From Dermatophagoides farinae (taxonomy: Eukaryota > Arthropoda > Arachnida > Sarcoptiformes > Pyroglyphidae), in NCBI RefSeq assembly GCF_024713945.1, contig NC_134686.1, positions 830,001 to 894,000 on the forward strand: a DNA stretch of 64,000 bases. The letters run 5' to 3'. The translations under genes and the position numbers were made by a program. A model generated the notes under the pieces. It saw only the letters and a list, made by a program, of their open reading frames with translations, was not told where the DNA came from and did no database searches. Positions 1-64,000 of the stretch are shown here, one piece after another (the stretch's first letter is position 1; every line of letters begins with the position of its first letter).

Positions 1-39
1 GAAAAATGAACTGTTTCTCTTAGGTAGAAAAGATAATAA

Positions 40-275
40 AACAGTATATGTTATTTCGAACAAGAGGATTATTCCGAACACAGAATTGACGAACTGCTGG
101 CCAACGAACTGAAATCTATGTATGGAAGTAAGGTGACCACAGTGCTAATTGTATTGATGTGGGATGGTTTGGTCACAAGATACTTCAAGAAGGCCTGGGG
201 TTTACAGAGAAAATCCAAACGTATATCCAGGGTCAGGTGTAGAAGAGGACCATGAATAGCTCCCAGGAATAAACA
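40..275 (+). pseudogene. decayed 3' end of a non-LTR retrotransposon pol ORF (probable)
   Basis: An open frame from position 40 reads into a stretch with IDELLANELKSMYG and VLMWDGLVTRYFKKAWG. From about 200 the similarity continues in another frame as EKIQTYIQGQV, then a stop, then KRTMN. This order (amphipathic stretch, V-x-x-W-DG-x-VT, Y/F-K-K, then AYIQ-like x-V-x-KKT) is how I remember the extreme C-terminus of pol proteins of some animal non-LTR retroelements. One frame change and one in-frame stop show it is broken. No RT core is in the window; it would lie to the left. Base composition is more balanced than the surrounding AT-rich DNA, which supports an inserted element. Family assignment is from memory only. 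Confidence 0.4.
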
Positions 276-1361
276 TGATAAAATAAACTGAATGTGTATT
301 GGACCAAACTCAAAAAACATGACCATCAAACAGCCAAAGTTGATTGAGGATTATTTGAGTAATATGAAATATTTTGTTTAGTAAAATATTTCTAATTACC
401 ATTTATCAATAAAATCGAGGAAGTAGTATTTTTTGCTATTCACTAATTCGATTGATTTAACCAGTCATTCACCAATTCATACATTTTATTGTATTGTAGA
501 CCCAAGAGAAAAAAATTTCTTGAATATAAAAGGTCAATTTCGAAAATTTATTTATCATTGGACTCATTTTCAAAATTAAAAATCTTGGTCGACCAAGACA
601 TTTTAGCCTCGGTGATGAATTATTAAATACAGGGAATCATTTCATCATCAAGATACAAGATCACAAACAATGGACATGCCATGTTTGTAAAAAAAAAATC
701 ACCGTATCAATGGATCTTGTACAATAAAAGTTTCTGCTTAAATGATTTTAAATAATATCATAGTAAATTATAAAATAAATACACTACAAATTGATGTATT
801 GTTAATTTGTAAAATGATTTCGAAGAGAAAAACCGAATATATCAATTGTATTTGATAAAATAACAATAATATCCAATATATCCAATATATGCAATTTTTG
901 TTGTCTGTGTGCCCATCATCCTATATATAGGATGGAAGTTCAAAGTTCAATTTCTCGAAATATAAAAATTTTAAAAATAAATAAATGTCATATTTATTAC
1001 TTGTAGCCATCAAATTTTTATAATTGATAACTTTTTTTCAAAAAAAAAATTTGGGCATTAATGGGTTAATCGATTCTTATTTCGAATGATTATATGATTG
1101 AATGATGACGATGCCAAAAAGGCAATTGAAATCATCATTAACTACCATTACTATTACTATTTACAAGGAAACTAAATTGATAATACGATCAACCAAGAGA
1201 GACATGAAAGTTTTTTGAACATTGACATTTACCGTTTGTAGAGTTTGATATTTTTTTTTTTTACCATTTTCAAGTCACATACATACAGAATTCTAATGAA
1301 GAATAATGGTATTTTTTTTCTTTCAATTCTTTGCTGCCAATGTAATATCAACCAAACTTAC
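276..1361. other. gene-free stretch
   Basis: AT-rich, with stops in all frames. I see no coding exon, RNA gene or strong repeat here. If the minus-strand exon at 1362-2368 belongs to a gene continuing leftward, this is part of its next intron. Confidence 0.5.
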
Positions 1362-2368
1362 CCACAAATCCATGAATGACGACGTCTTGGTGGACCACCA
1401 TTAGCTGTTGTTGGTACTGATAATAATATTGGTGCACCACCACCACCACCACCACCACTACTACCAGAATTATTGGTAGCTAATAAATGATTACGAGATT
1501 TAATCATCATTGAACGATTATTTATCGATGATGATGATTGTGGTTGTAGTTGTGTTGTTGTTGTTGTTGTTGTCGGTGATGCCAGATTTTTATTATTATT
1601 ATTATCAAAACAATCATCATTTATTAATACTGTTGTAGTGGGTGGCGATGTTGTCAAAGTAGACGATAATGAAGATGTCATTGTAATATTCGGTATCATA
1701 ATAGTTCTATCATGATTATGATAAACATTGAATGAAGAATTTTTAGCCATATTTTTCATTAATATTTTACGATTTGGTGATGGTGAACGATGGTTATGAT
1801 TATGATTTTGATTTGTATGATGATATGATGATGATGATAAAGTTGTTGTTGTTGTTGTTGTTGGGGTGGTGGTGGTGGTGGTTGTAATTATCGTTTGTTG
1901 TTGTTGTTGTTGTTGTTGTGTTTCAATTTGATCCATTTGATGATAATGATTGGTAGTAGATGTTAGTGGATGGCAAAAATGTTTTTTATTACCATCATGA
2001 TGATTATCATTATCACCATCATCATCATTATCATTATGAGCAAGTTCAATTGATACAACACAACGAATTGATGATGATTTTCCACCATCATTATTATTAT
2101 GTAATTCAATACTACTACTACTACCGCAACCACCACCACCACCACCATAACCACCACCATTACTATTACTATTGCTACTTGATAGAGTATTCATTGTAGA
2201 AATAGTGCTATTTCGATCAAATTTCATTATTGTTGAAGCGGATGCTGCTGCTGCTGCTGTTGTTGTTACAGTTGTCGATTTGACCTGTGTTGTTGTTGTC
2301 GTTGTCGTTGTTGTTGTCGGGTCATTATTTTTTTCAATTTGTATATTTGTATTATTTGCCATTTTCAT
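1362..2368 (-). CDS. low-complexity N-terminal coding exon ending RRRHSWICG (candidate PDE4/dunce-type)
   Basis: An open minus-strand frame rich in T, S, N, H, Q and G runs (335 codons from the ATG at 2368, then 2 nt). It ends RRRHSWICG immediately before a strong donor, GTAAGTTT (GT at 1361-1360), phase 2. Long PDE4 isoforms carry an Arg-rich RRRF(T/S)/RFSW segment just before the FDVENG/UCR1 exon, so the tail fits a PDE4 N-terminal exon. UCR1 and the catalytic domain are not in the window, so the family is a guess from nine residues. RRRHS also fits a PKA-type phosphosite. Start is uncertain: ATGs lie at 2368 and 2362. Alternatively this is an internal exon with an acceptor CAG at 2402-2400, which would be in frame with the phase-2 exon at 13227-13762. 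Confidence 0.6.
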
Positions 2369-3944
2369 TTTATTTGACCTTTTTTTTCCAATATACAAAC
2401 TGTCATGAAGAGAATTTGAGATTGACAAATGTGTCCTTCTAATATAACATCAATGGCAATAGCAGCAGTGGCAGCAGCAGAGCAACGATAACGATAACGA
2501 ATGGATCGTGATTTTGGTCACGACAACATTATGATTATCATAATCATAATCATCATCAAAAATATGATATAAATATGGATTATACACACACACACACAGA
2601 GACACATTGAACGTTATGTATATCTTGAATTCGGATGAATGAACAATTTTCGCACAAAAAAAAAATGATAATTTATGAAAAAAAGCAAATCAAAAAAAAA
2701 AAAAACTGTCATCATTACAAATAAATCATTGGATCATAATAATTTCAATCAATGAAATGAATGATGCAAAAGGAACACTTGTGTGTGTGTGTGATGGTTG
2801 AAAAATTCTATTTTTAACAACAACAACAACAACAATTAGACTTGAAAATAAATTCTTGATGGATCTTGTACGATATGATGGTGGTATGTGTGTGTGGTAA
2901 CTGTGGAACATCATCATCATCATCATCATCATCAACAATGACAAGAAACAGATCACATCAAAAACAACCAAAAATAACCAACACACACACACACACATAT
3001 ACACAGACTTAAAGATGGTAAATAAATGAATCACATCACATTATCATCATCATCATCATCATAAACTGGAAAACTTTTTTGTTCAGAATCAAAGAATCAA
3101 ACAATGACAACAACAACAACAACAACAGTAAATGATTGAACGTATATAAAGTTTTATTGAACTCGAAATTGGAAAAATTAGCAAACAAACGATGATGATG
3201 ATTATGATTATGAACCAAAAAAGACACACTCAGACACACACACACAAACACGCACAAACAAACAAATTAACAGAAGCCAATGGCAAATGTTTGAACTTTT
3301 TTCATTTATTTATTTCTCTTTCAATTTCAAAAATTTTTTTTTTGTATTTCACATGTTACGTTGTTGTTGTTGAACTTCAATTTGAATGAAATGAAAAAAA
3401 AAACAAATTAACTACCTAGAAAGGAAGAAAAAAAACACTGACTGCTACTTGTTTCATCATCATCATCTACATAGATTTATTGATTGGCCAGAAAGAAATC
3501 ACGACTCATACAATTGAGAGAAATTATTCACAAATTGAAAAAGAGAAAAGAGAAAAGAGAGAGAAAAAAAAATCACAACTTTTGAACAGAACAGAACAGA
3601 AAACCGAATAACACATGCGAAAAATATGACAACAACAACAACAAAGTCAAAGTTTGAACAACAACAAAAACAACAACAACAAATGAATGAATGAATGAAT
3701 GGCGCCAACCACTTTTTTTTGTTTGTTTGTTTGTAGAAATGTGTAGAAGGTTTTCAAAATGAAAAAAAAATGAAAAGAAAATGAAAATGAAAATCTTGAA
3801 AGATGGAAAAAAGAGAGAGAAAGGGAGAGAGAGATGAAAGAAGGAAAGAAAATAACGTTTACATTGTGACCGTAAATGACAGCCATTAGTTTATATATAT
3901 TCATATACTATCCATTCACATTCACATTCAATTCCAGTGTATAA

Positions 3945-3945
<1 letters not shown>

Positions 3946-4006
<61 letters not shown>
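3946..4006. repeat. 61-nt uninterrupted poly(A) tract
   Basis: Longest homopolymer in the window, followed by CAGAAA repeats. It could be slippage or the tail of a retroposed sequence; no body of a retroposon is recognisable upstream. Confidence 0.9.
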
Positions 4007-4007
<1 letters not shown>

Positions 4008-7000
4008 AGAAACAGAAACAGACCATTTATACGTCTATATATCCAATACATACACACACACCACAATGGAATGTAGAGAATGTTTGCGTTTGCGTTATAT
4101 TCAATGTGGCGAAGGCGACCACGACTACGACGACGATGACAACGAGGAAATCTATACTCTTTTTTTTTGGATCCTATCAATGATCACCATCATCATTATT
4201 ACACATGAATATCGGTATTGGCACTACAAACAAAGTAGATGTTTTGGTTACCTTATTGCTATGTGTGTGTGTGTGTGTGTATATATTCTACACCAGAATT
4301 TGTGTTTAGAATATATCATAAACACTGAAGAATCTGAAAATCTGAAATAAAAACAAAACAAAAACAAAAAAACAAAAAAAAACGTACAATTCGATGAATA
4401 AATAAATAAAAACATACAGATACACAGATACACACAACTATTGTGAATTGGAATCGATTCTGAGAATTCTGGATTCCGATATTTTTGTTTTTTGTTTTGT
4501 TTTCAACACCGGCCAATCAACCTAAATCAAATCAAATCAAATCAAATTGAACGAAAACAAAACCAAAAAATCCACTAGAATAACATTAATTCACAACTAT
4601 CAACAGAATTTGGAAACAAAACAAAAAAATTTTTCCATAGAAAAAAAAATAACAACTTCTATATAAGACGCAGGTGCTAGTTAGTGGTGTTTTTTTTCTC
4701 GTTTCTTATTCTTCTCCAGTTCAAATTTCTTTCTTTTTGTTGTTCTGAAATTTTTTTGTATGTATCGGTTAAAATTCCAAGAACTAGATGATGATGATGA
4801 AGATGGAGATGCAAGAAAAAAAATTTCATTTTTTTCCCATTTTTTTTTTGTTTGCCACATGGCACATTTTTTTTTTGTCGCAGTCACGGTTGTCGAATGG
4901 AATAAAAAAAATTCACGAATACAAAAAGCAAGAGAGAGGGAGACAGAGAGGGAACAAAACTGGCCAAATATTTGACTTTGATATCAATATAACAATAATG
5001 ATGATGATGATGATGATGATGATGGGGAGAAAATCTGGCTTAAAATCTGGAACTAGAAAAAAAAATTTTTTGAAATGAAATGAAACTGAAAATGATAAGA
5101 GTGTGAAAATCAGAGAATCAAAACAATCTCAGTGCAAACAATTCATAATGAAGGCTCATACATGATAACTGTTGGTGAAAACTGTTGGTAAGAGTTTTTT
5201 TTTTCTTTCGTTCACACTTTATTCGGATTCTACTACTATTAAAACGAAAAAAAAAGGATTACAGAATTTTTTTTCTTTCATTTTAATATCCACATAAAAT
5301 AATAGTGGCGGGCGAAAAAAATTACAGAATAACTGGATGCATTTTTTTTCTCATTTGGCAACAACAACAACTACAACTACAACTGCAACAATCGAAACAA
5401 GAAATTGATCGGAAATTTCAAAAAAATAACGTTCGATATTCCATTATTATTCCCTGACATGGATAAAATAAGAATTTGATTGGTGATTTTGAAACTTTGT
5501 CTATTGGATTTTTGTTGTTGTTGTCGCAGTTGTTGTTATTCTTTATTATTTGCATATACTGCCGTCATTCTTACATGTCAACCAACATCAAAGGAAGAAG
5601 AAAGAAATTAGTGAATGTGAATGTATATACAAATAATATATTCAAGTGGTTTTTCGTCGTCGTCGTTGTCGTCGTCTTTGTTTGTTTGTTTGTTAGTCAA
5701 TGTTTTCAATTATTCATTCCAAATGTGTGTTTGTGAACGTGAATATCAAGTGTTGAATAATAGTGTATTTGAATTGGCATCATCATCATCATCATCATCA
5801 TCACCAACAACATGGGCAACACATTTGCAATGTCAATAAGTTTTGTCTGTGTATGTGTGTGTAAAAATTATTCAAACTGCGTAATGATTGGTTTGAATAT
5901 TTATAAAAAAAAACGACAGTAGCAACAACAACAACAAAAAAAAAAAAAAAAAAAAAAAAAACAGAAGGAAAAGGAAATTCAAAGATGTCGCGTGCAACTG
6001 AAACAACAACAACAATAGTAGCAAACCGACAAAAGAAATTGACTGGAAAAAAATAGAGGGAGAAAAAAAAATCACATCTTTGAATAAAAAAAAAGGAAAT
6101 TGAAATGAAATAGAAATAAAAATTGCAAGTTTTGTCTGTGCAACTTGTACACACATCACACACAAATTATATTCAAATATCAATCGAATGATTGAAATTT
6201 TCCTTTTTTTTCTCGTCACATTCAAAAATGACATTCATAAGATGATTGAAACAGAAAAAAAAATTGTCAACATCAGCTAGAAAAACCAGACAGCCAGCCA
6301 GACAGACAATGCTGGCTATAGACAATTCAATAGTCTGAAAAAACCTAGTCTTTTTTTTTATTGAAAAATTCTGATTCTTCTGATTTTTTTTTTGGTTAAT
6401 AGAATTTAATCGATATAAGAGATAACACACACACGATGGATATATGAATCGTGTTGAGATCTTAAAAAAATTTCAATTTTTTTTCTTCTTTTGAAATCTA
6501 ATTTCAGAATCCGAATCGAAATGAAAATGAAAATGAAAAAAAAATTCTGTCATTCAATTTTAATTGGAAAAACAATTGAATTAAAAGATAGAAAAAAAAT
6601 GAATGAAAAATGAAAAAATTTCTGCCATTGAATATTGGAAAAAAGCCACTCATTTAGATTGTCAGATAATATTGTGTGTGTGTGTATGTGTGGGTGCGAG
6701 TGTGCCATTCATTAAGGAGAAATTAATTCCAAATCAATAAACACGAATGGTCGTTCAATTCTAATCTCAATGTGTCTCTGCGTATGAATAAATGAATGAA
6801 CGAAACAGAATGACAAGATTTTTCAATTTTTTTTTGTTAGTTTCCAATGATTTTCATCCATGTATGATGGATACATTTTCAAGTGTGTGAAAAAAATTTT
6901 TTTTCTTTGTTTCAAGTGTAATTCTATGTTTATTGTAGCGAAAAAAAAGAAGAGAATAAAAGAATCGTGGAATCAAAATTACAGAATTTTGTATCCAAAA

Positions 7001-7100
7001 AAACAAAAACAAAAACAAAACTCTTTGCACTAAATACAGAAATATTGAGAAATTGAAAATGACAATATAATGACGATGAATATCATTTCGTCGGTCGGTG

Positions 7101-7140
7101 GATCGATCGATCGATCGATCTGTTGGTTGGTTGGTTGGTT
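7101..7140. repeat. (GATC)5 followed by (TTGG)n
   Basis: Five GATC units at 7101-7120, a self-complementary tetranucleotide repeat, directly followed by TTGG repeats to 7140. A simple-sequence compound tract. Confidence 0.9.
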
Positions 7141-9097
7141 ATTAGCATGGAAATTTCAATGCATACATCATCATTGATTCAAGAAAAACAGGAAAAATTG
7201 GATTACAAAATGATTATGATTATGATTGATCAATCAAGTAAAAACAAAATCGATCAGAAATTCATTTAAATATATCAATTGTGAACATTAAACACAGCAC
7301 ATGAATTGTGAATGAAACATATTTGATTGGTTATTAAAATGAGAAACAAATTAATCGATCAATCAATCAATCAATCGATTGCTCGATAAGCTACTGAGTT
7401 ACAAGTTATATTCAAGAAAGATTTTTGTAATCAATTTATTTTTGTCATTACATCATATTTGAATATTACACTGTGAAAAAAAATTCCGTGAATTTGGTAT
7501 TTTTTTTTTTGAATTTGTAGAGGTCATTTGGGCATAACAAAAAAAAAAAAAAAAAATGGTTGATCATCATCTTGATCACCAACAAGGGAAATCATCATCA
7601 CATCTCGTTATTGATTCGGATATAAATTACCAAAGTATGAATTTCCGGAGCCGATTATCTTTTTCCGTTTCTTTTCCACTACTACTACTACTACTACAAT
7701 GGTCAAACATATACAGATAAGTCGAATAAATAAATGCGGCCAAATTATGTGCTAATCCACACAGACCCTGATGCCAGACTTATCAATAAAAAAAAAACGA
7801 AACTGAACAAACTGGTGGATCGAAAAGCAATCAATAAAATGATAATAATAATGAAAAAAAACACAAAAAAAAATTACAGACGATGATGATGATGATATGA
7901 GATGGTGAATAACCGAACCGTTCATTTTTCGTTTTCTCTCTTACTATCGCTCAACAATAAATTGAACAAAGAATTGTTCGGCATAATCATATGTGTAATC
8001 GATAAGAATATTATTTTTTTTTCTTGTTCATTCCGCAGATGAACAACAACAACAACAACAACAAGAGAAGCAATGAAATGAGAAAATTGTAATTTGCTTT
8101 CTCTCTTTCTCTCTTTCTCTATCGCAAAACTATCAAAGATATAAATAATAATGGGCATCGATCGAATAACAAATGAACCAAATGGGGTTGTAATGAAATG
8201 ATTCAATTTCCTACATAAATGACCAACCAGAGAATCATCTCAGTTTATATAGATATATATGATTATGATATATGGTTATGATGAAACATATAATTTCAAC
8301 AGTACCAGGGGGGACAGGAAAGTAAAAACTTTGAAATAAAAAAAAATTTCAAAGTTTGTATCAACCAAAAAATAAAAAAAAAACTTTTTCTCCGTTTCAT
8401 TTTCAAACGATATTCTCCACTAATATAATGTATTGGTCGTTAGCACTCTCTGTATATATTGAGAAAATGATGAATCGAGCAAAAAAAAAAAAAAAAAAAA
8501 TGGGAGAGAACCAGAGAAAAAAAAAGTCATCACTAATCATAAATGCAATTAGTAGTATGTGAATAAAAAAAATTTATTTGCGTGATATTAATTTTACACA
8601 ATTCCATTGCATGAATTATCATCATCATCATCATCATCATCGAAATCATTATCGTCATCAATGAACAAAAAAAAAAGAGTGAAAGCGAAAAAAAAAATTC
8701 TGAATACCGAAATTTTCATTTTCATTTTCATTTTTCTCTCATTTCCATCATCATTATTGAGATGTTATTAGATCGACGATGCATATGTTGTTCTTCATCA
8801 TTGTTGTTGCAACAAAAAAAAAAAAAATCATCCTGATGACGATAATGATGGAAAATTTTCCTAAATTATTGGCAGCCTGAGGTTGTGTGCTGATGATCGT
8901 TTTACACACAAACACAAACACACATTAACAAAGAAAATAAAATCATCATCAATATACAAGGTTTTTATTATTCTATACATCACTCTACATTTGGAATTAT
9001 ATATTTTGATGATAATTATGGTTAGCCAAAAAAAAAAAAAAAAATCCAGAATAAAAATGAAAATTATGTAATATCAAAATTGTTAAAATGATTCACG

Positions 9098-9178
9098 TAG
9101 CGACATCTATTATCTATATTATGAAAATGATTTAAACATTTAAGAAGTAATCATAATTTCAATCAATAGATGGCGATA
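9098..9178. repeat. 81-bp element with 14-bp inverted ends
   Basis: TAGCGACATCTATT at 9098-9111 and AATAGATGGCGATA at 9165-9178 are inverted copies with 2 mismatches over 14 positions, around an AT-rich core. It looks like a miniature inverted-repeat element or a pair of protein-binding sites. Related sequence CGCCATCTA occurs at 39096-39104. Confidence 0.5.
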
Positions 9179-9349
9179 GTTGGTCTATAAAAAAAATGAA
9201 TTTTTTTTCAAAAAAAAAAAGTTTCAATCATTATGTAATTCAATAGTTGTGTCTGGTAAGTACAATCAATGGAAAAAAGTGAATACTTTAACACATGGCT
9301 AAAGTTGAAAACAACAAAAAAAAACTTTTTCATCACCCATTTTTTTTTC

Positions 9350-9383
<34 letters not shown>

Positions 9384-11227
9384 GATGATGATGGAACAAA
9401 CATCGTCAAAAAAAACACACACACACACCTCTACCTCAGTCATTCATCAACGAAATAATTAACTATATTAGTATGGAACACTGTGTGTGTGGATACACTT
9501 TTGTAATAATATGACGATGTAAATGAAAATGAAAATGAAAATGAAAATGAAAAGTAATGGAAATCATAAAAACCTAGAAAATAGGTATATTCAAAAAAAA
9601 AAAACAAAAACAAAAACAAAAAGTCAAATGACACTTTTCAAGATTCATTTTCTTCTACCCAACCCATTGTGAGCCATTGTGTATTCAATGATTCAAAAAT
9701 GGAAAATTTCACACCACCACTGCCATTATTATTATTATTATTATCATCATCATCATCATCAAGATCAATTATTAATAACCATATATATAGATGATGATTA
9801 AGTAGGTAGACATTTTCACCGTTGCTTTCTTGCTTGCTGTGTGTGTGTGTGTATTGTTTTTCATTTTCATGGACAACACCCTATGTTTGATGTTTGATGA
9901 TGATGATGGTGATGGGCGATGAAAAAAAAAAGAAAAACATCTGGAACCTAATAATAATTTTCCATTATGAAATATTTTTTTTCCCTTTGTCAACAACAAT
10001 AATCGTACACACACACACACACACACACACAAACAAAACTAAATCACCGGAATAAATACCAGAAACTAAAGAATTGAAATGAAAATACAATAAAAACAAA
10101 AACAAACAAAACAAAATGATTGAATTGCATTCATTTACACAACATTCTTAACCACCACCACCACCACCATAATAATAATAAATGAGATAAGAAATACCAG
10201 ATTCTTTTTTTGTGGGGGCGGGGAGGAGCAAAATTCGTTAGTTTCGAAGAAAAAAAAACAATAAAAAAAAACAAAGTAATTATTTTTATGACAACCATTC
10301 ACTGTCATCATCATCATCATAATCATAAAATTATTCTTGTAGCCAGAATTTAGTGTATTCAACGAATGGCAATGAACTTTTTTTTTTGATTTTCAATTTT
10401 CAGTTTATCATCATCATCATCATTTTATATATTGTGTTGTCCTTTATTTATATATGTAAACATTACAATTCAGATTCAGATTCAAATATTTAATATTGTC
10501 CAAAAACACAGCACAACCACCACCACCACTACTACCCCCTTTTAAGCTACTTGCAGTAGTAATAACAAAAAAATGTAAGCAAATATGAAAATGAAAATAA
10601 AAAAAAATCATATAATTTGGTCAATTTAGATTATATAACAAGCAAATAAACAAACAAAAAAACAAACACACACACACACACATACACGGAACAGGCCATT
10701 GGCCATATTATCACGCTTGAATACATCATAAACACTAAACACACACACACACACACAGAGAGAATTTTTCAGCTGACCAGAATAATGGAATATGTTTGTT
10801 GTTGTTGTTGAATAATAAAGCAAAAAAGCCAGCTTGAAAAAAATAAAGAATCGATAAAATAAAAATGAATGATGGATAGTTTTTTGCCACTTTCATCAAG
10901 AACAACAGTTTTATGTTCATTTTATTCTGTGTGTGTGTGTGTGTATGTTCACTATAGAATTTAAGAATATTTTCCATGAATCTTTGTCTTCGTGTTTATA
11001 GTATGATTTATAGTATTATATATACATACAGTTACTATACCGACGAGAAACAAACAAACAACAACAACAACAACAAAAAATGAAAAAGAAAATAAAAAGA
11101 TTGTAAATAATCATTCACAACGATGAAATAAAAAAAAAGAAAAAAAATTCTTCGAAGAAGAATAAAAAAAATAACAAAAAAAATGAGCCCAACACAACAT
11201 TTTTATTATTATTATCATAATATTGGT

Positions 11228-11255
11228 CTAGATTCTAGAATCTAGAATCTAGAAT
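11228..11255. repeat. four tandem heptamers CTAGA(A/T)T
   Basis: CTAGATT then three CTAGAAT units, each 7 nt. The array contains TTCTAGAA, which formally matches a heat-shock-element dimer (TTCnnGAA), but only once. More likely a simple tandem repeat. Confidence 0.7.
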
Positions 11256-13226
11256 CAAGAATTTTTGTTTTTCCCATTTCAAGCCAAAACAAAAAAGTGT
11301 AAAAGTTTGCCTATTTACTTTACATTATTATTTTCCATATATCAATATATCAATTTCATCGTAAGAAAAAAATGGAGAGAGAGAGAGGGTGTCTAATGTT
11401 TTTTTTTTGCTCAGGCAAAAAAGAAACTTGTATCACACACACACACACAGGAAATTGACAGCAGTGGTGGTGTGGTGGTGGTTGTGTGAGCATCATCATC
11501 ATCATCATCATTGATTTTCAATCAGACAAGATATAACTTGGTAAAATGGTAAAACATACCACACACACACATGAATGGAATAATAAATACGAAGGGAGAT
11601 AGAGAGTAAGTAGTGTCGTGTGATCTGATCCGATTATTCAATTTGAAAATTTGCAAATAAACCATTGTGTACAAATCAATAAGCTTGATATACTAAAAAA
11701 AAATTTGAAAATGTGCAAAAAAAAACAACCCTTTGATTCTCTACATTCTTCTGCTGTTTTTGTTTCTTTTTGGATTTTGAAATGCATACAAATCCAAAGA
11801 AATGTTATTCAAATTTTCAATTCTCGAGAATATCAAATTAAATTCTTATCACATAAATTGACAAATAATGGAATACATTAGTTTGTTTTTTTATTTTTTT
11901 TGTCTAAAAAGACAAACTTTTGTTTTTTTTCTTGTCGTTCTATTGTTGTTTTTTTGGTTGGTTGAAATTTTTTTTTTTTTTTTAAAGTTCAAAAAAATTA
12001 GACCATCCAAATGCAAAATATCACACACACACACACACAAACACAAGAATACTGAAATTGAAAGCCAACACAATGCAAACTTTTGGGCCACGAATAAATA
12101 AAACGCCGACCGGATGGGCCGAAATTGAACAACAACAGAAACAACAACGACGACGACGAAAAATTTTTCTAAACTTTTTTTTTTGCACAACAACAACAAA
12201 AAAAAGTCTTAAAGGATGTTTGATTTGAACCTAACAACCAAACAACAACAACAACAACAACAACAACGACAACGACAACAACAACAAAATAGAAAACAGG
12301 CAATCACTAGTCTAGATTTTTAGAATATTTTCCTTTTCAAAGATAAAAATACCCGATTTTAAAATTTTAAAAGAATTTAAATGTCCAGTAAAAAAAATTT
12401 TTTTTTACATCTAAATCGATGATATTTTTCATGTGTTCTATTAATTCTCACACACACACACACACACACACGATACAACACAATAATAGCCAGAATAAAA
12501 ATGGACCATTTGAACTCATAATGATGGAATTTTGCAATCGTAATAATGAAAAAAAAAAATCCACAGAATCAAGCATTGTTATATTTATTTATTTTCATTC
12601 ACAATTCTTTGTCCAGTATCAAATCAGATCAAATCAAGTAGTTGAGTACACAGTACACAGTACTGTACAGTGAAAAGTTTAGTTCAGTAGGTAAGGTTTT
12701 TTTTTCATTGATTCAAACAAAAAAAAAAAAGAAAAAATTTGGTCAAATCGAAATTGGACATCAGCAGAAAACCCCTAGGGACCTTTTTTTGTAGATTTAT
12801 TTTCCACACAGTCATCGAACGTATCGATGATGATGACAAAATAAATTTCTTTCATTGTAAATTGCTGAGCATTTATTTTTTGGTTTCATTTTTCTTATAA
12901 TACACTGAAACACTGCCACATGTGTATTGCTAAGTATTTTATTTTGTTCTAAATTCTTGAAAACAAAACAAAAAAAGAATCTGGCCAAAAAAAAAAAATG
13001 TCAAATGCACTGAAACAAACACACACACATAGAAAAACAAAGAATATCGATATTCTTTGAAACAAAAAAACCGTTACAATATCATAATGTTATTGAATTA
13101 TTGAGAATGAATAAACACCTGAAAAATAAAGGTCAAACACACATTATTATGGTGAATGAAACCTCATATATAAATATATTGACAGGTAATGTAATGAAAA
13201 AGAAAAAAAATTTTCACTAAACTTAC

Positions 13227-13762
13227 CGATTAACATTGGCCAATGTATGACGTCTATTACGTAATGCACGATTCAATAATGCTTGCTGTGCTAATGATCG
13301 ATCACCACTGCCGCCGACGCTGCCACCAGCACCACCAATACGTTGTCTATGTTGTTGTTGTTGCTGTTGTTGGATATGTAATAATGGATTATTCATTAAC
13401 ATAATTGGATTTGTTTGCATAGATGATGATATCTGTTTTGTTGGTGATAAACATCGTTGATCTGATAATAATTCATTATGACGCTTATTTGTATTATTAT
13501 TTTTATTATGTATATCTGGATGTGAAAAATCTAATTTCCTTTCACGTTTTTCATGTTGTTGATGATCATTTTTCACTTTTTCCGTTTCCGTTTCCATTTT
13601 ATTATTATTACCATCTTCTTCATTTTCTTCTTCATCATCATCTTCGTCTTCATCATTATCATCGTCATCATCATCATCATTATTTTGTCCATGATCATTA
13701 TTGATAATAATTTCTTCTTCAATGCTTGTCATCATTTTGATGGATTTAATAAATTTGTGCAT
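13227..13762 (-). CDS. low-complexity N-terminal coding exon ending NRRHTLANVNR
   Basis: Minus-strand frame of 178 codons plus 2 nt from the ATG at 13762 (other Met codons near 13735). It encodes an acidic D/E/N-rich stretch with K/E blocks, then a poly-Q run and a Gly-rich segment, and ends ALLNRALRNRRHTLANVNR at a donor GTAAGTTT (GT at 13226-13225), phase 2. The donor 8-mer, phase and terminal RRH(S/T) motif match the exon at 1362-2368, so the two are probably alternative first exons of one gene, or successive exons. RRHTL is a PKA-type site also seen in salt-inducible kinases, but no kinase domain is visible. Function not established. Confidence 0.55.
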
Positions 13763-15005
13763 GTGCAAATATGGATGAATGAAGAAGTAGAAGAAAATTT
13801 ACAAATATTCAACGCCAACACAAATGATGACAACAAAAAAAATGACAGTTGACAAGAATTGACAAGAATTGACTTGACTTGACTTATTTTTTAGCACATG
13901 AGAAATAATTTGACGAGGTTGACAAACAAAAAAATGAATCTGAATGAATCTGAAAATTATTAAAAACAAGAGAAAAAGAGAGAGAGAGAGAGAAAGAAAA
14001 CGAAAAAAATTAGAAAAATTAGAAAAAATTCCATAATGGACATTCTGGTGGAAATTCTGTACAATTCCAGATTCAAAGAATTGAGTAAAAAAGACAAAAA
14101 AAGAATCGTAAAGATTCTTTCCAATTTATCACTTATTAATATTTTACGTTGAATATACGACATTATATTATCATCATTATTATTAATGGCTTTTTTTTCT
14201 TCTTTTTTTTGGGTACGGTACCATCGAATGATTTTCTTTCGTTTTTTTTTCTGTGTCTCTGTGTCTATCACACTGTTGATGTACATTCAAAATTGCTAAT
14301 TAAAAATCAACGAAAGAGAGAAAGAGAAAAGTCAAAAAAAAAATCATATTCTTCCATTCATCCACTTTTTTTTATATATGTTAACCATGTCAAAAGCATC
14401 GGTTCCATGATAACAAGCAAAAAAGAAAAGAAAAGAAAAGTCACCTGATTTTTGGTGAGATTATAATGAAATTGAATAGAACAGAATAGATGTGCAAGCG
14501 TCAAATGCATTTTTTTTTCCATTTGTTTCATGGTTATGGTGCCATAGTGAGTGAATAGCCCAGATATGGAGAAAAATTATTCTTATCAAGTGGCAGCAAT
14601 TCTTTTTCTTTCTTTCTTTTTTTTTACATAAAGAATATTTTCATTCATTCATTCATGAATTCTTGTTATGTAATAATGAGAATGAAGAAAAAAAAATGAC
14701 GACGATGATGATGATTAAATGACAATTTGCCATACATGTGTCATTTTTTTTTCGTTGTTGTTGACAAACACACATACACACATACACAGTGTAAATTTGC
14801 AATGAAACAAAATGGTAATTCTTGAGAAAAACAAATTGTGAAAACAAAACAAAACAATTTCAAACTATCTCCAGAATGATGACCGATAATGATAACCAAC
14901 GAAATGCTCAATATCAAATTGAGCGAATCGATCGTGAGAGAGAATGAGTGAAAAAAAACTCAAATAAAATTTTGTTTGTTTGTTTGTTTTCCAATTGTCA
15001 GCCAT

Positions 15006-15039
<34 letters not shown>

Positions 15040-18000
15040 GTTAATGTTATTATTATCATCGTTTGGTATCTAGGAGAATGGAAAGAAAACCAACCTAACT
15101 AACCAGATCCAGAATTTTTTTTGATCATATCGATTTTTTTTTGATGACAAAAAGAATGGCAAATAACAACAACAACAACAACAACAAAAATCTAATAAAA
15201 ATAACAAGTTCATCATGAGAAAATGGATCATCATCCAAATGATAATTTGGGTTTTGGCCTTAAGGTATAAAATTCTGTATCATCACCATCATGATCGTCA
15301 TGGCAAGAATATTATTACATGGTTACAAACATAAACATAAACAAACAAACAGAAAGAAAGAAAAATTAATTAGTTTCACACTATACATTTCATGTGATGA
15401 TCATGATGTTACGAAATACGAATATACAAAGATATTGTTCAGTAGTTGTTTACTACTGGTCTCATTCTAGGAATTTTTTTTTCAGTTTTTATTTCATCAT
15501 TCTGTACAATACAGGTAATTTTTCACCACAGGTAAGTATTCTAGTTTTTTTTCCTGCTAAATTCATTCATTCATTCGTTTGTATCCGGTTGAAAAAAAAT
15601 TCATTCCTTCACGGGGGGATAGAGAAAAAACAACAACAGGCAAGCAAACAATTCCGGAGTCAGTCAGTCTGTATACACATACACACACACACAATGAGAC
15701 AGAATAAATTATTTCTCTTATTGAGCTGATTATAGAAAATTATTTTTAGAATATTCCTAATTCTTTTCTTCTTCTTTTTTTAGTTTGAGATGATTCTGAT
15801 TCCATGTGCCCTTTCGTTTTCGTTTACATTTGGATTACATTTTTATTTTTATTTTTTTCATTCTTGATCATTTTTTTTCCAGCGTTGACATTTTCTTATG
15901 TTCAACAACAACAACAACAACAACAACGACGACGACGACGACGTCGACGAATGTTTTTTTCTTTTGTTATTCTGTTTCATCGTAGAAAAGTCTCGCCCAT
16001 CATTCAGTTGTGGATATTCTTGACTCCCAGATTCAATTTCCATTTCTAATGATTTTTTTTTCGATCAACGAATGGAAAAAAATTATGAAAATCTACATTT
16101 TTAGAGTGAAAAAGAAAAAAAATCCTTTTTCAATGTCATTTGGTGGACATTTTCTCTTCGATTTGGTTTGTTATCGAAAAAAATTCTTTTCTTTCCACTC
16201 TCAGATGAGAAAATTGAATTTTTTTTTTTGAACCACATCTCTGTTTTTGATGTGCAAACAAAAAAAAAACATCTTTCGATCCAAAACAAAACGAAAAAAG
16301 AAAAGATTAAAAATTTGACTTTTATTTGTATCCATGTTTCTGGTAATCATCAATATCATTTTGTTGACAAGATCCAAGATCATAGATAAACAAAAACAAA
16401 CGCACAAACACACACAAAGAGAAAACTGATATATGCAGATTATTATTTTTTACATTCTATTTCCCTAATGAAAAACACACACACACACACACGCATCACA
16501 TCACATCCGATTACCAATTATATAATCTCAATAGAGAAAAGAAAACGAGCAATCAAGCAAGAATATTCTGAAAAAAAGCAAACAAACAAAACAAAAGTTT
16601 AACCTTTTATTGAATAAAACAAAATAGAAACAAAACAAAAACAGAAAAACATTGTAAATTTTTTTTTTCTGCAACAAGAATTTAAACCAGTGTCATGTTT
16701 TATCGATTAATTTTTTATTTTTTTTTTCGTTTTGTTTCAGGTTTCAATCATCATCGTCATCATTATGACAGAATTTATTGGACCAAAAACACACACACAA
16801 ACAAAATCTAAATTCAATCTCTACATTTATAAGTGAGTTGTAAGAGGAGAGAAAAACTTTTTTCATTTTTTTCTGATTCAAGTTAAAAAGCAATTTTCAG
16901 TGTCTCTCTTCACTGATTCAATACATAGACATTAATAATAAATTCAATCAATGCACAAAACACACAGGGGAAATTATCATTTTCATTTGGCCAAAAAAAT
17001 ATATCTATTTTTACGTTAAAAGAAACAGAAAATTTTCCCTTGATGATGATGATACATCATTCAAGTACATGGCACTTGATGGTTAGTATTTTTTTTTGTC
17101 AATTTTGATTGATTGAGAAACAACAACAACAAAAAAAAAATCGGCTAAAATATCGATTTGAACGTCATCAATGATGACGATGATGATGATGACGAATATG
17201 TCAGAAAATGTGACATTCAAAAAAAAAAAAAAAAACAAGAAAAATCATCATCAACAGAAACAAATTGGAAACGATTATTCGAATGGGAAGAGAAGAAAAA
17301 AAGGATTTTTTTCAGTCTGAATGTTTATTATTTATTTATTCGTATTCACATCAAAATCAAACCAAACCCAAACCCAAAACGATTGGCGATGATCATGATC
17401 ATCGTCATTTTTTTTTAGAGCATTTGGCATTGAATTTTTATCATCATTTTAAACTATTGGATAATTGGATAATTTATTTATTTTTTGTTTGTCAACGAAA
17501 ATTACACACCTAGAATAAACATCACACCATTAAATTAATTAAATTGATTAATGTCCATTTTCGTTGAATATTAAAAAATCGGAATTTTGAAACCAACGTT
17601 GGATAATTATAGATAATTATCCACTGGCCAAAATGGTCATTTTAATCACAAACTTTATACATACGCATCAAATTAATGTCTGTACTGCCACACAATTATG
17701 ATGGTCAAGAGTTCTGTTTATATTGATGTTTTCAGTTAAAAAAAAAAAAAAAATGAAAAATGAAAAAAAATCACAATCCACATTGATATTGTTAATAGGA
17801 TTTATTTGTGTGTGCGTGTACACTGTGTACTAATGAAGTAAAATAGAAAGCAAAAAAAAAAAAAACAAGCCAACCAATAATAACAAGCCGGAAACAAAGA
17901 ATGTCGTCGAATACGATTAACAAAAAAAAAAAAAAAAAAAAATCCGGGACTATAAATAAAAATACCGAAAAAAAAGACCACCGAACAACACAAAAGTACC

Positions 18001-20221
18001 TAAAACATGCACCGAAAAAAACGGAGAGAGAGAGAGAGTGAAATACAATAATCCATTATCAATTGAACTGGAAAAAAAATGAACACAACACACATACAAT
18101 GGAAAAAAAATACAATCATTCGTCATTCCATAGAATCCAGATCGATTCTTTGATAGATTAAAAATAGCCAAAAATAATTGCCATGATTATTATTATTATT
18201 CCTGTTACCAGAATTATTTCGATGCAAACAAACTGAGAAAAAAAAAACATTCATCATCATCATGATGATGGTGATATTTCACAATCATCAAACAACAAAT
18301 GAAACAAATGAAAATTAATTAAATTAGACACACGCACACACACACACACACCATAATCATTATACGTGTGTCATGTGACAGCAAACGATTTTTTTTTGTT
18401 TTCTTCAAATTACACTGAACAAAATATATTCATAAAGCAACCAAAAAAAAAAGTCCAAAAAAACCCAAAAAACCCAAAAAAAAAACCTAAGCTTATGTTT
18501 GTGTAATGTAAAACGGCCAAAAAAAAAATTCTTATGGCCCATTTCTTTATCATCCACACAGCCAACAAAAAACAAAACAAATAAAGAAATTGGACCCATC
18601 AGGAATATCAACAACAACAACAACAACAACAAAAACCGAAAAAAAAGAAAATAAAAGAAGACCAATATAGAGACAAAATGGCAATCATATAATAAAATAA
18701 AAAGAAAATGCGAATAATGTGAATTTCAAAACAGTTCAGTTCTGGAACCTCAAATAAAATGAATGAATGAAAAAAAAAATGCAATATCATCATTAATGTT
18801 GATGCAAAAATGAAATGAAATGAAATGAAATGAAATAGACATGATTTCTTCTTGAAATTGTTTGCTATTATCATTTTTTTTCTCGGTTTTTCTATTATCA
18901 TCATCATCATCATCAACGTTGCTCGTTACGGTGTTTTTTGTGCACCAAAAAAAAAAAAAAAAAAAAAAACTAAAGAGAGAAAAATTCAAAATAAAATTTC
19001 ATTTCACAACACACACACTGAGAGAGAAAAAAAAGTACACCCAGGTGTATATATACCATATGCATACAATGTTGACTTTAGTCAAAATACGACTATTCAT
19101 TTAGTCTCAAAATAGCTTCTTCGTATTCATCTTATTATCACATTCATTTACAAACAAAACGAAAAAAAAATTCTCGATTCCAATGGAATTCTATACACGG
19201 CGACACACACACACACACACACACACACACCAATACATCATCATGAAATTGAATGAAACAAGAAAAGTTCACAATGATGAACTTGAAAAAAAAAAATTTT
19301 TTTTTTTTTGGTCTTTTCGATATATGGCTTCACCTGATGGTGTGAAACAAAAATGAAAATATAGATATAGATAGATAGATTTATTATCATTAAATTAGGC
19401 GCTACATTTCGAATATTAATCATATGAAAGAATATCAGGTCAACAACAACAACAACTGACAACAGACAGGAATGATTGATATTTATTCTTAAAGAATTTT
19501 TTTTCACGTTCATCATTTATTGGTGGTAATGGTGGTGGTGTTGGTGGTCCATATATATATGAATTAATTTATTCTTTTGTTTTTCGTGTGTGTGTGTGCG
19601 TGTGAAAAATGATAATAATTCTTCATTGTCATGATGACAATTTTTTTCTGTTCTTCTTCCTTTGGTTACAACACCATTACCATTACAACAGCAACAGATA
19701 CAGTTTCAGATACAGATACATGTCATTTACACAGATATACAAAGGATTGTTCACCTTTGGTCAAGTGCAAATGTATCTAGTGAAATAATAATAATAAAAA
19801 AACACATTTTTTTCACATCTGGCTGATGTCTTGTTGTTGTTGTTGTTGTCAATTTTATTTTCAATATATGACAAATGCCATGTGTGTGTGTGTGTCGTTT
19901 TAATCGACAACAACGACAATTGATCCAAACGAAGAATATTTGAATCATCATGATGAAGATGTGTTATATGGAAATGAATTTTTTTTCACTTGTTAAATTT
20001 CATTTGCCATTACAAATAGACAAATTCCAAAATCCGTACAGAAGAATCAAAAAAAAAAAAAAAAAAAAAACATTGATATCTCACAGCGAGAATAGACAAA
20101 TTCTTTTTTTTTCTCAGTCTCTCTCGGTAAACACACAAGGGAACAGAGAGAAAAAAAAATTACCATTAACTTTTTTTTTCTTTTGTATAACAAAAAACGT
20201 ATCTATTAAATTCAATCATCA

Positions 20222-20255
<34 letters not shown>

Positions 20256-20670
20256 AAGGAAAAAAAAAGTTTACTTTACTTCACCTCATTTCACAATTTT
20301 CAAATTTTCTTTGACAATTCTTTGAAAAGAAAAAATTCCCGGAAATTTTCCCATTAAATCACCAAACGCATATACATACACACACACACATATACATTCT
20401 TGGATCATTTCCCGAATCAACATAACCAAAGAGAATTTGTAAAAAAAAACGAATTTCGTTCAAAATCGTTTTTTTTTCACTTTCGTTCAAGATAATAATG
20501 ATGGGCATGATAATTGTTGCACACACACACACACACACACAGGATGAATGATAATGTGATTATGGCATGATATTGCACATATTATTTATGAGAAGAAGAA
20601 GAAAAAACATCACATACAACCAACAACCAAAGAATTGTCATTTGTGACATGGATGGATGGATTGGTTCTG

Positions 20671-20710
<40 letters not shown>

Positions 20711-20712
20711 TG
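20671..20712. repeat. compound (TC)n(TG)n dinucleotide repeat
   Basis: A TC run passing directly into a TG run, 42 nt in total; a typical hypervariable microsatellite. Confidence 0.95.
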
Positions 20713-21442
20713 GGTCTGAATTCTAAATCTACAATAATCTTTAAACATCAACGAATGTACTAAAATATGAAAAAAAAACGAAAAAATTCAGATATACATG
20801 ATTTTCATCATGAACAATATGGGCAGAAAGAGAGAGAGAAAAAAAAATGGCAAACTCGCTCAATTTTTTTTGTGTGCATGTAACTGTGACGTACAATTTC
20901 TATTTACAGAAAAAAAAATGATTAATAAATGATAATCAAGATGCAAACACACACACACACACACAAACATTGTGATAATAATCGTTAAAATGAATAAATT
21001 GAATAACGGATAATCATGATGAAGAAGAAAAATTAAAAATAAATTTCACAGAATGGAAATATGAATTTTTGTTTCGTTTTTTTTTTTACTTGTGAAACCG
21101 ATACACACACACACACACACATTCAGGAATTAAAAATAATGATAATATTTTTTTTTTTGGTAACAAAAAAAATTCTTAAAGAACATTTCCAATGTAAAGA
21201 ATCAAAAGAATTTGTTTAGCAAAAAAAAAATCCAAATAGAAGGAATTTGTCAACCAATTTACATTAACACAATTGAAGCGATTGAAGCAGAATTTATTTT
21301 TTTTTTCGAAATAAATAATTCGTACCGATTCTTTGATGGTGAATAATCCAGAACTTTTTCTCCACAATTCGAAACAAACAAACAAACGAACGAACGAAAA
21401 AAAAAATCGTATCAATTCCAACTTTTTGATTCTGTTTTGGCC

Positions 21443-21474
<32 letters not shown>

Positions 21475-22192
21475 CACCGACAATTCATATGTAAATCAGA
21501 ATGGAAAAAAAACTCATCATCATCATCATGATGAAAAAAAAGAATAAAAAATAAAACAGTACCAAAATCGATTTAAATTCACAATCACAGATACAGATAC
21601 AGATACAAACAGAGAAGAAAAACAACCCAACAATTGTCGATTCTCTTGGGTTTTGTTTTGTTTTTTTTTTTAAATTCATGTTTGTTGTCATTGTATCCAA
21701 CACAAAGTGTATCATACAGTTAATATTGATCGATGAAAAAAAAAGAAAAAAAACTGGTGACCCAAAGCTCAAACAAAAAAAAATTATTCCATCAATAACA
21801 CGAATTATAACTAATAGATGATGACCGATTTGATAACATCACATATATGGATGATATTTCAAGGGCAAATCGACCAGATGACAAGAATCATCATCATCAT
21901 CATCGATTATTTGCCTTTTTCATACTGTTGTCGATCATATCGATCATGTGGAAGACAAAAAGAAAAAAAAAAGAAATTTTTTAACTTGATCCCATCGATA
22001 TATGGGGAAAAAAAATTTGATTGATTGATTGAATATACAAAAAAAAAACGGAACCTGTTTTATTCTGCTGTTGACATTATTATTATTGCTGATGATCTCT
22101 ATCGTTTGTGTGAATTTAAACAATTTTCATATGATGATGATGATGATCGATTACGAAAAGAAATAATTCTTAGCAACGAAAAAAATTGTCAA

Positions 22193-22225
<33 letters not shown>
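22193..22225. repeat. (CAT)11 microsatellite
   Basis: Uninterrupted trinucleotide repeat, one of the longest of the many ATC/GAT arrays in the window. Confidence 0.9.
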
Positions 22226-24150
22226 TGGAAATTAATTCCATTTCCTTTTATCCTTGTATACTGTGTGCATGCATGCAAACAAGTAAAATGCAAACAAATT
22301 TACCACTCTATCGACCAATCTAATAATCGATAAATAGAGAAATAGAGAGAGAATCGATGAATTAATAATGATCATTATTGTCAAATAATTCTTGTCTTGT
22401 TTTTTTTTTCATTCTTTTTTTTCGATCCACTACATTCAATCTCCATCATCATCATTATCGTATAGCAAACAAACAAACAAATGAACAAACAAACAAATAG
22501 GAAAAAACAAACAAACAGACAAATTCACTTAAATATTCACTGAAAAAAAAGAAAAAAAAAACAAAATGGAACAAGACACTATTATCATTGTCAACAACAA
22601 CAACATGAGAATATACACATGTATTATGCAATTAACTAATCAATGATCGGTACTCTGTACTCTGTTGTCATAAACATCGATCAAATCGAGAAAAAAACAA
22701 CATCCACCTGTAGTGGCCATATTGGCCAACCGGAAAATGAATTTTCATTCCATGTCAAAAAAAAAATGTCTAAATAATTCTGGTTATTCTGGATAGCATA
22801 CTTTTTTGTGTGTTGGTTCGTGTGTGTGTGTTTGTGTGTGAAGTTGCATTAATGGTTTTTTTTCATATTTTTTTTCTACTTGAAATTCTCTAAAAAAAAA
22901 ATCGATTTAAACCGATTCTACCATTTTTTGAATAAAGTGAAGGATTTTTTTTTCTTCATTCTCATAAATGTCAAAAGAGGAATAATAAAAAATAAAAATA
23001 CCTTTTCTATATTCTGGACATGAAATTCTTATTTTTTTACGGAAGAAGAAAGAAAGAAAAATGTTCGATATTCTTGTTGTTGTTGTTGTTGTTGTTGTTA
23101 TTATATATGGCAAACACTTTGTTGTTGGAATGTTTGAAAATATTAGTTTTTCAAATGTTCAATGAATTTACACAAACAAACACACGATTTATGCAAATTT
23201 TTTTCATATTCATTCAAAATTCAAATGCAGCAAAAACATGCACACGAACACACAGGGAACGAAAAAAAAACAACAACAACAACAAACGATGCCAACAAAC
23301 ACAAACACAAACACACGTTGAAACGCATCAAAGAAGATGATATTTTTTTTTACATTTGAAAAAATTATCGTTATTATTTTGTCGATGCTAAGAATCGTTG
23401 ATGATGATGATGATGATGTTTGTTGGTTGGATGATAATTATATATATTATTTATAGTGATCAAAACAAAAAAAAAAATGTAGAAAAAAAATCATAAAAAA
23501 GAAGCTCGTCATCATTGTGATTATCACTGTTTTTCACTATTTTTCACTGTATGTGAGAATCACAATCCATAGGAGAATTCATATATAACACACGACGAAA
23601 TGTTGATCTTTGATGATGACGATGATGATGATGATCAAGATTTGTTCAAAAACAACAAGGGAAATATCCCTTTTTGTGTGTGTGTGCGTGTGGCATGTGT
23701 GGTGTATAACACCTGGATAAAATGCGGAAATATTCGCTTTTATCTTTGAACCCGGGAAAAACGACAAACACACAAAAAAAAACAATCAGATAATAAACAA
23801 CAGTTTTCAAACAAACAATTTTCAAACGAAAAAAAACTGAAAAATTTTCCATACAACAGACAAAAAAAAAGTCATCATCAAATTATTACCGGTATAAATG
23901 GAAACAGAGAGAGAGAGAGAGATAATGACGATGAAAAAAAAAAAAAAAATTCCGGACACTATGATACACACACACACACAAACACAAACAGAACACTGAA
24001 TATAAAAAAAAATTTTTTTGCGCGTTTTACAATTTCATTCAATGTTCTTTTATGTCTGAGAATGTTCTGTGTCTATATGGCCATCGTTTTTTTTTCATTC
24101 ATTCAATTCTGTAGCTGTGTGTGTTTTTTTTTCATCTTGGCTTTTCAGCT

Positions 24151-24151
24151 T

Positions 24152-24190
<39 letters not shown>
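24151..24190. repeat. (TG)n dinucleotide repeat
   Basis: 40 nt of TG with a single interruption near the start; can adopt Z-form DNA in principle. Confidence 0.95.
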
Positions 24191-24191
<1 letters not shown>

Positions 24192-26581
24192 AATAAAAAT
24201 GTGAACAGAAATTTCGGCGCGATTTTCATCAAAAAGAAAAAACACTACCACCACACATACATACATAGCATATCATTTTTTTTATCCATCCACAAAGTAT
24301 ATAATATACAGTTGCGTAGTTTGAATCCATTGATTTTTTTTTATTTTTTTCTGATATAAATGGATGTGGTATGCTGCTGCTGCTGCTGCTTCTATATTCC
24401 ATGACATATATACACAGGGGATATACAACTGTATACAGCAGTCAAAGTTCTTGATGTTGATGTTGAAACAAAACAACCAGAAAAAAAAATCAAATTCAAA
24501 ATCAAATGAAAGCAAGAATCGTTGTAGTAGTAATAATGGTGGTGGTGGTGGTGGTGGTGGTGGTAGTAGTAAAAGCATAATGAAATGAAAGAATTTTTTT
24601 TTTTGTCTTTCAAAGAATTCTTCTATTTTCCCTAGTACAATTTTTCAAATATAATTTGTCAGCGTTTGCCAAATATACAAATACCAATTATATAACCAAC
24701 TAATTTTTATTCTATTTGTATATATATAATCAAAAATAGGAAGGAAATGCAACCAGCATCCACCAGTAGTGAAACCGGTAGTGAATAGTGTGTTTAAAAA
24801 CAGTTGTGTGTTTGGTTCATTTTTCTCCATGTTGGTTTAGAAACGCTGATATTTTTAGGAATCTTGAACTTTTTTTTTTTGTTCCTTGATTCTAAATGTA
24901 TTAGGAAATGCTATTTTGGTGGTAGATGTGTGTGTGTGTGTGTTTATTATGCCGGAAATTTTCATTTATAAATTTTGTATGAAACAAACACTCAAACACA
25001 CACACACACACACAAAACCCATTGGGAAACACTGGAGTTTTCTTATTGAAAAATTTCATTTTTTTTTACATCATCATCAATGACGAAGATGATCATGATG
25101 ATGATGATGTGAAATAAAAGGTAGAGGTAGAGACCTGTAATTCTAAACGATGATCGTGATGATGATGATGATGATGATGATGGAAAAAAAAGTGAAAAAT
25201 TACCAGAATTTAGAATTCGACAACAACAAAAACAACAACAACGATGAACAAAAAAAAAAATCGATTCCTATAAAAAAAAACACCATGATGATGATGATGA
25301 TGATGATGACAGAATTAGGTGATGTATGTGTTTGTGCGTTTTTTTACCAAATTTCATCATTCACTTTATAGTTCGTTAGTCAGTTTGTTTGTTTGTGTAT
25401 TTGTCATCTACTTCATCAAAGACATAAACACACACACACACACACACGCACAAAATATTACGGTAAATAAAAAAAAAAAAATCAAAATAAATACCATGCT
25501 GTGTTATGTGGTTTTTTTTCAGAGATTTGGAAAAGTTTTTTTGTTTTTGTGCATGTGTGCTGAATATGATGAATATATAAACACAAAGGTAAACATAGAA
25601 AGACAAAGTTTTAACCTACAAAAAAAGGTAAAAATCAACAGAAAAAAAATTAACTAGAAAAAAAATCACCGACGAAGATTGATAAAATTTCAATTTTTTC
25701 ATTTCATTTTTTTTTTGAATCAAGATAATGGACAATGTCCATGCTGTTGTTGTTGTTGTTGTTGTTCGAAATCATAATAATCATCATCATCATGAATTCT
25801 ATGGAAAGAGAAAAAAAAAATAGATCCAAGTTAATTTCAAAATAACAACAACAACAACAAATTTCAAAGCCATTCTTACACATTGTAATTCTTCTCTTTC
25901 ACCATCAATCAAAAGCTTATAATTCTAAAAAAATAAAAATCAGAAATTGAAATAAGAAAAAACAACAACAAAAAAAAAGAGAAAAACAAGTGCAGTTCAT
26001 AGTAAATACCGAAAATAGCATCATTCCACAAATGTGGGTCATATCATAAATCACCAATGGAATGATAACGATGATGATGATGGACAATAATAATAATAAT
26101 TGATTACCGTTAGAATAAATTATCATCATCATCGTATACGGTCATGTCTTTCTCTCTCTCTCATTCCATTTGGCTTGTTTGAAAATGTTGAAATACCAAA
26201 GAGCCAGCAAAAAAAAAAAAAAAAAAAAAAACCAGTGTTGTTTACTATAGTGGTGTTAATCATCATGGTCGTTGCGTTACAGCATGTCGATGGTTTCATC
26301 ATCCATTCATTCAGTTTTCAAATATCCATCATCATCATCATCATCATCATTGTTGATCTTGACCTTCATAATCGTCTATCTTTTTTACATATGCTTCCTG
26401 ACTTTGATACATTCATCACAATCGATAGATATTTTTTTCTCTTTTCAAATATCGATCAAAATCATCAATGATAATAATCAATTTTACTTTTGTATGATCA
26501 ATTTCCAATTGATCTTGATCTTGATCCATTCATTGATAGATTGACCAATTGATATTATTGAATAAAGATATTTTGATCAAA

Positions 26582-29188
26582 ATGTTGTTTCCATTATCAT
26601 ACAATTATTATCGTCATCGACTTCAATGTCACCATTATATATATAATAATTATGATTATTACATAATATCATCAATGATTTTATGTTCCATTTCTTTGAT
26701 ACAATTTTTCAAAAATATTAATTTGAAATTACCACGTTATTTTTCAATCAAATCATTATTTCATCATCATCGTCATTATAATTATTATCACCATATTTGG
26801 ATATTTTCATTCAATTTATTATTGGTTTTGTGTTTGGAACAACAACAACAACCACAACAAAAATCGATTATCGATAATCATAATCATCATCATTATTATA
26901 ATCCATTAATAAGCCATTTACGTTCATTGAATTTTGGCCTAAATCACCATCATCATCATCATCATCATCATCCATTTACATCTTCATTATCAGCATTATA
27001 TTACATCATAAACAATAATGTTGCACGTCAACAATCATCATCATCAGCTGTTCATAATAATAATAATAATAATAATTCATCATCATCATCATCATTGATC
27101 AATCAATCAGATATTAAATTTTTGATTAAAAAATCATTAGATCATCTTTTATTGAATGATATTTCAATAGATTTATTCGTAAAACCATTTTCGACATTAA
27201 ATTCTTCATTTATTGATTATTTATTAAATGATAAAATCAAATTTTCACGAAAATTACAGCTTTTGCTCACCATTTTAACCCAATCGAATACTAACAACAC
27301 TAATGGAACGTTTAGTGATCGTCATTTTGTTGGTCATCATCATTATGATTATAATGAAAAAAATGTGGCCGCTGTACTACGAAAATCATTGACATCGATA
27401 AGGAAAAAGAATAATACCATCACGGCTACAACTACATCACAATCACCGATAATTGGTCGTTGTTTTGAACCATATGGCTGTTTTCGTATTACCGAACCAT
27501 TTCGTACCATTTATAGGCCAATCAATCTGATACCTGAACCACCAAGTGCAATTAAAATTGCTTTTTATCTACGTACACGTACGAATCCTACATTGGCTGA
27601 ACGTTTACCATATAGTGAAACGAATGAATTTTTTATTTCAAAATATTTTCAACCAGAATCCGATTTAAAGATAATCGTTCATGGATATTTGGAGAATAGT
27701 GATGAATATTGGGTTAATGTAGTGATCGAATCTATAAATTATATATATAATCAAAAATAAATGAAATTCTTAATTCGTTTTCGTTAATTTTTTTTTTGTT
27801 TCTATAGGAAATGAGTTTGGCATTATTGAATCGAGATGATGTTAATGTTATTTGTGTTGATTGGATGTTGGGAGCATCACCACCATATAGTCAAGCGGTT
27901 GCAAATACTCGATTAGTTGGTGCAATGATTGCTCATCTTATTAAACTTATTCAGGTACAGCATTCCAAAATGGAATTAATTCAAGTTCCAAAGTTTTTTT
28001 TTTGCTTCTTTTTTTCCTTTTTTACAATCAAAATTGTGTACATACATAGAAAAGTTATCCAAATCAATTTAGTAGCCACAAAATTCATATTATAGGACAT
28101 AGTCTTGGTGCTCATGTGGCCGGTTATATTGGTGAAATTATTACAGATTTAGGTCATATTACAGGTATGTTTTATACAAATGTTTTCAATCAAAGAAAAT
28201 CAATCTATCTCTCTCTCTCTCTCTTTATTTATTCACATACACCATAGGTCTTGATCCAGCTGAACCATATTTTCAATATACTGATCCAGCTGTTAGACTT
28301 GATAGAAATGATGCAAAATTTGTTGATGTTATACATTCAGATGTGGCTAGTATTATGTCCGGTGGTTTCGGTATGAGTCAATCATGTGGTCATGTTGATT
28401 TCTTTTTAAATGGAGGCGTAAATCAGCCTGGTTGTAAAAAAAATGTTTCCATAAAGAATGTTGTCGATTATATAAGTAAAGAGAAAAACATCTTTGATGG
28501 TATATATTGTATTGTATTGTATTGTTGTTTTTTTCCATTCAATTTTTTACTAAATTTTCATGCCCATCATTATCATTATCATCATAATTTAGGCATACGT
28601 CGATTTATTGGCTGTAATCACGCTCGTTCATTTTTAATATATATTGAAGCCATTAATTCTGAATGTAATTATCATATATCAATTTTTCATTATAAAAAAA
28701 AAAACAACAACAACAACAACAACAAACATTTGGATTGATCCATTTATAGATTTGGCCATTTTTTCTTTAATTTTTTTTTTATTTTCATTTCTATATACAA
28801 TTTAAGGTCCATTTATGGGTTTTCCATGTCAAAATTATGATGAATTTATTAATGGACAATGTTCATCAATGATTGGCGATCATCCATATTATAGTTATTG
28901 TTTTCAAGTACCACGTAAATCATCAATGATGATGACAATGAATCAGACAATATGTCCTATTAGGCTTGGTCCAAATAGTATTGTTGATTATAAAGCCAAT
29001 ATTGAATCGTTCAATAATAATGACGACGATGATGATGATGATAATGATGAAAGAAACAACAAAAATTTTAACATGTCAAAAATTGTTTATTATTTTATGC
29101 AGACAAATGATAAACAACCATTCTGTCATTATCATTATAATATAAAATTAATCTATCAATTACAAAAGAATAATTATCGATTTAATCG

Positions 29189-29226
<38 letters not shown>

Positions 29227-29358
29227 TTCGTGGACCATGGCGCACATTGTTAGATTGGCCATTTAATAGTAAAATAAATTTAGCCATCATTGGTACACGT
29301 AATCGTATCATGGCCGAATTTTTTATTAAACAAGAACACTTCAAAGTGATAAAAAGTT

Positions 29359-29390
<32 letters not shown>

Positions 29391-30332
29391 ACAACAACAA
29401 ACCCCCCGTTGGTTGTTATGATAAATAAAAAGTTTCATCATCATCATCATCATGATGATGGACTAAAATCATCATTGGCTGAATTCAATGTACTCATAAG
29501 TGGTGTTGATTTGGGAAAATTATTAAGAATCGAAATTGATTGGCGTAGTAGTAGTAGTAGTAGTAGCAGCACCAGCAGTAGTAGTAGTAGTAGTAGTACA
29601 ACTACTACTACTAGTCAAATTCAACGATCATTGGCAATGATGCAGATAAAAACTTTGAAAAAATTAATTTCACAGTTAACTAATTCTGAAACAATCAATA
29701 CAATACCATTGTTATCAAGTTTTCTAAATGAATTACAACGGATGTCGTTGAATGCCAATCAAACAACACAAATTTTGTTACAACAACAACAGCAACAAAC
29801 ATTCAATAAATATCGATCAAATTTAGCTGGAATCGATATGATGATTTCAAGTAAAACTTTTGATCATAATCAACAACAACAACAACAACAGCAACAGCAA
29901 CAACAACAAAATGAATTGACATCATCATCGTCATCATTTCTATCATCAAAAATAACATTGCCAACGGCTACAATAACAACAGCGGCGGCAACTAAAAAAA
30001 CGAAAACAAAACAAGAATATTTTATTAATCAACCATCATCAATATTACGTGCAATAATAATCAAAAAATTAGAAACAAATGAACAGACTATATTCTGTAC
30101 AAATGAAAAAGTGATGAAAGAAATTTTTATTCATCAACAAAAATCATCATCATCATCATCATCAATATTTAAAACATTAACATTGATGGCCACAAAACAT
30201 TTATCAATGAATTGGTCAATCACTGATCATAATCATCAACAACAACAACAACAACAAACGGAACATGAGCCATTCATCGGGATCGATTCAATTGTATATG
30301 ATTATTGTAATTCATATTGGCAAACATTATGA
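26582..30332 (+). CDS. pancreatic-lipase-family triacylglycerol lipase/phospholipase with long low-complexity C-terminus
   Basis: Exons 26582-27718, 27808-27992, 28076-28164, 28248-28499, 28593-28664 and 28807-30332 join in frame to about 1086 aa. The lipase core hydrolyses lipid esters. Visible: VIVHGY-like strand (KIIVHGY), VDW, the nucleophile elbow GHSLGAH (Ser450), GLDPAEP (Asp473), a Cys-bounded loop of lid size (GCKKN to IGC) and CNHARSF (His564), so the triad is complete. The C-terminal 500 aa are full of Q, T, S, H and D runs in place of a clear PLAT domain. The N-terminal 300 aa are also low-complexity, with a hydrophobic stretch (IWIFSFNLLLVLCL) suggesting secretion or an anchor. 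The start is uncertain (ATG 26582), and an upstream exon is possible. The donor at 27993 (AAA|GTTTT) is weak and is the least certain junction. The other borders restore conserved residues exactly. Confidence 0.88.
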
Positions 30333-30558
30333 TCATCATTTTGTTTTTCATTTATTCCTGTTATTATCATTTTTTTTTTTGTTGTTGTTGTTGTTGTTGT
30401 TCAGATCCTATTTATATATATATCATTTTGTTAATTTCATTCAACGAAAAAAACAAAAAAAAACACACACACATTAATCGTATCATGTCTGAATTTTTGA
30501 TTTTTTTTCTGCTTTTGATAATGATGATGATGATGATGATGATTGAAATATTTTGTCG

Positions 30559-30564
30559 AATAAA
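30559..30564 (+). terminator. AATAAA poly(A) signal, lipase gene
   Basis: AATAAA 227 nt after the lipase stop codon and before the TATA box of the next gene; the only good match in this short spacer. Confidence 0.5.
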
Positions 30565-30672
30565 TTTATAGTTTTTAGGGCAAATCTAATCTTTGGTGTT
30601 TTTTTTTATTTCATCAACTTTGATTTTTCATATATATTGCAATAGTAGCAGCAGCAGCAAATCATTGTGGAT

Positions 30673-30678
30673 TATAAA
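30673..30678 (+). promoter_or_regulatory. TATA box of first aldo-keto reductase gene
   Basis: TATAAA 33 nt before the ATG at 30711. If used, the 5' leader would be only a few nucleotides long, so an upstream start is also possible. Confidence 0.4.
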
Positions 30679-30710
30679 AGTCTTGGCAATAACACCAAGT
30701 TGGTCACAAA

Positions 30711-31986
30711 ATGTCTACAATTTTTGATTCAATTCTTGTCTGTTTATTATTGTTGATGATGATGAATAATAATTGTCCAAGACAGCCATTTTTTGTATCA
30801 TCAATGGAAACGTCCACATTATCATTAGCCACACAGCAACAACAACAATCAAGTAAATATATATCGATTAAATTATAAATTCATCATCAATTTTATATGA
30901 AATTCTTAGCCCTTAATAGAACTGTACAGCTTAAAAATGGTCATTATATTCCTGTTGTTGGTTTAGGCACATCAAGGATTGCAACAACATCTGAACAAAT
31001 AATACAAGCCATAAAAAATGCCATCAATGTTGGTTATCGTCATATTGATACGGCCGATTTGTAAGTTTTGAACTTTTTCCCAGTGTCGTCTCACTCAATT
31101 CATTCATTCATTTTTTTTTCACTACTTTTTTGTTCCTGGAAAAAAAACTTCATATACACATAGCTATCAAAATGAAAAAGATATTGGACAAGCATTATAT
31201 GAACTTATACAAGATGGAAAAATTACTAGAGAAGAATTATTCATTACAACAAAAGTATGGAGTAATCATCATACAAAAGAATTGGCAATCAAATCGGTTC
31301 GCCAATCATTAAAAAATCTTCGTATTGATTATCTTGATTTAGTGCTTATACATTGGCCAATGTCATTTCAATCTGGTGATGAATTTGTACCAAAATTCAC
31401 CAATAACAATACAATAATTGGTAGTGATTTGAGTAAAGAAAATTTTGAATTAGCATATCAAGGTTTAGAAGATGCATGTGATCAGAATCTAACCCGTTCA
31501 ATTGGTGTATCTAATTTCAATATAAAACAATTGGATAAACTTTTATCAACAACAACAACAACAACAAATAGACGACGACGATATGAACCAGTAGTGAATC
31601 AAGTTGAATGTCATCCACATTTGAATCAAGAAAAATTACTTGAATATTGTCAAAATAAACACATACATTTGGTTGCATATTCACCATTACGTCGTGCTAA
31701 TGTAGAATTATTTGTTGAACCAAAATTAAAACAAATTGCTTTGGAACATAATCGAACAATTGCACAGATCATTTTACGTTGGCAATTACAAAGGGGTATT
31801 GTTATTATACCACGTACGAATAAAAAACATCGTATGATAGAAAATATTTCATTATTTGATTTTCAACTAAATCAAACAGAAATGTTGGCCATTATGTCAT
31901 TGGATAAAAGCAACAATAATGGTGGCAGAGAAATCACATTTGAATCAGCTTCACATTTACCAGAATTTCCATTTGTTATACAATAA
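30711..31986 (+). CDS. aldo-keto reductase with N-terminal signal sequence (paralogue 1)
   Basis: Exons 30711-30852, 30910-31060 and 31164-31986 give 371 aa. It belongs to the NAD(P)H-dependent aldo-keto reductase superfamily, which reduces aldehydes and ketones to alcohols. The catalytic tetrad is complete: Asp94 and Tyr99 (DTADFYQNE), Lys128 (TTKVW) and His161 (LIHWP). Further family motifs are GVSNFN, NQVECHPHLNQ, YSPL and a cofactor loop IPRTNKKHRM. The barrel normally starts near residue 1; here about 48 residues precede it, including a hydrophobic LVCLLLLMMM segment then Cys, resembling a signal peptide. Secretory targeting is unusual for this normally cytosolic family. It lies about 380 bp after the lipase stop. 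Paralogue 2 is at 60709-61863. Substrate unknown. Confidence 0.92.
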
Positions 31987-32875
31987 TAACAACAACAACA
32001 ACAACAATTAAATCATTTGCTCTTTAGTGTGTTGTACTATACCACCATTAATGGTAGTTTAGTTAATGGCCTCAAACGAAAAAAAAAGAGAATTCCACCA
32101 TAATATAGCTTAATGAATCATCATTAATTTAAATGATGATCATCATCGGGTTGGCTCCAAATTTTGTCAGAAAAATAAAATAAAAAAAAATAAATTTCAT
32201 TCACAACAAACAGACATCAATCCATTTGTGAATTTTATTTTTCTAGCCCCCTCTATTATTTGTTATTTTTTTTATGCAATAATCCATAGTAGTAGTAGTA
32301 GTAGTAGTAAAAAAGAAACCATGTCAAGGTTCTAGTTTTGTTTGTTTGTTTGTTTGTTTGTTGAATCAATCTATCTATTATGTAAAAAAAAAATAAAATA
32401 AAATAGAAACTGATAAATTGATGAATAATAATAAAATGGAAAAAAAACGAAGGAAAAACCGACCACCAGCACGTATTTGCATTGAATTTTCCTCTTTGAC
32501 AAACAACAAACTACAACAACAACAACGGCAACGACGACGACGACAACGAAGACGACGACAAACACAAAAGTCATTATTTAATAGAAAGAGAAATTTAGAT
32601 TAGATTAGATGAATAAATGAATGAAAAAAAAAATTTTTTTTTCAAAGAGAAAAACGAAAAAATTGAACTTTGGATACAGATTTTTTTTTTCATATATTGG
32701 ACAAATGATTTGAAATGTTCAAGTTTTATACATACCACATTTGTAATGATAATGCGAATATATAACCATTTTTTTTCATGATTAACTTTGATCATCATCG
32801 ACAGTTTATACATTTGTGATAATCAATCGATTTGATTGAAAAAAAAAATTTTTTAAACAAAACAAAACAAAAAAA
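31987..32875. other. intergenic spacer
   Basis: 3' flank of the aldo-keto reductase and 5' flank of the cyclase gene. Holds CAA, GTA and TTTG simple repeats; a possible AATAAA cluster lies near 32170-32190. No further gene seen. Confidence 0.5.
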
Positions 32876-34640
32876 ATGCCGAAACAATTCGATATATCGA
32901 TTATGAAAATTATCGTTCATCACTTTTTTATCATTATTTGTTCGTTATTATTATCATTATCATTTATGATGACAATCATCAATTGTGACAATAATAAAAA
33001 AAATGATGATGATAAAAATATCATCCTAGATAAATCTGTAAGTAATGATTTGGATTTTAAAAAAAAATTGATTTTTATCAAACCAAAAAAAAAAAAAAAA
33101 ATTTGTTTTTGTTTTTTTCACCACTACTGCAACTTCAACTTCATTCGTTGATGATGATGATGATGATGATGATGGTTCGACGAGAGATTAGGATCTCAAA
33201 ATTTTAATTCAAAATATTAAATTTGATAAAGATTTTTTTCAATCAATTTTGGAAAAAATCCTCATACCACGAAGTGTAAATTCAGCTGGCCATGAAACTG
33301 TTCGGCAAGTATGTCACGAATTTTTTTTTTTTTGAAACGAAAAAATTGAGTGAATTTTTTTTTTTGGTTTTTTTTGTTTGTTTTTTTCTTCTTTGCCAAA
33401 AAAAAAAAAAAATATTTTCAGTATATTAAAAATACATTGCGAGACTTGAATTCACGATGGCATATTGAAGAGGATGTATTCCGGACACGAACACCTGCTG
33501 GTCAAGTTAAATTTCAAAACATAATTGCCACATACGTGCCAGAATTTGGTTGTATACGAAGTAAATCATCATTGAAACGAACAATATTAGCCTGTCATTA
33601 TGATTCATTAAAATCGTCGCTAGTAAAAGGCCATAATAATACGGATATTAATCAAGTGGAAAGATTCACTGGTGCCACCGATGCTGCCGTATCATGTTCA
33701 ATGATGATTTATCTAGCGTATACGATGAATGATCATCTGGAAAAACATTGGCTCCACCATTTCAATAGTAATCGTACCATACAATTGAATACATTGCAAT
33801 TAATTTTTTTCGATGGTGAAGAAATTATTCGTTCTGAACCGAATGCATTACGACGTAATAAACGACGATATAAATCGAAATCACCACAAAGTGATTCATT
33901 ATTTGGTTCAAAACATCTTGCTAATAAATGGGAAAAGATTACGAATAAAATCCATGAACAGAGGAAACGATTCGCTACACTGGCAAATATGACCAATATG
34001 AAACGTTCAAGTCGTTATCTTTTATGTGATGGTCAAGATTCAATATCGGCTAAACAGCGACTGATTGATATTCAAAATGAAAATCAAAATAAAAAGAAAA
34101 ATGGTAAAATTACCGAAGTGTTAATAATATCACCACAAGATTATCATACAATTGATGGTATACAATTATTCATATTATTCGATTTGATCGGTGGATCTGG
34201 TTCGCCACGTTTCTATAATACAAATCTCAATACAAGTCAACATTTTCAGCAATTAATTCAAATAGGTATTTTAAAAAAAATAGATAGGTTTTTTCTCACC
34301 TCGTTTTGATTTAACGTTTGATTTTCTGTTTTTTTTTGTTTCTAATCAAGAAAAAAGTTATCTACAATTCAATAATGAAAAGAAAACAGCCAAATCCATG
34401 AGCGGTGGTAGTAATAAGGTTTTCTTTCAACAGAATCCAGCATTTATGGTCAGTTTTGTACGCGATGATCATCTACCATTTGTCATACGAAATGTACCGG
34501 CACTTCATCTGATACCACATCCATTTCCACGAACATGGCATAGTATGGATGATAATGTTGATAATCTTAATTTTAATTCTATTGGCCGTTTTACGAATAT
34601 TATGCAATTATTTCTGTTAAATTTTTTTCGACCAATCTAA
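32876..34640 (+). CDS. QPCT: glutaminyl-peptide cyclotransferase (glutaminyl cyclase), secretory or Golgi form
   Basis: Exons 32876-33037, 33192-33308, 33422-34265 and 34351-34640 give 470 aa. The enzyme converts N-terminal Gln/Glu of peptides to pyroglutamate in the secretory pathway. Visible: hydrophobic N-terminal segment (about residues 11-36); PRSVNSAGHETVRQ; ACHYDS; GATDAAV (zinc ligand Asp180); FFDGEE (Glu226/227, zinc ligand and acid/base); DSLFGSKHLA; FDLIGG; DDHLPF; LHLIPHPFPRTWHSMDDN (Trp437, zinc ligand His438). All key residues are kept. It is longer than the usual 340-380 aa, from a linker after the signal, a basic RRNKRRYKSK insert after FDGEE and a longer segment before the FDLIGG strand. 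The first exon ends in a low-complexity N/D/K stretch. It converges tail-to-tail with the acyltransferase gene to its right. Confidence 0.93.
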
Positions 34641-34690
34641 TGGTCAGCAAAAAAAAAATTGAATTTCACAATATTCGAATCATCAACAGC

Positions 34691-34696
34691 AATAAA
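34691..34696 (+). terminator. AATAAA poly(A) signal, glutaminyl cyclase
   Basis: AATAAA 51 nt after the stop at 34640; implies a very short 3' UTR that runs toward the opposing gene's signal. Confidence 0.6.
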
Positions 34697-34700
34697 GTCA

Positions 34701-34710
34701 TTTATTTATT
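34701..34710 (-). terminator. poly(A) signals of the acyltransferase gene
   Basis: Two overlapping TTTATT copies read AATAAA on the minus strand, about 30 nt past the minus-strand stop at 34738. They lie 5 nt from the opposing gene's signal. Confidence 0.6.
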
Positions 34711-34737
34711 TTTTTTTTTTTTTGGCAAAAAAAACAT

Positions 34738-37700
34738 TCAATTGTCTGTTTGTTGTGGGCGTTTTTGTTGTTGTTGTTGTTCATGTGTCAAACAAGTTGC
34801 TGCATCGTTATTGTTTTTATTATTCAAAACAATATCGTACGTTGATTTAATTGGCGCTGATTTTTTCATTGTTGTTGTTGATGACTTTGGATACAATAAT
34901 AAATGAATCAATTTGGTAAAAGGAAGTTCGAAAAAAATATGTATAATGATTGCAGCAAGAACGGATATTATGATGAGTAGAAAACAGAATGTAAAAGTAC
35001 CGAATTCATTTCTTAATTGTGGAAAACGTGTATGATGTACAATGAACCATGTTAATGGTACATGAACCAAATAAATGGCAAAACTGATTCTAGCCAATGG
35101 TACAAAAAAATGTGATGATAATGTTTTGATAATAATGTTTTCTTTCATTATTGTTGGATATGTTGATAATAAATAGAACATGAATGATAATGATATAAGC
35201 CACAATATATTCGGTATGGTTATAATCAATGCATCCGACCATGAATAGCTGCTAATTAAATCAAGTAATTGTCGTTCTTGTTGATAATCAACATAAAATA
35301 ATGGAAATATATGCGGTACGATGGCCAACATTGCTTGGCTGAATAGAAATAGATTTCTTATTAAAACCTAACCAAATTAAATGATTATATATATATAGGT
35401 AAACAGAGGAACAAAACAACAACAACAAAAAAAATATTAACAAATTTATCATATATAAAACACATGAAAAAAAAATCTAATTATCATTATCGTTATATGG
35501 TCAAACCTTGGACATGTTGAAGATGATTTTTTTGTTGACCATAACACCGATTGTAATGCCAGTAAAATAGGCTTCAAAATGATTATATGTGGCTGTCCAA
35601 TAGAAAAAATAGCCACGATCAGCTAGACTATTTTTTTGGAGGGGAGAAGCGGGGTATATAAATAAAAAACAAAATGTGAAATTAATGATTCCCCCCTTTC
35701 GAAAAAAAGAGATAAATAAATTACGGTAATTGTGGATATAATGGTGAAATGAAAAACGGTATTCCATGTATTTTCCAAATAAACATGACCATGGTCATTA
35801 TGTATGATGAAATGATGAATAAAAATGTTATCATGTAGGCTAAACAATTAAAATTATGATAATGTAATGCCAACACAATGAATGAAAGTAAATAAAGTTG
35901 AAAATCAACGGAAATGTACCATGTTTGAAATCCACACTGTGATGAAAATGAAAATGAAAATTAAACACAATGATGATGATGATGATGAATTGATGGGTGA
36001 AAAAAATATAGAATATCCAACACAAACCATTTGTCTGAAATCTAACCAATTATTTATGTATAACAGATGATATACTAAATTGTTTACACATGGTTTCAAA
36101 TATGGTTCGATAATTTTTTCATGAAATAATGGTCCTGCACCGGTAAAACCTAACAATAATGTTAATATGATATAACCAAGATAACAAGGTGTAAAACGTA
36201 ACCACCGAACCAATACATAACGGCCAAATGATGGTGAATTTTTAGATTTTAAAAAACTTTGTGCTAATAAAAAACCACTAAAAAGAAGAAGTGGGAAAAA
36301 AATAAATCAATTAATTGATTGAGATTGAATAGCAAAAACAAAAACAAAAAATGGCAAAAAAAATTTTGAACCTCATCATAAAAAATGATTTTATAGTCCA
36401 TGTACTATTGACCAGATATCGATTGCTTATATGTTTCATTTGTCGTAGATAATCATCTGGAAAATGAATAAATGGTGATAATGGACTTAAATGTAATACA
36501 CCTTGATTGATTGATACATGTGATATAAGAACTATTAATGTTAATAAAACACGCCAGCCATCGATCCATGGATATTGCATTCGTTTTTTTATAACAAATA
36601 ATGAACGAAAATTTGTACATAACGAAAAACATGATATCATTTGCAATGATTTTGTACCATTATCATCCATTTGAACACCATATATTTCCAATATTGTAGC
36701 CAAAATAATCAATGCAAATAAAATTATTATTGTGGTGGTTAAAATGTATTTGGTTAAAAACCAATCATTAAATGATGAATCCTGTTTTGTTTGACAGAAT
36801 TCAATGTTGAAATTGGTATCGCGTAATGGTTGAAAAGCTGATTTTTTTTGTTGTTGTTGTTGTTGTTGTTGTTCAACAATAACGAAAAACGAAAAAAAGT
36901 TAATAATCAATATAAATAATTGAAAATGCAATTTTTTTTTCATATTTACCATCCTGGATTATATTGCCAACAAATTTTGTTTCACAAACAGATGGTAAAC
37001 ATATTCCATTTGCAATTGGATAACGAACATTGGCCTGTAACCAACGTTCCAATAAAGATTGTTTCCATGTATCATTGATGTTGGCATCAATTTTCAAATA
37101 TTCTGAATTTTGTGTTGGATTTATCGAGGGAAATCTTTTCAAATGATTTGTTGTTGGCAAACGTAATGTAGCAATACAATATTTTCCAATAAATGAGATA
37201 TCATCATCATCATTTTTCGATGATAAATGATAATGATGATGATGGCTAGTAGTATCTATACTGATACAGGAATCGAAATCACCAAAACTAGTAAAAGTAC
37301 CAGATAATAATCCATGGCCAAATATAGATCCAGTAGAATCGATCACTGAAATGAAATGGTGTAAATAATAATTAAATTCAAAATGGAAAAAAAAACAACA
37401 ACAACAAAATTTTCCAACAACAACAAAATAACACTCACATTTAGCTGACCATTCAGTTTCAAGTGGATGTATTAATGTTTGTTTTAATAGTTGTAAACAA
37501 TTTTGATCATTAATAGTTTTGACATAGCTACTAGTGTTGACATTATTATTAAATAAAATTTGATAATATTTTCGATAATTATTAATCATCAATGATTGAA
37601 CATGATTGAAAAGAAAATTATTAGCAATTTGAATCTGATGATCATGAATTATTGGATTAAAATAATCAGCATTATTTTTATATGGATTGGTGGCACCCAA

Positions 37701-37850
37701 ACATATGTTGACAATTAATAATAATAACAACAAAAATGACATGATGATGATGATTATCGTTGTTGTTGATGATGATGATGATGATGATGATATGAACCTC
37801 AAATCATGAAATGATCTTGATCGACTAGATTGTGATTGAAATTTATACAT
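34738..37850 (-). CDS. NRF-6-like (nose resistant to fluoxetine) acyltransferase 3 family membrane protein
   Basis: Minus-strand exons 37850-37439, 37345-36950, 36837-36372, 36277-36028, 35936-35725, 35627-35507 and 35367-34738 join in frame (828 aa from ATG 37850). The more likely start is the ATG at 37742, just before a clear signal peptide (MSFLLLLLLIVNICLGA), giving 792 aa. The lumenal NRF domain has its Cys pattern, ending NGICLPSVCE. Then comes a multi-span acyltransferase 3 domain: IDGWRVLLTLIVLISH (with its His), FFMMSGFLL, YLVRW-like VLVRWLRF, LLYINNW, CGFQTWYISVDFQLY and ARISFAIYLVHVP. In worms the family affects drug and lipid transport; the acyl substrate is unknown. The acceptor at 36840-36838 lies after a CAA repeat but follows a good branch-like TTAAC, and it is the only in-frame choice. 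The C-terminus has a short poly-Q tail. Confidence 0.9.
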
Positions 37851-39437
37851 TTTTGAAGGAAATATCAAAATATATAAAAAAAAACAACTTTCTCACTTTT
37901 CATTCTTAATAATTACCTTTGTTTTCAGTGCAAATGATTCTTTTACAAACATTTATTTTCAGGGCAATATAACTTTATCATCATCATCATCATAGATGGA
38001 CAAATGATGGATTTTTTCTTTTCTTTTTTTTTTAATAAACCGAATATAAACTGATCATATATATGTGTGTATTGCATTTCATCGCAAGAATAATTTTTAA
38101 ATGCCCCCAGCCAGTGATAAAAATAAATAGATTTTCACAAAGATACGGTTGACATTCTTAATATTTGTAAAAAATAAATGATGATGATGATGATGAGATT
38201 GGCAACACCACCACCAGTAGCAGCATCAGCAGCAGCAACAGTACTATAGTGATATCCATCATGAATTTTTGTTTTCCCTTTAATATTTCCCATTTGTTTG
38301 TTTTTTCTTTAACTTCTTTGTTTGTTTGTTTGTTTATGTTTGACATTTATCTTCCATTGTCATATACGTTTTTTTTTCTCTTACTTTATTTGATTCCATC
38401 ACTACAAATAAATGGTCTGGTCAATTGTGAAATATGAACAATGACAATTTTTTTTTGCCATGTTTTTTTTCGGTTAATTCATCAATCAATCAATCAATCA
38501 AATTGAATTAAATCAACCGAATCGATTCAAACAAACACAAACACACACACATCATCATCATCATCATCATGTGGTTTGTTTGAAATGTTTTTTCGTAATA
38601 TTTACCTGATGATAAGTTTCAAGAAAGAAAAAAAAAGACATTTTTTTTTCTTTTTATTTGTACTGTCAATTAGTCATGCACATCATAAAAATATCAAGTT
38701 TCTTCAACGATTTTGCAGATATTTAATCGGTTTTCGATATTTTTTTTTAACAAAAATGGTTTTTATCTTTTATTCTTCTTGATATTTTTTTTACCACATT
38801 CTGTTTGTCTTTGAATCGTTGATAAGGCAGATAAGTAAATGGTAATAGTAGTAGCCAATGGATTGACAACTTGTTCCATGTCCAACACCAATTTTGTCAT
38901 TCATTTCATTTTCTTAATCTCGATTTAATCTTTGGTTTTTACCAAGAATTAAATTACATTTTGAAATACGTTTGAATTAAAACGTTAGAACTTGCCATAA
39001 CCAGTTTGACGAGCAATTTTCAAGATCTATAACGGATTTATTTTTGAATAATTCTTGAACTTTACGCCGTTTGCACAAAAAAAACATTCATGTATCGCCA
39101 TCTATGATGATGATATGTGAGATATATATGTGAATCTATGTGAATCCCAGTGGAAAAAAAACAACTACCATGAAGAATGATGAAAAACCAATATAGACAG
39201 CTTAATTTAATTTATAATATATTTAATATAAGTAAGAAGAGAAAGAAAATAATAACCATAACCTATCGAAGAAAGAAAAAATAGCAAATAATTATTGGCC
39301 TTGACGTTCTTTATCATGATAATGAACGGTGAGGATTCAAAATGAAATCAACAACAACAACAACAACAAGAACAAGAAAAAAGGATGGAAAAAATTTGAT
39401 CGATAAACATGATTAATGTGTCGTGTATCTATATATA
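37851..39437. other. intergenic spacer between divergent genes
   Basis: Separates the minus-strand acyltransferase and plus-strand terpene synthase; it should hold both promoters. Simple repeats include ATC, CAG/CAA and TTTG arrays. A CGCCATCTA motif lies at 39096-39104. No gene seen. Confidence 0.5.
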
Positions 39438-39443
39438 TATAAA
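39438..39443 (+). promoter_or_regulatory. TATA box of the terpene synthase gene
   Basis: TATAAA at the end of a TA run, 42 nt before the ATG at 39486; spacing fits a TSS near 39468 and a leader of about 18 nt. Confidence 0.55.
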
Positions 39444-39485
39444 AAGGACAAGTAAACACAAAGGAAATCAAATCGTGATTTGACA

Positions 39486-40953
39486 ATGCCGCAGGTAAGT
39501 AATTGATTGTGAAATGTTTATGTTTATAAATGTTATTGAAAAGTACTTTTTTTTGTTCCTAAACATTCTAATTAGCCATCGAATGTTGAATATTATGATC
39601 AATTAGATCGATTAAATTTCATTTATCCACATTATGAAAGTCCATTTCCTGTGGTGATAAATCCAAACTATTCCCAATGGATGATACGATACTGTTATGA
39701 ATGGGCTATTGATAATAGTGGACCATTACGAAAACATCAAGCATTCGTTGATTCAATCCGTAATTCTGATCTTGGTCTTTATTCAGCATGTTGTTTTCCA
39801 TCGGCAAATTTTCATCGTTTAGAAAAATTAATGAAATGGTGTACGATGTTTTTTCTTGCCGATGATTATCATGATGGTCTTAGCCGTATACTAAGTAATG
39901 GACAAATTGATTATGGTAATTTTTGGCATCAAATGATCGATATGTTTGATGGTATATTGACCGGCAATCAGTTGAGTATTAATTTTTTTTTTTGCCGAGA
40001 AATTTATATAAAATATTCGAATTTTTTTTTTTGAAACAGATGTAATGAATGGCCAGATTTTATAAAAGCCATACAACGTGTGATGAAAGAAACATATTTC
40101 GATTATACAAAACAACAGATCAATCGATCAATTAAAATGTTTAAAGATTATATAGCTGGTAATATATTGGAAGATGAATGGACCACGAATAATAATAATG
40201 ATCACATGAGTAATGGTAATGGAACAAACGAAACAATTATTCCTAATTGGGATAGTTATATGAAAGCACGTCTTGGTTCAGTTGGTGGTCAGATGACGTT
40301 ACAATTGATTGAATATGCTAAAAATATAGCCCTTACTGATCAGGAATGGAACCATCCATTGATGAAATCATTGATTGATGCTGTATCCGAAGAAATGATC
40401 ATGGTTAATGATCATCTAACATTTCGTAAAGAGGTTGCTGAAGCCAATTTTAAATTTAGCCGTATGAGACATGCTTATACTGTTCTAGTTCATACTAAAG
40501 GTGATTAATTCGAACCAATCATTTATTGTCGATGATAATAATAATTATTTTTCCTATATTTTTCAAATAGGTTTTACATTACAAGAAGCTGTTAATCATG
40601 TACATCAATTAATTCAAGAAAAAGATACCTTTATATTCGATCTAATCGATCAGATTATGCTTGATCCTGTATTGAATTCCAGTACAGAAGCATCAGAACG
40701 ATTACGGCTATATTTGGAAGGTGTAAAAGAAGTATTGGGTGGTTATTGGCGTTATGCTGTTCAAGCACGAAGATATCATGGACAAAATTTTCAATTGGAT
40801 GCTATACCACCTGGTGGACATTTTTTATATGATCAACATCAAACAATTATACTTTTGAATAATAAAAACAAATTAAATAATCATCATAAACAACAACAAC
40901 AACATTATTATGAATGGTTAAAACCGGTACCGGAGAATGTTCAACCAAAATAA
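39486..40953 (+). CDS. canonical class I terpene synthase (microbial-type fold)
   Basis: Exons 39486-39494 (three codons, MPQ), 39576-39970, 40040-40500 and 40571-40953 join in frame to 415 aa. Class I terpene synthases ionise prenyl diphosphates to make mono- or sesquiterpenes. Visible: aspartate-rich motif FFLADDYHD (Asp99, Asp100, Asp103); NSE-type motif NDHLTFRKE (Asn257, Thr261, Glu265); Arg211 in KARLGSVGG, exactly 46 residues before Asn257, the known position of the diphosphate sensor; and Arg356-Tyr357 in YWRYAVQARRY, the C-terminal RY pair. No trans-prenyltransferase pattern (two DDxxD) is present, so this is not an ordinary FPP/GGPP synthase. No signal peptide, so probably cytosolic. 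The last 50 residues are an N/H/Q-rich tail. Introns and AT-rich codons match the neighbours, so it is a resident nuclear gene. The donor at 39971 (CA|GTTGAG) is weak but restores frame and alignment. Product unknown. Confidence 0.88.
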
Positions 40954-43026
40954 ATAAACAAAATGTTAATCTTGATCAATAGATGGAGCTCGTTTTTTGT
41001 TTTTCAAAATTTTTTTTGTTTTGTTTTGTTTTATTCGGCAAAAACAAAAATAGAACAAAGAAAAAAAAACCACCACAAAGTCACAATTTCGTTTTTTTTT
41101 TTGCTTAATATTATTTAATTTTGACAATTGATTTTTTTTATTTCATTTTTTTTTTCAAAAAAAGGATTTTGTGTGTGAGAAAGAAAAAGAAAAAATGAAA
41201 AAAACAGAGATCTTTAACAAATTAATGATGAAAAAGAAATTAACACTTTTTTTTAACATGACTTGAGAATAAGAAAAAAAAATGAATGAAATGTTTTCAT
41301 TGATGATCGATAATTGATGATCGATGATGATGATGATTTGTTTTTGTTATTAAATGAAGAGGTGAGAGATGGTTGTCCAAATTTGCCAATAAGAAATGAA
41401 TGGTGATTTGTGTTGATGATGATGATGATGATAATTTTCACAATTCTATCAATATTTGTTTTTTCGTTTCTTTTGAAGAGAAAAAGGAATAGGAAAAAAA
41501 AAGAAGAGGATAAGAAACGATAATAATGAGAATAATATAATGATGAGATGATAATCATGATGATGATGATGACCACAAATTTTTCTATTTCGACTATAAA
41601 TGTGAGATAGTTTTAATGTTTTTTTGTGTATGTGAGTGGATAATCATAATGAAAATATGAATCTCAATGATCAAGTGCATGATTGGTGTCTCTGTGTGTG
41701 TGTATGTGTAATGAAATGAAAGAATCAAATGATACAGCAAACAAAAAAAAAAGAAAATCTAACCAATTCCCGTTTCCCATATTTTCCATTCAAGAATTGT
41801 TTTTTTTTCAAAATCATCAAAAATTTACATATAGAAAAAAAAACACCCACAACCTGTATACAACAACAACAACAACAACGAAAAAAAACACAAATATTAC
41901 AAACACACACAAAATCAATCAATTAATTTTCTTTGCTTTTCGACAACAAAATCATTGATTTTTTTTTATATGAATGAATGAATGATGATGTGATATATAT
42001 AATGATGATGATGGTTATCAAGGAATTTTTTTTTTCTTTTTTTTTTGGAAATGAAAATGTGAAAAAATATTTTGTTTGTAGTTTATGTTTATGTGTTGTT
42101 TTAAAGTGAATTATTATTATTATTACAATGGTTTTTTTTTTAGTTTGTTTGTTTGTTTTTGTTTTCTCACAAATAATAATAACAATAAATGGTAAAATAA
42201 TAATAAATGGTAATGTATCATTTGTTATTTGTTTGAAATGATGATAATAATTTTATGGGTAATGATCATGATGATAATGATAATGATAATGATGATAGAC
42301 AGACACACATACACACAGATACAATGTCTGATTCTTATTATTATTATTATATATAGAACACATCGACATTTTATATATTATTTATATATATCCTAAATAT
42401 AATTAGAAAAAAAATAGATAACACACCCATCATCATCATCATCATCGTAATCATCATCATCAGCGTTTGATGTAATAATGTTATAAACTACAATCTAATA
42501 TGATCTCTATATTTATTTTATTGTGAAGATGATGTTTACACATGTAGTTTGTAATTTTTCTTTTCTTCATTTGATGATGATTCCAATCAATAATAATCTA
42601 TTGATACGAGATTATTTCTTTTTTCTTTTTTTTGGTTTCAATTATTCCATCAGGTTGTTTGTCTTTTTATCACACTATAATTAAGATATATTTTGAACGA
42701 TTTTTTTTTCTTCTTGATCCCAGACACCAAAACAAAAATGTTGTTGCGGCCAATTTTTGTTAAAAAGTCGATTGTCCTTGAATCACACTTATAACCACCA
42801 CCACCCCCATTAACAAGATAGAGCACAACACCATAAACCAATTCTGGAAAAGATGACAAACATTGCTTTCCGGATGAAATTCTTTACACATGTTTGATGA
42901 ATCACTTTTCTTCATTTTGCAAATAGAAAATGGTTTGTATACTTTTTGAATGAATTATATTCCATTATTTCACTTATTTGTTGAATTGTTTGTGTTTTAT
43001 ATTATATAATAATATAATAATAATCA
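40954..43026. other. intergenic spacer between convergent genes
   Basis: 3' flanks of the terpene synthase (+) and the BET gene (-). An AATAAA-like string overlaps the terpene synthase stop (AAATAAATAAAC). Otherwise GAT, TTG and poly-T repeats; no gene seen. Confidence 0.5.
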
Positions 43027-45974
43027 TTAGTCCAATTCACTATCACTGCTACTTTCACTGAGTTGTAAGTTTGAAGCTCTAGAATCAGCACGTGACCAAT
43101 TGTTTTGAATTGAATTATCACAGTCAGTATCAAAATTGTTTGATGAAGATGCACGGCATAATTTTTTGCTGTTTTTATTCGTTAACGATGCGGCTGATGA
43201 TGGTATATTATTACCACTTTTGCCAGGATTTGATGGCGATGCTTTACTATTGCTATTTAGCATACAAGAAGTGACATATTTTCTGAGCGCTATCAATGTC
43301 TTTGGTTTCAGTGCTTCAAAATCGATTTCAACATTTTGTTCATCATCACATCTCAACGATGGTTCGGTTGATTGCAAAATACGAAGAACATTTTGCAAAT
43401 CGGTTGCTATATAAATGAAAAAAAACATTAAATTAGATTGTATGACAGAATGAAAAATTCAAATACAAACCATGAAGATTTTCAAGATCTTTTTTCAGTT
43501 TTTTAAGATCATCAATACTTTCAGGATTGAATGGCTCAGTAAGCTGATAGGAATCATCAACATCGGAATCCGAATTGTCATCCTCCTCGTCAGAGGATAA
43601 ATGTTTTCGTTTCTTGTTTGCTGAAGATTTTTGGGACAACCTTTTATTTGTTTTAGTTTTATAGCCATTCTTTCTTGGCTTTTTTGAATTGGAAAGTTTT
43701 CCATTCTTAATTCCATTAGCATTTGGTGCGATTGCGTTGAGAAGTGCAGTGGCAGCTGTAGCTTCCGGATTGTGAGATAATGCCGTTGTTAGAGCTTCTC
43801 TCAAGCATGCTACTTGAAATTCAAGCATTTTCATACGATCTTCACTGGCAGGATCATTATCTGCATTAGTATTGCCATTATGTCTATCGGCTATCATTGA
43901 AACATTGATAGGGCTGTACAAATGACCAGATTCATGTTGAGAGACACGACTTTTGAGACTATTTTTCTTATTATTTGTTTCTAATTTCGGTTTTTTGCCA
44001 CTATGAGATTTGCTTGATGAATTCGATGAATCAGAAATATGATGATGACTTGATGATGTTGAGGCACTAGGCATATGTCGTACCGAAATTGATGGAGTAC
44101 TGTTGTGTTTTGGAACAATCAATTTTTCTTTCAAATAATCCTCTGGAAACTGTGCATATCGATATTCGAATGCTTCCTATTAAAATAATCAATAAATGAA
44201 TGAGAATCAATAAAACATTAAGAAATGATGACCATACCCTAAGTTGTCTGGCTTGTTCGATGATGGGAGATTCTGGTGGATTATAACGTAAACAATTTGA
44301 AAACATTAATCTCATATCTTTAGCGAAATCATCCACAGTGGTATATTTTCCCGATTGAATATTCGTCTGATTGAAAACAAACAATGATTAAAAATGATAT
44401 GATATACATGTCATGTAGAAAAAAACTTACTTTGATAGTTGAAAGATCAATCGGTTTTTTAATTTTTTGTAAATAATCAGGATAATCATTTGGATTAACC
44501 GGTTTCCAGAATGGCCAAGCATAATTTTCATGTTTCTTGGTGAACAATTCTTTGACAAATTTACAACACTCGCTCAATGGTTTGTTCAATGGAACTTTTC
44601 TCACTGTAGGTTGTTTCACAGGAGGCGTCGAAATTGGAGCTGGTAAATCTTTACTTGGTTTACGAACCATAACACCTCTCTCACTACGTGTTGTCATCTT
44701 GATTGGTGAGAATGGTCCAACCAAACTGTTTTCACCATTCGGAAATGGAATCTGACCATCGATACTATCTGACAATGATCCACTTCGACGTTTCGAGCTG
44801 CGTTTTTCATTCAATTTTTGAACTAAAAAGGCAAAAAAATAAAAATAATTGAAATGCTCAAGCGAACAAATAAAAACCTACATTCTTCAATGTTTTGTCT
44901 TGGTGGACAGGGAATTTCTTCTTCCACAAGAGGCATATCTTTTAGTTTTTCATTGAAAAATTCTTCCAATTTTTTGCCGGCAGAATAAACATAATCGGTG
45001 GGAGCATTGAAATTATAACAATTTTTGAATATTTGACGGATATCACTGATACATTCACTAGCAGATTGATACCAAAGAAAATTGAGTCGATTTTTGACTG
45101 TATTTAGATCCATTGGTTTTCTGATAACTAGATAATAATGAGGAATCTTGAGACGGACACTATCGACAGGATTCAAGAATGGCACAGCCGTTTTATAGCG
45201 GCAAATGTATTTGGTTAGAATGGTCTTCAGAAAATTTAATTGATTCGTAAAACGATAAGGTATACTATCATCTTCCCTGTAGAAGATCATGTCGGCCATG
45301 CCTTTTATCAAACGAAGACCATTCGGTAAGATTGTTTCACCATCAAAATCAATCGTAATCGATTTCCAATCATCATCTTCAGATGCATCGATGACATTTT
45401 CAATCAATTCTTCAGTGATCAATTTAATTTCATCATCTAAATTTTCATCATAACTTTTCATAGAGATCTCCTCAATCATATCATCATCATGAGATGCAAC
45501 ATCAGAACTATCACCGAAAATACTTGTAGCATGAGAATGATCGAAATTATTTTCGGACATATCACCATTTGATAATAGAAACGAATCTCTATGGATGGCA
45601 ACATCGAATGATGATCGTGTCGATGATGGTGGTGATGGAAGATTAATTGTTGTTGTAGTGTTAGCCATCACTGATGATGAATCTGATTTCAAACTACTGA
45701 TTTCATCATTGGCATGTTCATTAAGATTCGATGATGCACGTGAATTGTCATCATCTTCCTCTTCACAATCATCCAAATTCTGTTCATTATTTAAACTTTC
45801 ATTCGACATGTCAGATGTTGATGATGTCAAATGAGGTCGAAAATGATTAGAAGAGCTATACTTTCGTTTCATGGGGATTGAAGGATTCATTGGTGAAAAT
45901 GGGATGGTCGTTAATTCAAGCATCTTTTTCGAAATGTCCATCGAATTTATCTCATCATGCATTTTTAGTTTCAT
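43027..45974 (-). CDS. BET-family protein: two bromodomains plus ET domain, divergent
   Basis: Minus-strand exons 45974-44882, 44822-44431, 44366-44238, 44176-43471 and 43406-43027 give 899 aa. BET proteins bind acetylated histones and recruit transcription machinery. The first about 240 residues are an acidic S/D-rich extension. Bromodomain 1 follows (FTNQLNFLKTIL ... VPFLNPVDSVRLKIPHYY ... NCYNFNAP), with the acetyl-lysine-binding Asn but with Val where the WPF Trp normally sits. A KR-rich linker, then bromodomain 2 (AWPFWKPVNPNDYPDYL ... MRLMFSNCLRYNPP) with WPF and Asn intact. A short coiled motif (LEFQVACLREAL), a basic Lys-rich region and the ET domain follow (VLRILQSTEPSL ... VEIDFEALKPKTLIALRKYVTSC), ending in an S/D tail (SESSSDSELD). 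The normal BET order is kept. The long N-terminal extension and the missing Trp suggest a specialised paralogue. Confidence 0.93.
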
Positions 45975-48900
45975 GAATTCGGCAATTCAAGATTTTTTTT
46001 CTTTTGTTCACTGTTTGCGCTTTAGAAAATTATTATATAACAACTTTGGTCTTTTTTGGATCGCTGTGAAAGAAAAAGAAACCAAAAGAAATTTGAGATA
46101 AAATGCAATAAATGAAACACGATTTATTATATGGTTTTGTAAAGAAAATATATATTTATTGTGAAACATTATAACACTACAATTTAAGTGAAAAAAAACA
46201 AAGTGTTCAAAGTTCAGTTTTTCTACTGATGTAAGGAAAAAAATGAAAAAAAAATTTCAAGCAAAAGCATGACTAGCATATTGTCTTTCTGAAAAAAATG
46301 TTTTTCATTCAAAATAATTACCAATTATCTTGAATTGTTCTAAACTGCTTTCTCAAATGACACGGAAAAATCATCGAAATTCCCTGAGAAAGAGATCAAA
46401 ATTCACATTTGAAATAAAGCAAAAAAAAAATATGTCCAGTTGTTAGATGGACAGTGGTGGTGGTTGGTGTTGACACGAATTCAGTGGCACAAAATCTGCA
46501 AAATGCAGATTTGCAGCACACCGTATCAATCAATTGATGATAATAATGTTGTTGTCGATTTGGATAGATGAAAAAATGTTGGCTATTCAATTCCAATGAT
46601 TAATCTTTCCAAAAGATTTGATTATTGTTGTTGATGTCGTTGACGAAAGATGGAGATGAAAATTAATGACGACAAAAACAAAAATTAAAATCGAAGCGTG
46701 TTGTTAACATGGAATTTAAAAAAAATTCAACAACAAATCAATTCAACTTTTGTGTGTGTGTGTGTTTGACTATTTGTGCGTATCAATATTACGATTTGAT
46801 ATGATTTTATAATTGAGTGTTGTTGTTGTTGTTGACTATATGGAATTGATGATAATAATGATGAGCAGAAGAAAAAAAACCCGATTATAACGAAGACGAG
46901 GTTTATAAAACGGACAATTAAAAGTTTGTTGCGTGTGTGAATTGGGTGGCAAAAGATGATGATGATGATGATGTTCAATTATTAAATCGAAACAAATTGA
47001 TGATGTTAAATTAATTGCTTAAACACGTTTTTCTTTTGGACGAATGGTCCATACAGAATCCAATACACACAACACAAACAAAACGCACATTCATTCCATC
47101 ATAATGATGATGATGATGATGATGATGAATTCAATCCACACAATAAATAAATGGGGGGAAGAAACTTTCACATTCACAAAACGTTTTATCAATGGGGAGA
47201 ATTCAACAGGAAACACACTGTAAAAACAAATACATATAATACAATAACACATACAAGGCTCATACAAAAACGTTGTGTTTCTGTTTGGAAAGAAGACACT
47301 TTTAGCACAATCGCAGAATACACACACACAAAATACAACACGACAAAGTGAGTGAGTTCAAATACAAAACATATCTGTTGTAAAAATGATGATGATGATG
47401 ATGAACAAGCAAGAGCAGAGAGCAATCAAATGTGAATAAAGAAGAACGGTGAGAGTCACACAACAACACACTCAAATACACAAAACATGAAATGAGAATC
47501 GTTGTCCGTCCTTGGTTAATGTTGTAACGAAAAAAAAAGAAAAAAAAATTTTTTTTTTTGTCACAAACAAAAAAGAGACCAGCACTAATATCAGGTAAAA
47601 TGAAGCACACAAGCAGGCATCCAGCGCGCGAATGATCGTACATAGATCGTGGTGCTGCTGAAACATTTATCATTTTTTCATTCATTTATTAACATCTTAT
47701 ATTCAACTACTACCATCAATCTAATTCAATGAAATACTACTTCTTTTTTCCATAAATAAATTGCTAACAGCATTAAAATTAATGAAAAATGAATAAATAT
47801 ACCCAAAAAATGATAGTAGCATTTATGGATACTATAGAAACATAACTGATAGGATCAAAATGGTCAAAAAGTAGACGTTTAAAATTATGCTATATATATA
47901 TATTTGTAGACCCTATCTTTTTTCTCAATGGATAAATCTCGGCTTTTTCTTATACAATATACACACATACACAAATAGAATATACTTTGTGATTGAATAT
48001 ATATACAAGAATAATAAATGACGACGAAGATATACTGTAAGTATATATATATAAAATAAATTCATTCGTGTGAATAAAAAAAAAATAAAGACAAGGAAAA
48101 AAGGCGCGTACTTCATACATACAAACACATACATACACACATAAAACGTTTGTTTGCATTTTATTACTTTAATATAATACCACATGTACATAGAAAAGAA
48201 AAAAAAATCACCACCATCACTAATGGCAACAACACTATATCATCATTTTCCTTTTCCGTTAAGCGGCATATTCATTGAGCATGAACCATGCCAATATAAA
48301 AATTGTTGTTGGTTGTTGTTGTTGTTGTATATATTGTGGGAAAGGAAGATATACTTTTTTTTTTTTGTTATCATCACTATTTTCACTTGATACATACAAA
48401 CTTGTACAAAATAGTAATAATATCTACTGTCGATTTTCAATTTCAATTTTTCTTGATGATTCTGTATGTGTGTGTGTGTTTTGAAATTCTTGAATTACTA
48501 GTAGTAGTAAATAGTTCCTTATATTATATAAAACAAAATGTTGATGTTAATGTCATTTCCTGTGAGAATTTCCCTTGTCTCTTTCTCTTTTTTCATTCAA
48601 TATTAATACCCCAAAATCAAGTTCAAGTTTTGAATAATTTTTTTTCTTCTTTGATTTATTTCGAATTTATTTTCATTTGTTCAATAATTCCAGAAAAAAA
48701 TAAGACCGGTTACTTGTATGGTGAAATTGCTTAAAGGGATGATCATCATCATCATCATCATTTATGTTCAATGTTCAAAGTACACACCAATATAATCATC
48801 ATCATTTACCATGAAAAGAAAGATTGACGATTGTTGTTGTTGTTGTAGGTATATTTTTTTTCTCAAAACAAAACAAAAAAAAAATCAAATTGCAGCAGCA

Positions 48901-51900
48901 TTCAAGAAATGGTGGGGGGGAGAAACAAGAAATATAATGATGATTTCATGGAACTTGTGAGTCATTGTGAATAGTCACTCTATTTTAACATTTGTATGTA
49001 TGTGAATGTTGTTGGCATCATGTGTACTACCAATCTTCGATTATTTTGTCAATGTCTTGAAATGATAATTGAAAAAAAAATGATCGTTGAAAAATAAATT
49101 GATGATCATCATGATCATGATGCAAACGAACGTTTGTTTTTTCAATCGAATCAAAAATTTTTTCCTTTTTTTTTGTTTCTTGTTGCAGAGCATACACTGT
49201 ATAACGGAGGGAGAGTGATCAATAATAATCTTTTATAATAAAAATCTATGCTACTACTACTATGCATATATATATATATATATATATTGGTGGTTATACA
49301 ATGCAATACAATACAAGTGCATAAATAAAGGTGGACGTGTGTCTGTCTATTGAGAGTGGCACAAGGCACAACAACAACAACAACAAAAAAACCTCCACAC
49401 CCAAAAAAAAAATTTTTCTTACAGCATTATTTATCAACCACTACTTTTTTTTTCTCATGACATATCCAAAAACAACGTAAAACAAAAAAAAACAAGTAGC
49501 AAATGTTGTGGAGTCGTGTATAATACGCGTTTTGTCGATCATTGATGATGATGATGATGTTGATTATGGTGACGGGGACAACTCAAGGACGAATGGGCGA
49601 ATTTGTCGTCATCATAACGATACACCAAAAAAAAAAAAATGAGAAAGAGACAAAGACCAAATGCATGGATAATAATAATTTTGTATACAAAAAAACTAAA
49701 CAAAAAAAAAAAGAAAAGAAAAGAACACATCATATCACAGAGAGAGGGCGCCATTATCGCATCATGATGATGATGAGTCGTTTTTTTTTGTTGATTCTTG
49801 TATCAAATATAACATAAAAATCAAAAATCATTCTCTCAACATAACAACAACAACAACAAGAATATTCTTTTCTTTTTCTTAATTTTGATGCTGATGATAA
49901 TGATGATGATGATGATGATGATATTTATACTTTATGATTCGTTTATTTTCCATTTTGGGTAGGATGTGGGTGTGTGTGTGTTTTAGTTTTTATAATAACA
50001 AATTCAAATGCAACAAAAAAAAAAAAACAATTGCCATTTCAGAAATCAATCGTTTGTTTTTTCTGAAAAGATTATTTTTGGCAAAAAAAAAATTTTTTTT
50101 TCCACAATTCTAAAGAATTTTCGTATTCGAGAAGATTCTCTTCTATTGTGAGATTATCAGAATCTTTTTGAAAATCAAATGGATTTTTTTTTTAGTTTTA
50201 TGTGATACAAGAAAAGATTATGATCAGATGAAATGAATGATGGCCAAATAGGCCAATTTATGTTTTGATGATCATAGGTCAAACACATACTCCCACACTT
50301 TGCCCTTTTTTCTCTTTCTCTCTCTTTCTCTTTACAAACATAAACAGATCCAAAAAAAAAGAAAAATGATATGATTGAATCCAATGATGTCCGAGTTCAT
50401 ATAAATGTGTCTAGACAATCGAGAGAAAAAAAAATTCTTGGAATTTCTTGAATCATGAATTTTTATAAACCAAAAAAACACACACACACACATCCTCAGA
50501 AAAAAAATCAATCGCGAATTGATTATCATCATCATCATCATCATCATGATCAATCCAAGTTATATAACCCGTCCGTATGGTTTCCGTTCCCCACCATTAC
50601 AACCACCACCACCACCACTACTACCACCAAACTCTTGTCAATGTACAAATTATCATCAAATGTAAAGCTGGTTTTCTTCTTCTTCTTCTTGTACGAAGAT
50701 TTTTCATTTAAAAAATGAAAATGATGATGATATGCGAATATGTGTGTGTGTATGTGGCAAGATCAATGCTTGTTTTCAAGGCCATTGAATCCACACTGAA
50801 TACTTACACAACGCATATCATCATCATCATCATCACGCAACATCAACCAACCTCAAACCAATTTTTTCCTCACCATACACAACACACACACACACACAAT
50901 ACCAGATATCTTGAAAAGTTTCTTTCCCTCTCTTTTTCATTTTGAATTGAATCGATAAAATTTCACATTGCCACCTTGTTTGCATTTTGATTTTTTTTTT
51001 CGTTTACGATTCTGTTTTTGATTTTTCATTGGTCAACAACAACATCGACAACAAACAAACAAACAAATGATTCATCGATGCGATTCTAAACACGTGATGA
51101 TGATGATTCTTTTGAAAATTTTAAAACAGGAAAAAAATTTTTTTGTTTTGTTTTGATAATTTAAAATCATCATGGAAACAACATTGTGTATGATTGCAAT
51201 CAATCAATCAATCAATATGACAACAATAACAAAACAGAAAAAAAAATCAGGCCATTTCCATTAACATAAAATCAGAATGAATCATAAGACTAATAATCAT
51301 AATCACCATTTTATATAATGTACAATTTGTGTAGATCGATCGTATCGATAATAAATGTGTGTGTGTGTATGTTGTAAATATGTATGTATGGAGATAAAAA
51401 TAAATCAATGGATATCAATCAGACAAAATTTGGAAAAAAAAAAAATTTTTTTTTCCTGAATGAATTTTCATCAAACATGACAACAAACAAACAAAATCAA
51501 ATTGGGGAATTTGGAAAAAAATGAAACGAAACAAAACGAAACGAAAAAAAAAACACTCAGAAACTCGGAAACTACGTCTTATGAATCATCGTGAATCTTT
51601 TTTTTTTCAAAAAATAAAACGAGGATTTTTAAATCTTTATGATGATGATGATTTCATCATGTGTACAAAATAATAATAATACACTGACACACACACACAC
51701 ACAAAAATGTAGCATTTTTATTAGATAGCAGTAGTAGTAGTAGTAGTAGTAGTAGCAGCAAAAAAAAGAAGCCATAGCCTGGAATTATAAATGATGGAAA
51801 AAAAAACGATATTTTTTTCCCTTGTCACACACAAACAAACAGACACAAGGATACAAAAAAAAAAAAAAAAATTTCTGCCGACAGCATGTAAACGGCATGG

Positions 51901-53580
51901 CATTTATTTTTTTTCATTATTAGCATGTCAAACACACACACACAGAACAGCATGCTGAATCTGTGGATTCAAAATGATAACAAAAAAAAAGCTGGCGCGA
52001 TATTTAAATCAAGAAAAAATGGCCAAATCGATTTAAAGTAAAAAAATTTATTAAAATAAATAAACAAAAACGAAAGGGTTGCTTGATTTATTCACAAAAT
52101 GATTGATTGATTGATTTTCAAGAATTTTTTTTTTGCATGTTGTTTGTGTGTATGTCTGTATAATATTTTTAGAATTACAGAATTTCAGTAATTTTGTCCA
52201 TCATACTAAAGAATGATTCCAAATCAAATTGAAATATATAAGAATTAATGTGTAGCTTTTAACATTTTTTGTTTGTTTGTTATTTTAGTATATCACGCGC
52301 CTGGTTTTAACACCAAAATCATCATTAAAATCAATGTGTGTGTGTGTGTGTGTATAGTATGAATAGATGGATAGAAAATTCTGAATGAAACAACAACAGA
52401 ATCTAATGCACTGAACCAACACACTTACACACACACATAGACATAGTGAATCAGTTTTCGTCTGAATCTCGGTCATATTCTTGATTCTTTGCTTCTTTTG
52501 CGAATTTCTGTATTCTTGTGTTAATGCGTTCGTGTGTGTGTGTGTTTGGTTTATGTTTGTTGCTCTATTTTTTTTTATTGTCGTTTATTTTTTTTCTCTG
52601 GTTGTTTTTGTTCACATTTTATTCTTGTTGTTGTTTTTAAGATTTTTTTTTGTTTAGTTTGTTGTGTTTGCATCCACACAGTACAGGAAAAGAATATTCA
52701 TTCAGTTTTTGTTCAACATTTGGTTTGATAATTTCATTACTGCCTATTTATATTTATTGATGATTACAATCCAATCGATGACAATGTGAATCATCATCAT
52801 CGATCATCGATTTTGATTATTTTTGATGATTGAATCAGTTGTAGCATCAGCAGCAGCAGCTAGTAGTAGTTAGTTTGATTGGCCATCATTTGGACATTTG
52901 AATCATCAACAATTAAATCATCATCATCATGTCCACGTATAACAAATGTCCAAATATATTTTTTTTTGCACGTGCACGTGTATATTCTATATGTTTCAAT
53001 CAATCAATCAATCGATTCTATTGTGAATGATGCTTCTTCATGATTCATTCAAATCATCATCATCATCCAATCTAATAGTCCCCAAATAATAAAAAAAGTA
53101 AGCAAATTGCCTCTTTTCGCATTTTTTTTGTATTTCATTAGTCCAAAAAAAAAAAATGTTTTTCGTTGTCATTTTGTTGTTTTTATGTGTCTAATTCCGT
53201 CGTTAGGTTGTGTAGTTGTTAATGGTGTGTGTGTGTGGTGTTGGTGTTTGGGTAAAGAAAAACATGATGACGACAATCATGGTATAATTTGCTTTTTCAT
53301 ATGTTTCTCTCTCTCTCTGTGTGTTTGTTTGTTTGTTACTATCTTTATCTCGAATGATTTTCTGTTTTTGTTTTTGATTTGATGAATCAAATAACCAGGA
53401 TTTCATTTCATTTCATTTTTTTTTACTTTGATACATACACATACACATTGAGAATAACCAGGAAAAAGAAGAAAAAAAACAGAATTTTTTTTTTGCTGGT
53501 TGGTTGGTTATCTATAAAATGTTTTTTTGTTTTGTTTTCATTTGAATTTATTATTAATCTTTATGCATTACACAATTACC
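45975..53580. other. 7.6 kb gene-free stretch
   Basis: 5' flank of the BET gene, then microsatellite-rich DNA (GAT, CAA, CA/GT, poly-A/T). Open frames translate repeats only. No RNA gene or conserved exon recognised. Confidence 0.55.
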
Positions 53581-53650
53581 AGCCCGGTACAGGCGCTTCG
53601 CGCCTGCCCCAGACTGGCCCTGCGGGGCTGACTCCTGACAATCAATATAG

Positions 53651-53702
53651 CTGGATACCCGCAGGTGTGGCGGCTGCGCCGCCCCCCCTGCTTGGTACCC
53701 AG
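53651..53702. repeat. hairpin unit A
   Basis: 52 nt, CTGGATACC to GGTACCCAG, with central GGCGGC-TGC-GCCGCC; small differences from unit B in the mid stem (GCAGGTG). Confidence 0.85.
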
Positions 53703-53733
53703 CCAAAGGTATGATTTCTTGAGGTCAATAGAG

Positions 53734-53784
53734 CTGGATACCCGCAGGGGTGGCGGCTGCGCCGCCCCCCTGCTTGGTATCCAG
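53734..53784. repeat. hairpin unit B (most perfect stem)
   Basis: 51 nt. CTGGATACC pairs with GGTATCCAG, GCAGGGG with CCCCTGC and GGCGGC with GCCGCC: 22 base pairs with three unpaired or mismatched nucleotides outside the TGC loop (C, T and TT positions). Confidence 0.88.
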
Positions 53785-53816
53785 TCAAAGATATAAATCC
53801 TTGACGGTCAATATAA

Positions 53817-53855
53817 CTGGAGGTCGGCTGCGCCGCCCCCCTGCTTGGCATCCAG
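53817..53855. repeat. hairpin unit C (left arm partly deleted)
   Basis: 39 nt. CTGG then a shortened left arm, GTCGGC-TGC-GCCGCC and the right arm to CATCCAG; a decayed copy of unit B. Confidence 0.8.
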
Positions 53856-54194
53856 CCAAAGGTGTCAATTTTAACGCTTCGTGCCAGACGGTGGATTTCT
53901 ATGCACGGCGTTTTGCTTCCGGCTTTCGGTTTGGTACCGCAGGGTCAGCCATGACTTTTGTATTGTACCTGACACCTTTGAAAATGTTACGTAAATCCAA
54001 CATCAACTTATTGATCAAACAGCATACTTATTATTGTTCATCGATATCGATAAGAAAAGAAGCCATACAGCTCAGCTTCAGTTTTACTCACACAGGCACA
54101 CAAAATGAAAATCACGTTTGTCACATGTATTATCACAATAATCAATTCGAAAAATTCGAATTCGAACTCTTTCTATGTTCTATTGAATGACTGC

Positions 54195-54368
54195 ACCATC
54201 TATTGGATGCAAAATCTGCAGCAAAGTGTGCTGAGCTAGAACAATGAAAAAAAGCTTTGTCAAAGCTACATACCACAGAATGCGTTTCTTTGGAAGCGAC
54301 TTCTACTTCTGAGCTGGACGAACTGTTTCAGCGGCATTCAAAAGTTTTCCAGCATGCTCAGACACACA
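54195..54368 (+). pseudogene. decayed mobile-element coding fragment (tentative)
   Basis: The frame from 54209 reads DAKSAAKCAELEQ, a stop, then a stretch ending TSELDELFQRHSKVFQHAQ. The L-x-x-L-F-x-x-H-x-x-VF pattern resembles the segment just before reverse transcriptase in gypsy-type pol (LL-x-x-Y/H-x-x-VF). GC content is higher than in the flanks. CACCATCTATTGG (54195) and TAGATGGCAC (54487-54496) form loosely inverted ends about 300 bp apart. Only about 50 codons are visible and the match is from memory. Confidence 0.25.
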
Positions 54369-54499
54369 CACACACAACACACACTGAGTAGCTCATACTA
54401 AATAGTTATGTTTGTACTGAAAATAAGCAAGAATGGCCGGCTCAGCTTCGCCGCAGTTTACACACATCCTTAGCGTCATAGTATAGTAGATGGCACTAA

Positions 54500-57400
54500 T
54501 GAAATATATATTCACAATTGACATACATATGTGAACGATGGCAAACATACACAAACACACATATACACGCAAGGCAAGAATCAATCAATTGAGAGAATGA
54601 GAGAAAGAGAAAAAAAGGCCGTGAGAATGAAAAAACAAAAAAAAAATCAATCAATAATCGATCGACAAATATCGACGACAATAAAAATTAGCAACAACAA
54701 CAACAACAACAACAAGGAACACAACAAACGAACAAACAAGCGACACACACACATACACACGCAGGGAGCGAATGGATATATATACAAAAAGAATAAATAT
54801 ATGAAGAATTTTCTTACATTATCATTTCCTTTAGAACAAATTTTGTTTTTCTCTCTTCTAATATATTGCCCACACACAAATTCTATACACATATACACCA
54901 CTATTGTCTGATGGAATAACTGAATATTTGGGAGTATAATCATCATCATCATCATCATCATCAGCATGATAAATAATAATAACATAACAGGAGATTATTA
55001 TACCCACATATAGCCCAACACACAGAATACAAGAAAAAAAGGCTATAATTTTGGTAACATTTTTTGTTTCTCATCATTCACCATTGTGTGTGTGTGTGTG
55101 AATGAATTGTATATACAGGCAAAATGAATAGAAAAAGAAAGGAAAAATAAAAATTGAATTCATATATATGAAAAAAGAATGAATTTGTATCAAGATTATT
55201 TTGATTGAATTTTTGATGATTCCATCTCTTTCTTTTTTTTTGATTATATCAAAATTCAAAAAAAAATTTTTTCGATTCAATTATAATTCAACATTTCATA
55301 TATATTATATAGTGGGGGGTGAAATCCAATCATCAAATTGCAGCAAACACAATTCGATCGATCGATTTTGTAATATTATCGATCATCACCATATGGAAAT
55401 CTTCATCATCATCATCTTGTGATTATTGTTGTTGCTGCTGTTTTTTATTGTCGATTTAATTGAATTTCGTGTTTTTTTTTTGGTTGAAAAAAAATTCATC
55501 TCACGCAAATATAACACTATCTGTCGGTTTTGAATGAAAATAATTACAAAAAAAATTCGAACTTTAACAATTTTTTTTCATCATTCCATTTTTTTTGTCA
55601 AAAAAATGAAATCGATAAAATTTGTGGATGATGATGATGATGATGATATTTTCATATTCATGAACACAGATGTTATGTTTGTGTACACATGATTTCTATC
55701 AATGATGATAATGAATGTTGATGCCGGTGTAGTGGCGGTGCTGGTGGTGGTGGTGGTGGTGATGGAACCCATTTTTTTTTCAATATTTTTTTGTTTTTCT
55801 GTTTGATCATCATGACTCATTTATGATGATGATGATGATGATGATGATGAAGATGTCGTCGTTATTATTATTTATTCATCATCAGTTATTATATGGCGTT
55901 GATGATTTTGTTGTCATGAAATTAATATTATTAGTGATTAGTGATTTTTTTTCAGCAAAAAAAAAAAAAAAAAAAAAAAAAAGAAATTCTGACAAATCAT
56001 ATATCAACAATTGTCAACAACAAACATTTGTAACATATCATCATCATCATCATCATCCATCGTTGTTGTTGTTGTTTTTTTATCAACATTTTTTTTATTG
56101 TTCGTGCACGTAGCACACACACACACAAACAAAAAAAAATCATTGAAAGTACGTGCTTATCAAAGTTTTTTTTTTTTTTAATCTTGTCGAATGTTTTTAA
56201 TTCGTCACCACCATTCTTCAATAATTTTTCATTTTCAAAGAATCGATGATGATGATGATGAAACAAATTAAAAAAAAAAAAAAAATAGAAATTGGGCCAT
56301 GTTCATATAAGAGCGAAACGGCTTCTAGCATGACAACAACAAAAAACATGTATTAATCGATGATTTTAATTGATTTTTTTTTTAATATTATTATTATTAT
56401 AATCAAAAAGAATTCATCTACTCACGCGTAATTGTGTGTGTGTGTGTGTGTGTGTTGTATATGGATGCAATCATCCAATCCATTTTTTCCAAGTAAAATG
56501 AAAATCCGTATAAAAACCAACAGCAACAACAAAAAAATATTCGAATTTTACGAACACACACACACACACACACGTTATTTATGAATTTGTTTCCTCAATT
56601 TATTGGCTCAATTTCATCATCACTTTTTATTTCAAAATTTATTACAGTGTGTATGTGTGTGTGTGACCTACTACTACTACTACTACTACTACTACTATTA
56701 TCCGTGTAGTGAAATTCGAATTTTTTTTTATTATCGAAATATAAGATTTTTCACTTTTTTTTTGTATGTTCACCTAATAATTTTCATTTGCATTCTATTT
56801 TCTAACAAAAAAAACGAACGAATTTGATTTCAATCACAACAACCAAAGGTAACACCACCACCACCACCACCATCAAGCGACAAAACGTAAGTTTTAAAAT
56901 TTGACAAAATAAAAACTCATGTTTCTCTTCAAGTGAGTGAATGAATGAGCATGATGATGATGATGATGAAATTTTTTCCTCATTTACCATCGCCATCATA
57001 TCAAATCAAATCAAATCAATGTTTTTTTTTTTTTTTTTTTTTTGGTCATTCAAACCGTTATTTGATTTGTTTTTTTTTCGAATGTGAATTAAATTTCTAT
57101 ATACACACAATTTCCATTGCCGTCCTTGCTTTGTCATCGTAATATTGATGACGATGATCATTGTGTGATGATGATTGGTTGTATGTTTATGTGTTGACAA
57201 TAATCAAAAAAAAAAAAACGACAACAACAACAACAATAAAATATGAATATATATGAAAATGAAACAATGTTAATCATATACATTATATCAACAGTCATCA
57301 GAAATATGTTAATCATAATCATCATATTTCTATGGCTGTATTCCATCCATCAATCAATCCATTTTCATCAATATAATAATGGTAAGCAAAACATAGGAAA

Positions 57401-58487
57401 TAAAAATAATCCACATTACATTTGGTGATTACAAATCAATTGTTGTTGACAATCAATCAATCAATCAATCAATCAATAAGCAACAAAACAATGTGATCTA
57501 ATTTGATTATCCATCATCATCATCATCATCATATAATTGTTTAACATAGTGGTTAATTATTATCAATTCGTAACCACAACAACAACAATAAATATGAAAA
57601 TGATCCATAAATAATAATAATAATGATAACCTTGTCAGATTAATAAGATCAACATTTTTGTTTGTTTGTTTGTGTGTGTGTTGATAACCTCAAACACACA
57701 ATATATATATGGTTTCATTGTTTCAATTATCATTATCATCATCATAATGAAATGTGTATGTGTAACATTTAATTTGGCTTATTTCCTACCCCCTTAAAAT
57801 ATATATCATATTATAATTGACGACAATCATTTATGATCGATAAACACAGAACAACAACAACAACAACAACCAAATGTTTTCTTCCTCTTTTTTTGTTTTC
57901 TCAACATGTAATTGTGTTTTGTGCATTATTTGATCAAAAAAAAATTATCATCATTTCGTATGAATCATACACACACACAAAAGCCTCATTTAGATTTTAT
58001 TATTAGTACAACAACCAAAAAAAATCATCCAAATTGATAAAATTTTTTATTTAGATTCAATTCAATAATCGGGTGGGGTTTTTTTCATTCAAATCAAGTA
58101 ATCATCATCATCATCGTCATTATCATTCTTAAGGTGTGTAAATGTGTGTTATATTAGGTGTATTATTGTCATGTTTACACTTAACAATTGTAAAAGCAAC
58201 AAATCAATTTGTCAATCGAAAAAATGAAATCACAGACATACACATTTCACTTGAAAAAATTTTTGGTTTGCAATAACTAAGACACAATCAATGAGATGAT
58301 GTGACATAAAGTTTTTTGTTGTGTTTTTTTTATCATTTCAATTTGTTTGATTGAACTGGATTCTTCAATCGATCATTTTTTTGTTTCATGATTTTCGTTT
58401 TTCTTTCAACAATAAATTGATTTGTTTTTTTTTCTCTTTCTCCAACTTTTAGGTATTCAAATTGACAATTTTGTATTGATCGAATAG

Positions 58488-58520
<33 letters not shown>

Positions 58521-58545
58521 GCCACGGGCACGACAACATTAAAAA
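54500..58545. other. 4 kb gene-free stretch
   Basis: CAA, CA, ATC, CTA and poly-A/T repeats. An ATG at 57243 opens 45 hydrophobic codons to a donor-like GTAAGC at 57382, but no partner exon is visible. Right end is the 5' flank of the FAXDC2-like gene. Confidence 0.5.
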
Positions 58546-59645
58546 ATGATGTCAACAAAAACAACACAAGAAAATTGTACTGAATCAAATTATCTAAGCC
58601 ATGTATTGACATTAACCGATCGAATATCTGAACCGGCACGTGATTGGATACAATTTTTATTCGATAAATATGAATCAAATTTTGATCGAACATCAGCTAT
58701 TTGTTCGGAAATATTATCACTAATGATATTGACAATGGGCTGTTTCTGGCTAATTGGCTCATTCTATACATTATTGGATTATTTTCAATGGCCAAAATTT
58801 CTATATCGTTATAAAATACAAGATGATAAACAAGTATGTATGTCTGTGTGTCTGTTTGTCTGTGTTTTATTCTTATGAATTTCTTATGAAATCTTTTTTC
58901 TCATTTTCTTATAGATCACATTGGATGATATTATTGAAACGGCAAAAGTAGCATTCTATAATCAAATTACCGTACAATTATTGACAACAGCATTGGGATC
59001 TTTGATAATGAATAATTTACCATTCGACAGAAATTATCGTGTGCCTCCAGTATCGACAATTATTTATCATTTAGTTGTTTTTGTATTTCTACAGGAGATC
59101 ACATTTTACTACTTACATCGTTTACTTCATTATAAATTCTTTTATCGTTTTATTCATAAAATTCACCATAAATGGCAAGCACCGATTGCTATATCAGCAT
59201 TATATTGTCATCCATTTGAACATTTTTTAGCCAATCTTGTGCCTGTACTAATTGGACCATTTTTAATGCTTAGCCATCGTAGTACGATTTCAATATGGCT
59301 ATTGATTGTTCATATTGTTACATTGAATGATCATTCTGGTTATCATTTTCCATTGATGCCATCACCAGAATTTCATGATTATCACCATTTAATGTTAGTA
59401 TAATATATCCTTTATAATATATATCAATCACTTGATCAATAATGAACAAATATTTTTTTCTTTTATCATTTTCATACTTACATCCAAACAAATTGAACAG
59501 GTTCAATCAAAATTTTGGTCGTATGGGATTTTTAGATTATTTTCATGGTACAAGTGAACGTTATTTTAAATCAAAATATTCAAAACGACATCAAGTACTA
59601 CTTAGTTTGACACCAATGAAAATATTGATACCAGATAATGATTAA
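58546..59645 (+). CDS. FAXDC2: fatty acid hydroxylase domain-containing protein 2 (FAXDC2-like, sterol desaturase family)
   Basis: Exons 58546-58833, 58915-59393 and 59501-59645 give 303 aa (vertebrate FAXDC2 is about 333). Membrane di-iron oxygenase of the C4-methylsterol oxidase group, expected in the ER. The histidine boxes are complete: HRLLH (164-168), HKIHH (177-181) and HDYHH (250-254), plus the further conserved His in ALYCHPFEH and HSGYH. Hydrophobic spans lie at about residues 50-70, 103-125, 140-160 and 205-235. The order HKIHHKWQAPI-x-x-x-x-LYCHP-x-EH and PSPEFHDYHH is closer to FAXDC2 than to sterol C4 oxidase. Arthropods lack de novo sterol synthesis, so the substrate is probably dietary sterol or another lipid. 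The exon 2/3 join restores HHLMFNQNFG. Confidence 0.92.
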
Positions 59646-60708
59646 TCTAACAAAATCAATCAAGATTTTATAATATTATTATTGTTTTATTTATAATATA
59701 TATTACATCTATCAAATTGTCAATTGTGTTTCATTTAAAAAATAATCTAATCCAACAAAACGTGAAATGTTTCACTTTATTGATGTGTAAACATACATAC
59801 ACACATAAACAGACACAGACACACAACATTATTCTTCCAAAGATTTTAATATTTGTTATATTATTATAAACGATCAACAAAGTATTTTTCATTCATGAAT
59901 ATTTTGCTATGGCTATTTTTTTTCAGAATAAAGAAAAAAAAACTTATTCATTGAAAAAAAAAACCACTTGTTGTTGTTGTTGCCAGGGGCTCATGTGTGA
60001 ATAACAAAATACCTATCTATTGAAATCAATGATGACGTGAAAATCAATCATCATGATGATGATGATGATCAAAAATGGCAAAAAAAAAAACAACAATCTT
60101 TCTTTTTTTTGTATGATGTTCTTTTTTATTTTAAATTCAAGGAAAATCAACGAAATCAACAATTAATAACGTATATATATTGAGAAGATAAGACTGATAA
60201 ACTACAGGATGGTTAGTAAGAGATTAATACGGTACAGCACATATGAATGTTAATTTTCTTGAATACAAAAGTCAACAATACCGTTTCGATTAAACAAATA
60301 ACACACAATGATGATGATGACGACGATGATTCAGGGACACTGGCATCTATGTTTCTCATTATTAATTCAAATTGAATTTGTTTTTTTTTTTTTTGATCCT
60401 TGAATAATGAGAAAAAAAAATAAAGAAAGAAAGAAAAAGTTTAATTAGAATTTGAAGATGAGATGGTGGTAAAAACAACACAATGCACACACACACACAG
60501 AGAGAGGTTTTTTTTCATTATCGATAAACCATGATGATGGTAGTGTTTGTGTGTGTGTGTGTGTATGCTGCTGCTGCTACTTATCAAAATGTAAAAGAAA
60601 AAGAAAAAACCTCGTCTATTTTTTTCTGAATAAAAAGCCAGAGCCATCCATTCATTTCATTTTTTTTTTAGTTTTTACATTCAAAAAATTGATCAAATTC
60701 GATTCATC
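59646..60708. other. intergenic spacer
   Basis: Between two plus-strand genes. Contains GAT, CA/GT and CTG repeats and poly-A/T; no gene seen. Confidence 0.5.
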
Positions 60709-61863
60709 ATGAAATCAATCAACTGTTCAATAATAATTGGTTTATTATTCATCATGTGTTTATGGTCAACAATTTTCATTGTAATAGTAGATGTTCATCA
60801 ATTGAATTCATCAGATTTTGGCCGTATTGTTGATCATCCACATCGTGATGGATCAAAGTCCAAACAAATTGTCATGAATAATGGCCATTGTTTACCATTG
60901 GTTGCATTTGGTACATGGCAATTGGGCAATAATAGTGTTGTGAAACGAGCCATAAAATCGGCTATAACCAATGGTTATAGATTGATTGATACAGCAGATA
61001 TTTATGGTAATGAACAAATGATTGGTGATATTCTACAAGAATTATTCAAAGAAGGAATCATAAATCGTGATGATTTATTCATAACAACAAAAGTTTGGTG
61101 TAATCATTTTTCCAAATCAAGTGTCATCAAAAGTATACAACAATCGATGCAAAAATTAAAAGTTTCCTATATAGATCTAGTGTTGTTACATTATCCAACT
61201 GGTTTCAAAGAAAATGATGATCAAGATAAATATCCAAAATTTAAAAATGGTTCCATTATACCACGAACATGGAAAAAAGATTCATATTTAGAAACATGGG
61301 AATCAATGGAACAAGCCATACGTAATAATTATACACATTCAATTGGTGTATCAAATTTTAATCGTAGACAAATAAAAACATTACTTTCAAAAGCAACAAT
61401 AAAACCGGTTATTAATCAGGTAATATAATCTAATCAATATGCAAATATATAAAAAAAATGAATTTCATTCAAATTTTTTTTTTTATTACAGGTTGAAAGT
61501 CATCCAAATTTGAAACAAAAATTATTATTAAAATATTTGCTTGAAAATCAGATTATAATGCAAGCATATGCACCAATAAGACGTGCAGATAAAGAATTAT
61601 TAAATGATCCACGATTGATCGCAATTGGTGAAAATCATAATAAAACTAGTGCACATATTGCATTACGTTGGCAATTACAACGTTCAGTACCGATTGTTGT
61701 GAAAAGTTCAAATCCAAAACGAATAAAATCCAATATACAATTATTTGATTTTCAATTAACCAATGATGAAATGAAACAAATTGATATGATTGATGAAAAA
61801 CAACGTATATATGATATAAATGGACTAACTAATCATCCAGATTATCCATTCAATGAAGAATAA
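60709..61863 (+). CDS. aldo-keto reductase with N-terminal signal/anchor (paralogue 2)
   Basis: Exons 60709-61419 and 61492-61863 give 360 aa. NAD(P)H-dependent carbonyl reductase fold with a complete tetrad: Asp94 and Tyr99 (DTADIYGNE), Lys128 (TTKVW) and His161 (LLHYP). Also GVSNFNRRQ, NQVESHPNLKQ, AYAPIRR and a cofactor-binding loop VVKSSNPKRIKSN. Residues 8-27 are strongly hydrophobic (IIIGLLFIMCLWSTIFIVIV), a signal peptide or type II anchor. The four catalytic residues fall at the same numbers as in the paralogue at 30711-31986, so the N-terminal extensions are the same length in both. It has one intron, placed just before the VESHPNL motif, where paralogue 1 has none, and lacks paralogue 1's two introns. 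Substrate unknown. Confidence 0.93.
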
Positions 61864-61897
61864 AATGAAATGAAAATTGAAAAAAAAAATCCACAAG

Positions 61898-61903
61898 AAT
61901 AAA
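61898..61903 (+). terminator. AATAAA poly(A) signal, aldo-keto reductase 2
   Basis: AATAAA 35 nt after the stop at 61863; short 3' UTR as in other genes here. Confidence 0.6.
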
Positions 61904-63535
61904 TGTTTGTCTTGTATACATAATTTTTCAATTATATTGGACAAATATTTGCTTTAAAAAAAACAGCAGCAACAGCAAAAATCATTGAATCAAATTGACC
62001 TTAACTTATTTTATTCGATTTGGTCAGTTTTTTTGTAATTTTTATTCTGGTAACCACGCACACCAACACAATGACCATCATTTTTTTTGTTTTGTTTTGT
62101 TTCCAAACATAATTCCATAAATGTCCATTTGTCATTTAAATACTAATGATAATAATAATAATAAAAAATTTCTGGCCAATTATAATCACGTATCTTGAGA
62201 TTTTTTTTTCTGGTTTTTTTGGTCTTGGGTTTCAAAGGTTATTATAAAGACTCCATGGTCAATGTTATGAGTAAATGAACAATCACCAGCAGAGAAAGAA
62301 TTTTTTTTTTTTGGGTTGTACGCAATAATAATTTTTTTTTTGTTTCACAATGTTCATTTTAATCAAATTTCATCATTCATTCTATCTATTCATTTATTAC
62401 TATTAGAAAGATAGACAGACACAATCACTCACCACTCATCATTGGTCTTTGTCTTTTTTTTTATTTTGTCAAATTTAGTTCATAACAACAACAACAACAA
62501 CAACAACCAGTCAAAAAAATAAAAGCCAACTAATAATAATTGTGAACCAGCAAAAAAAAAAAAAAATTTGGTTGGTTGGTTAGTTAGTTGGTCCACTTTT
62601 GCCTTCGATTCTAATATATTTTATTATGTGGATTTTCAGAATCTATCTATCTCCCTTTGTTCTAATAATAATAATAATATTCTGTCATTTATTCATTGCG
62701 TGATATCCATATTGAATTAGTAGTTGTTGTATATATATATATAAAAAACCATGTATATTCATATAAATATAGAATTATTCTGTCCATAAAAAAATGTATG
62801 CGTGTGTGTGTGTAAAGTCATGATAATCTAATAAGAATAATGAAAACAAAAAACAAAAAAAAAAATTTCACTATTCACCAAGGTATATTATCATCATTGG
62901 AAAAATTATCGTTTGATCCAAAAAAAATACTGTCCGATCATCATCATCATTTGTAGTTGTATATGGAAAAGGTGTGTGTGTGTGTGTGTGTGTGTTGCGT
63001 TTATATCTTTCTATCTATCTACACATTAATTATAATGCAAACTTTTTTTGCTGTTGTTGTTGTTATTGTTGGTTGGTTTGTTTGCCACAAAACAAAACTC
63101 TATTATCTGATGATAGTCTTCTTCTTTCTTCTTCTTCTTCTTTTTTTTTATTCATTGAAAATGACAACAGCAACGAACAAGATGATTGAACAAGAATCGT
63201 AGGAGGATATCATATATATAATATTGTACTCTCGGTACACACACACACACATAGTGAAAAAGAATTGCAAAATTTTTTTTTTTATACTTAGTCCGGTCGA
63301 CCAGATCAATTGGTTAAATGAATTTACAATTTGATCAGGGTTCGATTGTTCGTCTATCCGTTATTTGTTTGTTGTGGCGAAAATCATCAGCTATTTCCAC
63401 ACACACACAAACAAACAAACAAATCACTATCGATTGTGATGATCATTATATATTTGTTTGTTGTTGTTGTTGATTGATTGATAAAATTTTTTTTATTTTT
63501 TTTTTGCATTAAACAATCGATTGTTTGAAAATAAA
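61904..63535. other. intergenic spacer
   Basis: Microsatellites (CAA, AAT, GT, CTT) and poly-T. A tRNA-like string near 63300-63360 was examined and rejected. No gene seen. Confidence 0.5.
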
Positions 63536-64000
63536 ATGTCATATTGTGCTGTATATTTGAATCGAATTCACCGTGAAAAAAATCTACCGGAAAAACCAGA
63601 AGATCCATTAATATTGGAAAAATCAATACCATATGATGCTGAATTTACATTCATCGATTTTGTTCCATCAGTATTAACATATTCATCTAGTGCACATCAT
63701 CAAGTTGAATATCATCGATTCAGGTATTGTATTGTAATTTTCATTCTCTCTCTCTTTTTTTTGTATTTTGTACAATTGATTATTGATTAGTTTAATAATA
63801 TCATCATCATTATATTGATATTAGTCATCTGATTGATACGGCCAATAATTGGTTGGATAAAAATTCACATTGGAATATAATCAATTGTGAAACGGTACGT
63901 TTATCTTATCGTCATAATGTCACTTCAATGGTTAGCCGTTGGGAACAACAAATCAATCCGGTAACACCATTATGGAGTCCAATATCACGTGGTGAATTTG
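63536..64000 (+). CDS. unrecognised protein, 5' part only (cut by window end)
   Basis: Exons 63536-63723 and 63825 to beyond 64000 join in frame (phase 2, codon AG|T). The protein starts MSYCAVYLNRIHREKNLPE and passes through FTFIDFVPSVLTYSS, then HLIDTANNWLDKNSHWNI, INCETVRLSYRHNVTS and SRWEQQINPVTPLWSP. The sequence is ordinary globular protein, without homopolymers, and the pattern LID-x-A-N-x-WL ... W-x-(I/V)-(I/V)-x-CETV looks conserved, but I cannot name the family. No signal peptide. The rest lies to the right of the window. Confidence 0.75.

Follow-up and report, generated by a model that had tools for sequence, protein, structure and literature searches.

The house dust mite Dermatophagoides farinae carries, with a probability that we put at about 0.93, an intact nuclear gene for a canonical class I terpene synthase (TPS) of microbial type. 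The gene occupies positions 39486-40953 on the forward strand of the window, by which we mean the whole 64-kb stretch of DNA that was analysed, and it is the only member of the family found in the D. farinae genome. Acquired TPS genes are already in print for mites, dust mites included, which limits the surprise, and the D. farinae gene is a new or newly detailed member of that kind. No report of a D. farinae TPS was recognizable by title or abstract opening among the open-licence literature matches listed, and the gene may already have been catalogued in earlier literature.

Gene structure and catalytic motifs

Joining the four exons (Table 1) gives an open frame of 1248 nt, equivalent to 415 amino acids and a TAA stop, with introns of 81, 69 and 70 bp that all follow the GT-AG rule; the four-exon gene with a 415-aa product that an earlier note had proposed for this DNA is borne out by these features. 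When the genome of the mite was searched with the protein, query residues 3-137 matched at exon 2, and the match obtained with the Pfam profile PF19086 spans exons 2 and 3. A start 5' of exon 2 is required because the frame of exon 2 is closed just before 39576. The donor of the first exon is strong, and no homology backs the three residues that this exon would supply. At intron 2 the donor (GTTGAG) is weak; an alignment of the spliced protein with bacterial TPSs runs loosely through this junction. Alternative donors at 39976 and 39952 were rejected on reading by hand, the former for an early stop and the latter for being out of phase. Both exon 1 and the chosen intron 2 donor are predicted purely from splice signals and frame. 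A TATA-like string does precede the gene, as the earlier note had claimed, and sits within a run of A and T in a genome that is itself AT-rich; as the 64-kb window has 31 TATAWAAR matches on one strand and 20 on the other, its proposed role as a TATA box may be called compatible with a promoter and nothing stronger. At the other end of the gene, a stretch rich in Q, H and N (residues 385-404, window 40858-40917) lies past the point where most of the aligned bacterial enzymes stop.

Canonical class I TPSs combine an aspartate-rich motif (DDxxD/E) with an NSE triad, (N,D)Dxx(S,T)xx(K,R)E, a pyrophosphate-sensor arginine 46 residues before the NSE asparagine, and an RY pair. These elements recur in the spliced translation: DDYHD, the arginine exactly 46 residues ahead of the asparagine (R212 and N258) and the RY pair near the C-terminus all stand as the earlier note had described them, and its NSE-type motif NDHLTFRKE is present, at residues 258-266 and not at 257-265. 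Conservation was assessed in an alignment of 47 rows, made up of 46 bacterial sequences and the mite protein. N258 and R356 are kept in all 47 rows, D99, R212 and E266 each in 46/47, Y357 in 45/47 and D100 in 43/47, D103 is variable (D in 10/47), and the position of T262 holds S in 45/47 rows and T in 2/47. The DDxxD and NSE motifs at their observed spacing were recovered in 0/20,000 shuffles of the protein and the arginine-46-NSE pair in 3/20,000; the latter pair occurs in one of the 65 stop-to-stop frames of at least 100 aa in the window.

Enzymes of this class use their two metal motifs to position three Mg ions and the diphosphate of the substrate; ionisation is set off when the enzyme closes over the diphosphate, and the pocket then guides the cation towards one or a few products. 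By analogy, D99 and D100 together with N258, T262 and E266 would bind three Mg ions, these would hold the diphosphate of GPP, FPP or GGPP, and R212, K265, R356 and Y357 would sense and hold it; ionisation would then start a carbocation reaction leading to a mono-, sesqui- or diterpene. The motifs can be read directly in the protein, and the chemistry we infer from the established behaviour of class I TPSs. Our best guess is that the enzyme depends on Mg and forms a mono- or sesquiterpene that serves as a semiochemical.

Family assignment and genomic setting

The 415-aa product matched the Pfam family PF19086 (Terpene_syn_C_2) at E 7.5e-26, with 91.6 bits against a curated cut-off of 23.7, and three other Pfam matches at E up to 10 each fell under their own cut-off. 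In the PDB, 43 distinct sequences matched the protein with E no higher than 10, 9lpb scoring best (1.5e-10), and a fold model of the part encoded by exons 2 and 3, without exon 4, has the alpha-helical fold of class I terpenoid synthases. The Pfam, PDB sequence and fold matches thus support the assignment to the canonical class I TPSs that had been made from the motifs. Of the product-specific NCBIfam models, nine TPS ones matched with E no higher than 10 (for two, E exceeded 0.01), and all nine were far under their cut-offs (best 63.4 bits against 500), so that the product cannot be named from them.

Another explanation is that the protein is a TPS derived from an isoprenyl diphosphate synthase (IDS), as in beetles and other insects, and not a canonical one. 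The DDxxD motif is common to both classes, and D. farinae does have several IDS loci: PF00348 (polyprenyl synthetase) matched its genome on contigs C6, C9 (two places 16 kb apart), C8, C7 and C3, and the FPPS-like pieces on C6 and C9 retain both aspartate-rich motifs. However, the second motif of the mite TPS is NSE and not DDxxD, its PF19086 score is high, no PF00348 match to it was listed at E up to 10, and blastp against one D. farinae FPPS-like exon gave no match (best E 4.5). That five IDS pieces match PF00348 is no independent evidence, because they were picked as PF00348 hits. The family assignment therefore leads us to reject an IDS-derived enzyme, which we regard as scarcely credible, in favour of a canonical TPS. 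The FPPS-like pieces themselves lie at C6:4074677-4075554 (L023) and at C9:3247375-3247950 and C9:3264151-3264387 (L024/L028), with DDIMD and DD(Y/F)LDCFGD at each place; the C9 pieces, about 16 kb apart, may belong to two separate genes or to a single one interrupted by a long intron.

The genome searched comprised 62,435,336 bases in 22 contigs, and the D. farinae Hi-C assembly GCA_024713945.1 is described as 62.43 Mb in 21 scaffolds and 22 contigs (PMC11074847). One reading frame of the genome searched is identical over 112 residues to Der f 21 (5yny, 9had; residues 22-133), which supports the mite origin suspected in the earlier note and makes it precise as D. farinae. Two other frames, for a cathepsin and an ML-domain protein, did not point to any one species. 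Der f 21 and a second gene of the Blo-t-5 family sit on opposite strands, separated by about 0.8 kb (L017/L018, C4:4170433-4171937). Searches of this genome with the PF19086 profile and with the protein both found the TPS locus at one place only, counts that are to be read as lower bounds.

A protein of microbial type in an animal assembly could reflect contamination by a microbe or symbiont, and earlier D. farinae reads are stated to have contained 22.99% bacterial DNA (PMC8487952). Set against this are the three short introns of the gene, its GC content of 32.5% and its GC3 of 0.20, which are as in its neighbours (GC3 of 0.14-0.28 in six neighbouring gene pieces), the animal-type genes on the same contig, and the annotation of a TPS gene in D. 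pteronyssinus (PMC12105342). On the strength of the introns, composition and neighbours we reject contamination, to which we would give next to no weight, and retain a nuclear mite gene; the same features all agree with the earlier suggestion that the gene has been domesticated.

Among the neighbours, the two bromodomain frames are probably one animal-type gene, which would anchor the TPS locus in a mite chromosome. A frame close to them (43433-44176) had no Pfam match, and several other long frames of the window were without a Pfam match above cut-off. There was no terpene gene among the window neighbours that do have such matches. The window also holds two genes for aldo/keto reductases, some 30 kb from each other; these are common enzymes, and we draw no conclusion from them. 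G+C rises locally to 0.34, against a background near 0.29, at 44001-46000 and 52001-54000 of the window, and the first of these rises coincides with the bromodomain frames.

Table 1. Features of the TPS gene and its surroundings, in positions of the 64-kb window
Feature	Position	Strand	Remarks
TATA-like run, possible core promoter	39434..39446	+	About 40-52 bases 5' of the ATG; consensus match only
Exon 1 (predicted)	39486..39494	+	ATG and first three residues, MPQ; donor CAG/GTAAGT
Exon 2	39576..39970	+	Residues 4-134 and part of 135
Metal-binding motif DDYHD	39861..39875	+	Residues 99-103
Exon 3	40040..40500	+	Part of residue 135, 136-288, part of 289
R212, pyrophosphate-sensor arginine	40269..40271	+	46 residues before N258
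NSE-type metal-binding motif NDHLTFRKE	40407..40433	+	Residues 258-266
Exon 4	40571..40953	+	Remainder of residue 289 to 415, stop TAA
RY pair	40771..40776	+	Residues 356-357
Lipase frame	28136-28738		Pfam match above cut-off
Aldo/keto reductase frames	31072-31986, 60634-61428	+	Pfam matches above cut-off
M28 peptidase frame	33350-34309		Pfam match above cut-off
Acyltransferase-3 frame	34738-35367	-	Sub-threshold match
NRF-type protein piece, PF20146	36900..37892	-	Pfam match above cut-off
Bromodomain matches, PF00439	44329..45986	-	Two Pfam matches above cut-off (one partial) in adjoining frames, 44823-45986 and 44329-44877
Fatty acid hydroxylase frame	58915-59403		Pfam match above cut-off

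Relatives and origin

A scan of viral contigs with the single protein gave 0 matches, the 22 pattern matches of alignment A1 to these contigs include no relative, and a phage search with one bacterial TPS as query returned none at E 1e-5. On the genome contigs alignment A1 was too loose and A2 gave 34 stretches with no relative among them; alignment A3 gave 31 relatives in 39 stretches. With tblastn, 32 of the 72,556 plasmid records matched at E values of 10 or less, and nine of the 32 were retrieved; matches H29, H31 and H32 (E 4-7) may be due to chance. At E up to 0.001 the mite protein matched two of four genomes and 7/396 genomes of one phylum.

The trees drew their relatives, mostly Actinomycetota, from plasmids, from GTDB genomes and from a sample of one phylum. 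Fifty hits, less a weak reverse-strand hit of L060 and three identical duplicates, provided the 46 bacterial rows that entered the first tree with the mite; one short row was retained, the mite row was trimmed to residues 1-380, and the midpoint root served for drawing only. The mite branch in this tree measures 1.54 changes per column, and the highest identity of the mite protein to the bacterial rows is 22%. The mite adjoins the sampled bacterial subfamilies and does not fall inside any of them, a long-row placement that was flagged as unsure, and the tree program warned both of long branches and of the letter make-up of the mite row. The second tree, from which five more rows had been removed (42 rows), gave a mite branch of 1.55 and again a highest identity of 22%; two forks at its root are weak (74/44), and the part inspected includes a starred set of 16 rows. 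We name no donor because the sampled bacterial relatives are at most about 22% identical to the mite protein, and the trees fix neither donor nor date because they hold only the mite and bacteria, the latter mostly Actinomycetota.

The length of the mite branch (1.54 changes per column) and the warning that its letter make-up departs from that of the bacterial rows might also point to a relative of TPSs that is catalytically dead or put to a different use. The catalytic positions checked are nevertheless conserved and no stop interrupts the 415 codons, and we consider such a protein distinctly improbable beside an intact canonical TPS.

To our knowledge, a TPS family of this type is absent from most animals. 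Because of this absence, and because a gain by transfer is the view put forward in two studies of other mites (PMC6275457; PMC12105342), we infer a horizontal origin for the gene. The data are consistent with an ancient transfer into the mite lineage, as the earlier note had proposed, in which an old microbial gene would have been gained by an ancestor of these mites.

Possible role and comparison with known systems

The steps after the mevalonate pathway are described as poorly studied in mites (PMC12105342), and the one canonical TPS gene found is a single candidate, open to testing, for a step in making pheromones that has yet to be assigned an enzyme. In D. pteronyssinus, gene derpt14g00520 encodes a horizontally acquired TPS that is male-biased, with expression up to 6.3-fold in males by sex-resolved RNA-seq; its product is given as unknown, and a pheromone role is suggested (PMC12105342). 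We assume that the D. farinae gene is orthologous to it. Because the D. pteronyssinus gene is male-biased, a male-enriched volatile is proposed as the role of the enzyme, with modest probability. That the product might be a volatile signal, perhaps made in greater amounts by males, we suggest more weakly than the chemistry, and the pheromone or defence role envisaged in the earlier note would have the male-biased expression in D. pteronyssinus as its nearest evidence.

Perhaps, and this we consider rather doubtful, the TPS is a branch-point enzyme that converts GPP to nerol (or to nerol and geraniol) and so feeds neryl formate and, in males, neryl propionate. Neryl formate is reported to act as an aggregation pheromone in the two house dust mite species of Dermatophagoides, and in D. 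pteronyssinus nerol and neryl formate were obtained from both sexes and neryl propionate from males only, while tritonymphs yielded nothing (PMC4592581). A nerol-forming TPS would be consistent with these pheromone data and with the male-biased expression of the D. pteronyssinus gene. However, the presence of nerol and neryl formate in both sexes argues against it, and a route that isomerises geraniol would need no TPS at all. The cis-prenyltransferase profile PF01255 matched one strong and one weak place in the D. farinae genome (a lower bound), the pattern to be expected of the ordinary dolichol enzyme and its partner; no clear separate neryl diphosphate synthase appeared in this search, whose counts are again lower bounds. 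With one strong cis-prenyltransferase locus found, nerol might conceivably be made by a TPS or by way of an isomerase. If the TPS does form nerol, it would be the missing branch-point enzyme of the monoterpenoid pheromones of dust mites.

Among known systems, derpt14g00520 stands closest, being a horizontally acquired gene of the same genus and the one TPS gene named in the pertinent section on D. pteronyssinus; TPS homologues in other astigmatid mites are credited there to Xiong 2022 (PMC12105342). It differs in having sex-resolved RNA-seq, whereas the D. farinae gene is known here from its sequence. The trombidid mites Leptotrombidium deliense and Dinothrombium tinctorium likewise have laterally acquired TPSs of microbial type, the clusters counting 39 and 17 members in the former and 21 in the latter, and these large families contrast with the one gene found in D. 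farinae (PMC6275457). When an earlier D. farinae assembly was searched by BLAST with the trombidid TPSs in 2018, no significant homologue was found, and symbionts or rapid evolution were then proposed (PMC6275457). That negative result counts against our reading, and the gene described here in turn bears on it.

Chen (PNAS, 2024) reportedly described canonical TPSs, not derived from IDSs, in the nuclear genomes of arthropods (mites, springtails and fungus gnats), and some of these enzymes are said to have been assayed. The D. farinae TPS would be like them in being canonical and nuclear. Chen 2024 is also cited elsewhere for five gnat TPS genes apparently derived from mites (PMC12051294) and for TPS transfer among arthropods (PMC13389597). 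Bacterial and fungal class I TPSs, such as 10-epi-cubebol synthase (7zrn), the terpene cyclase AriE (9lpb) and Copu9 (7ofl), have their fold and family in common with the mite protein, the three named here at an identity of 18-19% in structural alignments, and the spacing of the mite motifs is that of the bacterial TPS alignment. The mite gene differs in its introns and in a tail rich in Q, H and N.
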